From positions 124,001 to 188,000 of the forward strand of contig SVEQ01000002.1 of assembly GCA_015057325.1 (NCBI GenBank): DNA of 64,000 nt, in the 5' to 3' direction. Below the pieces are notes generated by a model that was given only the letters and a program-made list of their open reading frames with translations, was not told the DNA's origin and made no database searches. Shown one piece after another: positions 1-64,000 of the stretch. The DNA comes from Lachnospiraceae bacterium. GTDB lineage: Bacteria > Bacillota > Clostridia > Lachnospirales > Lachnospiraceae. The stretch's first letter is position 1, and every line of letters begins with the position of its first letter. The translations under genes and the position numbers were made by a program.

Positions 1-3000
1 AAGCTTTCGCTGCTTCCGCCATTTGATTTGCTAATATCTCATTTATCCGTTTATATATTCTTTCACCGAGTGGCGATGTCATGAACTTTTCGATGTCATC
101 AACATCCAAATAAGAAACCATAAAATCATCTTCCATTGCATAACAGGTAAGATATTCTCTGGCAAGACTTGTCGCATACTTCAGGTCAACGCCCAGTCCT
201 ATTGTAATACCCCTATTCTCGCCATATGCCACAACCTCGGCAGCCCTTCCTGCTAAGAAAATACGAATGTGTGAAAGGAAATCTTCTTTTCTCCTATGCT
301 CAATTTTAAAATCAACATAACCGCCAAAATTACCACGCGAAACCACTGTAGCATAATCCGGGTAGAACTTCTTACCTGACAAGAATCCCATCAGTGCATG
401 ACCAGCCTCATGATATGTGACTTGCTTGAATTCTTCCGCACCATCACCTGACTTAGTTTCCAGCCCATAATAATATTCCTCAAAACAATCATAGAGGAAA
501 CCATAATCTACTTCTGTACATTTCATAACTGCCTGCGACATAGTATAATTAATGACATTTTCAATCTCTGCCAGACTCTGTCCGCTCATTACCCTGGCAA
601 ACTTCTCTACATCAACATCACTAAGCCCGCTCAAATCATAAGTCAGCTTTTCTTTGGACATTTCGTCAATCTTTTTCTTGATAAATAATGTTCGGCTATT
701 TAATCCCGGTTTTTTGATTAAAATACTATTTCCAAATCTACGCAACAACGCTTCGTCTAAAATACCAGGATCGTAATTAGTCGCAGCGATTACGAATACC
801 GGTCTGGAAGGATCTGTTTCAAATCCATCCATCTCTGTCAAAAGCTGATTAATAATTCTGGCATCACCGTCGTGCCTTATACGGTCTTTTGCAATCACAT
901 CAATCTCATCGATAAATATAATTGATGGTGCATATTTTCTTGCAAGGGAAAATACAGTATGAATATCCTTCACTACTTCATCGCCTGTATGTGAGTGATG
1001 GTTTTCCTCATTTTTTAATAACTCAACACCGGTACAGGATATAAACGGACAGTCAGCCTCATTTGCAAGAGCCTTTGCCAGCAAAGTTTTTCCCGTACCG
1101 GGTGCACCATACATCAAAATACCCCTTGACACCTTTGCACCGCTTTTTCTGAACCAATCCGGTTTCTCTAGAAAAATCTTGAACTTCCGCAATTCATTGA
1201 CAGCCTGTTTGTTTCCAATCACATCGTCAAATGTCACTCCCGGACGGTTTTTGTCATTAATCATAACAACTGCCGCATCTTCACCAAAGTCATTGATCTC
1301 CTGGTAATTACCGATTTCCAGTTCTATAGTATTTATTTCCTTTTGTTCTAGAATATTTGAATTAAATTCAAGTTTTCGGCCTTTCTTTTGAAGACTTTGC
1401 ACTTTTTCCTGCAGGAAACACTCTTTCACAAAAGTGCTTAAGTCATACTCCATCTTTGTCATGGAAATGATATCCTCAATACCATTTTCCAATAACTCCT
1501 TTTTCTCTGAAGCAAGGTAATCTCTTTCAAAGGATACGGCATATACAGGTGGAGTATTAGGTTGTTTTTGAAGCCAGCGGTATATCTGTGCCGGAACGGA
1601 ATCATTTAGCAGAAGGCTTTCATAAACCTCTTTTTCCTGTTGTTTTTGACGTAATTTTCCTCCCACCATATTATAATGAAAATCTATTAATATACCATCG
1701 ATTTGGGTTTCCGGGTCCTTGAGGAGATTCCTGATATTTTTTTCTTGTTCATTTTCTTTTGGTTCGCTTTTTTCAAACTGATGTATATAATAGAGCTTAT
1801 AGGCGGAGTCCTCTGACATCTTTTCAAAAAGTCTGTGCTTATCCCCTTTTCCATCCTTATTCCCACATATGACAATAAAATTCCTCGTTTCCCTTTTATC
1901 TGCTTCCCAGAGATAATTCTTTGCAACATCCCCATCTAATGCTAAAGTCGCCTTTACTTTCTTGATTTTTTCTTTCGCTTTCTCAGACTGCATAAGCCGA
2001 TAAACCGCTTCCATCACAAACTTCTTGCTTCGTTCAGAGGCGATTCGGGCATCTAAACGATTTCCCATGCTGTACAAAAACAGATACGGAAAGGTCTCCT
2101 CATCGTACTCGTATTCAATCTTAAGCTGCCTCTTGACTAATTCTTTTCCTTCTTCGATTCCTTTCTTAACAACCGGTATCAAACTCTTTGCATTTATATG
2201 GTTAAATAAAATGACCTTTCCCTTTTGCAATCTTGAGAGTATTTCCGGTGGTATAATCGGTTTTCCGTCTCCGCCCTTGTCGTTTTTTATGGCATCGATA
2301 ATCGTACTTTCAGGAACGGAAGACAAGTTTTCATCTCTTCTTTCCTCAAAAAACTGCCTTCCTGCATTTGTTGTAAATATACATATCGTATTTGAAAAAT
2401 CGATATTCTCCTCTTCAAAATTATCATACAAAAATCCACCATCAAGAATAGAAAGGAAAATTTGTTTTACCGGATCACAGGCCTTCTCAATTTCATCAAA
2501 AATCAAAACCGCATTAGAATGATCTTGTACGAACCCGGTCAACTCTCCCCTACCGGGCTCTTTCCATGTTTTACCATGACCATATAATTCGTACGCACTG
2601 TATTCTTCAATCGTATATTGGTTCATTTGAAACAGCTTCGATACCTCTCCCATCTGTTCTGCCGCACTTTTTGCAAGATATGTCTTTCCAACCCCAGGAG
2701 GTCCTATTAACAGATAGGTCGCTTTCGGACCCTTTCTTCTTTTGTCAGGTTCTAATTCTTTGTTAGATTCTAATTCTGAATAGAATAGACCAGAAAGAAA
2801 TTCATCCAAGGCAATATCCTGTCCATAAATCTTTTTCGAAAGTTCGCTTCTCATTTCATCAAACTTTTGTTTTATTTCAGCAAACGAAAGTGATTCGTCA
2901 TTTTTATTTTTAAAGTAATTGCTTTTTTGCAGATCGGGATTAATAAAAGAACCAGACACGTTCATAAGTTCATCTCGGTATACACTATTCTCAGTCATTT

Positions 3001-3538
3001 CCCGATACAAGTCGATCAGAGAATGACCACCCTGTTTGATATATTTTTCCATATGTTTGTATGTGATGCTATTCGTTTCACGATTTTCTTTACTTCTTGT
3101 TTCTGCAATGTTTCTGCATTTTACTAAGATCTCATCAAAGCCAATAATATCCATATCATATTTTTCAAAACGTTGTTTCAACTCACGATACTCATCCGAA
3201 GTCTCCCATGCATCAATGGCAGCCTTAACCCAGTCGGAAGCCGATAATTTCGGCTGTAAAAGTTTTGTCTTCCTCATCTCATCGTATATACTAATAAAAC
3301 TTATTAAAATATACCTTGAGTTAAATATAAATTCAAGCAATGCGGTATATAATGCAACTACATTATATCTGCCCACATAAGATCCTGCATAATTGTCACC
3401 CACAACACATAAAAGAATCTCAACCCATGGTTCATTCCGCCGTAATTCTTCAGGTAAGTCCAGCATACTGTACACTTCTTCTTCCTTCGTATGGTCAAAA
3501 TTGTTCGTATTAGGTTCTTTGTAATTCTCTTCTTTCAC
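1..3538 (-). CDS. Giant fusion: ClpB-type AAA+, receiver-like segment, FtsH-type AAA+ and M41 zinc protease (partial)
   Basis: The frame runs off the left edge, so at least 1,179 residues are visible and the C-terminus is missing. In order: a helical N-terminal region (about 1-240) I do not recognise; a ClpA/ClpB-class AAA+ module with Walker A GPPGVGKT at 279-286, Walker B DEIEK at 348-352 and sensor TTNAG; a receiver-like segment (about 553-705) with Asp 619, Ser 669 and Lys 695 at the phospho-acceptor, Thr/Ser and Lys positions but no clear acidic pair; an FtsH-class AAA module with GAPGTGKT at about 810, DEID at 877 and a second-region-of-homology motif ending LLRRFG; and an M41 peptidase with HEAGH at 1043-1047 and the third ligand Asp near 1118. 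No membrane segment is visible, unlike FtsH. Both ATPase sites and the protease look intact, so an energy-dependent soluble protease is inferred. GTG 3538 has GGAGG 8 bases upstream; ATG 3568 is a weaker alternative. It is the last visible gene of a leftward cluster. Confidence 0.9.
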   Translation of the reverse strand, partial: MKEENYKEPNTNNFDHTKEEEVYSMLDLPEELRRNEPWVEILLCVVGDNYAGSYVGRYNVVALYTALLEFIFNSRYILISFISIYDEMRKTKLLQPKLSASDWVKAAIDAWETSDEYRELKQRFEKYDMDIIGFDEILVKCRNIAETRSKENRETNSITYKHMEKYIKQGGHSLIDLYREMTENSVYRDELMNVSGSFINPDLQKSNYFKNKNDESLSFAEIKQKFDEMRSELSKKIYGQDIALDEFLSGLFYSELESNKELEPDKRRKGPKATYLLIGPPGVGKTYLAKSAAEQMGEVSKLFQMNQYTIEEYSAYELYGHGKTWKEPGRGELTGFVQDHSNAVLIFDEIEKACDPVKQIFLSILDGGFLYDNFEEENIDFSNTICIFTTNAGRQFFEERRDENLSSVPESTIIDAIKNDKGGDGKPIIPPEILSRLQKGKVILFNHINAKSLIPVVKKGIEEGKELVKRQLKIEYEYDEETFPYLFLYSMGNRLDARIASERSKKFVMEAVYRLMQSEKAKEKIKKVKATLALDGDVAKNYLWEADKRETRNFIVICGNKDGKGDKHRLFEKMSEDSAYKLYYIHQFEKSEPKENEQEKNIRNLLKDPETQIDGILIDFHYNMVGGKLRQKQQEKEVYESLLLNDSVPAQIYRWLQKQPNTPPVYAVSFERDYLASEKKELLENGIEDIISMTKMEYDLSTFVKECFLQEKVQSLQKKGRKLEFNSNILEQKEINTIELEIGNYQEINDFGEDAAVVMINDKNRPGVTFDDVIGNKQAVNELRKFKIFLEKPDWFRKSGAKVSRGILMYGAPGTGKTLLAKALANEADCPFISCTGVELLKNEENHHSHTGDEVVKDIHTVFSLARKYAPSIIFIDEIDVIAKDRIRHDGDARIINQLLTEMDGFETDPSRPVFVIAATNYDPGILDEALLRRFGNSILIKKPGLNSRTLFIKKKIDEMSKEKLTYDLSGLSDVDVEKFARVMSGQSLAEIENVINYTMSQAVMKCTEVDYGFLYDCFEEYYYGLETKSGDGAEEFKQVTYHEAGHALMGFLSGKKFYPDYATVVSRGNFGGYVDFKIEHRRKEDFLSHIRIFLAGRAAEVVAYGENRGITIGLGVDLKYATSLAREYLTCYAMEDDFMVSYLDVDDIEKFMTSPLGERIYKRINEILANQMAEAAKA

Positions 3539-3604
3539 ACTATGTACCTCCGAAATTTTTGGTATCATCAATCCTTTTGCAACACTTTTCTTGATTTCAT
3601 CAAC

Positions 3605-3964
3605 TTATGGCTTTGGATATTCAGCCAGTAATTGTCCGACAAAAGTAGAAATTGCAACAGTATCATATCCTATAATATTATCAGCCTTCTTATCTCTATA
3701 GATATCGGTAAGATCACTCAAATTCAAGTCCCAACTACATTCTTGCAGCAATTCTCTAAGTCTGTTTGCGGCAAACCATTTTTCTCGTGGTTCCGCGTCC
3801 TTTGTACGTATTATAAGGATAGTTTCTTCCATTAACTGTGCGATATGCCATAACGGAACTCCCCATGATTCCTGCGGTTTATCGCTTATATCACCCACTA
3901 ACCACTTTTCTTGTGATTCATCCGCATCCGAAATATACCACCTATCATGTTTCTTTCTATTCAA
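3605..3964 (-). CDS. Hypothetical protein upstream of the AAA+/M41 gene
   Basis: Small acidic protein of about 119 residues, rich in Trp (WYISD, KWLVGD, SWGVPLW, REKWFA), with no signal peptide or membrane segment and no family I recognise. I start it at TTG 3964 because a GAGGGGG motif lies 7 bases upstream; ATG 3991 in the same frame has no ribosome-binding site. Its TAA stop is followed in the same frame by 11 sense codons that run into the possible ATG 3568 of the AAA+/M41 gene, so the two genes are almost certainly co-transcribed. The position suggests an adaptor, substrate or regulator of the protease; this is inference only. Confidence 0.65.
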   Translation of the reverse strand: MNRKKHDRWYISDADESQEKWLVGDISDKPQESWGVPLWHIAQLMEETILIIRTKDAEPREKWFAANRLRELLQECSWDLNLSDLTDIYRDKKADNIIGYDTVAISTFVGQLLAEYPKP

Positions 3965-4080
3965 TGTTAATCCCCCTCGTTTACTTTTCATACATTAAAA
4001 TCGTCCTATTTTTCCACTCTTTACTTATTCATCCATTTCGCTTGCTTTGTGTTTACCTTCGCGAACAATATATCATTCAT

Positions 4081-4230
4081 CTATATTGTTTTATCCCAAC
4101 GTAACACTTCTTTGGCTTTGGGATCAATCACAAGTCGAAATGTGTCTCCGTCAATTGTATGTTTATGACAATCTAATACAATTGGGTACTTCTCAATAAC
4201 CTTAATAAATTTCCTGATGACATGAGTCCA
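4081..4230 (-). other. Protein-like open frame overlapping the 3' end of the preceding gene, no start codon
   Basis: After the TAA at 4231-4233 this frame is open for 49 codons and ends at TAG 4081-4083. It reads like protein (for example KVIEKYPIVLD, DGDTFRLVIDPKA, EVLRWDKTI) but has no ATG, GTG or TTG near its beginning. It lies in a different frame from the 4202-4582 gene and overlaps its end. It may be the remnant of a decayed small gene, or a C-terminal extension reached by frameshifting. It fills most of the otherwise empty gap between 3992 and 4201. Confidence 0.3.
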
Positions 4231-4582
4231 TTAAAATTTCCCAACTGGTTGCATTAGGATCTTCTTTAGGAACGCTAGTGAGATTTTTAATAATATCTTC
4301 ATTGCACTGTCTAGGGATAAATATTATTCCGGTTTTCATAGAAAGAACCAAATAGGAACTTTTATTTTTCTCAAGTTGTGTCTTGAGTACATTTGTCATA
4401 TTAATACCTGGGCCTGTATACACAAGAAGGTTATTTGTCTCTTGAAACTGCGATTTAATTTCATTTCGTACATATTGAATACCGTCCTCATTATAATCAG
4501 CGCCATCTCGTGTCACTATAAATACAGGACTAGCATTTTTTACGTTTTTATCCATTGGACGCATTCTTAATAATTCAGTCAT
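4202..4582 (-). CDS. Unknown 126-residue protein with a second, broken copy at 7490-7870
   Basis: Soluble 126-residue protein of no family I recognise. Its opening TELLRMRPM, the segment PVFIVTRDGADY, the motif VYTGPGIN and the segment SWEILM recur in the same order in the pseudogene at 7490-7870, which has the same length of 126 codons. This shows a small paralogous family. The alternation of hydrophobic strands (FIVT, LLVYTGP, YLVLS, GIIFIP) and helices suggests a compact alpha/beta fold. The start overlaps the stop of the 26-codon frame at 4575-4655 by 8 bases, so translation is probably coupled. An AAAGGAGA ribosome-binding site precedes the ATG. It belongs to the AAA+/M41 operon. Confidence 0.75.
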   Translation of the reverse strand: MTELLRMRPMDKNVKNASPVFIVTRDGADYNEDGIQYVRNEIKSQFQETNNLLVYTGPGINMTNVLKTQLEKNKSSYLVLSMKTGIIFIPRQCNEDIIKNLTSVPKEDPNATSWEILMDSCHQEIY

Positions 4583-4655
4583 ATTGATTCTCCTTTAAAA
4601 TACTTATAATCTGACGATGTTTGATTGGATCATCGTCAACATTCAACACTCTCAT
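4575..4655 (-). CDS. 26-residue peptide resembling the N-terminus of a response-regulator receiver
   Basis: The frame begins at ATG 4655 with AAAAGGAG well placed upstream and ends at TGA 4575-4577. The peptide opens MRVLNVDDDPIKHRQIISIL, which matches beta-1, the acidic pair and alpha-1 of receiver domains, then stops where beta-2 should begin. It overlaps the next gene by 8 bases (ATGACTGA). It could be a leader peptide coupling translation, or the stump of a truncated receiver. The large AAA+/M41 protein carries a receiver-like segment without an obvious acidic pair, so a split arrangement is conceivable but untested. Confidence 0.4.
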   Translation of the reverse strand: MRVLNVDDDPIKHRQIISILKENQYD

Positions 4656-4670
4656 TTATTATTTCTCCTT

Positions 4671-5252
4671 TTAATTTGATATTTCTTTATTATATTTAAA
4701 CAATTGTTTTATCATATATTTGTTTTTGGCAATAAAATATGCAACTCTCCGAAGATTTTCAAAAGTATTCGGATCAATCATTTCAGAAATATGGATTTCA
4801 CAGCTATATTTACGTTTATATTTACCTCTAGTGTATTTCTTATCCAAATCATAATAGATAGCTGGCATTCCCTTGATTTCCACATATAAACGTTGGTCAT
4901 TCCATAGTTTTAAGGACACTTTGTCAAATCCATACTTTTTAAACTCATTCAAAAGGGCATCCGTTAATGAAATAGGTTCTCCATCAATTTCCCAATCTAC
5001 CAATTCAAGTGACCCATGTTGTTCAATCACTTGTGCCTTAAAATCCTCTTTTGTTTCAACAACCGGAAGTTCCAAATTTTTTTCATTTAAAAACATTTTG
5101 TATTCTTCCTCTGAAGAGCACTTCTTATATTTCTCTTTCCTTTGTTGAATGTCCTTCATTGCCTTATTAGCCAAATTCCAATCCGTATAAATCCCCCTCG
5201 GCATAAACTCTTCTCCAAAAAGTATATAATAGTTCTTTGATTTTTTATTCAT
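4671..5252 (-). CDS. Protein with an RNase H1 N-terminal (hybrid-binding, viroplasmin-like) domain and unknown C-terminus
   Basis: 193 residues, first gene of the AAA+/M41 operon. Residues 7-60 fit the RNase H1 N-terminal/caulimovirus VI domain: an opening YYILFG strand, the typical GIYTDW turn, a lysine-rich helix and a closing SSEEEYKMFL helix. In RNase H1 this domain binds RNA:DNA hybrid or double-stranded RNA. The remaining 130 residues contain no RNase H catalytic Asp/Glu set that I can see, so this is not RNase H. The C-terminus is basic (KKYTRGKYKRKYS). The start has GGAG upstream (AAGGAGTGAAGCG-ATG). A nucleic-acid-sensing role in the operon is inference. Confidence 0.7.
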   Translation of the reverse strand: MNKKSKNYYILFGEEFMPRGIYTDWNLANKAMKDIQQRKEKYKKCSSEEEYKMFLNEKNLELPVVETKEDFKAQVIEQHGSLELVDWEIDGEPISLTDALLNEFKKYGFDKVSLKLWNDQRLYVEIKGMPAIYYDLDKKYTRGKYKRKYSCEIHISEMIDPNTFENLRRVAYFIAKNKYMIKQLFKYNKEISN

Positions 5253-5457
5253 CGCTTCACTCCTTCTATTCGAATTTAAACGATAACTGTTCCATCTGTT
5301 TTATATGATTTTACAACCATAATATTGAAACTTTATATTAAAAAAGTATACAATCTAGCAGCCAGATCATGTTTTTATTATATCACGATGATGAGTTACA
5401 ATAAAGCGTCAGTAAAAAAATAATCTTATAATATATCAAAAGAATATACTTTATCCT

Positions 5458-6204
5458 TCAAATACATTTTTCCAACAAACCGATTGCCGTTGCTATATCT
5501 TCTTTTATCCGCTTATATCCGTCAGTCTTATTAAGTCTGTGATCCATATATAGCCTTCGGTTGAGCTCGATTATCACGGAACTGACACGCCTGTCACTCC
5601 GGTAATACTTGATTGGAACAATACATCCGGCAAAAGGTCTGTTGAGCTCTACCGAATATCCTCTCTGCCTGAAATATCCGCAGAGTTCTTCCTCAACCTG
5701 CCCCGGTGTATGATACTCATCAGTTCCTATACAGATATCCGGACGGTTATAGTCCTGATCAAATTCATACGGAAGCGGTTCGTCATAAAATGAATAACCG
5801 TCAACAATAAGACATTTTCCATATCTTTTCAATTTCTCCGCCACTTCAGTTTCAAAACGTTTATGATACCTGTCATAATACCGGACAAGCAAGCTCTCCT
5901 TATGCCTAGAAGAGATTGACTTAAGTTCGCTGCCATCTGAACAGGACGTGTAGATTGCTCCCATGCCTATGGAAACCATGACCTCCTTTGAATCATCCCT
6001 AAAACGTTCAGGATCACATACAAGTCTTGATACATGAAATCGAAGCATCCTGTCCCCGGTATCGTACAGATTATCGCAATAATGATCCGTCATTACATTG
6101 AGTTCATGTACAATGTCCTGTGTGGTGAAATACTTCATTTCTTCTAATGGTATGTACGTCGCTGAATGCGGTACATTAATAAGAATGGGATTGTTCTTTT
6201 GCAT
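5458..6204 (-). CDS. N-formylglutamate amidohydrolase-family protein under SAM riboswitch
   Basis: 248 residues matching the N-formylglutamate amidohydrolase (FGase) family: NVPHSATYIP at the N-terminus, a CDPERF motif, the central DGYSF segment and a late SVIIELNRRLY strand. The family hydrolyses N-formyl-glutamate and related N-acyl amino acids with a metal-type active site. No histidine-utilisation genes are nearby. A SAM-I riboswitch and hairpin terminator lie directly upstream, so expression should rise when methionine/SAM is scarce; that suggests an N-formyl- or N-acyl-methionine substrate rather than formylglutamate (inference). Start ATG 6204 has AAGGAG 7 bases upstream. Confidence 0.8.
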   Translation of the reverse strand: MQKNNPILINVPHSATYIPLEEMKYFTTQDIVHELNVMTDHYCDNLYDTGDRMLRFHVSRLVCDPERFRDDSKEVMVSIGMGAIYTSCSDGSELKSISSRHKESLLVRYYDRYHKRFETEVAEKLKRYGKCLIVDGYSFYDEPLPYEFDQDYNRPDICIGTDEYHTPGQVEEELCGYFRQRGYSVELNRPFAGCIVPIKYYRSDRRVSSVIIELNRRLYMDHRLNKTDGYKRIKEDIATAIGLLEKCI

Positions 6205-6274
6205 ATTTGTCTCCTTTTCCTTCTACAAAGAGGCTGCAAAAGACATCTTTCCCATGACTAGTGCACATAGAAAA

Positions 6275-6295
6275 GACCCATCGTCTCGATGGGTC
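6275..6295 (-). terminator. Attenuator hairpin of the SAM riboswitch
   Basis: Perfect 9-bp stem (GACCCATCG / CGATGGGTC, loop AGA on the minus strand) followed by a short U run. It lies between the riboswitch aptamer and the FGase-family gene, the expected place for an OFF-type expression platform. Confidence 0.8.
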
Positions 6296-6300
6296 TGTAA

Positions 6301-6407
6301 AATACAATATCATTCCCATTGATCAAGCTTTGGCACCTTACCCCCTTATGAGGCAGGTTGTCGTACGGTCACAGGGCTTGTCCCTCTCGCACTCTTCATA
6401 GGTATTT
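6301..6407 (-). promoter_or_regulatory. SAM-I (S-box) riboswitch aptamer
   Basis: On the minus strand the sequence shows the S-box core in order: GAGAGGGACAAGCCC with a kink-turn, CGACAACCUGCC, AAGGUGCCAAAGC and a closing strand GUAUU that pairs with the opening AAUAC (P1). P2 can form from GUGC/GUAC with an inner GGG/CCC, and P3 from the ACCU and AGGU strands. SAM binding should favour the downstream terminator at 6275-6295 and switch off the FGase-family gene. Confidence 0.88.
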
Positions 6408-6491
6408 TATATTTTTGAATTATAGCATTATCGTTTTATAATTGCAAATTTATTATCAATGAAAGTAAAACTTGATAAGATATATTATACA

Positions 6492-6518
6492 ATATATAAT
6501 ATATATAATATATATAAT
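6492..6518. repeat. Short AT tandem repeat upstream of the 6561 gene
   Basis: Three perfect copies of the 9-mer ATATATAAT in a row, inside a longer A/T-only tract (about 6480-6540) containing several TATAAT-like hexamers. It lies between the divergent 6561 gene and the SAM riboswitch and probably contains promoter elements; slippage here could change promoter spacing. Confidence 0.6.
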
Positions 6519-6560
6519 ATATACGGTATAAAAATATATAATACATAGGAAAATCATATC

Positions 6561-7328
6561 ATGGCAAATTCCGAAACCAACGAAATAACAAAAGAAATGT
6601 CAATAAATATTACAAGAGGCTATAACAAGACTTTTATTGCATATAAGCTTTTAAAGACAACCTTTTACGGTGAAGAATATCAGAACAATTATCTAAAAGA
6701 CCCGTTCGAAATGTCCTATTTCTGCAGAGCATTTAATATAACTCAATATGGTAAGACAAAGCAGCAAAACCGGATTAAAAACAGATACAAAAAGTACAAG
6801 AATATTCCCGGTATAGATTCTTATTTCATACACATGATACAATCCTTTTATCCGGGATTTCCTTGGGAATATCCCACCATGGATGTATTATTGGAAAAAT
6901 ATAAAATAAGGTCAGAGACTGTTCATAATTTGCACGAAAACGTATATGATAATTCTTATGGTCAGACTCCTGCCAACAATTACAATTCCACCAACACATC
7001 TCAAAATTATAATATGAATAACACTTCGGACTCAACAAAAAATGTTACTGATGGTTTCAATAATCAAAAGCTCACAAATGACGAAATATCATTGATTTCC
7101 GAAAACAACGACCATTCCGAACAATTTGAAAACAACGACCGTTTCGAACAATCCGAAAACAGCAGTTCATATCCAAAGATTAATTTCAACTTTGTAAATA
7201 TTATTGGATGTATGATCTTTATGTGTATCGGTCTTGGCAGCATGAAAAATGGGGGCTCACCTATTGTAGGATTTATATTTTTTGCAATTGGTTTGGCATG
7301 TCTTATCTCTTTCAACATAGATGATTAA
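6561..7328 (+). CDS. Unknown membrane-anchored protein with Asn/Ser/Glu-rich linker
   Basis: 255 residues, family not recognised. The N-terminal 120 residues form a basic, aromatic-rich soluble domain (for example NRIKNRYKKYKNIPG). Residues about 125-205 are low complexity, dominated by Asn, Ser, Thr, Gln and Glu, with an imperfect repeat of ENND-HSEQF / ENND-RFEQS visible at DNA level too. Two hydrophobic segments close the protein (about 210-225 and 230-250), so it is probably held in the membrane with the N-terminal domain in the cytoplasm. It is the only rightward gene between 1 and 25 kb. AT-rich composition resembles the neighbouring accessory genes rather than the housekeeping region. 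Confidence 0.7.
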   Translation: MANSETNEITKEMSINITRGYNKTFIAYKLLKTTFYGEEYQNNYLKDPFEMSYFCRAFNITQYGKTKQQNRIKNRYKKYKNIPGIDSYFIHMIQSFYPGFPWEYPTMDVLLEKYKIRSETVHNLHENVYDNSYGQTPANNYNSTNTSQNYNMNNTSDSTKNVTDGFNNQKLTNDEISLISENNDHSEQFENNDRFEQSENSSSYPKINFNFVNIIGCMIFMCIGLGSMKNGGSPIVGFIFFAIGLACLISFNIDD

Positions 7329-7350
7329 TGAATAGGTTTTACCGAAAAGT

Positions 7351-7371
7351 ATTGACAGTAATTCTGTCAAT
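7351..7371 (+). terminator. Terminator after the 6561 gene
   Basis: Perfect 8-bp stem ATTGACAG / CTGTCAAT with a TAATT loop, followed by TTCTTT, 22 bases after the stop of the 6561-7328 gene. Confidence 0.6.
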
Positions 7372-7460
7372 TTCTTTGCGGTGAAATCCATCTTTTCACT
7401 GAGTAACTTCTTAAGAAAAAATGCAATGCATAATTCACTGAATATATTCGACAAAAAATT

Positions 7461-7482
7461 GACCCATCAAGTTTGATGAGTC
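7461..7482 (-). terminator. Terminator after the broken paralog at 7490
   Basis: On the minus strand GACTCATCAA / TTGATGGGTC form a 10-bp stem (one G-U) with a 2-base loop, followed by AATTTTTT. It sits 7 bases after the original stop codon of the pseudogene, so that gene once had its own transcript end. Confidence 0.75.
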
Positions 7483-7489
7483 CTTATTC

Positions 7490-7870
7490 TCAATATGGTT
7501 CTTGATTAATCATCATCATCAAAATTGCCCAAGAGTTTTCTTTGGGATTTTGGTCATAAACTTTTATCAGGTTATCAACGATCTGTTGATTACATTCTTT
7601 TGGGAAAAACATTATGCCCTTGTCGTATGACAAAACACAATAAGCATCTGGGTGTTTTTCAAGCTATGCTTTTAGCACCTTTAAATAGTTAAGACCGGGA
7701 CCGGTATACGCAACAAGGTCATTTTTCTCTTGGAATATTTCTTTGATTTTATCTTCCACATAACAAAGACCCTTATCAGTATAATCGCTTCCGTTACGTG
7801 TCACGATGTATACAGTAGTTGCTTTTCTTGGGTTGTCACCCATTGGGTGCATTCTCAATAATTCGATCAT
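7490..7870 (-). pseudogene. Paralog of the 4202-4582 gene interrupted by one TAG
   Basis: Reading the minus strand from ATG 7870 gives 126 sense-length codons to TGA 7490-7492, the same length as the intact paralog. The frame is broken only by TAG at 7664-7666. Aligned segments include IELLRMHPM, VYIVTRNGSDY, AYTGPGLN, LEKHPDAY and NSWAILM. In the intact copy the interrupted position is Gln (LKTQLEK versus LKA-stop-LEK), so one CAG-to-TAG change explains it. The rest is free of frameshifts, which implies recent inactivation or partial readthrough. A truncated 68-residue product would lack the C-terminal half. Its own terminator remains. Confidence 0.8.
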
Positions 7871-7998
7871 AAAATTTCTCCCTTCTGGCTCTTTTCAATA
7901 TCTTCTTGAAGTTGTTGAAGCGCATATTGCAAATCATTCAACTGAGAAAATTGAGAACCAATATTTTTTGGTTGTTTATAATTTATGATATATTGCCA
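7867..7998 (-). other. Possible coiled-coil coding remnant upstream of the pseudogene
   Basis: An open frame of 43 codons ends in TGA overlapping the ATG of the 7490-7870 pseudogene (ATGA overlap). It has no start codon. Its last part, QLNDLQYALQQLQEDIEK, has the heptad pattern of a coiled coil. The junction mimics translational coupling, so it may be the 3' end of a truncated operon gene. Evidence is limited to frame openness and composition. Confidence 0.25.
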
Positions 7999-8044
7999 TT
8001 ACTGTCCATACAACTTTAAATATATATAATGTAATATCCATCAT
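7976..8044 (-). CDS. Possible 22-residue hydrophobic peptide
   Basis: ATG 8044 with GGAAAGGA 6 bases upstream opens a 22-codon frame beginning MMDITLYIFKVVWTVMAIYH and ending at TAA. The peptide could span a membrane once, resembling short hydrophobic peptides of type I toxin systems or leader peptides. Nothing else supports expression. It lies in a 420-base stretch (7871-8290) that otherwise holds only the coiled-coil remnant and a terminator. Confidence 0.3.
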   Translation of the reverse strand: MMDITLYIFKVVWTVMAIYHKL

Positions 8045-8150
8045 CCACAGTCCTTTCCAAGCAAGAAACCTAATGTTATATATTTAATATGTGTTTTTCT
8101 CTAACTTTTTGTTCATCATTAACAGTCGGCATAATTTTCTTTACAAAAAA

Positions 8151-8177
8151 AAGAACACCATTCATGATGATGTTCTT
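8151..8177 (-). terminator. Strong terminator downstream of the ppdK remnant
   Basis: On the minus strand AAGAACATCAT pairs with ATGGTGTTCTT (11 bp, one G-U) around a 5-base loop and is followed by a run of T. It may be the original terminator of an older ppdK 3' end. Confidence 0.8.
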
Positions 8178-8291
8178 TTCTGTTCACTATTGTATACTTT
8201 ATAACACATTTGCTGCCCATTTTTAAAGTTTTTCATATATGTGACAGCGTTATCGTAATTTATAAAAATGGAATTCATAAAAATTACATTA

Positions 8292-8454
8292 TTACTTAAC
8301 CCCGCTTTCAGCAATTGCCGCTTGTGCTGCAGCAAGACGTGCAACAGGTACACGGAATGGTGAACATGATACATAATCAAGTCCGATCTTATGACAGAAC
8401 TCAACTGATGTAGGATCTCCACTATGCTCGCCACAGATACTGATGCGAACGCTG
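8292..8454 (-). pseudogene. Second copy of the 3' end of ppdK
   Basis: The minus strand encodes the last about 50 residues of pyruvate phosphate dikinase in frame (segments [38 protein letters not shown]) ending in TAA. It matches 9228-9390 at roughly nine bases in ten, including an uninterrupted identical run of about 60 bases. Most differences are synonymous third positions, so both copies were under coding selection before the duplicate was cut off. Nothing of the gene upstream of this segment remains. It lies immediately downstream of the toxin gene, so the toxin-antitoxin pair is bracketed by two ppdK 3' ends in direct orientation. Confidence 0.88.
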
Positions 8455-8467
8455 TTTTTATACTCAA

Positions 8468-8791
8468 TCAGAAATTTCTGTCTCTATCTTGTCTGTTGTA
8501 TAAAAATCTTCTTACTTCCATAATTTTTCTATCATCCATGTGTATGACAACATAGTAAACAGTGAAATTCTTTACATAAATCCTATAATAAGGATACTCT
8601 CGCTCTTTTACTGAATGATACGGCTCAAAGCTCTCACAATTTGGAAGTCTATCCAATATAGCCTTTTCTACAACATCAATCAGATCATCTGCCGCTTCCG
8701 GATTAAAAAGCTTCTCTCTGATATAAGTAACTTTTTCGTACATATCTTCATAAAAAAGAGGCAGATACCTTAACTCATATTCATTTTCCAT
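8468..8791 (-). CDS. RelE/ParE-superfamily toxin
   Basis: 107 residues from ATG 8791, which has GAGGA 7 bases upstream and overlaps the antitoxin stop by 11 bases. The fold pattern is RelE/ParE: an N-terminal [15 protein letters not shown] strand-helix, a central helix, then the strands [15 protein letters not shown] and a C-terminal RRFLYNRQD close to the usual R-x-L-Y ending of active family members. RelE toxins cleave mRNA on the ribosome, ParE toxins poison gyrase; I cannot separate the two here, though the spacing and partner fit RelE/YoeB types. A longer upstream frame to 8914 overlaps the antitoxin and is not the real start. Confidence 0.85.
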
Positions 8792-9041
8792 TGGCAGTTC
8801 CTCGGAGTTTTGAAAACATCTCTTCATGTGTATATCTCTCATCTGTTTCTTTAGCCTGTCTGTCAGCGACATCCAAAGCATACTCAATATCATCTGTAAG
8901 TCTCGAATACGCATCTAAACTAAGAACAACCATTGAACCATAACCATTTTTTGTAAGATATACGGGCTGTCCCGTCTTAACAACATCCTCAATATCTGTA
9001 AACTTATTTCTCAAATCTGAAACCGGTCTAATCTGAATCAT
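8781..9041 (-). CDS. Phd/YefM-family antitoxin
   Basis: 86 residues. The N-terminus (IRPVSDLRNKFTDIEDVVKTGQ) followed by PVYLTKNGYG and MVVLSLDAY is the Phd/YefM DNA-binding signature; the C-terminal part, rich in charged residues, would wrap around the toxin. It precedes and overlaps the toxin gene by 11 bases, the usual antitoxin-first layout, and probably represses its own promoter. GGAG lies 6-8 bases before ATG 9041. Confidence 0.88.
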   Translation of the reverse strand: MIQIRPVSDLRNKFTDIEDVVKTGQPVYLTKNGYGSMVVLSLDAYSRLTDDIEYALDVADRQAKETDERYTHEEMFSKLRGTANGK

Positions 9042-9152
9042 ATTATCACTCCTTTATCATAATTAAGATAATATAACGCCATCTATGATTGTATTATACT
9101 CATTTAGCACGTAATATACAATATGTTTTTTACCCATTTTTTCTCAAAAAAA

Positions 9153-9194
9153 GGGACCGAATAATTCAACATATTCGTCAAATTATCCGATCCC
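9153..9194 (-). terminator. ppdK terminator
   Basis: On the minus strand GGGATCGGATAATT pairs with AATTATTCGGTCCC (14 bp with two G-U pairs) around a 14-base loop, followed by TTTTTTT, 33 bases after the ppdK stop. Confidence 0.9.
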
Positions 9195-9227
9195 TTATTA
9201 GATTTAAATTAAAACTCTATGAGTTAA

Positions 9228-11867
9228 TTACGCTTCTGCGGCAATTGCAGCCTGTGCAGCAGCAAGACGTGCAACAGGTACACGGAATGGTGAACATGAT
9301 ACATAATCAAGTCCGATCTTGTGGCAGAACTCTACTGATGTAGGATCTCCACCGTGCTCACCACAGATACCGATGTGGAGGTTAGGATTAACCGGCTTAC
9401 CAAGCTTGATAGCCATCTCCATTAACTTACCAACACCTGTCTGGTCTAACTTAGCGAATGGATCATTCTCGAAGATCTTAGCATCATAGTAAGCATCAAG
9501 GAACTTACCAGCATCATCACGAGAGAATCCAAATGTCATCTGAGTAAGGTCGTTAGTACCGAAGCAGAAGAAGTCTGCGTCCTTAGCGATCTCGTCAGCT
9601 GTAAGAGCTGCACGAGGAATCTCAATCATTGTACCAACTTCATACTCTAAATTAGCACCAGCAGCAGCGATTTCAGCATCAGCAGTCTCAACTACTACTT
9701 TCTTAACATATTTTAACTCTTTGATTTCGCATACAAGTGGAATCATAATCTCCGGCTTAACTGTCCAGTCAGCATGTGCCTTCTGAACCTCTATAGCAGC
9801 ACGGATAACTGCCTTGGTCTGCATCTTAGCGATTTCAGGATATGTAACTGCAAGACGACATCCACGATGACCCATCATAGGGTTGAACTCCTTAAGGTTC
9901 TCAACGATAGCCTTAACTTCATCTAAAGACTTACCAAGATCCTCAGCAAGCTTCTTCTGCTCTGCTTCCTCGTGAGGAACGAACTCATGAAGCGGTGGAT
10001 CAAGGAAACGAATTGTAACAGGGTTACCCTCAAGTGCCTCGTAAAGAGCCTTGAAGTCACTCTGCTGATAAGGAAGAATCTTATCAAGAGCTTTCTCTCT
10101 TGCCTCAACTGTATCTGCACAAATCATCTCACGGAATGCAGCAATTCTGTCCTCTTCGAAGAACATATGCTCTGTACGGCAAAGACCGATACCCTCTGCT
10201 CCAAGCTCTCTAGCCTTCTTAGCATCTGAAGGTGTATCAGCGTTAGTACGAACTTTAAGTTTTCTATACTTGTCAGCCCACTCCATGATCTGGCCAAACT
10301 CACCAGCGATAGTAGCGTCAACTGTCTTAATCTCGCCTTCGTAAATGTTACCTGTAGAACCATCAATTGAGATGTAGTCACCCTCTTTGAATGTCTTACC
10401 TGCAAGTGTGAACTGCTTGTTCTCCTCATCCATGTTGATATCACCACAACCAGATACACAGCATGTTCCCATACCACGTGCAACAACGGCTGCATGAGAT
10501 GTCATACCACCACGAACTGTAAGGATACCCTGTGCAGACTTCATACCTGTAATATCCTCAGGTGATGTCTCAAGACGAACAAGAACAACTTTCTCTCCAC
10601 GTCCTGCCCATTCAACAGCGTCATCAGCTGTAAATACACACTTACCGCAAGCAGCTCCAGGAGAAGCACCAAGTCCCTTTCCAAGAGGTGTAGCAGCCTT
10701 AAGTGCTGCAGCATCGAACTGTGGATGAAGAAGTGTATCAAGGTTACGAGGATCGATCATTGCTACAGCTTCTTTCTCTGTCTTATGTCCTTCCTTAACA
10801 AGGTCACAAGCGATCTTCAAAGCAGCAGGAGCTGTTCTCTTACCATTTCTACACTGAAGCATGTAAAGCTTCTTATTCTCAACAGTGAACTCCATATCCT
10901 GCATATCATGATAGTGATTCTCTAAGATATCACAAACTTTGATGAACTCAGCATAAGCCTCAGGGAACTCCTGCTCCATCTGAGCGATTGGCATAGGTGT
11001 ACGAACACCTGCAACAACGTCCTCGCCCTGTGCGTTCTTAAGGAACTCACCCATAAGCTTGTTCTCACCTGTAGCAGGGTCACGAGTAAATGCAACACCT
11101 GTACCAGACTCATCATTAAGGTTACCGAATACCATAGGCATTACGTTAACAGCTGTACCCCATGAATAAGGGATATCATTATCACGACGATATACATTAG
11201 CACGAGGATTATCCCATGAACGGAATACTGCCTCGATAGCGAGCTTCAACTGCTCTACAGGATCTGAAGGGAAGTCCTGTCCTAACTGCTTCTTGTACTC
11301 AGCCTTGAACTGCTCTGCAAGAGTCTTAAGATCTTCTGCTGTAAGATCTACGTCAAACTTAACACCCTTCTCTTCTTTCATCTTGTCAATTAACTGCTCG
11401 AAATATTTCTTACCAACTTCCATAACGACATCTGAGAACATCTGGATGAAACGTCTGTATGAATCATATACGAAACGCTCGAAAGCAGGATCTGAGTTAC
11501 CTGCGATCATTGATGCAACAACATCGTCGTTAAGACCAAGGTTAAGGATCGTGTCCATCATACCGGGCATTGAAGCTCTAGCACCTGAACGAACTGAAAC
11601 AAGAAGTGGATTCTCTTTGTCACCGAACTTCTTACCGTTAATCTCTTCCATCTTCTTAACGCCTTCCATAGCCTGAGCCATGATCTCGTCGTTAATCTTA
11701 CGTCCGTCCTCATAGTACTGTGTACAAGCCTCTGTTGTAATTGTGAAGCCCTGTGGTACAGGAAGACCGATACTAGTCATCTCTGCGAGGTTAGCACCCT
11801 TACCTCCAAGCAGATTACGCATAGTCATGTCGCCTTCACTGAACATGTAGACCCATTTGTTTGCCAT
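9228..11867 (-). CDS. ppdK: Pyruvate, phosphate dikinase
   Basis: 879 residues from ATG 11867 (ANKWVYMFSEG), with AGGAGG 11 bases upstream; an upstream in-frame extension to 11927 lacks family similarity. The enzyme interconverts pyruvate, ATP and phosphate with phosphoenolpyruvate, AMP and pyrophosphate in the cytoplasm. Visible domains: an N-terminal nucleotide-binding region with GGKGANLAEM, the central swivelling domain with the catalytic His in GGMTSHAAVVARGMG, and the C-terminal PEP/pyruvate barrel (GLCRTEHMF, MGHRGCRL, GTNDLTQM, GICGEHGGDP). Length is typical. The last 160 bases recur as a detached copy at 8292-8454. It is transcribed alone, with a clear terminator. Confidence 0.97.
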   Translation of the reverse strand: MANKWVYMFSEGDMTMRNLLGGKGANLAEMTSIGLPVPQGFTITTEACTQYYEDGRKINDEIMAQAMEGVKKMEEINGKKFGDKENPLLVSVRSGARASMPGMMDTILNLGLNDDVVASMIAGNSDPAFERFVYDSYRRFIQMFSDVVMEVGKKYFEQLIDKMKEEKGVKFDVDLTAEDLKTLAEQFKAEYKKQLGQDFPSDPVEQLKLAIEAVFRSWDNPRANVYRRDNDIPYSWGTAVNVMPMVFGNLNDESGTGVAFTRDPATGENKLMGEFLKNAQGEDVVAGVRTPMPIAQMEQEFPEAYAEFIKVCDILENHYHDMQDMEFTVENKKLYMLQCRNGKRTAPAALKIACDLVKEGHKTEKEAVAMIDPRNLDTLLHPQFDAAALKAATPLGKGLGASPGAACGKCVFTADDAVEWAGRGEKVVLVRLETSPEDITGMKSAQGILTVRGGMTSHAAVVARGMGTCCVSGCGDINMDEENKQFTLAGKTFKEGDYISIDGSTGNIYEGEIKTVDATIAGEFGQIMEWADKYRKLKVRTNADTPSDAKKARELGAEGIGLCRTEHMFFEEDRIAAFREMICADTVEAREKALDKILPYQQSDFKALYEALEGNPVTIRFLDPPLHEFVPHEEAEQKKLAEDLGKSLDEVKAIVENLKEFNPMMGHRGCRLAVTYPEIAKMQTKAVIRAAIEVQKAHADWTVKPEIMIPLVCEIKELKYVKKVVVETADAEIAAAGANLEYEVGTMIEIPRAALTADEIAKDADFFCFGTNDLTQMTFGFSRDDAGKFLDAYYDAKIFENDPFAKLDQTGVGKLMEMAIKLGKPVNPNLHIGICGEHGGDPTSVEFCHKIGLDYVSCSPFRVPVARLAAAQAAIAAEA
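9237..9374. repeat. Direct repeat of the ppdK 3' end (partner at 8301-8438)
   Basis: About 138 bases with roughly ten mismatches relative to 8301-8438, same orientation, 936 bases apart. The interval between the repeats contains only the ppdK terminator and the toxin-antitoxin pair. Confidence 0.88.
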
Positions 11868-12066
11868 TGTAAATATACCTCCTACTAGTAAATAATATTT
11901 ACCCGGACCAATTGCAGCAATCTGCAATACCTGTCCAAAGTCTGTTAATCATTATAGCACAAAATGAATAAAATATAAAAGGGTTTTTTCTATATTTTGT
12001 GAAAAAAAACAAACATGTCCCACTTGTCTAAAAGCTCATTCATTTTTAGTACTAAATGCACTAAAA

Positions 12067-12098
12067 AAGCTGTGGCTCATTCTGTTGAACCACAGCTT
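12067..12098 (-). terminator. Terminator of the SH3/NlpC-P60 gene
   Basis: AAGCTGTGG / CCACAGCTT stem (9 bp) with a 14-base loop, followed on the minus strand by TTTTTAG, 23 bases after the stop codon at 12121. Confidence 0.85.
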
Positions 12099-12120
12099 AA
12101 AATTCTTTGATTATATGTTT

Positions 12121-13464
12121 TTATTTGATAATTCTTACAGCCTTATCGATTGATGCGTAATCATAGTTAGAAATCTTGATTCCTGTCTGAGGATTACTTG
12201 CATGAACAATCTGTCCACCACCAATATATATAGCCACATGTCCAAATCCTCTGTAGAAGATAAGGTCTCCCGGCTGAAGGTTGTCAAGACTTACGCTCGT
12301 TCCGTCTCCTGCCTGTGAAGCAGCTGTTCTTGAAAGCGAATATCCAAAATGCTTATATACTGACTGTACAAATCCTGAACAGTCTGCACCGTCTGTCAAG
12401 CTTGTTCCACCATACACATAAGGATTACCAACGAACTGAACTGCGTAGTCAGCGACTGCCTGTCCTGATGTTGTCGAGCTTTCCTGCTTAACTGTTTCTG
12501 TGGATGTCTTTTCTTCCTTTACAACTAAATCAGTCTTTTCAACTGTTTCTTTCTTCTTTTCCTTCTTAGGTGCCTCTGTTGTGGCAGGTGCTTCTGTTGT
12601 AGCAGGTGCCTGTGTTGTAGCAGGTGTCTCTGTTGTCGTCTGAGGCTCTGTTGTTGTCTGAGTCTGCTGTGCCTGCTCCTGCTGTGTTTGAGCTTCCTGT
12701 GCTGCTATATCTGCCTGACGAGCTGCTTCCATAGCCTGCTCTTCTTCTATGGTAATTGCTGTCTCATATACGTAATCAACATATACAAACTCACCTGAAA
12801 CATAACCTGTCTGATCATCTGTTATAGCAACCTTGTACCAACCATTCTCTTCACCCAACAATGTAAGTGCCTGTCCATTGTCTGTCTGTGATACCACATC
12901 ACTGTCTGTAGACTCTTCTGCACGAACATTAAGTGTGTCAGCAGTAACTCTTACTACCTGATCACAGTTGTTCTCAATATAATCTTCTGCATCGCTTCCG
13001 AAAAGAAGATAATCATTATTCACATAACCATAAGCATTACCTGAAGAAACAAGTGACCACTGATCACCCTTCTCTACAACAGTACCAACATTACCGTTAT
13101 AGAACTTTCCTACAACCTCAGCATCCTCAGATGCTTCAGTACGAATGTTAAGATAACTTTCTATATTCGCAACCACTTGATTGCTCTCAACCTTGGCAGC
13201 CTTACTCTCTATTACTGTCTCCGGCTCACTTTCAGTCTGTGCAACCTCAACCGGCTCTTCTGTTGTCTCAAGAGCCACCTGATTAACTAATGTTCCTTTG
13301 TCAAAACTGTTATTAATATCAACACTGTTCTCAATAGCTTTACTAATTAATACCGGTGTATCAGATACACTATTCTTGGCGCCGGTCTGATCTGCAAAAC
13401 CGCCTGCCATCAACGACAACGTAGCAACTGCAATCATAGAACTACGAACCAAATTCTTTTTCAT
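12121..13464 (-). CDS. Secreted SH3b-SH3b-NlpC/P60 peptidoglycan hydrolase
   Basis: 447 residues. A Sec signal peptide (MKKNLVRSSMIAVATLSLMA, cleavage probably near residue 25) is followed by an acidic spacer, two bacterial SH3 domains (about 100-160 and 170-230, with NIRTEASEDAEVVGK and NVRAEESTDSDVV), a long Gln/Thr/Pro linker with repeats of TTEAPA, a Lys-rich stretch, and an NlpC/P60 domain (about 335-447). The catalytic Cys is in DGADCSGFV and the His in GFGHVAIYIGG, with a third polar residue at HASNP. Such enzymes cut D-Glu-diamino-acid bonds in cell-wall peptides during growth or daughter-cell separation. Flanking terminators indicate a single-gene transcript. Confidence 0.95.
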   Translation of the reverse strand: MKKNLVRSSMIAVATLSLMAGGFADQTGAKNSVSDTPVLISKAIENSVDINNSFDKGTLVNQVALETTEEPVEVAQTESEPETVIESKAAKVESNQVVANIESYLNIRTEASEDAEVVGKFYNGNVGTVVEKGDQWSLVSSGNAYGYVNNDYLLFGSDAEDYIENNCDQVVRVTADTLNVRAEESTDSDVVSQTDNGQALTLLGEENGWYKVAITDDQTGYVSGEFVYVDYVYETAITIEEEQAMEAARQADIAAQEAQTQQEQAQQTQTTTEPQTTTETPATTQAPATTEAPATTEAPKKEKKKETVEKTDLVVKEEKTSTETVKQESSTTSGQAVADYAVQFVGNPYVYGGTSLTDGADCSGFVQSVYKHFGYSLSRTAASQAGDGTSVSLDNLQPGDLIFYRGFGHVAIYIGGGQIVHASNPQTGIKISNYDYASIDKAVRIIK

Positions 13465-13640
13465 AATATACCTCGTTTTATTTCTTTTTTAAATGTTACA
13501 ATTCTGTTACAATTATTACACCATACACATAATAACAAACTTTGTAATTTATGTCAACTTATTTTTTCCTTTTTTTTCGTTATTTCTCATTTATTTGACA
13601 ACATTATGTAATGTTACAATTTCGAAATATGAAAAAAACA

Positions 13641-13660
13641 GCAGACATTTTTATGTCTGC
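13641..13660 (-). terminator. Terminator of the era-recO-glyS operon
   Basis: Perfect 8-bp stem GCAGACAT / ATGTCTGC followed on the minus strand by TGTTTTTTT, 40 bases after glyS. Confidence 0.88.
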
Positions 13661-13700
13661 CGCCTTTGTTTTAATTATGATTTATATCCTATTTATTCTA

Positions 13701-15098
13701 TTAGAAAGCAAGTTTTTCCTCAAAATATGCCTTGAGATCACTGATAGCGATTCTCTCCTGTTCCATTGAATCTCTATCACGTACTGTTACTGCATTATCT
13801 TCTTCAGAATCAAAATCATATGTTACGCAGAACGGTGTACCAATCTCATCCTGTCTTCTGTAACGCTTTCCGATATTTCCTCTGTCATCAAACTCACAGT
13901 TCCAATATTTTGAAAGCTCTGCAAATACTTTCTCGGCGCCTTCGTTAAGCTTTTTAGAAAGTGGGAGCACACCAATCTTAACAGGCGCGATTGCCGGATG
14001 GAAATGAAGAACTGTACGTACATCATTCTTCTCTGCATCGAGCACTTCCTCATCATACGCTTCACAAAGGAATGCAAGAGTTACACGGTCAGCACCAAGC
14101 GACGGCTCAATAACATAAGGAATGTACTTCTCTTTTGTTTCATCATCAAAATACTCCATAGGTTCGCCGGAAACATTCTGATGCTGTGTAAGGTCGTAGT
14201 CTGTACGGTCTGCAATACCCCAAAGTTCACCCCAATCGGTAAACGGGAACGCATACTCGATATCAGTTGTTGCATTACTATAGAAAGAAAGCTCTGCCTT
14301 ATCATGATCACGAAGTCTTAAGCTCTCCTCTTTGATTCCCAAATCGAGCAACCATTTATAACAGAAGTTTCTCCAATATTCGAACCACTCAAGGTCTGTA
14401 CCCGGTTTGCAGAAGAACTCAAGCTCCATCTGCTCAAACTCTCTTGTTCTAAATGTGAAGTTACCCGGTGTAATCTCATTACGGAATGACTTACCAACCT
14501 GTCCTATTCCGAAAGGAACTTTCTTTCTTGATGTTCTCTGAACATTCTTGAAGTTAACAAAAATACCCTGCGCCGTCTCCGGACGAAGATATATTGTTGC
14601 AGAAGAATCTTCTGTAACGCCCTGGAAAGTCTTGAACATAAGATTGAACTCTCTGATATCGGTAAAATTATGCTTACCACACTGCGGACAAACAATTCCC
14701 TTATCTGCTATGTACTGCTGCATTTCCTCATGAGACCAGCCATCAACAGAACTTTCAAGAGTTACGTTGTTCTCAACTGCATAATCCTCAATAAGCTTGT
14801 CTGCACGATGTCTTGCGTGACACTCCTTACAGTCCATAAGAGGATCCGAAAAGCTTCCAAGATGTCCTGAAGCAACCCAAGTCTGTGGATTCATAAGAAT
14901 TGCACAATCAACACCTACATTGTATGGATTCTCCTGAATGAACTTTTTCCACCATGCTTTTTTTACATTGTTCTTAAGTTCTACACCGAGATTACCGTAA
15001 TCCCATGTGTTTGCCAAACCACCATATATTTCCGAACCCGGATATACAAATCCTCTTGATTTTGCTAATGCTACAATCTTGTCAAATGACTTTTCCAT
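13701..15098 (-). CDS. glyS: Glycyl-tRNA synthetase (single-chain dimeric type)
   Basis: 465 residues, the usual length of the alpha-2 class II enzyme. It opens with the family signature [15 protein letters not shown] and contains class II motif 2 (GKSFRNEI with [10 protein letters not shown]) and motif 3 ([14 protein letters not shown]). It charges tRNA-Gly in the cytoplasm. The Cys pairs CKECHARH and CPQCGKHNF suggest a zinc site in the insertion. It is the last gene of an operon with M16C peptidase, era, recO and a lipoprotein; the terminator follows 40 bases after the stop. Confidence 0.97.
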
Positions 15099-15118
15099 TT
15101 CTTATACCTGCCTTTTTA

Positions 15119-15691
15119 TTATCTAATTACAAAAATACTGTCTTTCTTACCGGAAGTTGTTGCTACTCCGTCCTTAACAGTAACTTCGTCATTGTAATAC
15201 AGAAGCTCTCCTTTGATAACAACATCTGTAGCTTCTGAAACCGTAAATACCTTAGCTTTTTTCTCTGCCATGATATCCGCCGGTTTTGCCTTCTTATCAT
15301 CAGCTGATGTAAAACTACCTGTAAGCTCAGACTCTTTCACATCAGATATATCCTTATACTTATAATCAAGAAGATTAAAACTGTTATAACAGTCTATATC
15401 CTTATAACTTACAACAAGCTTAACCTTGCTCATATCTTCCGTATTAATAGATTCCATCTTAATTACATTACCGGCACTGTTATTGTATGACTCAATCTGA
15501 GACTCCACATAACTTATAAGACTGTCAGCCCCAACCGATGTCCCTTTGAAATCTTCAACAGACACTTCCACAAGTGACCCGTTCTTCTTAAGGACAAGTG
15601 TGTTTTTGTCATATTGTTCAGCGTAATCCGTGCATCCGGTTAATACAAATATAAGCATTGCCAACGCTGTAATAACCTTTAATCTTTTCAT
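15119..15691 (-). CDS. Small lipoprotein of the era-recO-glyS operon
   Basis: 190 residues from ATG 15691. The N-terminus MKRLKVITALAMLIFVLTGC is a lipoprotein signal with lipobox LTGC, so the mature protein is anchored to the outer face of the membrane through that Cys. The rest is a beta-rich extracellular domain without a named family that I recognise; it starts with an NTLVLKKNGSLVEVSVEDF element and contains Lys-rich KKAKPADIMAEKKAK. The segment between the two possible starts (15691 and 15718) lacks a signal-like pattern. It sits 20 bases upstream of glyS and 42 bases after recO's stop region, probably in the same transcript. Confidence 0.85.
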   Translation of the reverse strand: MKRLKVITALAMLIFVLTGCTDYAEQYDKNTLVLKKNGSLVEVSVEDFKGTSVGADSLISYVESQIESYNNSAGNVIKMESINTEDMSKVKLVVSYKDIDCYNSFNLLDYKYKDISDVKESELTGSFTSADDKKAKPADIMAEKKAKVFTVSEATDVVIKGELLYYNDEVTVKDGVATTSGKKDSIFVIR

Positions 15692-15760
15692 CCTGCGCAC
15701 CTCACAAAAACTTTTCATCTAATATCAACCCATACATTTTACAGGAGATTTGATAATATT

Positions 15761-16501
15761 TCAAGATAAAGAATTAAGAATTTCCAACGACTTAAATTTT
15801 TTATCTACATGCTTTTCAAAATACCAGCCAACAACCGTATCAAACTCTCTTAAAATATCGTCTGACAAATCAAATGTATATAGCTTATTTATTGCACTGC
15901 TAAGCACATATTGTATCGTATAAACAGTAGTTTCATTTATAAGCTTTGCATCTGAAGCACTTTTTGTACACTTATCACACAACAATCCGTCGCTGTTATT
16001 GCTGTAACTTATAAGCTTATCATTGCCACATTTGGCACATGAAAATGCTGACATCATTTCACCGTCAAGGGCAAGCATCTTAAGTTCAAATATTCTTCTT
16101 ATAAGAAGCGGTTTTAATTTCTTTGCTTCTAACGCTTTAAGAGATGCATATATAAGATTGATAACATTGGTATCACCAATCCCCTCTACGCACAAATATT
16201 CCAATATCTCGCCAAAATATGTGCCGTAACATATTCCTTCTATATCGTTTTTTAAGTCACGAAAATACTCCTTAACCTCACCGCCGACAAACCTGTACGC
16301 ATCATATCCTTCAAAAAGCGCAAAGGTTCCAAAGTTAAACGGCTCGGTTATTCCAGAAAATGAGCTGTTCATTTTTCTTGCTCCGTTTGCAAACGCAGTA
16401 ATCTTACCGCGTTCTTTTGTAAGAATTACAAGTCTTTTATCGTAATCTCTAACCGGAGAACTGCTTAAAATTATACCCTTAAGCTCAACCTTTTCTTTCA
16501 T
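15761..16501 (-). CDS. recO: DNA repair protein RecO
   Basis: 246 residues. The N-terminal OB fold (LKGIILSSSPVRDYDKRLVILT and GKITAFANGARK) and C-terminal helical part with a four-Cys zinc motif (CAKCGN and LLCDKC) identify RecO. It loads RecA on SSB-coated gaps with RecR in RecF-pathway recombination. The start overlaps the era stop by 4 bases (ATGA), the common era-recO arrangement. Confidence 0.95.
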   Translation of the reverse strand: MKEKVELKGIILSSSPVRDYDKRLVILTKERGKITAFANGARKMNSSFSGITEPFNFGTFALFEGYDAYRFVGGEVKEYFRDLKNDIEGICYGTYFGEILEYLCVEGIGDTNVINLIYASLKALEAKKLKPLLIRRIFELKMLALDGEMMSAFSCAKCGNDKLISYSNNSDGLLCDKCTKSASDAKLINETTVYTIQYVLSSAINKLYTFDLSDDILREFDTVVGWYFEKHVDKKFKSLEILNSLS

Positions 16502-17400
16502 AACTCATCCTTTTGATAACCATAATTCTTAAGGAGAAAATCGCTGTCACGCCAATCCTTTTTCACCTTAACCCATAGTTTCAAATTAACTTTCGTATCA
16601 AGAAGTCGCTCTATATCGCATCTTGCATTTGTACCGATTTTTTTAAGCATCGCACCCTTCTTGCCAATGATGATTCCTTTGTGCGAATCACGTTCACATA
16701 TTATGGTTGCATCAATATCAACAAGTCCACCGCCCTCTCGGTCCTTCATCCTGTCAATCACAACAGCTATACCGTGAGGAACTTCCTTATCAAGACTTCT
16801 AAGTGCCTTCTCTCTTATAATCTCCGCAACAATTGCTCGCTCCGGCTGATCTGTGATTGTGTCCTCATCATAATACTGCGGACCTGCCGGCAAATACGAA
16901 AATATAGTCTTTAAAAGTTCATCTGTATTCTTACCCTTAAGTGCTGATACAGGAACAATCTCTTTGAAGTCATAAATATCCTTATACATATTGATAGCCT
17001 CAAAAACCTGCTTGTCCTCGACACTATCGGTTTTATTGACAACTAATATAACAGGAGTCTTGACCTTTGAAAGTCTTTCTACAATGTATTTCTCTCCCGG
17101 GCCAATAAAATCAGATGGCTCAACTAACCACAAAATAACATCTACTTCATTTAATGTATTCTCTGCAGCCATAAGCATATACTCACCAAGCTTATTCTTA
17201 GCACGGTTAATTCCCGGTGTATCAAGGAAAACTATCTGTCCTTCATCACAACTATACACTGTCTGTATTCTGTTTCTTGTGGTCTGTGCCTTGTTACTCG
17301 TTATTGCTATTTTCTGTCCGATTAAATGATTCATAAGCGTTGACTTACCAACATTTGGTCGTCCGATAATTGTAACAAATCCTGACTTGTATTCTGCCAT
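16498..17400 (-). CDS. era: GTPase Era
   Basis: 300 residues. G1 GRPNVGKSTLMN, G3 DTPGI and G4 NKTD are present; the C-terminal KH domain contains GIIIGKKGAMLKKIG, the RNA-binding GxxG loop. Era binds 16S rRNA and is needed for 30S assembly. It lies 17 bases after the M16C peptidase stop and overlaps recO by 4 bases. Confidence 0.97.
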   Translation of the reverse strand: MAEYKSGFVTIIGRPNVGKSTLMNHLIGQKIAITSNKAQTTRNRIQTVYSCDEGQIVFLDTPGINRAKNKLGEYMLMAAENTLNEVDVILWLVEPSDFIGPGEKYIVERLSKVKTPVILVVNKTDSVEDKQVFEAINMYKDIYDFKEIVPVSALKGKNTDELLKTIFSYLPAGPQYYDEDTITDQPERAIVAEIIREKALRSLDKEVPHGIAVVIDRMKDREGGGLVDIDATIICERDSHKGIIIGKKGAMLKKIGTNARCDIERLLDTKVNLKLWVKVKKDWRDSDFLLKNYGYQKDEL

Positions 17401-17417
17401 CTTTTCTCCTTTTCGTA

Positions 17418-20333
17418 TTATACCAAAGTTCTCACTTCATTAAAGAGTTCTGCTTCTTTCTCTATAACTTCCTCGTCACCTAATGCCGCAACACACTTCT
17501 CATCAACAATCGCCTGTATATATGGCGCAAGTTTTCTAATACTTTCCACATCACATGAAAGAATATCATTTCTGTCTTTTTGAAGCATTGCATCATCTAT
17601 ACCCGTCAGATAACATACAAAATCAAACACACCTTCCGCTGACGGTGTCATCGGCGTATCAATTTTGGCAATAGTTCCTATTATATACTTAAGCATATCC
17701 TGCTCATCTGCATCAAAGTTCTTAACGTAATCAACCGCGTTGCGGTAAACATCATACGTTCTCGAAAGGTTTGGATCTCTGTAGGATGTAAAATAAGACT
17801 CACCTGTTCTTGAGAAGTTACACATACATCCGTATGCACCACCCTGTACTCTTACATTTAACCAGAGATAATCATACGAGAATATCATTTGAAGTACCTT
17901 AAGAGCTCCGTCATAAGGAAGTCCCGCATTGGTGTAGTCTCCACCCATTGCAGCATACTGAACCTTGCTTGCTGTTTTGAAGCCCTCATTTCTCTTTACG
18001 AGTTCAACTTCCGAGGCTGCCTTGTCAGTTTCTGTCTTACTCATATGTTTTGAAAGACTGTTAAGTGCCTCCTCCAAAACATCTGTTATATCCTGCTTAC
18101 CTGTATACGAAACGATAAGGTTATCAGGACTTGCAACCAATCTCAAAGCTTCCTTTAAGTTCTTGCAAAGTCCATCGTAAGACTCTTCGAAGTTTTTATT
18201 AATCGAGTTTACGAACTCATAGAAGGAAATACCGTCTGTTATTTCCTTAACATACGCACCCTTTGAGAAGTAAGACAAACATCTGCCGGACATTGCAGCA
18301 TGACCGCTTTCTGTTATACCGGTCTTCATCTGCGAACTCATCTCGGCAATTATTTCCTTAAGCCTCTTCTTATTTGTTATGTCAGATGTAAAAAGAATCT
18401 CTTCCATAAGGTTAAATGCATCCGACAAGTTATCTGAAAGTGCTTTTGTTTTTGCAGCAAAATATACTTTGTACCCGGTGTCATCGCCAATCGTTGGTGT
18501 AACATTGGTAGAAAAACCTATTCCACCTGATACTATATCAATCTCATTAGCAAGCTGTCCGTAAGAATAATTTTTTGTATCAACCTCTTTGTAAATGTTA
18601 GAAAGAAGCGCTACATAAGGTAGCATTGCCGTCGGGATATCATTTAGCATAAAGTAATAACCGACATATGCTATTTTGTTCGTTTCTATATCATGACGTA
18701 TTAGCTTATAACCGGCAACTTCTGACTCAATATTGCTTAGCTTCATTGCTTTCTTGTCAAGGTCTTCTTTCTTGAGCATAGGAATCTTTTTAAGGTCTTC
18801 CTTAGGCGTAGGCTCAGACTGATATGCGATAAGTTCGCGAGTCTGCTCGACAAGTTTTGCAATTTCTTCCTTGCTCAAGCTCTTCTTATAATCAGCAAGC
18901 TTCTTTGCAATATTGTCTTCTATCTCCTTGTTAAGTCCTTTTTTCGGAATTCCTGTCAGTATTGTTTTGTGTGTATTGTCAAGAATACACTCCTTAAGCA
19001 TATCCGTATAATAAGCCGTTCCAATCTGTTTTTTCAAAAACTCAAACGCATCATTATACTTAAAATATGAGAAAGGCTTGTCATCATCATAAAGCCACGA
19101 ATTAAATGCACCAAGACCATACATAAGTCCCTTTGGATAACGTCCGTAATTGGCCTCTCTCATCTTGAACTCAAAATGATTAATTGCACCCTTAAGCACT
19201 TTCTCCTCTATGCCGTTATCAATAAGTGACTTTAGTGTATCATTTATTATAGAAACAAATCGTTCCTTATCCTCTACCTTACAACCCTTTGCAATAATCG
19301 AATAAGTCGGCTGACGCAAACTCTCCTCATATGAGCTAAACACGTCATTGCTTATTCCTGCATCAACAAGTGCTTTCTTAATAGGTGCACCCGGCACATC
19401 AATAAGTGCATAGTCAAGCACCGTAAATGCAATGCTTCTTACTCTTTCCTCCTTTGTCTTAACGCACACATTGTAACTTAAGTATGTGTTATCCAACTCA
19501 TCTTCCGCCTCGGAAAGTGGGTAGTTAATTTCAATATCCTGAGCCTTATCAAATGCAGGCTGCTCATTTATACTTGAGTCAACCTCAAGATAATCGAACG
19601 CACTCAAATATTCCTTATCGATATATTCAAGTTCCTTTTTTGCATCAACATCACCATATAAATAAATGTAGCTGTTAGACGGATGATAATACTTTCTGTG
19701 GAAATCAAGGAACTCCTCGTATGAAAGTTCAGGAATATGAACAGGATCTCCACCCGAATCGCAACCATATGTCGTTGTCGGCAAGAGTGATCTTTGTATC
19801 TCCTGCATAAGCTGCTGCTCTGCTGATGAGTACGCACCCTTCATTTCATTATAGACAACTCCGTTGTATGTGATATCATCATCTTCATTTTCAAGATGAT
19901 AATGCCAGCCTTCCTGCTTCAATATCTTGTCATTTGTATATGTGTTGGGATAAAAAACCGCATCAAGATAAACATCCATAAGATTGTGATAATCCTTGTC
20001 ATTGACTGATGCAATTGGATATACGGTTTTATCGGGATAAGTCATTGCATTTAAGAACGTGTTAAGAGAACCCTTGGCAAGTTCAACAAAAGGATCCTTT
20101 GCAGGAAACTTTTTTGAACCGCAAAGAACGGAATGCTCAGTAATATGTGCCACACCTGTATCATTGGTCGGCGGTGTACGAAAACCTATATAGAAAACTT
20201 TGTTCTTGTCATCATTCTTGACATACAGAACTTTTGCTTTTGTCTTATTATGTTCCAAAAGATATGCCGTTCCGTTAACCTCGCTTATATCTTCTTTCTT
20301 AATTAAAGTATAATTATCAATATTCAAGTTCAC
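17418..20333 (-). CDS. M16C-family zinc metallopeptidase (presequence-protease-like)
   Basis: 971 residues, the usual length of M16C enzymes. The inverted zinc motif HxxEH is visible as HITEHSVLCGS near residue 85, followed by the family pattern of four M16 half-domains. Such enzymes degrade short unstructured peptides inside a closed chamber. No signal peptide is seen, so it is cytoplasmic. It heads the operon that continues with era, recO, a lipoprotein and glyS; a GGAGG site precedes ATG 20333. Confidence 0.93.
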   Translation of the reverse strand: MNLNIDNYTLIKKEDISEVNGTAYLLEHNKTKAKVLYVKNDDKNKVFYIGFRTPPTNDTGVAHITEHSVLCGSKKFPAKDPFVELAKGSLNTFLNAMTYPDKTVYPIASVNDKDYHNLMDVYLDAVFYPNTYTNDKILKQEGWHYHLENEDDDITYNGVVYNEMKGAYSSAEQQLMQEIQRSLLPTTTYGCDSGGDPVHIPELSYEEFLDFHRKYYHPSNSYIYLYGDVDAKKELEYIDKEYLSAFDYLEVDSSINEQPAFDKAQDIEINYPLSEAEDELDNTYLSYNVCVKTKEERVRSIAFTVLDYALIDVPGAPIKKALVDAGISNDVFSSYEESLRQPTYSIIAKGCKVEDKERFVSIINDTLKSLIDNGIEEKVLKGAINHFEFKMREANYGRYPKGLMYGLGAFNSWLYDDDKPFSYFKYNDAFEFLKKQIGTAYYTDMLKECILDNTHKTILTGIPKKGLNKEIEDNIAKKLADYKKSLSKEEIAKLVEQTRELIAYQSEPTPKEDLKKIPMLKKEDLDKKAMKLSNIESEVAGYKLIRHDIETNKIAYVGYYFMLNDIPTAMLPYVALLSNIYKEVDTKNYSYGQLANEIDIVSGGIGFSTNVTPTIGDDTGYKVYFAAKTKALSDNLSDAFNLMEEILFTSDITNKKRLKEIIAEMSSQMKTGITESGHAAMSGRCLSYFSKGAYVKEITDGISFYEFVNSINKNFEESYDGLCKNLKEALRLVASPDNLIVSYTGKQDITDVLEEALNSLSKHMSKTETDKAASEVELVKRNEGFKTASKVQYAAMGGDYTNAGLPYDGALKVLQMIFSYDYLWLNVRVQGGAYGCMCNFSRTGESYFTSYRDPNLSRTYDVYRNAVDYVKNFDADEQDMLKYIIGTIAKIDTPMTPSAEGVFDFVCYLTGIDDAMLQKDRNDILSCDVESIRKLAPYIQAIVDEKCVAALGDEEVIEKEAELFNEVRTLV

Positions 20334-20412
20334 ACCTCCAAAAGTTCTTTATTATACACAAAATCCAGCACCGAGTTATCTTACAGTGCTGGATTATGCA
20401 TGTTTTATATAG

Positions 20413-20486
20413 TAGCGGAGGGGAGATTCGAACTCTCGACACCACGGGTATGAACCGTGTGCTCTAGCCAACTGAGCTACCCCGCC
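20413..20486 (-). tRNA. tRNA-Met (CAT)
   Basis: 74-base cloverleaf on the minus strand: acceptor GGCGGGG pairs with CTCCGCT including two G-U pairs, D arm GCTCAGTTGG, anticodon stem CACGG/CCGTG with loop TTCATAC, T loop TTCGAAT. G1-U72 pairing argues for an elongator rather than initiator tRNA; CAT could also be a lysidine-modified Ile tRNA. CCA is not encoded. Confidence 0.92.
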
Positions 20487-20490
20487 ATAA

Positions 20491-20563
20491 TGGAACCTAC
20501 AGGGCTCGAACCTGTGACCCTCTGCTTGTAAGGCAGATGCTCTCCCAGCTGAGCTAAGATTCC
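20491..20563 (-). tRNA. tRNA-Val (TAC)
   Basis: 73-base cloverleaf on the minus strand: acceptor GGAATCT pairs with GGTTCC-A end with one G-U pair, anticodon stem CTGC/GCAG with loop CTTACAA, T loop TTCGAGC. It lies 4 bases upstream of the tRNA-Met gene, so both are processed from one transcript. Confidence 0.92.
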
Positions 20564-20635
20564 ATATGTCATAGACACAAGTGATAGTATATTCAAAACG
20601 ACCCCAAATGTCAAGCATAATTTTAAAAATATTTT

Positions 20636-21121
20636 TCAGGATGAAAAATACATCACCAAATAGATTATTCCAAGCACCAAAAGTATTGGTATTCCAAAGG
20701 TTACAAGCACCCAAACTCCAATCTTAATCACAAAGAAAACCAGGAAAAATAACACAAGCAAAACAAGAACAAACATTATTTTCGACATAATATTGTCAAA
20801 AGCGGAATGCAACCTTGAGCCTGCATCAGACCCGTTTCCGTTCTCCTTGTTCTTAAACGGATTATTTCTTACTGTCTTATTATGCCCATCTTCCGTATAC
20901 TCATAGTCAACATTTCGCTCGCCCTCATGAGCTGCTATAATTGACCTTGCTATTAACATAGGTTTGCCAAGTTCTTCAAGCACCTGTTCTTCACTCTTAC
21001 CCGAACGCATTTCTTCGTCAATATAATGCGAATAGTAATTATACGAGTCCATCATCACATTGACTGCGACTTCTCCCGTAAGTGCATCTCTTAACTCATC
21101 CAAAAATTGTTGTTTTGTCAT
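20636..21121 (-). CDS. DUF1700/HAAS-type membrane protein
   Basis: 161 residues from ATG 21121, which has GGAGG 6 bases upstream. The N-terminal 65 residues are the helical HAAS/DUF1700 domain (KQQFLDELRDAL, YNYYSHYIDEEM, EEQVLEELGKP). A charged Asn/Lys-rich linker follows and then two adjacent hydrophobic segments (about 110-160). In other Firmicutes such proteins pair with PadR regulators, but no padR is present here. The gene follows the transglutaminase-like gene by 15 bases, so they form an operon. Confidence 0.85.
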   Translation of the reverse strand: MTKQQFLDELRDALTGEVAVNVMMDSYNYYSHYIDEEMRSGKSEEQVLEELGKPMLIARSIIAAHEGERNVDYEYTEDGHNKTVRNNPFKNKENGNGSDAGSRLHSAFDNIMSKIMFVLVLLVLFFLVFFVIKIGVWVLVTFGIPILLVLGIIYLVMYFSS

Positions 21122-21136
21122 TGTTGCCTCCATATC

Positions 21137-22246
21137 TTATTCCGCATCCAATACGAGCACGCGGTACTTTCCACACAAGAAAGTCTGCCAATTAACGCTT
21201 TTGTACCTGTCGGCACCTTCAAACATAAATTGCATCTCGTGTTTGCCCTCAGAATAATCTTCTATTACAGCCTCATAACGCGTGTTGCCGTGTTGCACCA
21301 TTTGTTTGTAGGCCTCATCTTCATATTCTTCAAAAGTTTCAAAATACTGATTATTGTATTGATAATAATTATAAGTCATGCTTTCCGCTTTGGGATAATC
21401 ACTTCTTAGCCATGTGTGATTAGACGCCATAACTTCGTCAGACACATTAAAGTACGGGTGCATCACCTTATCACCCTGATCCGGAAGCGGATCGTCCCAT
21501 GTAGCATCCATATGATACCACTCTCCCGAGAGCTTTACAAGATTCCAGGCATGATCAACGTCTCCCGCCGTTCCCACAACAAAACAGGACTCCACTCCCA
21601 CGCATGTAAACATCATCTGCAAAGCCTCCGCATATCCGTTACACACCGCATCCTCATTGACAAGTGCACCATACGCGGTATAAATATCACTCTCAACGTC
21701 AGAAACATCCTGTTCGCTGTAATGACAATGAGAAACTATGTAATCATGAAGTGCAAGTTCTTTCTCATAATCCGTCATTCCCGGTTTGATATAAGTATCA
21801 AGTATACTTGTCATTTTCTCATACAAGGCTTTCGCCTTAGTCTCGCCCTCCGGAATCGGTTCGTTGTCCATATAAGCCTTAAGAACGTAATAATTCATAT
21901 TTCTCTTTATCTGAATCTCAACCTTCTTATAACTGTCACCGACTGTCCCGATTTGTCTGTATGCCGCACCACTTCCATAGATGCTGTTAAGCGAATGGTT
22001 AATCTCCTCTATCTCGCCAACATCCATGTTTTTGACATATACGATAAATGATTCCTCTCCCTTTAATATCTCTTCATCAAGTCTTTTTGCCAGTTCATCC
22101 AAGTTGGAATAAATGTTGCTCTCAACAAAATCTTCCTCCGTATACGACGCAACTGTTTCCTGAACCGAAGGGAACTTCAAATACATAAATAAAGCAATGC
22201 ATAAACCGATTAGTAAAACAACTAAAACGACGGCAATTTTCTTCAT
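21137..22246 (-). CDS. Membrane-anchored transglutaminase-like protein
   Basis: 369 residues from ATG 22246 (GGAGGG 8 bases upstream). One N-terminal membrane segment (KKIAVVLVVLLIGLCIALFM) anchors an extracytoplasmic domain. The transglutaminase-like triad is visible: Cys in DAVCNGYAEALQ, His in DVDHAWNLVKL and Asp in YHMDATWDDP. Bacterial members act as cysteine proteases or cross-link wall proteins; which applies is not clear. It is co-transcribed with the DUF1700 gene downstream. Confidence 0.88.
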   Translation of the reverse strand: MKKIAVVLVVLLIGLCIALFMYLKFPSVQETVASYTEEDFVESNIYSNLDELAKRLDEEILKGEESFIVYVKNMDVGEIEEINHSLNSIYGSGAAYRQIGTVGDSYKKVEIQIKRNMNYYVLKAYMDNEPIPEGETKAKALYEKMTSILDTYIKPGMTDYEKELALHDYIVSHCHYSEQDVSDVESDIYTAYGALVNEDAVCNGYAEALQMMFTCVGVESCFVVGTAGDVDHAWNLVKLSGEWYHMDATWDDPLPDQGDKVMHPYFNVSDEVMASNHTWLRSDYPKAESMTYNYYQYNNQYFETFEEYEDEAYKQMVQHGNTRYEAVIEDYSEGKHEMQFMFEGADRYKSVNWQTFLCGKYRVLVLDAE

Positions 22247-22316
22247 CGCCAATTCCCTCCTTCAAAGATATGGGTCTAATTATATAACTATATTATATAT
22301 GTGTCAAAAAGTAAGC

Positions 22317-24896
22317 CTATTCATTGTCAGACGTATATTCACGTATAAGATTGTTCACGCGTTCTATTTCTTCCTTTAATTCTCTGGCGGACATAACCAC
22401 GCAATTCTGGCCTCTCGTTATTAATTGAATAAGGCCGTCCGAAGTTGCAACGGTGACACGATACTCTTTTGCAATTTCATGCGTAAGCTTCTCTATATAT
22501 GCATCAGCAGTTTGCGCTTCTTTTGTGTAAACGACATGAATATTGTTATAATCAAAAAACTCACCGATATTTCCTTTGACTTTATATGCATCAAACACAA
22601 GGATGAGCTCGCATTTATCAAACGCCTGATAATTGCAGAGAATATCCATGAGCTTTGTCCTTGCGCCATCCAAATTATCTTCCGTAAGAGTTTTCAATTC
22701 ATCCCATGCATGAACTATATTATAACCGTCAACAATCAGATATCTTGTACCGTTATTTCTTCTTTCCTTGCCCTTGTACTTTGTGTCCGGCAATGGTTTT
22801 GTTTTCTTATATACATGCTTTGATGCTTTCTCATTGGCATGAGAGGTCTTATTGATTATTGCATCTATCTGTTCTTCATCAATGGAATAATCGGTAACCC
22901 GACCTCCAAGCACAACTTTGTCATCGTACGTATCATCATTTTTTTCTTCCAATACGCATGGAACATGCATTTTATCATGCACCTCATACCACGGAATAAT
23001 TGTTCCTGCTCCATGACTGCAAAAAACAGAAGAACTTGGATTATCAACGTCATTATCCGGATTATAACCTACAGCCTCTATAACTTCTTCTGAATTATGG
23101 CACACATCATATCCGCTGACATTGCATGTTAAGCTTCCCATTCCTTTTGTGTAAGAGTTGACCTGTATCTGATAATCTCTCATGGTTGATACAGGAACTG
23201 TACCTGTAAGAACTGCTTTATCCCCTATAATTTCCGGTTGACTGTACTTGGCATACATATTCTCCATGTCAGTCATGGCTCGTCCGACGCAATCCATTGG
23301 GATTTCCAATCTAAATGAGTAATAAGGTTCCAGCAGCACGCTATTAGCCTGCATAAGGCCTTGTCTTACCGCTCTGTATGTTGCTTGTCTGAAATCTCCA
23401 CCTTCGGTATGCTTTGTGTGCGCTCGACCCGCAACAACCGTTATCTTCATATCAGTAATCGGTGAACCCGTAAGCACTCCAAGATGTTCTTTTTCCTCAA
23501 GATGGGTAAGAATAAGTCTCTGCCAGTTCTTAGCAAGCATGTCTTCGCTTACCTCTGCGGCAAATTGCATACCGCTTCCACGCTCTCCTTTTTCAAGAAG
23601 AAGGTGTGCTTCTGCATAGTGTCTTAACGGTTCAAAATGTCCGACACCATAAGCTTTATCATTAATTGTTTCTTTGTACAAAATATTACCGTCAGCAAAA
23701 CCTACATCAACACCAAAACGTTTTGCGATTGTATTTTTTAATATTTCAATCTGAACCTCTCCCATTAAAGTCATGTAAATGGTCTTGGTTTCCTCCTGCC
23801 ATTTTACATGAAGTTCAGGTTCTTCTTCCTCTAATTGCCTTAAGTTGTTAAGCATAACAACTGCATCAACTTCTTCAGGGAGAACAAGTGTATATGTCAA
23901 AACAGGTGAAAGCATCGGTACTTCAGAGGAACTTTCACTTCCAAGCCCCTGCCCCGGATATGTATTGTTAAGTCCCGTAACCGCAACGACATATCCCTTT
24001 GAGACTTCATTTACAGTCTCATACTTCTCGCCCGAATATCTTCTTATCTGGTTAATCTTCTCTTTCTCATCTCCCGTATCTATTACATCCTTAACCTTAA
24101 TTGTTCCATTTGTAACCTTGATATATGTAAGACGCTCACCGGTGTTATCTCTTGCAATTTTAAAAACCCTTGCACCATAATTATCCGAATCTTTAGATGT
24201 ATCTTCCCCACTCATAAAATGACAAATTGACTTAAGGAATATGTCAACGCCATCCATCTTAAGTGCCGATCCAAAATAACACGGAAACATTTTTCTTTCG
24301 CTTATCATGGCACTTATCATTTCATCCGTTATCAAATTACCGTTAAGATACTCCTCCATTACCCCTTCATCACAAAGGGCTGCCTGCTCCATAAACTCTT
24401 CTTTATCATCAGCATCGCCATAGTACTTATTAAAGTTTACAAAGCCCTCTCCTAATGTTTCCCGAAGGCTTTCCATAAATGTTTCGGCATCTGTTCTTTC
24501 CTGATCCATTTTATTAACGAAAACAAATACGGGAATGTTATATCTTCTTAATAATCTCCATAGGGTATATGTATGTCCCTGCACTCCGTCCGCAGCACTA
24601 ATTACAAGAACCGCATAATCCATAACCCAAAGGGTACGCTCCATTTCAGCCGAGAAATCCACGTGTCCCGGAGTATCCAACAAAGTTATATCTATGTCAT
24701 ACGCGTTAAGCACCGCCTGTTTAGAAAAAATTGTAATGCCCCTGCTTTTTTCCTGCTCGTCGGTATCAAGATGTGCATCACCGTTATCAACGCGACCAAG
24801 CTTACTTATAGCTCCGCTTTGATAAAGCAACGCTTCTGATAAAGTTGTTTTTCCGGCATCTACATGTGCCAATATTCCTACCGCATATCTCTTCAT
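22317..24896 (-). CDS. TetM-like ribosomal GTPase fused to a Rae1/YacP-type NYN nuclease
   Basis: 859 residues, about 220 longer than TetM. Residues 1-640 are an EF-G/TetM-type GTPase: AHVDAGKTTLSE (G1), RGITIFS (G2), DTPGHVDFSAEM (G3), VNKMD (G4) and an EF-G-like C-terminal part. Residues about 685-840 are an NYN domain of the YacP/Rae1 kind, with RYLIVDGYNIVHAW, LILVFDAYK, TADAYIEKL and VATSDGLIQ supplying the expected acidic residues. TetM proteins act at the ribosomal A site; Rae1 of Bacillus cleaves mRNA in the A site. The fusion suggests one protein that docks on the ribosome and cuts mRNA there, or a native protection factor with a nuclease tail. It ends in TAG. Transcribed alone. Confidence 0.9.
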   Translation of the reverse strand: MKRYAVGILAHVDAGKTTLSEALLYQSGAISKLGRVDNGDAHLDTDEQEKSRGITIFSKQAVLNAYDIDITLLDTPGHVDFSAEMERTLWVMDYAVLVISAADGVQGHTYTLWRLLRRYNIPVFVFVNKMDQERTDAETFMESLRETLGEGFVNFNKYYGDADDKEEFMEQAALCDEGVMEEYLNGNLITDEMISAMISERKMFPCYFGSALKMDGVDIFLKSICHFMSGEDTSKDSDNYGARVFKIARDNTGERLTYIKVTNGTIKVKDVIDTGDEKEKINQIRRYSGEKYETVNEVSKGYVVAVTGLNNTYPGQGLGSESSSEVPMLSPVLTYTLVLPEEVDAVVMLNNLRQLEEEEPELHVKWQEETKTIYMTLMGEVQIEILKNTIAKRFGVDVGFADGNILYKETINDKAYGVGHFEPLRHYAEAHLLLEKGERGSGMQFAAEVSEDMLAKNWQRLILTHLEEKEHLGVLTGSPITDMKITVVAGRAHTKHTEGGDFRQATYRAVRQGLMQANSVLLEPYYSFRLEIPMDCVGRAMTDMENMYAKYSQPEIIGDKAVLTGTVPVSTMRDYQIQVNSYTKGMGSLTCNVSGYDVCHNSEEVIEAVGYNPDNDVDNPSSSVFCSHGAGTIIPWYEVHDKMHVPCVLEEKNDDTYDDKVVLGGRVTDYSIDEEQIDAIINKTSHANEKASKHVYKKTKPLPDTKYKGKERRNNGTRYLIVDGYNIVHAWDELKTLTEDNLDGARTKLMDILCNYQAFDKCELILVFDAYKVKGNIGEFFDYNNIHVVYTKEAQTADAYIEKLTHEIAKEYRVTVATSDGLIQLITRGQNCVVMSARELKEEIERVNNLIREYTSDNE

Positions 24897-24962
24897 ATTG
24901 ATACTTTCCTTTTTGTTATTTTACTTTAATTTACGGAAAAATATTTCATTTTACCCCTAGTG

Positions 24963-24986
24963 CGAACAGACGTTTTGTGTTATAAT
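24963..24986 (+). promoter_or_regulatory. Promoter with LexA-box-like operator
   Basis: CGAAC-AGAC-GTTTT matches nine of ten positions of the Firmicute LexA half-site pattern (CGAAC-N4-GTTYG) and is followed 4 bases later by a perfect TATAAT. A regulator bound there would block the promoter of the small membrane protein gene at 25036. Confidence 0.45.
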
Positions 24987-25035
24987 ATAAAAGTTAATAA
25001 ATATATGTTAACGATTATAAAACAAGGTGGTTGCT

Positions 25036-25266
25036 ATGATTCCATTTTTGATTGCTATTATGATTGCCGCCGGCTTTATGATAATAGCATACTTTATATA
25101 TTTTTTTAAGAGAACAACTTTTTACCGCAGGCTATTTTCAATAGCTATGCTGCTACTTATTGCACTTCTTATATCCGCATGGATATTCTCCATTGCAACC
25201 GGCAGACATTCAATTGTATTGCTGATTCTTGCAATAGTATTTATTATACTTCATCGTTTGTCATAG
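25036..25266 (+). CDS. Small three-helix membrane protein
   Basis: 76 residues from ATG 25036 (AAGGTGG 6 bases upstream), almost entirely hydrophobic: three predicted membrane segments (about 3-22, 35-53 and 58-74) with a basic loop FFKRTTFYRRLF between the first two. No family recognised. The promoter carries a LexA-like palindrome, which would make it damage-inducible. It is transcribed divergently from the TetM-like gene and convergently with aspS. Confidence 0.7.
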   Translation: MIPFLIAIMIAAGFMIIAYFIYFFKRTTFYRRLFSIAMLLLIALLISAWIFSIATGRHSIVLLILAIVFIILHRLS

Positions 25267-25291
25267 ATTATAATATCATATTAATGAAAAA

Positions 25292-25324
25292 AAGCATATT
25301 ATGCATTAACTACATAATATGCTT
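25292..25324. terminator. Bidirectional terminator between the small membrane gene and aspS
   Basis: 12-bp perfect stem AAGCATATTATG / CATAATATGCTT, loop of 9, flanked by A runs on the left and T runs on the right, so it can end transcripts from both sides. Confidence 0.88.
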
Positions 25325-25343
25325 TTTATTTTTGACTTTTCTA

Positions 25344-27095
25344 TTACTGTCTAACTTTGATGTGAACCTCTCTAAGCTGCTGTTCAGTAATTTCAGAAGG
25401 CGCTCCGCACATAAGATCCTGTGCATTACCGTTCATAGGGAATGGAATAACCTCACGAATATTCTCCTCATTTCTAAGAAGCATAATCATGCGGTCAACA
25501 CCCGGTGCCATACCTGCATGTGGTGGTGCACCATACTGGAACGCATTGTAAAGAGCTCCAAACTTCTCCTTGAGATCTTCCTCTGTATATCCTGCAATAT
25601 CAAATGCCTTAACCATAATATCAAGATTGTGGTTACGAACAGCACCTGACGAAAGCTCTACGCCGTTACATACAATATCGTACTGGTATGCAAGAATATC
25701 TAACGGATCTTTCTCATTTAAAGCCGCAAGACCACCCTGTGGCATTGAGAATGGGTTGTGTGTGAAGATAATCTTCTTGCTTTCCTTGTCATACTCGAAC
25801 ATAGGGAAGTCATTAATGTAGCAGAATCTGTATGCATTCTTCTCTAACAAATCAAGACGATTTGCAATCTCAGTTCTCAACTGTCCTGCATAAGAAGCCG
25901 CAAGTTCCTCTACGTCAGCAATAAAGAAGATTGTGTCGCCGGCAGTCAAACCTGCAAGGTCTTTAATCTCATTCTTCATATCATCAGGAATGAACTTATC
26001 GATAGGTCCCTTGTAACTCATATCTTCTAATACTTCAAGGTATCCGAGTCCACCCATACCAATTGACTGTGCATACTTAAGTAATTTCTCATGCTGTCCT
26101 TTTGAAAGCTTAGCATGTACATTGATTGCACGAACTGTCTTGTCGTGGAATGGCTTAAATGTACATCTTGAGAAGAACTCTGTCACATCAATTATACGAA
26201 GCGGATTTCTAAGATCCGGCTTGTCTGTACCAAACTCAAGCATAGCCTGCTTGTAACTAATAATAGGGAACGGTGTATCTGTAATAGCTGCGCCCTCCGG
26301 TGCAAACTTCTTAAATGTCTCATACAACACTTCTTCGCCAACTTTGAATACATCTTCCTGTGTAGCAAAACTCATCTCAAAGTCAAGCTGATAGAACTCT
26401 CCCGGACTTCTGTCTGCTCTCGCATCTTCATCACGGAAACATGGTGCTATCTGGAAATACTTATCAAATCCTGACACCATAAGAAGCTGCTTGTACTGCT
26501 GTGGTGCCTGTGGAAGTGCATAGAACTTACCTTTAAACTTTCTTGAAGGAACAACGTAATCTCTTGCTCCCTCAGGTGATGAAGCACAAAGAATAGGTGT
26601 CTGAATCTCCAAAAATCCCATGTCTGTCATTTTCTGTCTTAAGAAACTGATTACATTAGAACGGAATATCATGTTATCACGAACCTTAGGATTACGAAGA
26701 TCAAGATAACGATACTTAAGTCTTACGTCCTCTCTTGTCTCCTTAGAAGTTACTACTTCAAAAGGAAGCTGATGATATACCTTACCAAGTACCTCTACAC
26801 TCTTTGCCTCAAGCTCGATTGTACCTGTCGGAATCTTAGGATTATAAGTTTCCTCATCACGATGCTCAATGACACCCGATACGCTGATACAATCTTCTCT
26901 TGAAAGACCGTCCAACAAAGAAGTATCACGCATTACCACCTGCATAACGCCATACATATCACGAAGATCAATAAATGATACTCCACCATGATCTCGGATA
27001 TTCTCAACCCATCCGGCAAGCGTTAATGTGGCACCAACGTCCGATTCGCTTACATTATCCATTGTTCTGTTACGATAAATGTTGTTAGTGTTCAT
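25344..27095 (-). CDS. aspS: Aspartyl-tRNA synthetase
   Basis: 583 residues from ATG 27095 (AAAGGAGAC upstream); an in-frame extension to 27125 lies inside the leader. N-terminal OB fold (GWVENIRDHGGVSFIDLRD), class II motif 2 (FRDEDARADRSPGEFYQLD), the bacterial GAD insertion and motif 3 (GAPPHAGMAPGVDRMIMLL). It charges tRNA-Asp, or both Asp and Asn tRNAs if the Gat pathway is present. Controlled by the T-box leader immediately upstream. Confidence 0.97.
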   Translation of the reverse strand: MNTNNIYRNRTMDNVSESDVGATLTLAGWVENIRDHGGVSFIDLRDMYGVMQVVMRDTSLLDGLSREDCISVSGVIEHRDEETYNPKIPTGTIELEAKSVEVLGKVYHQLPFEVVTSKETREDVRLKYRYLDLRNPKVRDNMIFRSNVISFLRQKMTDMGFLEIQTPILCASSPEGARDYVVPSRKFKGKFYALPQAPQQYKQLLMVSGFDKYFQIAPCFRDEDARADRSPGEFYQLDFEMSFATQEDVFKVGEEVLYETFKKFAPEGAAITDTPFPIISYKQAMLEFGTDKPDLRNPLRIIDVTEFFSRCTFKPFHDKTVRAINVHAKLSKGQHEKLLKYAQSIGMGGLGYLEVLEDMSYKGPIDKFIPDDMKNEIKDLAGLTAGDTIFFIADVEELAASYAGQLRTEIANRLDLLEKNAYRFCYINDFPMFEYDKESKKIIFTHNPFSMPQGGLAALNEKDPLDILAYQYDIVCNGVELSSGAVRNHNLDIMVKAFDIAGYTEEDLKEKFGALYNAFQYGAPPHAGMAPGVDRMIMLLRNEENIREVIPFPMNGNAQDLMCGAPSEITEQQLREVHIKVRQ

Positions 27096-27128
27096 AACTG
27101 TCTCCTTTTCTATTATTATATACAAGAA

Positions 27129-27420
27129 GCCCGCCCTAAGCGAACATTCTCAAAGTTCACTCAGGACGGGCCTTATTTATCCCGCGGTACCACCTGAATT
27201 ACCATGTGTACCATAATCACATAGTCTCTCATCGGTTCAAAAAAACCTTACCAAAATAACGGTTGGTTGCCGGCTCACCTACTAATAATAAATGTTCAGA
27301 TTGCAGCTGATAAAGTGTTATTCGCATCGATTCATTCTATGGGGTTTGCACTGTCTCCCACTCACTGTAAGCGATAATCCATGTTACTTCTCTTCGTCAT
27401 AGCCTTTTCTTATAAAACGT
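27129..27420 (-). promoter_or_regulatory. T-box leader of aspS
   Basis: The minus strand carries the T-box core GGTGGTACCGCGGG at about 27181-27194, preceded by a structured stem I region starting near 27410 with the AGTA motif and followed by a terminator stem GCCCGTCCT / AGGGCGGGC (27129-27172). Uncharged tRNA-Asp should pair with the leader and prevent termination. I did not assign the specifier codon with certainty. Confidence 0.88.
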
Positions 27421-27454
27421 ACACATTATATATTATGCGTTTTTAATTGTCAAA

Positions 27455-30082
27455 TTATTTGAGATATTTCTTAAGCTGTTTCTTGCTCCACGTTCCGTCA
27501 TCGATACGCACAAGAAGTCTTGTATAGTATGTCTTTCCATTCTGTGTTATCTCTGCCGTAAGATGCACCCAGCCTTTCTTCTTACCCATAACGGTACAGA
27601 TCACTGTTTTGCCTTTTCTCTTTACCTTGCCAATCTTTAATGATTTAGCTTCCTTCTTGTTGGCAACATAGAACTTAACCTTTGCATCTTTTGCAACTTT
27701 CGTGAACTTAATCTTCGTGTTCTTGCCTTTTACAATTCTCTTATATACATTAAACTCAGGAAGTTCTCCGCTTGTCTTGACAAGTCCCTTATTTTTCAAA
27801 TTGTAGTTCTTTGAAGTTCCCTTGTACTGATTAAGAACTTTGATATCGACTACAACCTTGTACTCAGCACCGTTTTGTATGATTGTACATGTAACCTGTG
27901 TTTTACCTGTTTTCTTAGGCGTAATTAACACTTCGCCGTTTTTCTGCTGTTTAATTGATACTATCTTCTTGGCCTTCTTGCCTTTTCCGGTAATCTTTGA
28001 AGAAACTACCGCATAATCTGATATTCCCTTAAGATTAATTGTAAATGTATTCTTCTTTTTAAGAACAATCTCCTTATACATAGAGAACAACGGTGGATTC
28101 TTAACAATTGTTCTCTTGTCGTAGTCTATAACACTTATAGTGAACTTTTGAGAAGAACCGTCAGTATATATAATTTCTGCCGGATAGTCACCCTTAGGCA
28201 ATGTATTTAAATAATCTTTACTTATAATAATCTGGGTTTTATCTTCTGATATCTTATAATTATCTACCGGAACTCCGTTAATCTTAAGACCACCTGTTGG
28301 TGGAACTTCCTTATTAGGATTAATCGGTTCAGGTTTATCTGATGGATTTGTCTTTTCAAAGATAATATCCTTACCTGTTTCGTCGTAAACTACCGGTGTA
28401 CCTTCAATCTTTTTACCGTAGTCATCATATCCGGTTGCATCTACATACAAATCCCCCATATAATTTTGAGGATTAAGCGTGCCTGTACTAGGTGTTATAT
28501 GACATCTGAGTTTTTTCCCTCTATCATCACCTGTAGGGACATAACTGTTTGTGTTTGTACCCGTTCCTTTAGCATTTTCCCACGAATTAGTTGTAGGGTT
28601 AAACACCTCCCACTGATATACAGGAACTGTTCCTCCTATAAGCTCTTCACCCGGATTAACATCACCTGTTACCGAAACAACAGATATTGTCTGCCCTTCA
28701 ACTACTTTGTCTGTATTAAGCTTTGCTGCCACGATATGCGGTTCAGCAGTAATTATTGTCAAATCTTCATGAACAGTGCTTCCACCTTTTTCGCCGGGAT
28801 CATTAGCATCTCCGTCACCACTGATATCATAAGGTGAAAACTCAACAAGATATCCGGCAGGAACAGCCATTCCTATTTCTCTTACCTCGTTACATGCAGG
28901 ATACCAATCATTCCATTTTCCACCGGTTGTATAGCCGTAATGAAGTACATACTCTTGTCGATACGCGTCTTTCGAATTATCCACCTGAAAGTTATTAGGC
29001 TCTTGGTTCCCCGAAATATCATTCCAAAGAGCATACCCAAGATTCGTTCCACCATGATATCCGTTACCGGCTGCGGCAATTCTATAAAAACTTCTTTGCG
29101 CAGGATCATGCGACTCAGGACCACACATCCATTTCCATTCCATAGCATAATCGCCTGAAATCCACGGATACAGTGCAGTGATAACATCCTGATCATAATT
29201 AGTGCCTGTCGCTCTGCTATCCTCAGTAAGTGTAAATGTTCTTGCCCCACCAATCCATGCGCCCTTCGCAGCAGAACCACTCTCAACTCCAAGCTTATGA
29301 TAAATAAAGCTCTGCTCCATATCACTTGTTATTGTTGCAAGATATCCCTTTAAGTATTGTTTTCCGTCTGATGATACATCAATCTTATCTTGTTTTGAAA
29401 GATTATATGCATAATACCAAGTCCATTTTGTGTTATCATCCTTGACAGATGATGCCGGCAGTGATGTAACGGTACTCTTTCCAACATACTTTCTTGAAGT
29501 CTCATCATCCCAGTCAACATATTTATAATAATGAACATTTCCATCTATAGTAAGCGCAGTTGCACCTGCATCTCTAGCATCAAATGTGCTTGTAACTACA
29601 GATACCTTTTGTTTTACATTGGTTGCAACTCCATTTCTGGAAAAGACCATATTTTTAATAAAATTCTTAATGTCATCATCTTTCAAATCACCCATAATTG
29701 TAACAGATACAAGATTTTGATCATTAGTAATTGCCGTTATACCTGTTACTCCACTGTTATCAACATAATTGCCTGTTCCGCTTTGAACGCCTGATAAGTC
29801 TACATTATTGGTAAATGATTCTTTTTTAATCTTAAAAGTTCCTCCACCACTTACAGAAATGCAAAATACTCTCTGCATATCTTTGCCTTCCGTCATGCTC
29901 ACACTAGCATTTGGAAATGAATATTTTGTTCTTCCGGCTCCCCAGCTTGGAGTTCCCAACGTCACACCACTACCGTTGCCGGCAGCATTTACTCTCATTG
30001 GAGACACCACACCTATCACACCAACAAACATTGCAAATGACATAAGCCATGCAACCACACCTTTAATTAATCTTCCTTTCAT
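27455..30082 (-). CDS. Secreted C-type-lectin-fold surface protein
   Basis: 875 residues from ATG 30082 (AAAGGA 8 bases upstream). A signal peptide (GVVAWLMSFAMFVGVIGVV, cleavage near VNA-AG) leads to a beta-rich domain, then a C-type-lectin-like domain (about 195-440) with YLATITSDMEQSFIY, AWIGGARTF, NQEPNNF and GKWNDWYP. The EPN triplet is the calcium-binding motif of mannose-type lectins. An Ig-like segment (QWEVFNPTTNSWE) and a Pro-rich linker follow, then Lys-rich beta repeats to the C-terminus. There is no LPXTG sorting signal or C-terminal membrane segment. The strongly basic C-terminus may bind wall polymers. A role in glycan binding or adhesion is inferred. No enzymatic motif was found. 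Confidence 0.85.
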   Translation of the reverse strand: MKGRLIKGVVAWLMSFAMFVGVIGVVSPMRVNAAGNGSGVTLGTPSWGAGRTKYSFPNASVSMTEGKDMQRVFCISVSGGGTFKIKKESFTNNVDLSGVQSGTGNYVDNSGVTGITAITNDQNLVSVTIMGDLKDDDIKNFIKNMVFSRNGVATNVKQKVSVVTSTFDARDAGATALTIDGNVHYYKYVDWDDETSRKYVGKSTVTSLPASSVKDDNTKWTWYYAYNLSKQDKIDVSSDGKQYLKGYLATITSDMEQSFIYHKLGVESGSAAKGAWIGGARTFTLTEDSRATGTNYDQDVITALYPWISGDYAMEWKWMCGPESHDPAQRSFYRIAAAGNGYHGGTNLGYALWNDISGNQEPNNFQVDNSKDAYRQEYVLHYGYTTGGKWNDWYPACNEVREIGMAVPAGYLVEFSPYDISGDGDANDPGEKGGSTVHEDLTIITAEPHIVAAKLNTDKVVEGQTISVVSVTGDVNPGEELIGGTVPVYQWEVFNPTTNSWENAKGTGTNTNSYVPTGDDRGKKLRCHITPSTGTLNPQNYMGDLYVDATGYDDYGKKIEGTPVVYDETGKDIIFEKTNPSDKPEPINPNKEVPPTGGLKINGVPVDNYKISEDKTQIIISKDYLNTLPKGDYPAEIIYTDGSSQKFTISVIDYDKRTIVKNPPLFSMYKEIVLKKKNTFTINLKGISDYAVVSSKITGKGKKAKKIVSIKQQKNGEVLITPKKTGKTQVTCTIIQNGAEYKVVVDIKVLNQYKGTSKNYNLKNKGLVKTSGELPEFNVYKRIVKGKNTKIKFTKVAKDAKVKFYVANKKEAKSLKIGKVKRKGKTVICTVMGKKKGWVHLTAEITQNGKTYYTRLLVRIDDGTWSKKQLKKYLK

Positions 30083-30133
30083 ATTTTTCATCCTTTCCAT
30101 ATTTTAAATTGCTTTTTAGCAAATAAGAAAAAA

Positions 30134-30160
30134 GCATCCGTCTCGCTACTTACGAAATGC
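30134..30160 (-). terminator. Probable terminator after nudC
   Basis: On the minus strand GCAT...ATGC and TCG/CGA form an interrupted stem followed by TTTTTTC, about 105 bases after the nudC stop. Confidence 0.5.
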
Positions 30161-30265
30161 CTATCCTAATGAAGTATATTTTATTTGTCACAGTATACTA
30201 CACTATACAATAACAAAACAAAATCAAATAAAATACATGTTTTTTTATCAAAAAGATGGATTTTT

Positions 30266-31117
30266 TTACGCAGGTTCATTTCCTTCCTTAAAAATTCTCA
30301 TCATTTCTCCTGTCAAACTGTATCCTGATGGTTGTAACGTGATATCATTTCTTTTTACCCATTTTGCGAACTTAAGCTCACTCTCATCAACCTTAATAGT
30401 CTTCTTTCCATCAACTTCACAGAAAAAACCAACCAGCATATCCGATGCTATGCCCCATGGTTGAGATTTGTAATACTTTATATTCTTAACCGAAATACCG
30501 GTCTCTTCCATAACTTCTCTTGCAACAGCTTCCTCTAAGGTCTCACCAATCTCGACAAAGCCTGCAACAAGCGCATCATATCTGTATCCTTCTTTGTACC
30601 TGGTTATAAGAATTGAATCCTTATTCTTAACACCGACTATAACTGCCGGATTAATTCTCGGATAAATAACCTGTCCACACCTGCCGCAGACCATCGCACG
30701 TTCACGATTGGAATGTACAAGGTTTGTGCCGCATTTACTGCAAAAAACAGTACTTTCATACCATTTTGCAAGATGCATGGCTGTAAATGCTGCATAAGCG
30801 GAAAGCTGCGAACTTATCGGATGCGACGTAAGACTTCTAACCGACATATACACAAAGCCATCCTGCTCTTCAACATATGAAAGCGGATTCTCCTTAACAA
30901 GAAGATAATATGAAGTTTCATCTATTGAAAACAAATATACATATTTGTTCGTACCCGCCAAATCCGATATTTTAGGAAAGTTGATATTCTGTGCATTCTC
31001 ATCGAATTGAACCAATATCTTTTCCTGATGATATATTATTACATTATCGGTTTCCTTCGGTGTCTTATCCGGATAATAAGTGTTATCAAGTTTATGAGGT
31101 GCGATGTCCTGTATCAT
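30266..31117 (-). CDS. nudC: NADH pyrophosphatase / NAD-cap decapping Nudix enzyme
   Basis: 283 residues. An N-terminal domain leads to a zinc ribbon (CSKCG and CGRCG) and a complete Nudix box beginning GFVEIGETLEEAVAREVMEE. The SQPWGIASDML motif marks the NADH pyrophosphatase subfamily, which hydrolyses NADH to NMNH and AMP and can remove NAD caps from RNA. Length matches NudC. It lies 46 bases after the fliB-like gene's start region in a leftward series proB-fliB-nudC. Confidence 0.93.
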   Translation of the reverse strand: MIQDIAPHKLDNTYYPDKTPKETDNVIIYHQEKILVQFDENAQNINFPKISDLAGTNKYVYLFSIDETSYYLLVKENPLSYVEEQDGFVYMSVRSLTSHPISSQLSAYAAFTAMHLAKWYESTVFCSKCGTNLVHSNRERAMVCGRCGQVIYPRINPAVIVGVKNKDSILITRYKEGYRYDALVAGFVEIGETLEEAVAREVMEETGISVKNIKYYKSQPWGIASDMLVGFFCEVDGKKTIKVDESELKFAKWVKRNDITLQPSGYSLTGEMMRIFKEGNEPA

Positions 31118-31163
31118 TGTGTTCCTTCTTTCCTATATCATTAGTTTGATTAAAAAACAAAAT

Positions 31164-32348
31164 TTATTGTCTGATATAACATTCCAATATCGAGCAAATA
31201 TTATCCACAGTTAAAATCGGGTGTGCAGATAATACAAGTTGCAGCGATTCATAATTATCATAGGAATGCTCTACTTCTTTAGAATACGCATGAGCCACAA
31301 CCACTTGATCTTCATAATCAAATGTCTTACCATTTGCAGCCCACCTTGCAACATCGAGTTCAAAGATTACAAGATATGATATGATTGCGAACTTGACTTT
31401 GGTCAGTGGATCATTATCATAAGAAGCTCCCAGAAAATAATTGAATATATAATACACAAGAATGTGTTCAAACTCATATTCCTTATCCTTGTAATAATCC
31501 AGGAACTCTTTCACATCCTGCATATAATTATCGGATTTTAAATGATCAAAACCAAGTTGTAATATACCTTTCCAATCAGGAATGATATTCTCAAGTCCTT
31601 CGTACATATTAATAATACTAAGCATATTATTAATCTCGACAGTTTTTTTATCTTCTGTTGTTATCTTTGTTTTTTTATTATCTTTATATTTGTTCGTTAA
31701 TGAATCAATTGCATCATAGTTATCGTCATCAATGCATTTTTGTAATTCATCGGCATAAACAAGGACCTTAAGCGCTCTTTCCATAACAGGTAATCTTCTA
31801 TCCTGTAATATGTCATATACAAGTTCTCTTGAAACGATTAGTTTCTCAAAAAGCGGTTTGTTTAATTTGTTTTCGTGTCCCTTTTTCCAGAATGCAAAAC
31901 GACTTACAGGTTTCAGTTCCTTCAAACCATATTCTCTGTCTGTTCCATCTTTGCATTCAAATGCCATTTTTTCCTTTTTGGCAAGCATAATGCGACTTGC
32001 CTCAGGACACGACATCGTAAGACTTACTTCCTTTAAGTTGTCAAACTCTTCTATATGTCTTGGAAAATTAGTGCATGTCTGGCATAACGCCTCTTCTCCA
32101 AGTTCAATATATATATCACACAAATCATCGTCATTATGAAAAGGACATCTTCTTCCATTTAATATGAACTGCTTCTCTTTGACCTTCGTGCACGCCTTCA
32201 TGCGTTTTCCAAACTCGCCTTTTTGTGACATATAAAACTTGAGAGATTCATCATCAAGATCAATCTCCCAGTTATCGCAGCATGAGTCCTCACATGCTCC
32301 ACCTATGCATTTAAATTCTTTATAAAATGTCGGGGTTGTGTATTTCAT
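31164..32348 (-). CDS. fliB: FliB-family protein (flagellin lysine-N-methylase)
   Basis: 394 residues. The Cys-rich N-terminus (CIGGACEDSCCDNWEIDLD, RRCPFHNDDDLCDIY, LCQTCTNFPR) is the FliB signature, thought to bind an iron-sulphur cluster. FliB methylates lysines of flagellin in Salmonella; many clostridial genomes carry homologs away from flagellar loci, so the target here is uncertain. It starts 9 bases after proB, whose TAG stop is in the same frame and whose end supplies the GGAGC ribosome-binding site. Confidence 0.88.
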   Translation of the reverse strand: MKYTTPTFYKEFKCIGGACEDSCCDNWEIDLDDESLKFYMSQKGEFGKRMKACTKVKEKQFILNGRRCPFHNDDDLCDIYIELGEEALCQTCTNFPRHIEEFDNLKEVSLTMSCPEASRIMLAKKEKMAFECKDGTDREYGLKELKPVSRFAFWKKGHENKLNKPLFEKLIVSRELVYDILQDRRLPVMERALKVLVYADELQKCIDDDNYDAIDSLTNKYKDNKKTKITTEDKKTVEINNMLSIINMYEGLENIIPDWKGILQLGFDHLKSDNYMQDVKEFLDYYKDKEYEFEHILVYYIFNYFLGASYDNDPLTKVKFAIISYLVIFELDVARWAANGKTFDYEDQVVVAHAYSKEVEHSYDNYESLQLVLSAHPILTVDNICSILECYIRQ

Positions 32349-32357
32349 AATTGCTCC

Positions 32358-33152
32358 CTACTGTGCCCGCTTAACAAAGTGGGTACCGCACTCTTCTCCT
32401 TCCAGAATACGATATATATTCTGCGGATCTATTCCGTGTGCTATATGCATATCTATTCCATGCATAGTCGCATACTCCGCAGCCTCAAGCTTAGTTACCA
32501 TTCCACCGGTTCCTCTATTAGAACTTGTGCCTGTAGCCAAGCCTCTTATTTCGTCATTTATATCATCAACACGATGAATCAAAGTTGCGTCAGGATTGAT
32601 GTGAGGGTTACTGTCATAAAGTCCCTCTATATCGGAAAGAATAATAAGTCTGTCAGCCTCTGTAAGTTTTGCAACAATTGCAGAAAGCATATCGTTATCA
32701 CCAAATACTTTCTTGTCAGACTCAATCTCCGCATGACTTATTGAGTCGTTCTCATTTACAACCGGTATCATACCATTTTCAAGAAGCGCCTCAAAAGTAT
32801 TAGTGATGTTGCGACGTTTTGCCTTAACTGCTATATCGTCAGCCGTAAGCAGAATCTGTCCAACAATGTTACCGTACTCACCAAAACACTTGTCATATAT
32901 ATGCATAAGTTCGCACTGTCCTACCGCAGCAACTGCCTGTTTCATACAAACATCCGTAGGCTTCTTGGGAAGTCTCATCTTGTTGACTCCTACAGCAATA
33001 GCACCCGAAGACACCAATATAACTTGATGACCTTCATTATGAAGTGCCGATAAAACCTGCGCCAACTTATCTATTGTACGAAGCATAAGTGCACCATTCT
33101 CTCCGGTAAGCGTTGACGTTCCAACCTTTACGACTATTCTCTGTTTCTCCAT
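32358..33152 (-). CDS. proB: Glutamate 5-kinase
   Basis: 264 residues, amino acid kinase fold: VVKVGTSTLTG at the N-terminus, VSSGAIAVGVNKM, NENDSIS, DNDMLSAIVA and GTGGMVTKLEAAEYA. It phosphorylates glutamate in the first step of proline synthesis. There is no C-terminal PUA domain, as in the shorter family members. proA is not adjacent. Two ATG codons in tandem follow AGGAG; the second (33152) has the better spacing. Confidence 0.95.
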   Translation of the reverse strand: MEKQRIVVKVGTSTLTGENGALMLRTIDKLAQVLSALHNEGHQVILVSSGAIAVGVNKMRLPKKPTDVCMKQAVAAVGQCELMHIYDKCFGEYGNIVGQILLTADDIAVKAKRRNITNTFEALLENGMIPVVNENDSISHAEIESDKKVFGDNDMLSAIVAKLTEADRLIILSDIEGLYDSNPHINPDATLIHRVDDINDEIRGLATGTSSNRGTGGMVTKLEAAEYATMHGIDMHIAHGIDPQNIYRILEGEECGTHFVKRAQ

Positions 33153-33267
33153 CATGTACTCCTAAAATCCAACATACTTGCATTTTTCAATGCATCTTTA
33201 TGAATCAGCCAACGATAGATTATAAATCATATCGTTCAAACCGTCAAATCATAATATTTTATCGTAA

Positions 33268-34257
33268 TTATTTTTCTTTTTCTGCACTTACCTTTGTCTT
33301 CTTAATAACATCAAGAAAACGCTGTCTTATTGCAAATTCTGGGTTATTCCCGAGAAGAGAGATTCTATCCGCTGTAATCATACCGCCTGCCATAGCAAAA
33401 TGACCACCGCCTCCACCAAGATCCTTGAGTGCTTCCTGGGTTACAGTTCCTGCATGGTAGAACTTCGTCTCATTTCTTACCGAAAACTTGTAACCACCAT
33501 TACGTTTGGCATAAACAACAGCAAACTCAACCACATCAAGTCCAAGAATAAAATCAGATATCATCGCAACCAATGCATCCGGACAATCAAACGAAATAGC
33601 AGCGAATCCTACATTCTCATATATCTGAATGTTTTTTATAGCTTCACCATAAGCATGTAGATCATCAATCTCCATATTATTGTGATACAAATTGATAATT
33701 GTCTGACTATCCGCAATCTTGTGGAGATAAGAAAACATTTCTATATCAAAATCCGTCACTCCTCTGTTGAACGAATCAGTATCCATCTTAAGTCCATAAA
33801 GAAGTGCTGTCGCAGTATTCGTATCAAGCGTTGTATTACTTTTTATAAAATACTCCGTGACAATCGAGCTACACGCACCACATATTCTAATATCGCTATA
33901 CTTATAAGAACAAGGTATCATTGTCGGATGATGGTCTATTGCAGCAACCTCGTCCCCCGGGAAATCAGTTATGTTAGAATTATATTTCTGCGAATCCATC
34001 GTCACTATGTAATCCTGCTCATCCATATCCGATATATCATCAATATTTACAGCATTTATCCCAAACACTTCTATCATCTTCTTAGTGCTTGATTTGTCGA
34101 TTTTTCCTGCATAACAAATGATACTTTTTACGCCATGAGCCTGCAGAAACACCTGCATACCATAAGCAGATGCCAGTGCATCCGGATCAGGGAAATTATG
34201 AGTCTGCAAAAACACAACATGACCTTTAAGTAATTCAACAAGCGCCTTCCAATCCAT
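33268..34257 (-). CDS. DHH-family phosphoesterase (NrnA-like)
   Basis: 329 residues from ATG 34257 (GGGAGG 6 bases upstream). DHH motifs: NFPDPDALASAYG, VTMDSQ, the DHH triad in AIDHHPTM, and the DHHA1 signature GGGGGHFAMAGG near the C-terminus. NrnA-type enzymes degrade very short RNAs and pAp or cyclic-dinucleotide breakdown products. Which substrate dominates is unknown. Soluble. Monocistronic. Confidence 0.9.
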   Translation of the reverse strand: MDWKALVELLKGHVVFLQTHNFPDPDALASAYGMQVFLQAHGVKSIICYAGKIDKSSTKKMIEVFGINAVNIDDISDMDEQDYIVTMDSQKYNSNITDFPGDEVAAIDHHPTMIPCSYKYSDIRICGACSSIVTEYFIKSNTTLDTNTATALLYGLKMDTDSFNRGVTDFDIEMFSYLHKIADSQTIINLYHNNMEIDDLHAYGEAIKNIQIYENVGFAAISFDCPDALVAMISDFILGLDVVEFAVVYAKRNGGYKFSVRNETKFYHAGTVTQEALKDLGGGGGHFAMAGGMITADRISLLGNNPEFAIRQRFLDVIKKTKVSAEKEK

Positions 34258-34425
34258 AAAAAACCTCCCACACATAACATTCAATTATCATAAAACCCAC
34301 TACAACTCTAAATATAACAGAAAATACGGATATTTCAACATAAAAGACGATTTTACACATAAAAAATGAATTACAAGAGATAATATATTCTGTGGACTAT
34401 AAAAAATCTTGAAAAAGGAGCATCC

Positions 34426-35046
34426 ATGAGTGAAATATTATATATTAAAGCCTCTGACTGCAGCGAGGTTGAATACCCCAATGTAATACTTTCTGATTTT
34501 CTTACAATATACTCCAATGATAAAAAGCTAGAAAATGAGATAAAAGGTCTGCATTTTTATACATTTCCAAGAGCAGGGCAGATTGCTGTCTCAATAATGA
34601 AAATAGTTGAGCTAATAAACGAAAAGCATCCTAATATTGACATCAAGTTTCTTGGTGAAGAAGATTTTATTATTGAGTACCACATAACTGACAAATACGA
34701 AAAACTCAAAGAAAACCTAGCCACTTGTTTCATATGCCTGGTAGCTTTCTTCGGTGGCGGGTACGCCATAATGTCCTATAACACAGATGTCGGTGCAAAA
34801 GAACTGTTTATGTATCTTTCCATGCTATTTCTCGGAAACAGCAAGCAAGGTGTTATGATTCTCTCAATTTGCTACAGTCTAGGGCTCACTCTTGGAATGG
34901 TATTGTTTTTCAATCATATAGGCAACAAAAAGCTAAACAAAGATCCAACACCTTTGGAAATACAAATGAGACTTTTTGAAAAAGACCTTGACACAACCAT
35001 AATCAAGAATGCAGACAGACATAATGAAATTCTTGATGTAGAATAA
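34426..35046 (+). CDS. spoVAA: Stage V sporulation protein AA
   Basis: 206 residues. A soluble N-terminal domain (IYIKAS opening, KLENEIKGLHFYTFP) is followed by two membrane helices (about 103-120 and 145-165) and a charged tail, the layout of SpoVAA. SpoVA proteins form the spore inner-membrane channel that moves dipicolinic acid in sporulation and germination. AAAAAGGAG precedes the ATG. First of three spoVA genes. Confidence 0.88.
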   Translation: MSEILYIKASDCSEVEYPNVILSDFLTIYSNDKKLENEIKGLHFYTFPRAGQIAVSIMKIVELINEKHPNIDIKFLGEEDFIIEYHITDKYEKLKENLATCFICLVAFFGGGYAIMSYNTDVGAKELFMYLSMLFLGNSKQGVMILSICYSLGLTLGMVLFFNHIGNKKLNKDPTPLEIQMRLFEKDLDTTIIKNADRHNEILDVE

Positions 35047-35088
35047 GTCTTTGTTGTTATTTTATAAAATGTGAAGGTGACATTTATT

Positions 35089-35541
35089 ATGAAATATGGA
35101 TTCCTAACAGTCTTTGGTTTATCTGCCGGTCTTGTAACCGCCGGTGCTTTTGTAGCATTTATTGCAATGATTGGCATATTCCCGAAATTAGCTGCAAAAA
35201 CAAAAACCGGAAACGAATGCATCTTATACGAAAACTGTATTATGCTCGGAATACTAGTTGCAACACTCTTACAGTTTTTTATGACGTATGAATCAATGGG
35301 AATAGATACGCCAACAATCCCACCCTCATCTTTCGGTATAGCAATACTAATATTCATAGGCACGTTTGGCGGAATATATATCGGCTTCCTAATTGGCGGA
35401 TTATCCGAAGTTCTCAATACATTTCCTATTTTTGCAAGGAAAACACACATTGCGAATAAACTGCCTTATGTCATATATGCATTAGCTCTGGGTAAGGGAA
35501 CATTTAATCTGTTTCAGACATTCATATTGGATAAACTATAG
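35089..35541 (+). CDS. spoVAB: Stage V sporulation protein AB
   Basis: 150 residues from ATG 35089 (GAAGGTGA 8 bases upstream; GTG 35071 is a weaker in-frame alternative). Four or five membrane segments with Gly-rich loops, including GLSAGLVTAGAFVAFIAMIG and GGIYIGFLIGGLSEVLN, as in SpoVAB. Ends in TAG. It follows spoVAA by 42 bases. Confidence 0.87.
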   Translation: MKYGFLTVFGLSAGLVTAGAFVAFIAMIGIFPKLAAKTKTGNECILYENCIMLGILVATLLQFFMTYESMGIDTPTIPPSSFGIAILIFIGTFGGIYIGFLIGGLSEVLNTFPIFARKTHIANKLPYVIYALALGKGTFNLFQTFILDKL

Positions 35542-35631
35542 CTGTGAATAATTATCGACAACATACAAATAATAACTCATAAAACATGGAAGAAAGGGGA
35601 ATATCCAACATAGATTGGATTAATATTAAGA

Positions 35632-36093
35632 ATGGAACAACAATTGAGCAACGAAGAGTACAACGAATACGTTGAGCAGGTCACACCCAAGTATAACATC
35701 TTTAAAAATTGTTTTAACGCCTTCTGGGTTGGTGGTGCAATATGTGTTTTGGGCGAAGTAATATTTCAATTCTTCAGAAGACAGTTTGGACTTTCTCAAG
35801 CAGATGCCGCTAGTTATGAGTCAATGATTCTCGTTCTTACAAGTGTCATTCTCACGGGCTTAAATGCATACGGACACATTGCACGTTTTGCAGGTGCAGG
35901 TGCTTTGGTTCCAATCACAGGTTTCGCCAATTCCGTCGCAGCCCCTGCAATTGAATACCAGAAAGAAGGTCAGGTATTCGGAATTGGTGTTAAAATATTC
36001 ACAATTGCAGGCCCTGTTATACTGTATGGAATATTCACAAGCTGGGTGTTAGGAATAGGATACTTGTTCGGAAAAATATGGGGACTGTGGTAA
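35632..36093 (+). CDS. spoVAC: Stage V sporulation protein AC
   Basis: 153 residues. The family pattern is clear: acidic N-terminus (EYNEYVEQVTPKYN), FWVGGAICVLGE, and the conserved GAGALVPITGFANSVA with PAIEYQKEG. In Bacillus SpoVAC is the mechanosensitive channel subunit. The ATG has no obvious ribosome-binding site; the nearest AGAAAGGGG is 38 bases upstream behind a stop, so initiation may depend on coupling. The usual downstream partners spoVAD and spoVAE are absent: cheB follows on the other strand. Confidence 0.92.
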   Translation: MEQQLSNEEYNEYVEQVTPKYNIFKNCFNAFWVGGAICVLGEVIFQFFRRQFGLSQADAASYESMILVLTSVILTGLNAYGHIARFAGAGALVPITGFANSVAAPAIEYQKEGQVFGIGVKIFTIAGPVILYGIFTSWVLGIGYLFGKIWGLW

Positions 36094-36103
36094 CACAGCC
36101 CCC
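36080..36103 (+). terminator. Terminator of the spoVA genes
   Basis: GGGG-A-CTGTG / CACAG-C-CCCC stem (nine pairs around one mismatch, GTAA loop) overlaps the spoVAC stop codon and is followed by TGATTCTTTCTT. Confidence 0.65.
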
Positions 36104-36122
36104 TGATTCTTTCTTACTATAA

Positions 36123-37208
36123 TTAATTTCCCATAACCCCTACACGCATGATAACCTCTTGTGCAATCTGCGGTAATGCCACAACCTCATCCGAAAGTCC
36201 GGCTTTAACAATAGTTCTTGGCATTCCGTAAACAATCGAACTGTTTTCATCTTGTGAAATAACATACGCCTGTCTCTTGTCTTTCAAATGCATTATACCT
36301 TCGGTTCCGTCCGCTCCCATTCCGGTCATAATAACACAAACTATGTTATCGTATTTGGTTCCGATCAAAGATTCATACATATAGTTTGCACACGGTTTTA
36401 CACCTTCTCTTGTCGGTTCGTCAGAATATGTAATAATATTTTTTCCTGCCGAAATTCTCTTCACGTTCAGGTGACTTCCTGCCCGTGCTATATACACACA
36501 GCCTTTCTTTAGCACTTCTCCTTCTGCAGCTTCTTTTACCTCGATTTCACTCATCTTGTTAAGTCTGTCAGCCAAAGTTGCGGTAAATCCTTTCGGCATA
36601 TGTTGTACTATAATTACCGGTGCGTTAAGCTGTGGTGGCAAATGTGGCACCACCGATTCTAATGATTTGGGACCTCCCGTCGAAACAGCAATTGCAACAA
36701 CCGACTCTCCGGCTATATGTATTGGCTTTTTCTTAACAATATCAACGACCTGACTAACAATTTTCTTGTTTGCCCGGGACTGCTCGTACGATTCAAAAAC
36801 AGGCGGTTTACTGTCAGCCACAACCGCAAGTGTACGTAGCATAGTAGTCATAAATTCTTCTGTTTTACAATCAGACACATTCTGTGGCTTATGCACAAAA
36901 TCCAGCGCGCCCATTTCCAATGCATCAAGTGTTACGCTTGCGCCCTCCATAGTATCAGTACTTGCCATCATAACCCTTGCACTGATGTTGTTCTTACGAA
37001 GTTCATTAAGCAATTGAAGACCGTTCATCTTAGGCATATTGACATCAAGAACAACCGCATCATATGTATTCCTCTTAAGCAATCCAAGGGCAGCTTCACC
37101 ATCATGCGCCTTAGCTACAACCTCAAATCTCTCATCACTGTTTATTATATCGCTTAAAACTTTTCTCATAAGCGCTGAATCATCTACTACAAGTATTTTC
37201 TTTGCCAT
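36123..37208 (-). CDS. cheB: Chemotaxis methylesterase CheB
   Basis: 361 residues from ATG 37208 (GGGGAG upstream). N-terminal receiver (KKILVVDDSALMRKVL, phospho-acceptor Asp in VVLDVNMP, Lys in VHKPQN) and C-terminal CheB esterase with catalytic Ser in VSTGGPKSL, His in VQHMPKGF and Asp in MGADGTEG. It removes methyl groups from chemoreceptors when phosphorylated by CheA. No other chemotaxis gene is adjacent. Confidence 0.95.
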   Translation of the reverse strand: MAKKILVVDDSALMRKVLSDIINSDERFEVVAKAHDGEAALGLLKRNTYDAVVLDVNMPKMNGLQLLNELRKNNISARVMMASTDTMEGASVTLDALEMGALDFVHKPQNVSDCKTEEFMTTMLRTLAVVADSKPPVFESYEQSRANKKIVSQVVDIVKKKPIHIAGESVVAIAVSTGGPKSLESVVPHLPPQLNAPVIIVQHMPKGFTATLADRLNKMSEIEVKEAAEGEVLKKGCVYIARAGSHLNVKRISAGKNIITYSDEPTREGVKPCANYMYESLIGTKYDNIVCVIMTGMGADGTEGIMHLKDKRQAYVISQDENSSIVYGMPRTIVKAGLSDEVVALPQIAQEVIMRVGVMGN

Positions 37209-37252
37209 CTCAGTCTCCCCTTTACTGATCAAATTCCGATATACCGGTATAT

Positions 37253-37735
37253 TCAAGCATCTGTAACTATATCCGCCTCTATACATCTTACTACTGCAAT
37301 AAGATCTTTTGGTGATAACTCAACCTGAAAGCCAACCTTTCCGGCACTTACATATATTTTATCATAATCCGAAGCTGTTTTGTGTATAAATGTGCGAAAT
37401 TGTTTCTTCATTCCGATTGGCGAGCAACCACCATGAACATAACCGGTAAGTGGCAGCAACTCCTTCTGTTTTATCATGCTTACCGCCTTCTCACCACACG
37501 CCTTTGCAGCCTTCTTCAAATCAAGTTCAGCATTTACCGGAACAACAAAGACATAATATTGTCCCGACTTTCCTTGAGTTACCAATGTTTTAAACACTTT
37601 TTCTAACGGTTCTCCCAATATAACAGCTATCTCGCCTCCACTCATAGTTGCGTCAGGTTCATAGCTGTGACTTGTATATGTAATCTTCTTTCCGTCTAAA
37701 ACTCGCATGACGTTGGTTTTTTCTTCCTTTTTCAT
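37253..37735 (-). CDS. ybaK: YbaK/EbsC-family Cys-tRNA(Pro) deacylase
   Basis: 160 residues from ATG 37735. YbaK signatures: GEPLEKVFKTLV, YYVFVVPVNAELDLKKAAKA and GYVHGGCSPIGMKKQ, with the catalytic-site Lys in the VFKTL segment. It hydrolyses Cys mischarged on tRNA-Pro. Located 44 bases upstream of cheB, possibly co-transcribed. Confidence 0.93.
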   Translation of the reverse strand: MKKEEKTNVMRVLDGKKITYTSHSYEPDATMSGGEIAVILGEPLEKVFKTLVTQGKSGQYYVFVVPVNAELDLKKAAKACGEKAVSMIKQKELLPLTGYVHGGCSPIGMKKQFRTFIHKTASDYDKIYVSAGKVGFQVELSPKDLIAVVRCIEADIVTDA

Positions 37736-37865
37736 CGATTCTAACCCTTTCAAATTATCTATAATATTTATAACAAAAGTCGTACGTCTTTTGCCCAATC
37801 ATGTCAATTGATATAACCACAAAAATATGTTAGAGTAAACAAAACATATATTACGGAGATACTTT

Positions 37866-38849
37866 ATGAATAAATCAAAATATATCACAATCTTATTCTT
37901 CATTATTACTATTTCAATATTTCCCCCGGTCAAAGCCCATGCAATTGAAACTTTCAATAACATAAACGAGCCGGCGATAACTAACATTACCTTGCGTTCA
38001 AAGAGTTCATTTAATGTTACGCTATCGCGAGTTTCTGATGTGGATGGGTACTACATATATAATATCGAAGACGACGGCTCTCTCACTCTTTTAAAGACTG
38101 TAAATGACAACTATACCAGTCATGTAACGTTAAAAGGAATGACTTACGGTCGCACCTACAGACTGACAGTAAAGGCCTACAAGTTATCAGAAAACGGCGA
38201 GATTATCACTAGTAATTACGACCCAAACGGTATAACAAAGAAACTTAATGTATCAACCCGCTATAGAAAAGGTCTCAAATATTATTATGATGCCGACGGA
38301 AAAATAATAAAAGATGTTGAACATTTTCTGCCTAAAAAAAGAAAATACATGATTAAAGTCAACACAAAAAAGTGCGTCGTAACTGTATATGCAAAGGACG
38401 GCAGAAAAGGATATCGGATTCCTGTCAAATCTTTCATATGTTCACCCGGGAAATATACAAGTTCGGGTACATTTACCGTTGGTGAAAAATACCGTTACAG
38501 AAGTCTGTTCTATAATTCATACAGTCAATGGACCGCTGTAATACACGGGAACATTCTGTTCCACACCACACCATACAAATCATACGGCAACAACAATTCT
38601 TTGGATGTAGCTGAATATAACAAACTTGGAACCCCTGCTTCTCACGGATGTATAAGGCTGCAGTGTGAAGCCGTAAAATGGATATACGACAACTGCAAAA
38701 GAGGAACAAAGGTTGTTATATACAGAAGCAAAAATGCCGGTCCGTTCGGTAAGCCTAAGTTTGCCAAACTTCCCAAATGGCACAAATGGGATCCTACAGA
38801 CCCCACTGCCATAAAGAAATGTCAAAAACATAACTGCAAACATCTGTAA
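37866..38849 (+). CDS. Secreted L,D-transpeptidase (YkuD) with fibronectin-like domain
   Basis: 327 residues. Signal peptide (KYITILFFIITISIFPPVKA), a fibronectin type III-like domain (about 35-125, VSDVDGYYIYNI, GMTYGRTYRLTVKAY), and a YkuD domain (about 155-300) with HGNILFHTTPY and the catalytic GTPASHGCIRL. The enzyme forms 3-3 cross-links or attaches proteins to peptidoglycan outside the cell. The last 56 bases overlap the convergent reading frame of the interrupted gene at 38794-40002. Confidence 0.93.
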   Translation: MNKSKYITILFFIITISIFPPVKAHAIETFNNINEPAITNITLRSKSSFNVTLSRVSDVDGYYIYNIEDDGSLTLLKTVNDNYTSHVTLKGMTYGRTYRLTVKAYKLSENGEIITSNYDPNGITKKLNVSTRYRKGLKYYYDADGKIIKDVEHFLPKKRKYMIKVNTKKCVVTVYAKDGRKGYRIPVKSFICSPGKYTSSGTFTVGEKYRYRSLFYNSYSQWTAVIHGNILFHTTPYKSYGNNNSLDVAEYNKLGTPASHGCIRLQCEAVKWIYDNCKRGTKVVIYRSKNAGPFGKPKFAKLPKWHKWDPTDPTAIKKCQKHNCKHL

Positions 38850-40002
38850 ATGTCACACAGCCTGTAGAAAACTCAACATAATAAGGCTTATCGCAGTTTT
38901 CGTTAAACTTACGTATATTTCGATGTTGCAGAAACTTCGCTGCAAATCCTTCTTTTTTCGTAACAACAGGACGATCCTTCTTATCATACACTCGTATTTT
39001 ATTGTTCGTATATTTTGCTGCAAGTTCGAGCTTTTCCGGACATTTGAACTGTTCATCTCTGTCACATTTGAGAGGTTTGGGCAAAAGATACAGATACGCG
39101 CTTTTTGCTCCCTGAGTAACTACATTTTCAAGAGCAAGACGATTAAACTCATTCTCGTCTTCAACCTTTTCAATCATGTATCTGATTGACGCAGGAACAG
39201 CAACAGCTGATGTTGCCACAAGTTCTACATTCTGGCTTACTTCGATAGAGCTTGCTGACTACTCCTCTGAAATAGCAGCTACCGTAGCAGCAATATCATT
39301 GACATCATTCATCATTCCAATCATATCTTCTTTTAATGGCATAACGCACTTCTTAAAGAAAGTTTCCGCACCTTCTTCACCGAAAACCTTCGAAAGAACC
39401 GCTGACGAAGGGTTGCCCTCATAAATCATTCTGTCTCGGAACTTAATAAGTCCTGACAGATTATCCTCTTTGATATCGGCACTTTTCACATCTTTGACAT
39501 AGGCTTTGACTGACTCATTTACCATATCTTGTAACTTCGTATCCTCTGCCTCTCCACCACACTTTATCAAAGATGCAGCATGCCTTTCTCCAACATACCA
39601 TTTAGGTTTTTCGTCATATTCAGGCAAGTCACAATACTTTTGATGAACTGTCATAAGTTCCTTATACTCGTTATCATCTGTCGTACAATCATAATACTCA
39701 ACAAAGACCGTTCTTTTCTTACCGACTGTCATGATGTCTATAAGTAGGAAAGGAACAGAACCACCTTCTCCCGGCATAAATGCAGTTGTAAGCAGTTCCA
39801 TACCAAAAGGTCCTTTTGTAAGCATCGTCATGAAATGACCGAAACCGTAAACTTTATAACGTTCCACCGAAAACTTCATTAACTTCGGCCACTTAGGATA
39901 AGAGAATGTGGAATACTCATCTTTTTCTATTTGCTTGTTTTCAAAGCAATCAACAAATCCACTCGTAATTCCTCTCTGTAAATCTGTCAGTTTCATAATC
40001 AA
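38794..40002 (-). pseudogene. Unknown gene of 402 codons interrupted by one TAG
   Basis: The 247-residue first part runs from ATG 40002 to TAG 39259-39261, and the same frame then continues for 154 codons to TAG 38794. The start overlaps the arsR stop by 4 bases. The sequence around the break, AAISEE-stop-SASSIEVSQN, resembles the Glu/Gln/Ser-rich helical pattern of methyl-accepting proteins, where Gln would be usual, so a CAG-to-TAG change is likely. The first 210 residues (KWPKLMKFSVERYKVYG, AFMPGEGGSVPFLLIDIMTV) are not a family I know. Either a recent pseudogene, a readthrough gene, or two proteins; the second part has no ribosome-binding site of its own. Confidence 0.65.
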
Positions 40003-40370
40003 CCAATCTCCTCTTCAATATGTTCCTGACCCATTGCAATTATTGTTTTTACATGTTCATCGGCAAGTGAATAAAAGATTGACTTACCTTCACGTCTTGC
40101 TTTTACAAGCTTATTCTGCTTAAGAATTCTTAACTGATGCGATATTGCCGACTGGTTCATATTAAGCACCTCAGCCAAATCGCACACGCAAACCTCTGCT
40201 TGCAATAGAACAAACAATATTCTTATTCTTGTCGAATCACCAAACACTTTGAAAAGTTCAGCCAAATCATATAATTCTGTTTCCTCCGGCATTGTATCTC
40301 CGACAAGCTTAACAAGATCCGGATGCGTCTCATTTATTTCACAACTAAATTCTATTTTTTCCATATTCAC
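39999..40370 (-). CDS. ArsR/SmtB-family metal-responsive repressor
   Basis: 123 residues, winged helix: FKVFGDSTRIRILFVLLQ, EVCVCDLAEVLNMNQSAISH (recognition helix) and LVKARREGKSIFYSLAD. The CVCDL motif in helix 3 and the His-rich C-terminal helix (DEHVKTIIAMGQEH) are candidate metal ligands, as in CadC/SmtB and CzrA respectively. A likely operator of the TGAA-N6-TTCA type lies at 43314-43357 before the metal chaperone and ATPase genes. Confidence 0.92.
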   Translation of the reverse strand: MNMEKIEFSCEINETHPDLVKLVGDTMPEETELYDLAELFKVFGDSTRIRILFVLLQAEVCVCDLAEVLNMNQSAISHQLRILKQNKLVKARREGKSIFYSLADEHVKTIIAMGQEHIEEEIG

Positions 40371-40448
40371 ATTACTTCCTTTCTATATATTTGCTGTTTA
40401 GTTACATTTTAAAAACGGACGCATACTTATTTTTAAATGTATCATGTT

Positions 40449-40632
40449 CATGTATGCCTGATTGTCCGGATATAAGAGTTTCTAGGTATCTCGGTGACAT
40501 TATGATATTGTACGCGGCACTGTTCCAATTCGACATCCTGTCTCAATGGAACATGCCGAACATCCATGTTCGGCAACCGCTGTCTATTCAACGTAATACC
40601 AAGAAACTCTAATATCCTACCAAATGTCAAAC
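40449..40632 (+). repeat. Structured repeat element, copy L
   Basis: About 184 bases that can fold into a long stem-loop: outer arms 40468-40489 and 40596-40617 pair at about 20 of 22 positions, and an inner perfect hairpin TGCCGAACAT-CC-ATGTTCGGCA lies at 40554-40575. A second, inverted copy is at 40806-41003. Both share the identical 19-mer at 40528-40546. The arms differ in sequence between copies while pairing is kept. It may be a structured RNA or a palindromic mobile repeat. Confidence 0.7.
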
Positions 40633-40805
40633 ATGAATCATAATACATTAAAACCAAGTATGCTGTCTGTCGGCTTAAAATGTAGCCAAACAGCCAATAC
40701 GTAGCGTCCACTATGATGCGAGCCGCCTGCGGCGAGTCGCGTCCCTTGGCTGATTTGATGCACTTTCGTACATAACGAAACAGCGTGAGATTATCTGTGT
40801 GTGCA

Positions 40806-41003
40806 ATATCCTGTGACATCTGAAAGGTACTTAGAGGTTGTTGGTATGCCGTGAGTACCTAAGCGAATGCCTGACATGGATGTCAGGCAAGGCATGTTGA
40901 GACAGGATGTCGAATCCATAGCCGGTCGCGTATTATAAGAAAACGTAGCCGGCATACTTACAACCTCTTAGTACGTTTCACCTGGATACAGGATATTCAT
41001 ACA
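40806..41003 (-). repeat. Structured repeat element, copy R (inverted relative to copy L)
   Basis: Arms 40821-40850 and 40951-40980 pair at 26 of 30 positions; inner perfect hairpin TGCCTGACAT-GG-ATGTCAGGCA at 40868-40889; the shared 19-mer appears as its complement at 40897-40915. The stretch between the two copies (40633-40805) holds smaller GC-rich hairpins (for example GCCGC-CT-GCGGC near 40722) and no credible gene. Confidence 0.7.
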
Positions 41004-41042
41004 TCTGATAATCTGTACGCGTTTGTTAGGAATAAAAGTGCA

Positions 41043-42944
41043 TTAAACAGCAATTCTCTTCACCATCAATGCTCTTATCGCATTAAGCACCGCAATCACC
41101 ATAACTCCCACATCAGCAAATATCGCAAGCCACATATTAGCAATTCCGAGTGCTCCAAGAATAAGACAAATTATCTTTACACCAATGGCAAAGTAAATGT
41201 TCTCATACACGATACGCATACATTTCTTGGATATGCCGATAGCCTTAACAATCTTTAACGGGTCATCATCCATAAGCACAATATCTGCCGCCTCTATTGC
41301 TGCATCAGAGCCAAGTGCACCCATAGCAATTCCGACATCAGCTCTCGACAATACAGGTGCATCATTAATTCCATCACCGACAAATGCAAGTTTTTCCCTG
41401 TCATTGGTAAGTTCAAGAAGTTCTTCGACCTTAGATACTTTATCTCCCGGCAAAAGTTCGCTGTTAACTTCCGAAATGCCAAGCTCGCCTGCAACATGTT
41501 CAGCAACCTTCTTACTGTCACCTGTAAGCATAACCGTGTGGTCAACTCCAAGTTTCTTAAGTCTCTTAATTGCGTCTTTTGAATTATCCTTAAGAACATC
41601 TGATATAACGATATGTCCTGCATACTCATCATCTATTGCAATATGTAATATAGTTCCTACACTATGACAATCCTTGTAGGGCACAAAGTTAAGTTCCATC
41701 ATTTTAGAATTGCCGACTGCAACCTTTTTGCCATCGACCTTTGCAGTAATTCCTTTACCGCTTATCTCTTCAACGTCAGTTACCCTGCTCTTATCAAGCT
41801 CTTTTCCGTAAGCTTCCTGAACACTCTTGCCAATCGGGTGATTTGAAAAACTTTCTGCATGAGCAACCAAATCAAGGATTTCATCTCTTTCCATTTCACT
41901 GTGATGAATTCCCGTAACCTCAAAATTACCTTTGGTTAAAGTTCCTGTCTTATCAAATACTATATGCTTAACACCCGCAAGTGCCTCAAGGTAGTTAGAA
42001 CCTTTAACTAAAACTCCTGCCTTACTTGCACCGCCGATTCCTGCAAAAAACGTAAGCGGAATGCTTATTACGAGGGCACAAGGACAGCTTATAACAAGGA
42101 ACGTAAGTGCTCTGTATATCCAATCACCAAAGTCGGGGGTAAGTCCCATTATCATTCTAACTATTGGCGGCAAAAGTGCAAGTGCCAAAGCACCATAACA
42201 TACCGCCGGTGTGTAATAGTGTGCAAATCTTGAGATAAAGTTCTCTGAACGAGATTTCTTGGAACTTGCATTCTCAACAAGATCTAAAATCTTTGAAACC
42301 GTTGACTCTCCAAACTCCTTTGTCGTCTTGATTCTAAGCACGCCTGTCATATTGATACATCCACTTATAACCTCATCACCAGCCGTTACGGTCTTAGGAA
42401 TACTTTCTCCTGTAAGTGCACTTGTATTAACTGAAGCCGTTCCATCTACAACGATACCGTCAATCGGAATCTTCTCACCCGGTGACACTTCAATAACCGT
42501 TCCTATCTCCACTTCATCAGGATCTACCTGCTCGGTACCATTTTCACCTAAAACATTAGCATAATCTGGACGAATATCCATAAGTTCGCTTATATTTCTA
42601 CGGCTCTTACCAACCGCATAACTTTGGAACAATTCTCCTATCTGGTAAAAAAGCATAACCGCAACTCCCTCGCGGTATTCACCAAGAACCATTGCACCAA
42701 TTGTCGCTACTGCCATAAGGAAATTCTCATCAAATACCTGCTTGTTTTTAATTCCCTTAAATGCTTTCTTAAGTATATCATATCCAATTACAAGATACGG
42801 GATGATATAAAGAATAAGTCCTACTATTCTGTTATCGGAAAGATAAGGAATACTCAGCTTCTCGCTCGTTATAATACCGATTACCACAAGCAGTAATGCA
42901 GATATTATTATTCTTGCCAAAACTTTTTTCTGCTTCTTAGTCAT
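41043..42944 (-). CDS. Heavy-metal P1B-type ATPase (Zn/Cd exporter-like)
   Basis: 633 residues from ATG 42944 (AAGGAG upstream). P1B features: six to eight membrane helices, TGESIPK in the actuator domain, the metal-site SCPCALVIS, the phosphorylation motif DKTGTLTKG, the HP motif in SNHPIGKSV and the hinge GDGINDAPVLSRADVGIAMG. CPC favours Zn/Cd/Cu-class substrates; the ArsR partner points to Zn, Cd or Co. No N-terminal metal-binding domain: that function is on the separate HMA gene upstream. Confidence 0.95.
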   Translation of the reverse strand: MTKKQKKVLARIIISALLLVVIGIITSEKLSIPYLSDNRIVGLILYIIPYLVIGYDILKKAFKGIKNKQVFDENFLMAVATIGAMVLGEYREGVAVMLFYQIGELFQSYAVGKSRRNISELMDIRPDYANVLGENGTEQVDPDEVEIGTVIEVSPGEKIPIDGIVVDGTASVNTSALTGESIPKTVTAGDEVISGCINMTGVLRIKTTKEFGESTVSKILDLVENASSKKSRSENFISRFAHYYTPAVCYGALALALLPPIVRMIMGLTPDFGDWIYRALTFLVISCPCALVISIPLTFFAGIGGASKAGVLVKGSNYLEALAGVKHIVFDKTGTLTKGNFEVTGIHHSEMERDEILDLVAHAESFSNHPIGKSVQEAYGKELDKSRVTDVEEISGKGITAKVDGKKVAVGNSKMMELNFVPYKDCHSVGTILHIAIDDEYAGHIVISDVLKDNSKDAIKRLKKLGVDHTVMLTGDSKKVAEHVAGELGISEVNSELLPGDKVSKVEELLELTNDREKLAFVGDGINDAPVLSRADVGIAMGALGSDAAIEAADIVLMDDDPLKIVKAIGISKKCMRIVYENIYFAIGVKIICLILGALGIANMWLAIFADVGVMVIAVLNAIRALMVKRIAV

Positions 42945-43022
42945 AAGCATGCTCTCCTTTTTAAAACAAAAGCGCACAGAAGGCAAAAATGATTAGCCAA
43001 CTATACGCCCCACGCATTTCTT

Positions 43023-43241
43023 TTACAGGAATATCTCGCAGTCGTCTTCAACCTTCTTGCAGTTATCAAGTACATCCTGCATAACAGCCTTAGGGTCTGC
43101 ACCTTCCTCAAACTCAACAATCATTTTAAGCATCATGAAATTAACTGTTGCGTCTTTAACACCTGCAGTCTTTTTTGCTGCCTCTTCCATCTTATTAGCA
43201 CAATTAGCACAATCAACATCAATCTTATAAGTTTTCTTCAT
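43023..43241 (-). CDS. Stand-alone HMA-domain metal chaperone
   Basis: 72 residues, one heavy-metal-associated domain: YKIDVDCANCANKMEEAA with the two metal-binding Cys in CANC, then GVKDATVNFMM and a Cys-containing acidic tail (VEDDCEIFL). It probably delivers metal ions to the ATPase 78 bases downstream. The ribosome-binding site GGGAGG is 7 bases before ATG. Confidence 0.92.
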   Translation of the reverse strand: MKKTYKIDVDCANCANKMEEAAKKTAGVKDATVNFMMLKMIVEFEEGADPKAVMQDVLDNCKKVEDDCEIFL

Positions 43242-43313
43242 ATCAGAAATCCTCCCTTTCTTAATTGAAATAATATACTGCCTTAAATGCGAAATAACTT
43301 TCTCGCATTAAAA

Positions 43314-43357
43314 AATCAGATTAACATATGAATGATTGTTCATATGTTAATCTGATT
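43314..43357. promoter_or_regulatory. ArsR-type operator palindrome, also a possible terminator
   Basis: Two perfect 19-base arms (AATCAGATTAACATATGAA and its complement) around TGATTG. The centre TGAA-N6-TTCA fits the SmtB/CzrA operator pattern, placing it before the HMA-ATPase operon. On the minus strand the hairpin is followed by TTTTTT, and it lies 45 bases after the stop of the ABC permease gene, so it could also end that transcript. Confidence 0.75.
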
Positions 43358-43401
43358 ATAATACCCTAATAATCCGATGTCAATATTTTTTGATGCAATT
43401 A

Positions 43402-45564
43402 TTACGCAAAATTTTTATTAAAGAGTTTTACTATTATATAATATACGATTCCTACAGAGAGAATCACGAATATATTATGCGTTCTGCTATCAATATAAGG
43501 CTGTACCATGCAAAGAGCGGTAAGGGCAATAACACCTGCTATTACATATTTTTCAAAATCGAAATACAAATCATTTTTGTAGATTTCTTTCTTCTTGGCA
43601 AGCATTCCACCAAGTAGCAGAAAAGCAATTCCTATCACAAGGTACCCTATCGTATATGCCGTATATGAATAACAATAATCCAGTTTTATAAAACTTTCTA
43701 TAACTCTAAAAGCAAAAACATTCTTATATGCTTCACATAAACCGGTAATTGCAATATATATACAAAATGCTCCACCGCAAAATGCAAGAAGTCTCATTAT
43801 TCCATTAGGGAATAGTTCTTCAATTAAATGTATGAAGCCGATAAGCATTATTAGATATGCAATACTTACAACAAATGTTAATAATACAATTTTATTAAAC
43901 TCATTAATATCATAGTTCATTTCATTAGCTTTTTGTATTCCTTTGTACACATATACAAACAACACTATCATAGGAATACTGGTTGTAACAAAGTCTAAAA
44001 TTGCCGTAAAGCAATATCGGATGTTCGTCTTTACAGGTAATGTATATGGAAATTCTCTCATGGGTTGTTTTCGATCACTCCAGTACTGCAATAGTCTTCC
44101 TAAAAGAATTATTGCAAAAAAAGTTAAAACAAACCAACCATTTATAGTATGACCTAACAATAAACTTAAATAATCTTCATTTGTTGAACACTTTTGTCCA
44201 TATACCGCTTCAAAATACCCCCACCCTATTCCATCGAAATCAAAATAGCGGCCATATATCATCAAAGAAGCAACAACAACTCCTGCCACAAGTTGTAACA
44301 CATATCTTAACCCATACACGTAAAAGAGTTTTTTGATCTGCCCACCATTAAAGTACTGTAATAACTTATTCTCTTTGGTTTTATATGTTTTGTTAACATT
44401 TTTCTTTGGAAGTATTATGTATGAAGCCAAAACAATCACTGCTATAGTCGACAGTATAACCATAATCCACGGTATATCCAAATATAATATGTCTATTAAA
44501 CCCAGCCATGCCAACCCACATAATATAGCAAGCACACGTTCAACACCTACAAAATATGAGAAACGACCTCCCTTTGATAGTTGTCTTTTGCCGGCAGCCA
44601 ACCTAACAAGCAATATTTCAACAACGATTGTAACCAGCATAAAAAGAACAATCTTATTGATACTAATACTGTCTTCCCAGCCACCACTTGCCTTCATAAA
44701 ACCGGTGACAGACAATCCGTTAAGAGCATCTGAAGGATATATTATCGGTTCAACATAATTAACAAATACTTTATCAGCAACATTCCAGCATTTGCTATAT
44801 ATCTGATAATATTGCCCGTATATATCCTTCGGTGGTAACCCTTTGAAAGTTACTATCGCCACAGCTATAAATATCACTTCCAAAATCAAACCATAAGCAA
44901 AGATCAACACAATCCACACAGCAATCGCAACAGCAGCACCAAGCAATGCATTCTTAAAAACAGTCATTCCAAGATAAATCCATGTATATGCCATAATAAG
45001 AATCATTGTGTACAATACAACATAAGTCCACAATTTAGCCAATGGCAAAGAATTAAAGTTTGCAGGTTCATTTAGCCCCGAAAGCGCTACCCACTTATTA
45101 TTGTAGTAACTCTGATAACTCGCAAGCAACAATCCCTGAAGGACTGTTATTCCTACTATCAATGCAAAAAAGAACCAGTACTCGTGCATCACAAGCGTTT
45201 TCTTTTTGACCGGCAATGTCATTTCAAACTCTTTAACTCTCACATCAGAAAAAGATGATTCACGCATTATCAGTAATATGATAATTCCAACAATTGCAAA
45301 CGCCGCGCCAAATGTGAGTTTATCATCCATTACACCGGAAAAGTCCAATCCTGTTTCAGGCAATACATAATTGCCGTCGACCGCCTTTGCCTTGCCCTCT
45401 TGAATGTCAGACATTATCTTATTTTCAGCATTTATTTTAAATGATGTGCCTGCTGTATCAAAACAAACATATACCGTATTAATAAGCATACATATAAGTG
45501 CGAGCAAAACCATTGTCGCATACATTTTCCCCATTGTTTTGGAAAGTGCTCTGACTCCTCCCAT
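43402..45564 (-). CDS. ABC transporter permease (ABC-2 type)
   Basis: About 720 residues with at least twelve hydrophobic segments in two halves. The first half contains FEMTLPVKKKTLVMHEYWFF and the second MREFPYTLPVKTNIRY, the same TLPVK motif twice, indicating an internally duplicated permease. It partners the ATPase encoded immediately upstream; I start it at ATG 45564, although GTG 45573 overlaps the ATPase stop. Substrate unknown. Confidence 0.85.
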   Translation of the reverse strand: MGGVRALSKTMGKMYATMVLLALICMLINTVYVCFDTAGTSFKINAENKIMSDIQEGKAKAVDGNYVLPETGLDFSGVMDDKLTFGAAFAIVGIIILLIMRESSFSDVRVKEFEMTLPVKKKTLVMHEYWFFFALIVGITVLQGLLLASYQSYYNNKWVALSGLNEPANFNSLPLAKLWTYVVLYTMILIMAYTWIYLGMTVFKNALLGAAVAIAVWIVLIFAYGLILEVIFIAVAIVTFKGLPPKDIYGQYYQIYSKCWNVADKVFVNYVEPIIYPSDALNGLSVTGFMKASGGWEDSISINKIVLFMLVTIVVEILLVRLAAGKRQLSKGGRFSYFVGVERVLAILCGLAWLGLIDILYLDIPWIMVILSTIAVIVLASYIILPKKNVNKTYKTKENKLLQYFNGGQIKKLFYVYGLRYVLQLVAGVVVASLMIYGRYFDFDGIGWGYFEAVYGQKCSTNEDYLSLLLGHTINGWFVLTFFAIILLGRLLQYWSDRKQPMREFPYTLPVKTNIRYCFTAILDFVTTSIPMIVLFVYVYKGIQKANEMNYDINEFNKIVLLTFVVSIAYLIMLIGFIHLIEELFPNGIMRLLAFCGGAFCIYIAITGLCEAYKNVFAFRVIESFIKLDYCYSYTAYTIGYLVIGIAFLLLGGMLAKKKEIYKNDLYFDFEKYVIAGVIALTALCMVQPYIDSRTHNIFVILSVGIVYYIIVKLFNKNFA

Positions 45565-45569
45565 TACAC

Positions 45570-46451
45570 TCACCCCCTGCTTCTTTCTTCCTCAAGGACG
45601 ATAAACAAATCTTCCAACGAGATGTCTACAGGCTCAATAAGGCTTGCGCCGTTCTTTTTAAGTTTTTCAACCAAGTCCTCGTTAAAGTCTTTAACAACAA
45701 GTGTATAAATGCTACCGACATTGGATATCTTTAATATTTCCGGCATGCTTCTCACATTTTGTCCTGCACCACCCTCAAATACAACATTCAACTGGGTCAG
45801 TTCGCATTTCATATCTTCCATAGACATCTGACGATCCACCACTCCTTGATGAAGCATTGTTACCGAATCACATATTCTTTCAAGTCCTTCTAAGTTGTGA
45901 GAACTTATAAGCACTCCGATTTCCCGCTGCTCAACCTCATTTATAAGCATCTCGAAGAAACTTGCCTTTGCCACAGGATCAAGTCCTGAAGTCGGCTCAT
46001 CAAGAATTAAGTAATCAGGTTCCTTGGCTACTTCAAGCATGAATGCAAGACGCATTTTCTGGCCCTTTGAAAGTGCTCTGATACGTGTATTTACATCAAG
46101 TTTAAAAATCTCATTATAATCATTAAACTTCTCGCGGTTAAACTTCGGATAAAAAACCGAATACATATCCACCATTTTCGAAATACTGTAAAACGGAATA
46201 TATTCGCTGTAATCTGCGACATAACCTATGTACTCCTTAACCGAAGGATTATCATAAACAGCACTTCCGTTAATCAAAACCTCACCTTTGTCCGGCTTAT
46301 ATATACCTACCGCACACTTGATAAGTGTTGTTTTACCGGCACTGTTCTCGCCGATAAGACCATGAATCTCACCCGGCGAAACATTTAAGTTGATGCCCTT
46401 TAACACCTCCGATTTGTTATAACCTTTCCATAAATCCTTTATCTCAATCAT
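45570..46451 (-). CDS. ABC transporter ATP-binding protein
   Basis: 293 residues. Walker A GENSAGKTTLIK, signature ALSKGQKMRLAF, Walker B YLILDEPTSGLDPVAKA and H-loop SSHN. A C-terminal domain of about 80 residues follows, as in YtrB-type ATPases. The start overlaps gntR by 4 bases and the end meets the permease, so the three are translationally coupled. Confidence 0.93.
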   Translation of the reverse strand: MIEIKDLWKGYNKSEVLKGINLNVSPGEIHGLIGENSAGKTTLIKCAVGIYKPDKGEVLINGSAVYDNPSVKEYIGYVADYSEYIPFYSISKMVDMYSVFYPKFNREKFNDYNEIFKLDVNTRIRALSKGQKMRLAFMLEVAKEPDYLILDEPTSGLDPVAKASFFEMLINEVEQREIGVLISSHNLEGLERICDSVTMLHQGVVDRQMSMEDMKCELTQLNVVFEGGAGQNVRSMPEILKISNVGSIYTLVVKDFNEDLVEKLKKNGASLIEPVDISLEDLFIVLEEERSRG

Positions 46452-46825
46452 ACGCTCATCTCCTCATAAATCTCCTTGACAAAATCAATGGTTTTTTTCT
46501 TATCATACCCCATCATTTTAAGTTCCATTATCCCACTTCGAAGTTGTTTTTTTATCGCTTCCACCTTGTCGTCGTCAGCCTTTACATTAATCTCCGATGC
46601 GATAAATGTTCCTTTGCCTCTGATTGTTTCGATAACGCCCTGACGTTCTAATTCCTGATACGCCTTAGCAACCGTTCCCGGGGTAATCTTGAGCTCTAAC
46701 GCTAATTTTCTTACTGAAGGTATTGCATCACCGGGTTTTAAATAGTTTTTCATAACATTGAACTTCATCTGTTCTATTATCTGTTCATATATTGGTTTGC
46801 TGCTCTTGTAATCCATCTGCATCAT
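46448..46825 (-). CDS. GntR-family (YtrA-type) regulator
   Basis: 125 residues: a winged helix-turn-helix (KPIYEQIIEQMKFNVMK, PSVRKLALELKITPGTVAKA, GKGTFIAS) with only a short C-terminal helix, as in the YtrA subfamily. Such repressors control the ABC operon they belong to. A 39-bp dyad in the promoter of the upstream lipoprotein gene is the probable operator. Confidence 0.92.
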   Translation of the reverse strand: MMQMDYKSSKPIYEQIIEQMKFNVMKNYLKPGDAIPSVRKLALELKITPGTVAKAYQELERQGVIETIRGKGTFIASEINVKADDDKVEAIKKQLRSGIMELKMMGYDKKKTIDFVKEIYEEMSV

Positions 46826-46850
46826 TACACATTTCCTCCTTTCATAGTTC

Positions 46851-49154
46851 TTATTTTTGTTCGTTGATATATGTTGTTACTCTATTCTGTATAACATCAA
46901 TAGTTTTGTTTAGTTTCTTTTTATCCGTAAAATAATCTTGTGCTTCCTCATATACAATATTTAAAATTGCGGTCTCATATGTTTTTGCATGCTTAGTTCT
47001 ATGTAGGATCTCCATATATTTATTAACATCTTCCTCTTTTGGAACCCCCATCTTATCACCGTAAACGCCCCACGAAAAATCATACTCTTCCTGTGGTTTT
47101 ACAATTTCTCCAAGTACATCAATATAAGTTGTCGAAGTTGTTAATGCCTTCATATGTTCTTCAAATGAGGATTTCATGACAGGCATTCTGAAATCATCAT
47201 CTCGAACTTTATTTATTTGATACTCTTCCGATAACAATTCTCTAAGAAATTGCCACGCAAGTTCTTTATTATCCGATTTAGCCGACATGGCATACATATC
47301 TTCGAACTCAAAATACGATCCTTCTGATGATTTATTCGGATATCCGATATAATTAAGTGGCATACCTAATACTTCTCTTTCAAATTGCAGCATATGAAGT
47401 GAAATCTCATTTTCATCAAAAAGAAGATATTCTCCGTCATGAAATCTGGAATACATTGTATTATACATTTCATCAAATTCAGAATCCGTCAGTATTTTCT
47501 CTTCTTTTGTACCTTGCGAATAGGACAATTCCATCAAATATTTAAATTCATCACTATCAAAATTACACACGCCGTTATCCCAATCAACGTAATCGGAAAC
47601 AGTATTACTTAGAAGCATATCCAAATAATATATTCGTAGTTCTTTACTATCAATTAATTCAACACCATCCCCCTTCTTCTTCATTACAGATTGAAGATCT
47701 TTAACCGTCCAACCGGAAGATTTCCCAACATCTTGAGTTCTCGCCAACAGGGTACTTATACAAAACGAAGACGCAACATAATATAAACCGCCATCTTCCA
47801 TCTCTGCCTCATAAACCTCTGGAAGCAAATCCTCAACATTATATTTTGTATCCTTCTCATAATAAGGTGTCAGTTCTTCAATCAGACCTTTTCGGGCGCA
47901 CTGTCTCACAGATATCGGCAAACACCCAACACTTATTATATCCGGCATTTTGCCTGTCATAACATCTGCAAGTACCCTCTCTTCGTCCATTTCCGAATAA
48001 TCAACTATTTGAATTTTACAATCCGGATGATTTCGATTAAACTTTGTTACCGCACTAGGTGTACAGGTTGAAAAAGGAACACCCAACGTAATTATAGTCT
48101 TACCCTTATCTGCATCAGGGTCTGCTTCTTTCCATGAGACTATTTCAAAATTACAATGTTGTTCATTGTATTCTTTGGAATTACCAATAAAAGTATTTCC
48201 AACACCGGCTTGCAACCCTTCCAACTCATCATTTCCAATGTACGATTTAAATCGGTTTAACAATACGTCCGCTTCGTCTTTTTCTACACTATATCCATTT
48301 ATTCCGGCACGACTCTCGTAATAAAAATCATATTCTTCACCGTCCATCACCACATCAATTCCACCGGCTTCTCCAATCCTAATATCAATTGCATCACTCC
48401 ATGTCATATTCTCCATATTTAAAATGTACGTATTAATATTTACCATGTCACTATCAAGTTCATCTGTCACACATACAATATCACCATTCTTTATAAGAGC
48501 AATATCGGCCAATTCGTTTTGAGGCACATCTATCTTTTTCTCGTTAGAAAGTGTTTCATCATATACATATACATTTTTATCTATTCCAACGACTGCGCTA
48601 CCATCTTCTCTAAGTATTATACCCGCCAGTTCATTGATTTCATAGTTACCCTTAAATCTTTCTGCCAATAACTCTTCATTCGTATTGTCTATGTTTTTAA
48701 AACAACTACTCACATCACATCTGTTTTTTTCATTCCCGTCCAAATCTAGTTTGACCAATTCGTAAATATTCTTATCTTCAACTGTATTTACCGCTAGATA
48801 TAATAATTTTCCATCAACATTTGCATGAAATGCACTTATGTATTTTTCATTTATATCACTTACTGCACAAACAGAATTATTACCATCCAAATCACAACTA
48901 TATATCTGATAAGTACCGTTTTGAGCAATGTATGTCATAACGAAAAGCTTATCTTTTTTTACACAATAAAAAGATATTTCTCCATTAATATCCGAAAGAT
49001 TAATATTCTTTCCCTCGAAAGCCTTTCCCGGCATTTTCTCCAACTTAGGTTGGCTATAATTAGAAGAATTATCATCTTCTTTATTACAGCCACACAATGA
49101 AGATGTAAGTATTAAAAACAATGTTATAATTATCATTTTTTTAAACATTTGCAT
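46851..49154 (-). CDS. Large extracellular solute-binding lipoprotein with beta-rich N-terminal half
   Basis: 767 residues, first gene of the gntR-ABC operon. Lipoprotein signal with lipobox LCGC near residue 23. Residues about 40-340 form repeated beta strands (YSCDLDGN, LVKLDLDGNEK) like a propeller; residues about 360-760 look like a family 1 solute-binding protein (VTKFNRNHPDCKIQIVDYSE, VMTGKMPDIISV, AWQFLRELLSEEYQ). This is about 330 residues longer than usual binding proteins. Linked to an ABC-2 exporter-type permease rather than an importer, which is odd; it may act as a surface sensor. Confidence 0.85.
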   Translation of the reverse strand: MQMFKKMIIITLFLILTSSLCGCNKEDDNSSNYSQPKLEKMPGKAFEGKNINLSDINGEISFYCVKKDKLFVMTYIAQNGTYQIYSCDLDGNNSVCAVSDINEKYISAFHANVDGKLLYLAVNTVEDKNIYELVKLDLDGNEKNRCDVSSCFKNIDNTNEELLAERFKGNYEINELAGIILREDGSAVVGIDKNVYVYDETLSNEKKIDVPQNELADIALIKNGDIVCVTDELDSDMVNINTYILNMENMTWSDAIDIRIGEAGGIDVVMDGEEYDFYYESRAGINGYSVEKDEADVLLNRFKSYIGNDELEGLQAGVGNTFIGNSKEYNEQHCNFEIVSWKEADPDADKGKTIITLGVPFSTCTPSAVTKFNRNHPDCKIQIVDYSEMDEERVLADVMTGKMPDIISVGCLPISVRQCARKGLIEELTPYYEKDTKYNVEDLLPEVYEAEMEDGGLYYVASSFCISTLLARTQDVGKSSGWTVKDLQSVMKKKGDGVELIDSKELRIYYLDMLLSNTVSDYVDWDNGVCNFDSDEFKYLMELSYSQGTKEEKILTDSEFDEMYNTMYSRFHDGEYLLFDENEISLHMLQFEREVLGMPLNYIGYPNKSSEGSYFEFEDMYAMSAKSDNKELAWQFLRELLSEEYQINKVRDDDFRMPVMKSSFEEHMKALTTSTTYIDVLGEIVKPQEEYDFSWGVYGDKMGVPKEEDVNKYMEILHRTKHAKTYETAILNIVYEEAQDYFTDKKKLNKTIDVIQNRVTTYINEQK

Positions 49155-49208
49155 CTGATAATTCCTCCAATAAAATGAATGTATACGTAAAACGTTCTAT
49201 TATTTCAG

Positions 49209-49247
49209 TGTATTAACTGTACCACTTGCTATGATACAGTTATAACA
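49209..49247 (-). promoter_or_regulatory. Dyad operator in the gntR-ABC operon promoter
   Basis: Outer arms TGTTATAACTGTA and TACAGTTAATACA pair at 11 of 13 positions around a 13-base centre, 55 bases before the lipoprotein start. Size and place fit a YtrA-type GntR operator, so the operon is probably autoregulated. Confidence 0.6.
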
Positions 49248-49284
49248 CACTTATTTTTCATTGTCAACACCGGTTCACAAAAAA

Positions 49285-49308
49285 ATGCGGCCACCGAAGT
49301 GTCCGCAT
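49285..49308 (-). terminator. Terminator with UUCG loop after the RhuM/Fic remnant
   Basis: ATGCGG-A-CAC / GTG-G-CCGCAT stem closed by a TTCG tetraloop and followed on the minus strand by TTTTTTTG. Confidence 0.88.
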
Positions 49309-49352
49309 TTCTATGCTTTATTCTTATTATAAAATCAAAATAGTGTAGATAA

Positions 49353-49740
49353 TCACCGCAAACAGTTCATAATAACCGTCACCATCATATCCATCTCATC
49401 AGGTTTTGATTCTGCTATCATAATGGTAAGTGCCACAAGAGTGTGATCATCAATAACTTTCTGTCCGTCCTCAAACAATGCTCCGTTCTTATCAAGAAAA
49501 TATAAGAACATTGTTGCCGCTATTCTCTTGTTACCATCAGAAAAACTATGATTCTTAGTTACAAAATATAATAAATGTGCTGCCTTCTCCTCAAGTGACG
49601 GATACACATCTTTTCCACCGAATGACTGATATAATAACATCAAGATTATAATATTCAATATTACGCTTTACTTTTCTGTCTCCTTCATCTTGAACTGTCG
49701 CAAAATTTGCGACAGTTGAATCATTACCTTTGCGTATAAC
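49353..49740 (-). pseudogene. RhuM-Fic family remnant
   Basis: The C-terminal 95 codons carry the Fic signature (HSFSDGNKRIA) preceded by YPSLEEKAAHLLYFV. Just upstream, in a different frame, the DNA encodes STVANFATVQDEGDRKVKR and NIEYYNLDVIISV, typical of the N-terminal half of RhuM proteins. The expected middle of the protein (about 100 or more residues) and the far N-terminus are missing, so an internal deletion with frame change has destroyed the gene. The Fic core retains His and the DGNKR motif but the product would be truncated. Confidence 0.8.
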
Positions 49741-49762
49741 ATACTATAATTAATACTGCAAA

Positions 49763-49796
49763 AAGAGCTGTCCACCATATCAGCGGAACAGCTCTT
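49763..49796 (-). terminator. Terminator of the FtsX-type permease gene
   Basis: AAGAGCTGT / ACAGCTCTT stem (9 bp) with a 16-base loop, T run on the minus strand, about 50 bases after the permease stop; an A run allows use in the other direction too. Confidence 0.85.
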
Positions 49797-49844
49797 TAAT
49801 ATATTTTTCTATAACAATACCGACTATCCGAACCTTAATATCTC

Positions 49845-52448
49845 TCACTCAAACCTTAACCTGTCAACCACGCTAACTCTGCACATTATTGAGTATGCAA
49901 TAACAGGAATTACTGCTACCAATATACCGATTACAGGAAGACATGCAAGTACCGGAATAATTGTAAACTTCCATACAAAAAATGACGAGCCGACCACAAA
50001 AGCTTTTATCACTGTAACATTTAACAAAATCGAAACAACGATTGATACTACAAATGTCCAGCCAAAATATACAAGACCTTCTTTCATAAGTTTTATCTTC
50101 TGCTGTTTTCCGGTCATTCCAACCGCCTCAAGTACCGCAAGCTCTCTTGCACGAACGATAATGGAAGATGTCATTGTATTGGCGAAATTAAGTATACCTA
50201 TGATTCCAAGTATAAATGCAAGTACAAAACCGACTATTTCGATTGTTTTTGCAAATGAACGATACTCATCCAGTACTGTCTGCTTTGACTTATACGAAAG
50301 ATCTGTTTCTACCGTTTCAGTATAATCAGATATCCATTTATCAAACTGTTCTTCATTATCCTTATCAACATTTATAAGTGTTCTCATAGGCTTTCTGTCA
50401 CCAACAAAATCTAAGAATTCCTTCTCAGGAAGAAAATAATCACATTGGAAATTGCCAAACTGTTGAAGTACCATGGCATATGGCATACTTACAACCGCAT
50501 AAACCTCATACTCCTTGACAGGCTCATTATCATAATTAGGTACTTGAAATGTACTTCCGTCATCATAGATTCCTTCAACGTAGGTTACATATTTCTCATC
50601 ATGACTTCTGACAGTTACTTTTTCTCCCGGCTCAAAATACGGAAGTTCGGCCTCCTTTGCATCTAAACTGTTAATAGCACAGTTAACCAATACATAATTA
50701 CCTGAATTAAATTTTTCCCAATCTATTTTGTCGCTTCCGTCAATTGTCTTGACAACACCAAGTTTGTTGAAAACCATTTCATTTATTCCGTAGGTTGCGC
50801 CATCTAAAGTCTTTTCCTCATCAAGACTTTCAAGGTAATCATCCACTGAAGGAATACCGTTTTGCCCCGTATAACGTTCCTTCAAATATTCTAATATCGA
50901 TTCATTAGACAACACTCTATCCTTTATCTTCTTCCAATTCTCATCATCAAAATCATGATAATCATCATAAATATATATATTACCTATTTCTTCTACTCCC
51001 TCCTGCGAAGAAAGTTCCTCAAGAAACGAATCCGTTACTCCATCTAAGGTCTTATCGAAAGTTCCGGGATTATCAAGTGCTGCATCTTGCACTGAATAAT
51101 CTGCCACAACCATATTCTTTATAAAACTATCCATCGAAAAACCTTTCATAAGGCTCATAACCGTATTAAGAATCACAAGTGACAACGACAATGACATTAC
51201 AACTATTATTATCTTTTTTCTGTTGCCTCTTTCTGTGTTATCTTCTGTAGTTCTTAGTGCCTCAATAGGTGACACACTTCCTGCTTTTCTACACGGCTTA
51301 TTAGCACTTAATATAACCGTAATATAAGTAAATGCTACTGCTCCAAGAATTATCCATATGTTTAAATGAGCCTGGCCTTTGTCAAAGCTTACCGTATTAA
51401 GAGTACCTGAAATCATTGGCAATAACCATACACCGATCAAGATTCCCGGTATAATACCAAGCGGAATACCCGATATAGCAATAAGGCGTGCTCTCTTCCT
51501 TACAATCTTTCTTAACTGCTTTCCGGTTGTACCTATTGTCTTTAACAGACCGTATTCCTTAATATCAGAGATTACATTGATATAGAATATATTATATATT
51601 ATCAGATATCCCGCCAACATTACCGTTGTAAGAAGTGTAATCGCAAACACTACTGTTGTCGGATCCATATTTCTTCCAACGTAAGCCCAGTTAATACCAT
51701 AATCAACATTCTCTCTCATTCCGGTTCTTGCAATTAAATCATTTGTCTTTTTCTCAATGTTGAATGAATTAGCATAGTTGAAATCAGCCATTATCCAGCC
51801 CGCATAGTCATTGTATGTAAGTTCGTCAACAGGCGTAGTCTTAATCGGCGCATATTTTTCCTGAAACTCTTTTGATACAAGTGTCATCTGGCAGGAAGAA
51901 ATTATATCACCCCTATAATAACCTGACACAACAAAATCCTTCGTAACTTCTTCCTCGCCTATCGCAATTGTAAGATTAACTGTACTTCCTACCTCTACAG
52001 GAACCCCCATTTTTTGCAAAACAAGGTCACTTGTTACTATCTCATTTTCTTTTTCCGGCATTTTTCCAACCTCAGGATAACAGAAACAAGCTTTAGCATT
52101 GTCATCCTGACAGTAATTTACCTCTGTGCGCAATTTATTAAACTCTTTGTTTGCACCTGTTCCGACAGTGACACGATACGATAAATCCTTTATCTTTGAA
52201 TCGTCTTTGAACATGTCATATTCTTTCTGGGTAAGATACTTAAAGCCTGCATGGCAGCTTCCACCCACCTGACGCATTGTTGACAACTGTAGCTCTTTCA
52301 TCAAGCTGCCACCTATTGTAAACAATGCAGTAAACATAAGCGAAGTAAGCGCTACCGCTAATATAAGAACAATGTATTTTTTGATATTTTCTTTTATCCC
52401 GCTAAATGATAATTTGCTTATAGCCTTCTTGTTATTTACCTTTAACAT
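49845..52448 (-). CDS. ABC transporter permease, FtsX/MacB type
   Basis: 867 residues from ATG 52448 (GGAGG upstream). One N-terminal membrane helix, a large extracytoplasmic domain, three helices (about 270-390), a fourth near residue 415, a second extracytoplasmic domain and three C-terminal helices (ARELAVLEAVGMTGKQQKIKL before the second-last). This duplicated FtsX layout is typical of permeases that handle antimicrobial peptides or lipoproteins. Its ATPase is encoded 28 bases upstream. Confidence 0.9.
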   Translation of the reverse strand: MLKVNNKKAISKLSFSGIKENIKKYIVLILAVALTSLMFTALFTIGGSLMKELQLSTMRQVGGSCHAGFKYLTQKEYDMFKDDSKIKDLSYRVTVGTGANKEFNKLRTEVNYCQDDNAKACFCYPEVGKMPEKENEIVTSDLVLQKMGVPVEVGSTVNLTIAIGEEEVTKDFVVSGYYRGDIISSCQMTLVSKEFQEKYAPIKTTPVDELTYNDYAGWIMADFNYANSFNIEKKTNDLIARTGMRENVDYGINWAYVGRNMDPTTVVFAITLLTTVMLAGYLIIYNIFYINVISDIKEYGLLKTIGTTGKQLRKIVRKRARLIAISGIPLGIIPGILIGVWLLPMISGTLNTVSFDKGQAHLNIWIILGAVAFTYITVILSANKPCRKAGSVSPIEALRTTEDNTERGNRKKIIIVVMSLSLSLVILNTVMSLMKGFSMDSFIKNMVVADYSVQDAALDNPGTFDKTLDGVTDSFLEELSSQEGVEEIGNIYIYDDYHDFDDENWKKIKDRVLSNESILEYLKERYTGQNGIPSVDDYLESLDEEKTLDGATYGINEMVFNKLGVVKTIDGSDKIDWEKFNSGNYVLVNCAINSLDAKEAELPYFEPGEKVTVRSHDEKYVTYVEGIYDDGSTFQVPNYDNEPVKEYEVYAVVSMPYAMVLQQFGNFQCDYFLPEKEFLDFVGDRKPMRTLINVDKDNEEQFDKWISDYTETVETDLSYKSKQTVLDEYRSFAKTIEIVGFVLAFILGIIGILNFANTMTSSIIVRARELAVLEAVGMTGKQQKIKLMKEGLVYFGWTFVVSIVVSILLNVTVIKAFVVGSSFFVWKFTIIPVLACLPVIGILVAVIPVIAYSIMCRVSVVDRLRFE

Positions 52449-52476
52449 GTAATTATCCTCCAATCAACAAATCAAT

Positions 52477-53136
52477 TTACACAATTTTTCCGTCCTCTAT
52501 TCGAACAATTCTGTCCGCCATTTGAGCTATTTCTTCGTTGTGAGTAATCATTACTATTGTCTGATTGAACTTTTCGCCTGTAGTTTTGAGAAGTCCCAAA
52601 ACGTCCTGACTTGTTTTCGAATCAAGGTTTCCTGTAGGCTCATCTGCAAGTAGTATTGCCGGCTTTGTTGCAAGTGCTCTTGCTATTGCAACTCTCTGCT
52701 GTTGTCCGCCGGAAAGCTTTACCGGAAGTCTGTTTAACAAATCTGAGAGACCCAAAGATGTAATAACACTATCAATGTAATCCTTATCAACCTCGCCACC
52801 GTCTAACTCTATCGGTAAGATAATGTTGTCATATACCTTGAGTGACGGTACAAGATTAAAACTCTGAAATACAAATCCGATTTTTCTTCTTCTGAATATG
52901 CAAAGTGCATCACCTTTTAATTCCGAAATATCTTTATCATCAATTACTATTTTCCCTGATGTCGGATTATCAAGACCGCCGAGCATATGAAGAAGTGTTG
53001 ACTTACCGCTTCCGCTTGTTCCAACAATGCTGACAAACTCTCCTCTTTCTACCTCAAGGCTGACACCGTCTAACGCCTTAACCTGCGTATCACCTTCACC
53101 ATAGTATTTTTTTAAATCCAATGCCTGTAATATCAT
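52477..53136 (-). CDS. ABC transporter ATP-binding protein, MacB/LolD type
   Basis: 219 residues. Walker A GTSGSGKSTLLH, signature LSGGQQQRVAIARAL, Walker B ILLADEPTGNLDSKTS, H-loop ITHNEEIA. Partner of the FtsX-type permease downstream. A terminator separates it from the two-component genes upstream, so it probably has its own promoter, controlled by that system. Confidence 0.94.
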   Translation of the reverse strand: MILQALDLKKYYGEGDTQVKALDGVSLEVERGEFVSIVGTSGSGKSTLLHMLGGLDNPTSGKIVIDDKDISELKGDALCIFRRRKIGFVFQSFNLVPSLKVYDNIILPIELDGGEVDKDYIDSVITSLGLSDLLNRLPVKLSGGQQQRVAIARALATKPAILLADEPTGNLDSKTSQDVLGLLKTTGEKFNQTIVMITHNEEIAQMADRIVRIEDGKIV

Positions 53137-53178
53137 AATATAACCTCCATTTATTAATTAATTTAATAAGCATTTAAA

Positions 53179-53203
53179 AAGAGCAGTACCTCTTACTGCT
53201 CTT
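53179..53203 (-). terminator. Terminator of the two-component operon
   Basis: 10-bp perfect stem AAGAGCAGTA / TACTGCTCTT followed by TTT on the minus strand, about 60 bases after the kinase stop. Confidence 0.88.
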
Positions 53204-53264
53204 AATACTAACATTTAATTCTTTCCAGATTATTTCCAAAATCTAACAATTTTGAAAGATTTGA

Positions 53265-54122
53265 TTATCCACGCCACAAAAACATAATGAATTCAGAACC
53301 TTTGCCAGGCTCCGATTTGACTTTTATGTATCCACTCTCTTTGCGAAGTATCTCTCTTGCAAGATAAAGTCCAAGTCCAACACCCTCTACATCAGAGTTT
53401 TTCTCACTCCTATAAAACCTGTCAAATATCTTTGCCGTATCATTTTCATCAATTCCCTGTCCTTCATCCATAACGGAAATTGCAACATACATTTCATAAG
53501 GTTTAATTGAAACCGCAATAGTACTGTCCTTTGGTGAATACTTGATGGCATTATCGATTATGTTAGAAAGTGCCTCACGTGTCCACTTCACATCAAACAA
53601 AGCCATGGGCGAATCATTGTCATCTTTCGTAAAACTAATTGAAATACCCTTTTTATCGGCTTTGTAACGCATTGAGCCAACCGTCTCTCCTACAAATGAA
53701 TCAACCTCTGCATTTACAGGCTTAACTTCGATAATGTTGCTCTCAAGTCTTGACATTTTAGTAAGCGACATAATAAGAAAATCCAATTTCTCCGTCTGCT
53801 CATGTATCTGACTGATAATTTTTCTATCCTCTTCAGTTGCATCAGGCATATTAAGAATACGCTCACTAAGCAGTTCTGAATAAAGTTTCAGATTTGACAT
53901 AGGGGTCTTTGTCTGATGCGATATGTCAGCAATCAAGCCCTCAAGATTACGCCTTGTCTCATCCAGTTGATTTTTGGCAAGCTGCGAAGAATACAGATAC
54001 TTCTTCCATTTACTCTCTAATCTCGACAGCTTACTCTCATCATAATCACTCTCACAAAACTCACCTTCCATAGCACTGTCAAGCATCTGTTCAATTCTTT
54101 CAATCGTTCTGTTCTCAAACAT
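53265..54122 (-). CDS. Sensor histidine kinase without membrane segments
   Basis: 285 residues. Phospho-acceptor His in ADISHQTKTPMSNLKLYSELL, N box NIIDNAIKYS, G1 DEGQGI and G2 GVGLGLYLARE. The first 55 residues are acidic and helical with no membrane helix. Bce-type kinases have two membrane helices and no input domain; this one has none, so it must sense through another protein, probably the adjacent ABC transporter. It starts 21 bases after the regulator stop, with no room for missing helices. Confidence 0.9.
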   Translation of the reverse strand: MFENRTIERIEQMLDSAMEGEFCESDYDESKLSRLESKWKKYLYSSQLAKNQLDETRRNLEGLIADISHQTKTPMSNLKLYSELLSERILNMPDATEEDRKIISQIHEQTEKLDFLIMSLTKMSRLESNIIEVKPVNAEVDSFVGETVGSMRYKADKKGISISFTKDDNDSPMALFDVKWTREALSNIIDNAIKYSPKDSTIAVSIKPYEMYVAISVMDEGQGIDENDTAKIFDRFYRSEKNSDVEGVGLGLYLAREILRKESGYIKVKSEPGKGSEFIMFLWRG

Positions 54123-54143
54123 TGTTCCCTACCCAAAAGCTAA

Positions 54144-54806
54144 TTATTTCTCGCGTTTCCACACGTAACCTTTTCCATAAACCGTATGTATCGGCACATC
54201 TTCATTTTCAACAGATAATTTTCCCCTTAATCTGTTGATTGTTACCGACAACGCATTCTCATCAACATACTCTGCACCGTCAGTCCATATGGCATCCACA
54301 AGATAATCCCTTGTAAGAGTACGTCCTGCATTTTCGGTAAGCAACTTTAATAACTTCTGCTCGGTCTTACTTAGATCTACCAAATTGCTGTTAACAAAAA
54401 ACTCCATTCTACCATAATCAAAAATGTACAAATCATCACGATATACATCTGATGTTTTTGCTTTCTTTAACACCTTGTCTATCCTTGCGCGAAGCACCAT
54501 CAAACTAAACGGCTTCGTTATATAATCATCTGCACCAAGAGTTAGTCCCATAACCTCGTCGGTTTCAAGATCATTAGCTGTAAGCATAATAACCGGCACA
54601 TCTGACATTTGCCTAAAATCTCTTAGGAAATCAAAACCGTTTCCATCCGGGAGATTAACATCAAGAATAATAAGATCTGTTGCTTTTTCCTTATTAAAGT
54701 CACCTAATTTATGTAATTGCGTAAATGAATACTCGCCGCCGGTAAGCGCTAACATAATCCCGTCATTTAGTGCTTTATCATCTTCGATTATAGTAATGTT
54801 TTTCAC
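54144..54806 (-). CDS. OmpR-family response regulator
   Basis: 220 residues. Receiver with acidic pair in ITIIEDDKALN, phospho-acceptor in LIILDVNLPDG and Lys in YITKPFSL, then a winged helix (NSNLVDLSKTEQKLLKLL, TLTRDYLVDAIW, NALSVTINRLRGKL, VYGKGYVW). Partner of the kinase immediately downstream; likely activates the ABC transporter genes. Confidence 0.95.
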   Translation of the reverse strand: MKNITIIEDDKALNDGIMLALTGGEYSFTQLHKLGDFNKEKATDLIILDVNLPDGNGFDFLRDFRQMSDVPVIMLTANDLETDEVMGLTLGADDYITKPFSLMVLRARIDKVLKKAKTSDVYRDDLYIFDYGRMEFFVNSNLVDLSKTEQKLLKLLTENAGRTLTRDYLVDAIWTDGAEYVDENALSVTINRLRGKLSVENEDVPIHTVYGKGYVWKREK

Positions 54807-54851
54807 TTAGCCTCTCCGTTCCCAGTCATTTATTAATGTATATTTCATCTA

Positions 54852-55103
54852 TCAAACAGCAATTTCATCAAGTGATTTAGCAAGTTGGTCAGCACATGAT
54901 GTTCCTTTTCCATTGCAATCATTACCACGCAAAATATCTGCCGCATTCTTTGCATCAGCACCCTCTAACAATCTGCCAATTGCCTTAAGATTACCGTTAC
55001 ATCCACCCTTGAACTTTAAATTGTGGATTTTTCCTTCCTCATCTATATCGTACTCAATCTGCATAGCGCAGACACCCTTAGGCTGATATGTATAATGTTC
55101 CAT
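54852..55103 (-). CDS. TSCPD-domain protein
   Basis: 83 residues. The TSCPD/TIGR03905 family pattern is present: YQPKGVCAMQIEYDIDEEGK, FKGGCNGNLKAIG, LRGNDCNGKGTSCADQLA. These small proteins resemble the C-terminal Cys-rich segment of ribonucleotide reductases and may bind metal or nucleotides; the function is unknown. Monocistronic. Confidence 0.88.
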   Translation of the reverse strand: MEHYTYQPKGVCAMQIEYDIDEEGKIHNLKFKGGCNGNLKAIGRLLEGADAKNAADILRGNDCNGKGTSCADQLAKSLDEIAV

Positions 55104-55155
55104 AATTCTTTCCTCCTTAACATACTTTTGAAATTATACATCTTATACTATAAAA

Positions 55156-56622
55156 TCACAACATGGAAAATACGTGTACGCATGCAGGATATATTTCCCT
55201 GAATACATTATATCTTTCATCATATTTTGCTACTAATGATTTATCCGGATACTCAACCGACTTAACCTTAACAATAGCATCAACCGCCTCTTCAACCGAC
55301 GAATACTCTCCGCATGCAACCATTGCGAGCATTGCCGCACCAAGTCCCGGGCCCTGTTCACTTTCCAGTACTTCGACCTCAAGATTAAGAATATTGGCGA
55401 TCATTTTTCTCCAAAGTGCACTCTTTGCACCACCACCGCAAATCTTTGTCTTTTTTACGGTAATACCAAGTTTATTTGCAACCTCTAGCGAATCTCTGAG
55501 TGCAAAGCCTACACCCTCAAGAACCGCCTGCGTCATATCGCTTCTTGAAGTGTCCATGCTCATACCTATAAATGTTCCTCTCGCCTGCGGATTATTATGC
55601 GGCGAACGCTCACCCATAAGATACGGCAGGAAAAACACTTTATTTTCGCCAAGTTTTGTTATGTCTGCCTGCTCTTTTTCATAAGCATCAGTTCCCATTA
55701 TATCCTCAAGCCACCATTTATTGCAGCTTGCGGCACTAAGCATACAACCCATCAGATGATAACTGCCGTCAGCATGACAGAACGAATGGAGGGCATTGTT
55801 GTCATCAACTCCAAACTTGCTTGCCGAAATAAATATTGTTCCGCTTGTTCCAAGTGATATATTACACGCTCCCTCTCCCACGGTTCCGGTGCCAATAGCC
55901 GCTGCAGCATTGTCTCCCGCTCCCGAAGCAATTATACATTTATCGGAAAGTCCAAGTTTTTCTGCCATTTCCGGCAGAAGCGTTCCAACTGCCTCATAAG
56001 ACTCATAAACCTTCGCCAGTTGATTGCTGTTTACACCACATATTTCACACATTTCCTCCGACCAGCAGCGGTTCTTCACATCAAACAAAAGCATACCCGA
56101 AGCATCGGAAACATCTGTACAAAATACGCCCGATAACTTGTATGCGATATAATCCTTAGGAAGCATAATCTTTGCTATACGCTTGTAATTATCAGGCTCA
56201 TTTTTCTTAACCCACAATATCTTTGGTGCAGTAAAGCCTGTAAATGATATATTACCGGTGTACTCTGACAACTTGTCCTTACCGATTACATTATTTAAAT
56301 AATCACATTCTTCTGTTGTTCGTCCATCATTCCACAAAATCGCAGGTCTTATAACCTCATCATTTTCATCAAGTATAACAAGGCCGTGCATTTGTCCTCC
56401 AAAACTAATACCGGCAATCTCTAACTTGTCCACATCTTTAATAAGTTCTTTAAGACCTTCCATAACCTGTTCAAACCAATCATCAGGGTTTTGTTCCGAC
56501 CAACCCGGATGCGGAAAATAGAGCGGGTACTCTTTAGATACAATATTATGAATGTTTCCCTCTTTATCCATCAACAGTAATTTCACGGCACTGGTTCCAA
56601 GATCTATTCCTATATATAACAT
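55156..56622 (-). CDS. xylB: Xylulokinase
   Basis: 488 residues, FGGY kinase fold: IGIDLGTSAVKLLLMD, GISFGGQMHGLV (the xylulose-binding segment), catalytic Asp in CTDVSDASGM, GAGDNAAAAIGTG and GGGAKSALWRKM. It phosphorylates D-xylulose for entry to the pentose phosphate pathway. No other xylose genes adjoin it; the ZIP transporter gene lies 33 bases upstream. Confidence 0.93.
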   Translation of the reverse strand: MLYIGIDLGTSAVKLLLMDKEGNIHNIVSKEYPLYFPHPGWSEQNPDDWFEQVMEGLKELIKDVDKLEIAGISFGGQMHGLVILDENDEVIRPAILWNDGRTTEECDYLNNVIGKDKLSEYTGNISFTGFTAPKILWVKKNEPDNYKRIAKIMLPKDYIAYKLSGVFCTDVSDASGMLLFDVKNRCWSEEMCEICGVNSNQLAKVYESYEAVGTLLPEMAEKLGLSDKCIIASGAGDNAAAAIGTGTVGEGACNISLGTSGTIFISASKFGVDDNNALHSFCHADGSYHLMGCMLSAASCNKWWLEDIMGTDAYEKEQADITKLGENKVFFLPYLMGERSPHNNPQARGTFIGMSMDTSRSDMTQAVLEGVGFALRDSLEVANKLGITVKKTKICGGGAKSALWRKMIANILNLEVEVLESEQGPGLGAAMLAMVACGEYSSVEEAVDAIVKVKSVEYPDKSLVAKYDERYNVFREIYPACVHVFSML

Positions 56623-56655
56623 TTATCCCTTCACTCCTTTTTGAGTATCTGTTCT

Positions 56656-57438
56656 TTATCCGAGTGCAACATCTAACACCATCATAAGCGTAAAACCTAC
56701 CGCAAACGCAATAGTTCCCGCATTCGAATGTTCTCCCTCTGCCATTTCAGGAATAAGTTCTTCCACAACAACATACATCATAGCTCCCGCCGCAAATGCA
56801 AGCAGATAAGGAAGCGCCGGTATAATAATGCTCGAAAGCATTATTGTAATCACTGCAGCCAAAGGCTCAACTGCACCGGAAAGAACACCATACACAAAAG
56901 ATTTCCCTTTGCCATGTCCTTCCAATGCAAGCGGCATGGAAACAATCGCTCCCTCCGGGAAGTTCTGAATCGCTATACCAATAGAAAGCGCCAACGCACC
57001 CATCATGGTTATATTAGCCTTTCCGGCAAGGAAACCTGCAAAAACAACACCAACTGCCATACCTTCCGGTATGTTATGTATTGCCACCGCCAACACCATC
57101 ATGGTTGTTTTATTAAGTTTTGTTTTCACACCTTCGGCCTCTTCGCTGCCGACGTGCAAATGTGGCGTAAACGAATCAATTGCAAGCAAAAATCCAATAC
57201 CTATCCAAAATCCTATTAATGCAGGAATAAATGATAGTTTCCCCATATCCGCGGCTTGTTCCATTGCAGGTATAATCAGACTCCATATGGACGCCGCAAC
57301 CATAACTCCCGCCGCGAATCCTGTAAGTAACTTCTTAACCCAATCCGAAAGATCATTTTTCATAAAAAATACGCAGACCGCGCCAAGTGTTGTTCCCAAA
57401 AACGGTATCAACAATCCTTCTGCTACAATCCCTATCAT
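56656..57438 (-). CDS. ZIP-family metal transporter
   Basis: 260 residues, eight membrane helices. The metal-binding helices carry HNIPEGMAVGVVFAG and QNFPEGAIVSMPLA; a short His-containing loop (FTPHLHVGSEEAEG) lies between helices 3 and 4. Such proteins move Zn, Mn or Fe into the cytoplasm; bacterial GufA/ZupT-like members are broad. Confidence 0.92.
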   Translation of the reverse strand: MIGIVAEGLLIPFLGTTLGAVCVFFMKNDLSDWVKKLLTGFAAGVMVAASIWSLIIPAMEQAADMGKLSFIPALIGFWIGIGFLLAIDSFTPHLHVGSEEAEGVKTKLNKTTMMVLAVAIHNIPEGMAVGVVFAGFLAGKANITMMGALALSIGIAIQNFPEGAIVSMPLALEGHGKGKSFVYGVLSGAVEPLAAVITIMLSSIIIPALPYLLAFAAGAMMYVVVEELIPEMAEGEHSNAGTIAFAVGFTLMMVLDVALG

Positions 57439-57565
57439 AACACCACATCCTATCCGTCTTTATTATTGTATTCATGAATTATAAATATGTTACATATTAT
57501 ACCATGATTTACAATCCGTTCAAATACATAGTTTATTTCTAACATTATCTCATTTCAATAATACT

Positions 57566-57594
57566 TTGCAAATGCGACCTTGTAATTATATAAT
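57566..57594 (+). promoter_or_regulatory. Promoter of the radical SAM/AlkD genes
   Basis: TTGCAA, a 17-base spacer and TATAAT, followed by a leader of about 130 bases (57600-57728) in which I see no gene or clear riboswitch. Confidence 0.6.
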
Positions 57595-57728
57595 AAGGGT
57601 ATGTTAAACCGTTCTTGCCAGTTTTGCTACGGCTTGTGCTCTTAGGGGAGTCAATATAGCAGTTCACAAAGTATTTACAAAAGAGTCTTGAATGCACTTG
57701 TGTGCAGAATGTATAGAAGGAGGCAAAT

Positions 57729-58610
57729 ATGCATTTTGTAGATGCCAAAGGCATACTTTCAACAAATAACGGCTATTGCGGAATGAATATTTATCGCGGT
57801 TGTACTCATGGCTGTATATATTGTGACAGTAGAAGTCTATGTTATCATTTTACTCATCCGTTTGAAGATATCGAAGTAAAACAGAATGCACCTTTTCTTC
57901 TTGAAAAAGCACTTCGCTCGAAAAGAAAGAAATGTATGATAGGAACAGGTTCCATGTCTGATCCCTATATGCACTGCGAGAAAGACTTAAGACTGACAAG
58001 AAAATGTCTGGAAATCATATCAAAATATGAGTTTGGTATTTCAATTCAAACAAAGTCAGACAGAATACTTGAGGATATCGACCTGCTTGATGAGATTAAC
58101 AAAAAGACCAAGTGTGTTGTTGCCATGACTCTTACAACATACGATGACAAGTTATGCAGCATAATAGAGCCTAACGTATGTAATACAAAACGCAGGATTC
58201 AGGTACTAGAGGCTTTTAGAGAACGAAATATTCCCACAATAGTATGGCTTACACCAATACTGCCGTATATAAATGATACTGAGGACAATATTAATGCAAT
58301 CCTAGACGAATGCACGCGTGTGCAGACCAAAGGGATAATATGCTTTGATATGGGATTGACTCTTCGCGAGGGTGACAGAGAATATTATTATGCTGCGCTC
58401 GATAAATATTTCCCCGGATTGAAAGAACGTTACATCAAAGAATACGGCAACTCTTATTATGTGCCAAGTCCTAATTCAGGTAAACTTATGAAACTGTTTA
58501 AGGACAGATGCCTTGAGAATGGAATTATGCATACACCTGATGAATGCTTTTCTTTTATGCAGAACCTCCCCGAAAAGTTCAAACAGATGAGCCTGTTTGA
58601 TATTCAATAA
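57729..58610 (+). CDS. Radical SAM protein, SPL-like family
   Basis: 293 residues. The cluster motif is CTHGCIYC (C-x3-C-x2-C) after GMNIYRG, with GSMSDPYMHCE and TKSDRILED later, as in the spore photoproduct lyase-like/Rv2578c family. It would bind a 4Fe-4S cluster and SAM. True SPL has an additional catalytic Cys near position 141; the Cys residues here do not clearly fit. The strong AAGGAGG site precedes ATG. It forms an operon with the AlkD-like gene 32 bases downstream, suggesting DNA or nucleotide repair. Confidence 0.88.
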   Translation: MHFVDAKGILSTNNGYCGMNIYRGCTHGCIYCDSRSLCYHFTHPFEDIEVKQNAPFLLEKALRSKRKKCMIGTGSMSDPYMHCEKDLRLTRKCLEIISKYEFGISIQTKSDRILEDIDLLDEINKKTKCVVAMTLTTYDDKLCSIIEPNVCNTKRRIQVLEAFRERNIPTIVWLTPILPYINDTEDNINAILDECTRVQTKGIICFDMGLTLREGDREYYYAALDKYFPGLKERYIKEYGNSYYVPSPNSGKLMKLFKDRCLENGIMHTPDECFSFMQNLPEKFKQMSLFDIQ

Positions 58611-58642
58611 ACATGTCAAAAACCATGAGGAAGGAGCTTTAA

Positions 58643-59329
58643 ATGATAACTGAAGATATCAAAAAAGAATTATACACATTACAAGATATAGAATATAGAG
58701 ATTTTCAATGTGGACTTATCCCGAACGTTGAGAAAGAATACTTCATTGGTGTCAGGACTCCTGCACTTAAAAGTCTTGCAAAGGAATATTCAAAGAAAGA
58801 TGGTATTGATGAGTTTCTTTCAGAACTTCCTCATTCAACATTTGATGAAAATCAGGTACATGCTTTCATAATTTCCGAAATAAAGGATTACGACAAATGT
58901 ATAGATGAGCTTGAAAAGTTTCTACCCTATGTTAATAACTGGGCAACCTGCGATCAGATGTCGCCAAAGGTATTTAAGAAAAACAGAGAGAAACTATTGT
59001 CACGCATCAAAGAATGGATTAAGTCAGACAAGACCTATACTGTAAGATTTGCAATCGGAATGCTTATGAGCCATTATCTTAACGAAGACTTTTGCATAGA
59101 ATATCTTGATATGGTCTCCGCTGTCCGTTCGGAAGAATATTATATTAATATGATGATTGCATGGTACTTTGCAACAGCACTTGCAAAACAATATGATGCA
59201 ACAATTCCGTATATTACAGAAAACAAACTTGATAATTGGACGCACAATAAAGCTATTCAAAAAGCAGTCGAAAGCCGACGAATTACCGATGAACAGAAGG
59301 TATATCTAAAATCTCTGAAAGTAAAATGA
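58643..59329 (+). CDS. AlkD-like DNA alkylation repair protein
   Basis: 228 residues, all-helical HEAT-like repeats: YFIGVRTPALKSLAKEY, VNNWATCDQMSPKVF (the conserved WxxxD active-site segment), FAIGMLMSHYL and IAWYFATALAKQ. AlkD glycosylases remove bulky or alkylated bases by trapping the backbone. GGAAGGAG precedes the ATG. Confidence 0.93.
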   Translation: MITEDIKKELYTLQDIEYRDFQCGLIPNVEKEYFIGVRTPALKSLAKEYSKKDGIDEFLSELPHSTFDENQVHAFIISEIKDYDKCIDELEKFLPYVNNWATCDQMSPKVFKKNREKLLSRIKEWIKSDKTYTVRFAIGMLMSHYLNEDFCIEYLDMVSAVRSEEYYINMMIAWYFATALAKQYDATIPYITENKLDNWTHNKAIQKAVESRRITDEQKVYLKSLKVK

Positions 59330-59339
59330 GCAATCAAAA

Positions 59340-59360
59340 AGAGAAGCCTATGGCTTCTCT
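59340..59360. terminator. Bidirectional terminator between AlkD and the XRE gene
   Basis: AGAGAAGCC / GGCTTCTCT stem (9 bp, 3-base loop) with A run on the left and T run on the right. Confidence 0.85.
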
Positions 59361-59369
59361 TTCTTAATT

Positions 59370-59588
59370 TTACTCTTCTGCCTCACTGTCATACTCTAAT
59401 ATATCGCCTGGCTGGCACTTTAACACTTCACAAATTGCTTCTAACGTTGAAAAACGTATTGCACTTATCTTACCGTTTTTCATCTTTGACAAATTAACAT
59501 TAGATACTCCTACTGCTTCTGAAAGTTCAGAAAGTGACATCTTACGGTCAGCCATCACACGATCCAGTCTTAAAATAATCTTTCCCAT
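59370..59588 (-). CDS. XRE-family regulator (YozG-like)
   Basis: 72 residues: a helix-turn-helix (MSLSELSEAVGVSNVNLSKM, RFSTLEAICEVLKCQPGD) plus an acidic tail. Commonly paired with DUF2975 proteins, as here: it follows that gene by 11 bases, with GGAGGTGG as ribosome-binding site. Confidence 0.93.
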   Translation of the reverse strand: MGKIILRLDRVMADRKMSLSELSEAVGVSNVNLSKMKNGKISAIRFSTLEAICEVLKCQPGDILEYDSEAEE

Positions 59589-59599
59589 AAGACCACCTC

Positions 59600-60235
59600 C
59601 TATAATGTTTCATCCGACTGTATACGCAATACTCTGCCGTAATCAGTAATGGTATATACTGCCCATGTCACCAAGCCAAGCAATGCCGCAAATCCAATCC
59701 CTGCAATAAATGCTACAACAACGGTAAGTATTATCATTGATGTAAGTATGCGTTTTGGAACCTTATCCGCAAACGGATTGCCCTCTTTAAGTATGATGTC
59801 AAATATTGTCGAAACAAGCCACACATTGAAGGTCAAAACAAAGCAAATCATTGATATTGTCAAAAGATAAAAACCAATAACAAAAGAAATGGAATTGCTG
59901 TTTTCATCAAAATACTTCTGTACCGCCGGAACGGATGATTCGATTTCCATACCCTCTGCAAGTTTAATGTCTCCGTCTTCTATTGAACCAACTGCAAAGG
60001 GTCCCACTGACAATTCTTTCTTAATGTTGGCTTTTTCAGCACCCTTTTTCAACTGTTCATCATATTTATCACTACCGGTAATCATCACAATTCCGCTTAC
60101 TAATGTAGTAACTGTAGCAACCATCATAAAAACAAATATTATTTTAGAACAAATCCTGGCTGCCTTACAACTCTTCATAACATTCTCTAATTTTAATTCA
60201 ACTTCATTGGTATTATTAGTATAATCACTATTCAT
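59600..60235 (-). CDS. DUF2975-type membrane protein
   Basis: 211 residues, four hydrophobic segments (about 30-50, 118-138, 160-180 and 180-200) with an extracellular loop between the first two. The arrangement and the partner XRE gene identify the DUF2975 family; function unknown, probably modulates the regulator. Ends in TAG directly followed by the ribosome-binding site of the XRE gene. Confidence 0.87.
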   Translation of the reverse strand: MNSDYTNNTNEVELKLENVMKSCKAARICSKIIFVFMMVATVTTLVSGIVMITGSDKYDEQLKKGAEKANIKKELSVGPFAVGSIEDGDIKLAEGMEIESSVPAVQKYFDENSNSISFVIGFYLLTISMICFVLTFNVWLVSTIFDIILKEGNPFADKVPKRILTSMIILTVVVAFIAGIGFAALLGLVTWAVYTITDYGRVLRIQSDETL

Positions 60236-60401
60236 ATTATCATCTCTCCTTAAAAATATTGTTTTTAGGAAATATATCGCGCGTTATATATATCCTATGA
60301 GATGATAATAGCACTCATATTTATGTTTGTCAACAATTATTTATCGTTTATCGTTAATTTATTATCTAATATCGCAGAATAGCTCATCGACCACCCAAGT
60401 G

Positions 60402-61670
60402 CTACAAAATTTGGTTAACAAACAACCAGTTCTGCCTAAACTCCCGCATAAGATTCCAATATCCCGCGCCACGAAATCCGTACTCTTTTATCAATATATA
60501 TTTCTCTTCTATACTTCTTACATCTTCAAACCAAACAACATGTTCAACCCCGTTTACAATATAGTTGTAATACGGACTCTTGGCATTTTCATCGTATATA
60601 ATATTGGTTCCATAAGTAAATGCACGCCTTACCGCTTCAGTGTTACCTATAGTCTCTGCAACCGTCACCCCCTTCTCATACGGCAGCGGCCAGTCATACG
60701 CATAGTTCGGGATTCCCATGTATATTTTGGATGCCTCAATTCTTGATACTGCATAATCAAGCACTCTTCTGACGGAAGGAATAGGTGCTACTGCCATAGG
60801 TGGTCCGTATTTGTAGCCCCACTCATAAGTCATTAAAAGTACCGTATCGGCCGCTTTTCCAAGACCTGCATAATCAATACCCTCATACAAAAGTCCGGTC
60901 TGCTCATCGGAAATCTTAGGTGGAAGGGCAACATTTACTGTAAGCCCCTCTTCATTCAATCGTTCCTTTACACTTCTTATAAACGAAACATACTCATTCC
61001 TATACTGTCCCGGTATGAACTCAAAGTCAATATCAACGCCGTTGTACTCCTTGTTTTTAACCGCAATCAAAATGTTTTCAATAAGATTTTCCTGCATTGT
61101 GCTATCAGATAAAAGCGCCGCCACAAGCATGTTATTAAAACGTCCGTTACTATCAAGCGGGGTAAGCACCATTCTTTTATTGTTTTCAAACCTTTTTGCA
61201 GTTTGCAGGAGGTTGTCGTCGTTTAGCATAATAAGGTTTCCGTCATTGTTAAACCCATAAGAAAACGGGAGCAATTCGTTTATATACAAGCACGCTTCTT
61301 CTAAAACATCCTCCCTTATAAACGGATATGCATAACCAAAGATATCTTTATTTTTCAAAAGATCGCCATCATTTTTCTCATACTCAATAACCAATTCCCT
61401 ACCTGGAAGAAGAAAACTCTCATTTAGGAGATACGAATTGTTTCTTAAAATATCGTTAACCGTCACCCCAAAGTTGTTCGCTATTGCATATAGCGTGTCG
61501 CCTTCATTTACCTCATACAAAAATGCCGGGACAAGCACAATTAAGGCTTGCCCCGGCACAATCTGTCCGTTAAATATTTCATTGTCGTACAAAAGTCTTG
61601 CAGTACTTACGCCATACATTTGGGCAATATCATTAACTGTATCGCCTTCTTTAACAACATAAATATACAT
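60402..61670 (-). CDS. LysM-LysM-GH18 spore peptidoglycan hydrolase (YaaH/SleL-like)
   Basis: 422 residues. Two LysM repeats (YVVKEGDTVNDIAQMYGV at 3-48; YEVNEGDTLYAIANNFGV at 52-97) followed by a glycoside hydrolase family 18 barrel with the catalytic DxxDxE as VDIDFEF near residue 215, and LLMTYEWGYKYGPP and GAGYWNLM later. No signal peptide, typical of spore-assembled cortex-lytic N-acetylglucosaminidases used in germination. Confidence 0.93.
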   Translation of the reverse strand: MYIYVVKEGDTVNDIAQMYGVSTARLLYDNEIFNGQIVPGQALIVLVPAFLYEVNEGDTLYAIANNFGVTVNDILRNNSYLLNESFLLPGRELVIEYEKNDGDLLKNKDIFGYAYPFIREDVLEEACLYINELLPFSYGFNNDGNLIMLNDDNLLQTAKRFENNKRMVLTPLDSNGRFNNMLVAALLSDSTMQENLIENILIAVKNKEYNGVDIDFEFIPGQYRNEYVSFIRSVKERLNEEGLTVNVALPPKISDEQTGLLYEGIDYAGLGKAADTVLLMTYEWGYKYGPPMAVAPIPSVRRVLDYAVSRIEASKIYMGIPNYAYDWPLPYEKGVTVAETIGNTEAVRRAFTYGTNIIYDENAKSPYYNYIVNGVEHVVWFEDVRSIEEKYILIKEYGFRGAGYWNLMREFRQNWLFVNQIL

Positions 61671-61781
61671 ATCAATACCGGACTAAAAATAAGTTATAAC
61701 ATATATATGTATAATCTTTTGCCGATATTCATGTATGTTATTAAATGTCTAACGCACCTATGCAAAAGTCTTTTTAAGCAA

Positions 61782-62186
61782 TTATGCTCCTACGTACTCT
61801 GAAGATCCAAATGCAAGAATTGGAATGAATATTACTGGAAGAAATAATAATCCGAAACCAAATCCAACACCATGACCAAATGCTGATGAAAGCTTGAAAA
61901 TCATGATGATTGCAACTACAAAGTTAACAAACGGAACTAACATCAAAAGGAACAACCATCCGTTACCCATAGCAATCTTGAATAATACATAAAGATTGTA
62001 GAAAGGAACGATTACTGCCCAACCAGGCTCACCTGCTTTTGAGTAAATTTTCCACTCACATACAAGCATAAAAATACCTACTACAAGACAAATGACAAAG
62101 TATATTCCCGCAAATGCTGAAAGCGCTGCTACAGCTGTAGGATCTACGTCGTATTGTGAATAGTCAGTTAAAAATGATAAAAACAT
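61782..62186 (-). CDS. DUF5684-type membrane protein
   Basis: 134 residues, four membrane segments with the conserved pattern IYSKAGEPGWAVIVPFYNLY, GNGWLFLLMLVPFVNFVVA and FGHGVGFGFGLLFLP. Function unknown. AAGGGGG precedes the ATG. Monocistronic. Confidence 0.87.
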   Translation of the reverse strand: MFLSFLTDYSQYDVDPTAVAALSAFAGIYFVICLVVGIFMLVCEWKIYSKAGEPGWAVIVPFYNLYVLFKIAMGNGWLFLLMLVPFVNFVVAIIMIFKLSSAFGHGVGFGFGLLFLPVIFIPILAFGSSEYVGA

Positions 62187-62301
62187 AATTTTTATCCCCC
62201 TTATAATTTATGATTTTTGAATTTATCATTTTTTTACTGCCTTGTCAATATATGTATATTTTTGTCAAACACATTTTGATTACCAATACAAACACAAGAA
62301 T

Positions 62302-64000
62302 CTATTCCACATTCTTAAGTGCTTCATCCATAGGAACTCTCTTAATTTTAAAGAACTGGAACAGTGCAACAACAAGGTACGTAACAAGCATAAGAGAAAA
62401 CATTTCCGCATAGAGCCTCGGTGTTATAATAAGTTCAAACCAACCGCCATAGCCTTTTAAGAATATTCTAAGTATTACCTGGAAAAAGGCTGTATTGATT
62501 ATCATTGACATTATTGCAGAGAAAACAACAACCCACACTGAAGACATCAGATAAAGGCTTGAAATCTCGCCATTGGAATATCCCAAAATCTTTGTCATCG
62601 AAATTGACGTTGTGTTTTTCTCAAGAATAATCTTTGTAAGCAGGAATATAAGCAATGCAAAGAGTACAAGCGCAAACACATTGAGCATTCCAAAAAGCGA
62701 TCCCATAGAAACGTCCATCTGTCTTGACAAAGCCGTAAGGTCGTCCTCCGTAATCTGCGTTGCAATATTGTCCTCACGAAGATAAGTACCCTCAAGATTG
62801 ACATCAGAGAAATATCCGTTATAGAAGTTACTGTCCTTCTTACCCGTAATCTGCCCCATGAAAATATCCATCTGGTCATCTTCGTCACTCTCATTTATTA
62901 TCACATCTTCAAAAACATCACACCAATTATCCTTTGTCATGTATATTCCAAGACTTGATTTGCATTCCCTAATCCCTCTTACTTCAAACGCATATAAATG
63001 ATTCCCGAACTCTTCTTTCATAGTTATGATATCACCGCGTTTTAAGTTATATTTTTGTGCCATATCAGAGGTTATAACAACGCCCTCATCAGGTATATCC
63101 CAATCTGCAAAATACTTAGTGTTATCATATATTCCGTATAAACTTATATCCTCAGGATCATAGAAATCATCAATCATCTTAAGTGTCGTTACGCAATACT
63201 TTTCCGCAACATCTTCAGGCAGTTCCTGCTTGGCCTTGATAATATACTGATAGTCACTAGGCTTATATTTGATAGCATTTTCACTATAATTACGAAGTAG
63301 CGGTGTCATAATCAATCCAAACATAAGCAAAAGTCCCGCAAAAACAATTCCAAAAAACAGTGTCACATAACTGCTTACATTTTGCAAAATAACTCTGATA
63401 CGAAACCTTGTAAAGAACTTGAAATGTGGAAGCTTAACCGCTTTCTTTCTCTTATGCTTCACTATATCTCTTCTTATGAATTGCAAAGGTGTAAATGATA
63501 ACTTCCGCCACAACTCTATACTGATAACAATGGTCATAATCAAAACAGGAATTACCGTCGTCTTCACAAATGCTTCAGAACTGAAGTATGAAACATAATG
63601 TGTGAGGCTGTAACTATCCCTGTACATATTAGCTGCGATATCCTCAAACACCGTATATCCCAAAACATTCCCAACAAGTGCAGCCGCAAGTGTTACAATC
63701 ACCGGTGATATAAGATAATGCCTAAATATTTCGCCTTTTGTATATCCTGAAGCTCGAAGAGTTCCGATAACCGTTGCTTCACGCGTTACCATATGACCTA
63801 CAGTTACCGCAAATACAAATCCCATAATTGCAACAAGAACATACAAAAGTACAAGCATCATAGGTTTGTCGTGTCCCATATCATTGCCCGCGAAATGAAT
63901 TGCACTATTGGCATACTCCGGTATGAAGTTTTTTAGAGAATTACTTGTTTCAATCGCATCCATCGCAATGTCAGTTGCAAGATCATCTGAAACCTCTTTC
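62302..64000 (-). CDS. FtsX-type ABC transporter permease (partial)
   Basis: The frame is open to the right edge, so the N-terminus lies outside the window; 565 residues are visible. Seven hydrophobic segments: three early ones (about 38-150 of the visible part), one near 205-225 followed by a large extracytoplasmic domain, and three C-terminal helices. EATVIGTLRASGYTKGEIFR and TSISMTKILGYSNGEISSLY are the characteristic helix-loop motifs of FtsX permeases. Its ATPase is presumably upstream, outside the window. Not closely similar to the permease at 49845-52448. Confidence 0.9.
   Translation of the reverse strand, partial: KEVSDDLATDIAMDAIETSNSLKNFIPEYANSAIHFAGNDMGHDKPMMLVLLYVLVAIMGFVFAVTVGHMVTREATVIGTLRASGYTKGEIFRHYLISPVIVTLAAALVGNVLGYTVFEDIAANMYRDSYSLTHYVSYFSSEAFVKTTVIPVLIMTIVISIELWRKLSFTPLQFIRRDIVKHKRKKAVKLPHFKFFTRFRIRVILQNVSSYVTLFFGIVFAGLLLMFGLIMTPLLRNYSENAIKYKPSDYQYIIKAKQELPEDVAEKYCVTTLKMIDDFYDPEDISLYGIYDNTKYFADWDIPDEGVVITSDMAQKYNLKRGDIITMKEEFGNHLYAFEVRGIRECKSSLGIYMTKDNWCDVFEDVIINESDEDDQMDIFMGQITGKKDSNFYNGYFSDVNLEGTYLREDNIATQITEDDLTALSRQMDVSMGSLFGMLNVFALVLFALLIFLLTKIILEKNTTSISMTKILGYSNGEISSLYLMSSVWVVVFSAIMSMIINTAFFQVILRIFLKGYGGWFELIITPRLYAEMFSLMLVTYLVVALFQFFKIKRVPMDEALKNVE

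Follow-up and report, generated by a model that had tools for sequence, protein, structure and literature searches.

M41 proteases are known as membrane enzymes of the FtsH type, and in Clp-type cytosolic proteases the motor and the protease, ClpP, reside in separate proteins. FtsH has N-terminal transmembrane segments, then an AAA motor and then an M41 domain with HExGH and a third, zinc-binding Asp; Clp/Hsp100 proteins combine a D1 and a D2 motor. For the FtsH ternary system, Kaur et al. 2020 (PMC7159879) describe a component that has two FtsH-type AAA domains, the first of them inactive, and is encoded beside MoxR and vWA genes. A second report (PMC12839542) describes BrxL of BREX as an MCM-type AAA+ motor joined to a Lon-type domain that lacks the catalytic dyad. 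Here we describe a protein that places a Clp-type motor, an FtsH-type motor and an M41 protease in one chain. No description of this fusion was found in the open-licence PMC literature and, as far as could be found, no such layout, with two motors on a soluble M41 enzyme, has been reported before.

Two motors and a protease in one reading frame

In the window (the whole 64,000-nucleotide stretch of DNA analysed), the fusion protease gene occupies 1..3571 of the minus strand, as delimited by its open frame and Pfam matches. The frame from 3571 to 2 contains no stop codon and leaves the window at its edge; 113 further bases precede the window start, and the gene ends at base 123888 of contig C9. 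The preliminary description had set the extent at 1..5252, which does hold the fusion gene but cuts it at the window edge, with these bases outside. Counted from the first TTG (3571), the protein is 1,227 residues long, although a GTG at 3538, eight bases behind a GGAGG, is the likelier start to judge from the sequence.

Four domains follow one another along the minus strand. The first motor (2225..2728; PF07724, AAA_2, E=9.5e-28, residues 282-449) is of the Clp D2-like type, with an SR finger, a Walker A of GPPGVGKT and a Walker B of VLIFDEIE. A degenerate receiver-like (beta-alpha)5 domain (1388..1891) separates it from an FtsH-type AAA motor (716..1120; PF00004, E=9.7e-46, residues 818-952), which has intact Walker A and B motifs and is missing the aromatic pore-loop residue. 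The M41 zinc protease domain comes last (80..436; PF01434, Peptidase_M41, E=2.6e-17, residues 1046-1164), with HEAGH at 398-412 and the codon of the third Asp at 185-187. The Walker pairs of both motors and all zinc ligands are thus intact, and the AAA_2, AAA and Peptidase_M41 matches all exceed the Pfam cut-off, the check that had been proposed for this gene. By hydropathy, the only measure applied here, the highest 19-residue mean is 1.52, which indicates no clear membrane segment. Open frame, Pfam, motifs and hydropathy together bear out the earlier claim of one unbroken frame with two different AAA+ motors and an M41 protease but no membrane segment. Across 19 members of the family the highest 19-residue means range from 1.01 to 1.72, with L178 (1.72), L027 (1.67) and L145 (1.60) borderline.

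The domain between the motors had been called a receiver. When its profile was compared with four receivers by hhalign, the probability was 68.5%, whereas two control sets gave 0.1% and 0.2%, and the best five of 22 weak matches to PDB profiles were receivers (E 0.008-0.095). Its predicted fold, of low confidence (pLDDT 52), alternates strands and helices. These results support the term receiver-like and nothing firmer.

FtsH structures, among them 4ww0, 2dhr and 2ce7, align over the whole AAA-M41 part of the protein; the two-motor proteins NSF and p97 rank highest in the same search. The FtsH family model TIGR01241 (NCBIfam) gives 259 bits against a cut-off of 600. Unlike FtsH, the fusion carries an AAA_2 motor and a receiver-like domain, and it forms a separate clade: in a tree of 16 fusions and 7 FtsH proteins, the two groups fall on opposite sides of a branch with 100/100 support. 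Its first motor is of the D2 type also found in ClpA, ClpB and ClpC, but the D1 motor is missing, the other motor is FtsH-type and the protease sits in the same chain; the ClpA and ClpB models score 109 bits (cut-off 993) and 81 bits (cut-off 1232). With the FtsH ternary system it shares FtsH-type AAA domains and a presumed conflict setting, but the term M41 is absent from the text on that system (PMC7159879), and no MoxR or vWA genes were recognised at the fusion loci in ORF lists read by eye and in Pfam-scanned neighbours. BrxL (PMC12839542) likewise works in a nucleic-acid setting and joins an AAA+ motor to a domain of protease type, whereas the fusion carries a zinc protease with intact ligands.

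The fusion family and its conservation

The family comprises at least 21 genes in at least 20 genomes. In the class-level search, 382 of 391 genomes passed the threshold through ClpB or ClpC matches; the genomes counted were G000, G716 and G743 (at least 251 bits), so at least three. L154 (G1269), which is cut by a contig end, was counted as a family gene. L028 (G355), first taken as a match, is an ordinary ClpC and was removed, and the loci from a scan of genome contigs with a single protein as query (L019-L022) were dropped as ordinary ClpC or Lon loci. Within the window's own genus the distribution is patchy (4/26 genomes), and one genome carries two distant copies (core identity 32%) as well as decayed remnants. 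The closest relative of the window fusion is L157, with a core identity of 81%.

Some features of the family are suggestive of a remodelling machine that has lost its proteolytic function, or of a gene in decay. The second motor of L145 has degraded Walker motifs, 9 of the 18 aligned members, including the window fusion, lack the aromatic pore-loop residue, and the 128-residue-type partner gene beside member B (see below) is broken. Remnants of a motor (L009:7879-8139) and of 51 residues of a 128-type gene (L009:6792-6944) fit the same picture. Against this stand the zinc ligands, HExGH and the third Asp, retained in all 18 members in which the protease region is present, as well as the intact Walker sites of both motors in the window protein. 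Estimates of dN/dS are 0.24 for the window fusion versus L157, 0.12 for B versus L023 (at a dS of 1.8, near saturation) and 0.05 for L159 versus L160, values that indicate purifying selection. We consider loss of degradation, or decay, very improbable.

Partner genes at the window locus

Three small genes lie upstream of the fusion on the same strand. The nearest (3605..3991, minus strand), identified by profile and six-frame search, encodes 128 amino acids and lies 33 bases upstream of the fusion's TTG. Its family recurs as a domain inside the near-identical proteases L155 and L156; a profile built without L155 retrieves L155 at 81.7 bits (E=6e-25). Separate genes of this type stand beside L157 and beside L023, in the latter case fused to a hybrid-binding domain. 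A six-frame search found the gene at 6 of 20 loci, so that the neighbour comparison called for in the preliminary description does yield a conserved partner. A PDB match of this family to a viral RNA-polymerase subunit was marginal (E=0.018) and was not used.

The six-frame search of the 20 loci placed the other two genes at the window locus alone. The 126-aa gene (4202..4582, minus strand) has no Pfam match and shares 54% identity over 68 residues with a truncated copy at 7664-7870 (blastp E=6e-27). The 193-aa gene (4671..5252, minus strand) contains a stretch resembling the hybrid-binding domain of RNase H1 (5103-5198), which matches Cauli_VI at 13.6-15.2 bits, below the cut-off of 21; the family's own profile gives a non-significant E of 0.15, and PDB searches with the protein returned nothing useful. 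Even so, the whole genome has just three Cauli_VI matches at E<=1, and this stretch is among them. The RNase H1-N-like domain earlier assigned to a small partner corresponds to this stretch, a sub-threshold match of 13.6 bits.

RNase H1 parts in related fusions

In some relatives, a hybrid-binding domain is part of the protease itself. It is fused in 6 of 20 members, above the Pfam cut-off in B, L023, L024, L155 and L157 and by profile in L156, and is absent from the chain in the other 14. Across 397 genomes of the window's own family, Cauli_VI occurs in frames longer than 600 aa at only three places, all in these proteases, and the three PDB sequences found with the domain are every one an RNase H1.

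L157 begins with the hybrid-binding domain and ends with a complete RNase HI (Pfam 1.4e-36; best PDB match 4e-37; catalytic D-E-D-D aligned), a fusion seen in this one genome, which is 77% complete. Both parts of RNase H1 are present, but some 1,300 residues of motors and protease separate them; the window chain has neither. At L023, the gene directly behind the protease combines an RNase H with a hybrid-binding domain, and a homologue of that gene (E=5e-29) stands in front of L155 and L156. The D-E-D-D residues align in L157, L023 and L155. Since L157's RNase HI hardly matches the L023-type RNase H, the pairing of protease and RNase H probably arose twice. Two further RNase H-like neighbours, the 349-aa protein of B and a 507-aa protein near A, were not counted; their D-E-D-D residues came from forced alignment only, with one sub-threshold Pfam match.

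Possible function of the fusion

The reading we prefer, with a probability of a little under one half (about 0.46), is that the family consists of soluble, self-contained ATP-dependent proteases with exchangeable targeting modules, and that the window's branch is aimed at RNA:DNA hybrids. The architecture is seen in the reading frame itself; ring assembly and activity are suggested by analogy with FtsH and Clp. The assembly would be a stack of three rings, a Clp-type motor, an FtsH-type motor and a zinc protease, and the receiver-like domain between the motors would serve as a docking or regulatory site. The missing pore-loop aromatic in half of the aligned members makes translocation by both rings less certain. 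Modules at the chain ends or in neighbouring genes would set the choice of substrate. In the window's branch the module would be the hybrid-binding domain of RNase H1 plus an RNase H, either fused to the protease or encoded next to it, bringing the machine to hybrids such as R-loops, primers or reverse-transcription intermediates. There, stuck proteins would be pulled apart and degraded while RNase H removes the RNA. For the window copy, which has no RNase H1 parts in its chain, the 193-aa and 128-aa genes would be the likely adaptors.

More tentatively, the flanking or adjoining halves of RNase H1 may mean that RNA:DNA hybrids mark bound proteins for destruction, with the protease core acting as a platform for swapped address modules (hybrid-binding, YbjN-type or Clp_N-like). 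Should the connection with RNase H prove functional, an RNA:DNA hybrid would direct the protease, and R-loop removal would be coupled to regulated proteolysis. L157 holds every part in one chain, making the idea directly testable.

The other modules give weight to a different explanation, namely a general cytosolic regulatory or quality-control protease for misfolded or tagged proteins, in which the modules would be ordinary adaptors and the pairing with RNase H incidental or local. At 5 of 20 loci (L025, L158, L159, L160 and L161) a YbjN-type partner above the Pfam cut-off lies directly upstream of the fusion. Three members, L144, L178 and L179, have Clp_N-like N-termini, with an hhalign probability of 51.8% against 1.1% and 0.2% for controls and Pfam matches below the cut-off. 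Stand-alone receivers are found next to B and in the vicinity of the window locus, and there is precedent in RssB, a response-regulator adaptor of ClpXP (PMC7226468). The fused hybrid-binding domains also favour this explanation and weaken the hybrid-aimed reading: all five distinct ones lack the pair of neighbouring lysines with which the human domain touches the hybrid. What a quality-control role leaves unexplained is that two different branches are paired with an RNase H, once as a complete RNase HI within the chain. Presence in so few genomes of the window's genus is likewise unlike a core factor, and we regard this role as rather unlikely.

Further observations on the modules count against the hybrid-aimed reading. 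The window protein itself contains no hybrid-binding domain or RNase H, and nucleic acid is not required for branches whose module is YbjN-type or Clp_N-like. The sub-threshold match of the 193-aa protein, the single genome with the RNase HI fusion and the 14 of 20 members that lack a fused hybrid-binding domain weigh in the same direction. At the two positions of the paired lysines, the partner proteins carry RR or RK (L023) and KK (the 193-aa protein of the window).

Neighbourhood and mobile elements

The preliminary description had proposed a conflict or defence system in which nucleic-acid sensing is linked to proteolysis. The link to sensing is supported by relatives rather than by the window locus alone, with six fused hybrid-binding domains among 20 members and one RNase HI; the defence part is a possibility. 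As an anti-phage or anti-mobile-element system, the protease would be activated by hybrids formed during infection and would destroy phage or host proteins. Patchy occurrence and the two distant copies with decayed remnants in one genome are consistent with such a role, as are some neighbours. Downstream of the window fusion lie genes for two methylases, one EcoRI-type and one C5, and for a NOV_C protein; a transposase separates these from a more distant TIR protein. L027 adjoins GajB/UvrD-like and DpdJ/Mko-like helicases. PADLOC, applied to eight neighbours of the window locus, two of B and seven of L027, gave matches at the window locus and at L027, and none for the two of B. The fusion itself matches AAA proteins of several PADLOC systems, but in its motor regions only (best IetA, 8.5e-38), and no PADLOC model covers the whole protein. 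The remaining loci have mostly housekeeping surroundings, as judged by eye. None of the 703 plasmid and 113 phage records that gave a match covered 80% of the L023 core. In a scan of viral contigs driven by Walker motifs, no frame of at least 500 aa among the 80 loci retained had both HExGH and two Walker A motifs, which is weak evidence of absence. Taken together, we find a defence role improbable.

A 217-aa neighbour (L009:5930-6583) that looked JAB-like by eye had no Pfam support and was set aside. Of the accessory features that had been ascribed to the window neighbourhood, an antitoxin above the cut-off, a ParE-like toxin below it and truncated gene copies are present.

A fused AAA+/M41 protease family separate from FtsH

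The window protease gene is a single open frame on the minus strand (3571..2, 1190 codons inside the window) that extends 113 bases past the window start, to position 123888 of contig C9, and encodes 1227 residues when counted from the first TTG. Judged from the sequence, a GTG at 3538 preceded by GGAGG is the likelier start codon. On this strand, Pfam identifies an AAA_2 motor (9.5e-28), an FtsH-type AAA motor (9.7e-46) and a Peptidase_M41 domain (2.6e-17), all over cut-off. Walker A and Walker B are retained in both motors, as are HEAGH and the third Asp in the M41 part. Pfam and motifs agree with the preliminary description of an uninterrupted frame joining two AAA+ motors to an M41 protease. 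Its claim that no membrane segment is present agrees with hydropathy, which gives no clear one: the highest 19-residue value of the window protein is 1.52. Maxima across 19 members range from 1.01 to 1.72, with borderline values in three relatives (L178, 1.72; L027, 1.67; L145, 1.60).

In total, we found 21 fusion genes in 20 genomes. Members occur in 4/26 genomes of the window's genus, 6/397 of its family, 3/238 of its order, at least 3/391 of its class and 3/398 of its phylum, as well as in 6/115 and 1/2 genomes from the families of two relatives' genomes, G716 and G917, respectively. These samples overlap, and the window's own genome is in every one but the last two. A seventh genome reported in the 397-genome search was discarded, its match being ClpC. 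Three fusions (L144, L179 and L154) end at contig ends without a protease region; L154 was left out and 20 genes were read. HExGH and the third Asp are kept in all 18 members with a protease region, and a tree of the AAA-M41 part separates 16 fusions from seven FtsH proteins with support of 100/100. We found no description of the fusion in openly licensed literature. The nearest described system is the FtsH ternary MoxR-vWA system (PMC7159879); its partners differ from those of the fusion, and the term M41 is absent from its text.

The window's genome carries a second fusion gene on contig C12 (B). The core of the two genes is just 32% identical, indicating two old branches in one genome. For the window gene and its nearest relative, L157 (core identity 81%), dN/dS is 0.24; it is 0.05 for L159 versus L160, and 0.12 for B versus L023, with dS near saturation. 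L155 and L156 are practically identical. B (L010:7550-12289, in its locus extract) and the L023 fusion (L023:10127-14968) have two tandem FtsH-type motors, for three motors in total per protease chain. One member (L145:7573-10458) has a second motor with degraded Walker motifs while retaining HEAGH, and is possibly a regulatory subunit.

A segment of 121-168 residues separates the two motors. Its profile matches four receivers (hhalign Prob 68.5%, E=4.6e-5), whereas two sets of unrelated controls give 0.1% and 0.2%. A PDB profile search gave 22 matches at E<=1, of which the top five are receivers, albeit weak (0.008-0.095), and the others are mixed. The model that AlphaFold2 builds from the single sequence is of low quality (pLDDT 52, pTM 0.51), yet has receiver-type strand-helix alternation. 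The segment is probably a degenerate receiver-like domain. Stand-alone 127-aa receiver proteins lie near two loci of the system (L009:6934-7317, in the extract of the window locus, and L010:12309-12692) and are candidate protease adaptors.

RNase H1 parts recur with the protease

An N-terminal RNase-H1 hybrid-binding domain is present in 6/20 fusions: Cauli_VI is over the Pfam cut-off in B, L023, L024, L155 and L157, and L156 was found by profile. A profile built from six such domains (five fusions and a 224-aa partner of L023) retrieved three PDB sequences and no others. Each is an RNase H1, and the human domain 3bsu is among them. Across the 397 own-family genomes, Cauli_VI at E<=1e-6 occurs at 119 places in 108 genomes; only three of these places are in frames >600 aa, all of them fusion proteases.

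In L157, the protease is followed within the chain by a complete RNase HI (Pfam 1.4e-36; best PDB match 4e-37), whose catalytic D-E-D-D aligns with that of an ordinary RNase HI. The gene behind L023 (254 aa) combines a hybrid-binding domain with RNase H, the latter at 27.6 bits against a cut-off of 25.8. Its homologue is a 416-aa gene ahead of L155/L156 (38% identity, E=5e-29), in which Pfam does not call RNase H. Counting L155/L156 once, the pairing is seen at three loci. It probably arose twice, since the L157 RNase HI, which shares 35% with an ordinary RNase HI over 150 residues, has just a weak match to the L023 type (E=0.002). Pfam finds a single RNase_H place in the window's genome, elsewhere from the system. 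A 507-aa RNase H-like gene ~6 kb from the window fusion is below cut-off (PF13456, 19.2 bits); this gene and a 349-aa RNase H-like neighbor of B are no more than suggestive.

Other branches carry other modules. Five fusions have immediately upstream a YbjN-type gene that passes the Pfam cut-off (L025, L158, L159, L160 and L161; L025 has two, one of which was run through Pfam), and the match at L139 is marginal. The N-termini of L144, L178 and L179 are Clp_N-like (hhalign Prob 51.8%, versus 1.1% and 0.2% for controls); by Pfam, L144 and L179 match Clp_N below cut-off and L178 does not match. None of these modules was seen in L026, L027, L140 or L145. Given these differences, the protease core is constant while the delivery part is exchanged between branches.

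One window partner gene belongs to a recurring family

Three minus-strand genes lie upstream of the window protease, and the small partners of the preliminary description stand in part. The 128-aa family (3605-3991) recurs at 6/20 loci, but the 126-aa (4202-4582) and 193-aa (4671-5252) genes were found at no other locus in a six-frame search of all 20. The 128-aa gene ends 33 bases before the protease TTG. Its domain lies within the L155 and L156 proteases (81.7 and 81.4 bits, using a profile without L155), directly behind L157, and ahead of L023, where it is joined to a hybrid-binding domain; a broken copy adjoins B. As a lead only, this family marginally matches a viral RNA polymerase 30-kDa subunit in the PDB (E=0.018).

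The RNase H1-N-like domain claimed for a partner corresponds to a sub-threshold Cauli_VI match in the 193-aa gene (13.6 bits). Genome-wide, where it scores 15.2 bits, only two other Cauli_VI places reach E<=1. Our own profile gives no significance (E=0.15 among 317 proteins). No family was found for the 126-aa gene, of which a truncated copy lies inside the window (7493-7870). This copy, an AAA_2 motor remnant (L009:7879-8139) and a 51-residue remnant of a 128-type gene (L009:6792-6944), the latter two on C9 outside the window, show that this genome also holds further, decayed copies of the system.

Proposed mechanism

Beyond the parts, their conservation and their fusions, which are directly observed, we propose that the fusion would form hexameric rings, unfold substrates by ATP and be delivered to RNA:DNA hybrids. 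The aromatic pore residue, with its known role in FtsH-type motors, is missing from the FtsH-type motor in 9/18 aligned members, including the window's, so the pulling may be done by the first motor. The human hybrid-binding domain has two adjacent lysines of known role, found in 0/5 distinct fused domains, whereas the corresponding site in partner genes is RR or RK (L023) or KK (window 193-aa protein). Hence hybrids may in fact be bound by the partners, or the fused domains may have some other ligand. Both absences, together with a window chain that carries no RNase-H1 part, weaken the proposed mechanism.

Genomic neighborhood

A conflict or defense role, as first proposed, is possible. Methylases and a TIR protein occur near the window fusion, and helicases resembling GajB and DpdJ/Mko surround L027, but the surroundings of the other loci seem to be mainly housekeeping, judging ORF lists by eye. 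PADLOC, applied to neighbors of the window fusion, of L027 and of B, had no match for the two from B. Directly behind the window protease gene (L009:11561-15740) are an EcoRI-type adenine methylase, a C5 methylase, a NOV_C protein that PADLOC matches in part to TmtA, and a 318-aa gene of no assigned family, possibly a restriction-type system. The TIR protein, past a transposase, has weak zinc-ribbon matches and adjoins a protein that has a guanylate/adenylate cyclase domain and weakly matches a receiver (L009:1774-3837). On the other side, overlapping frames at window 8468-9041 encode a Phd/YefM antitoxin, whose match passes the cut-off, and a ParE-like toxin, whose match does not. An N-formylglutamate amidohydrolase-type gene (window 5458-6204) adjoins the system and, among 26 genus genomes, was found in the window's own only; this stretch is therefore accessory too.
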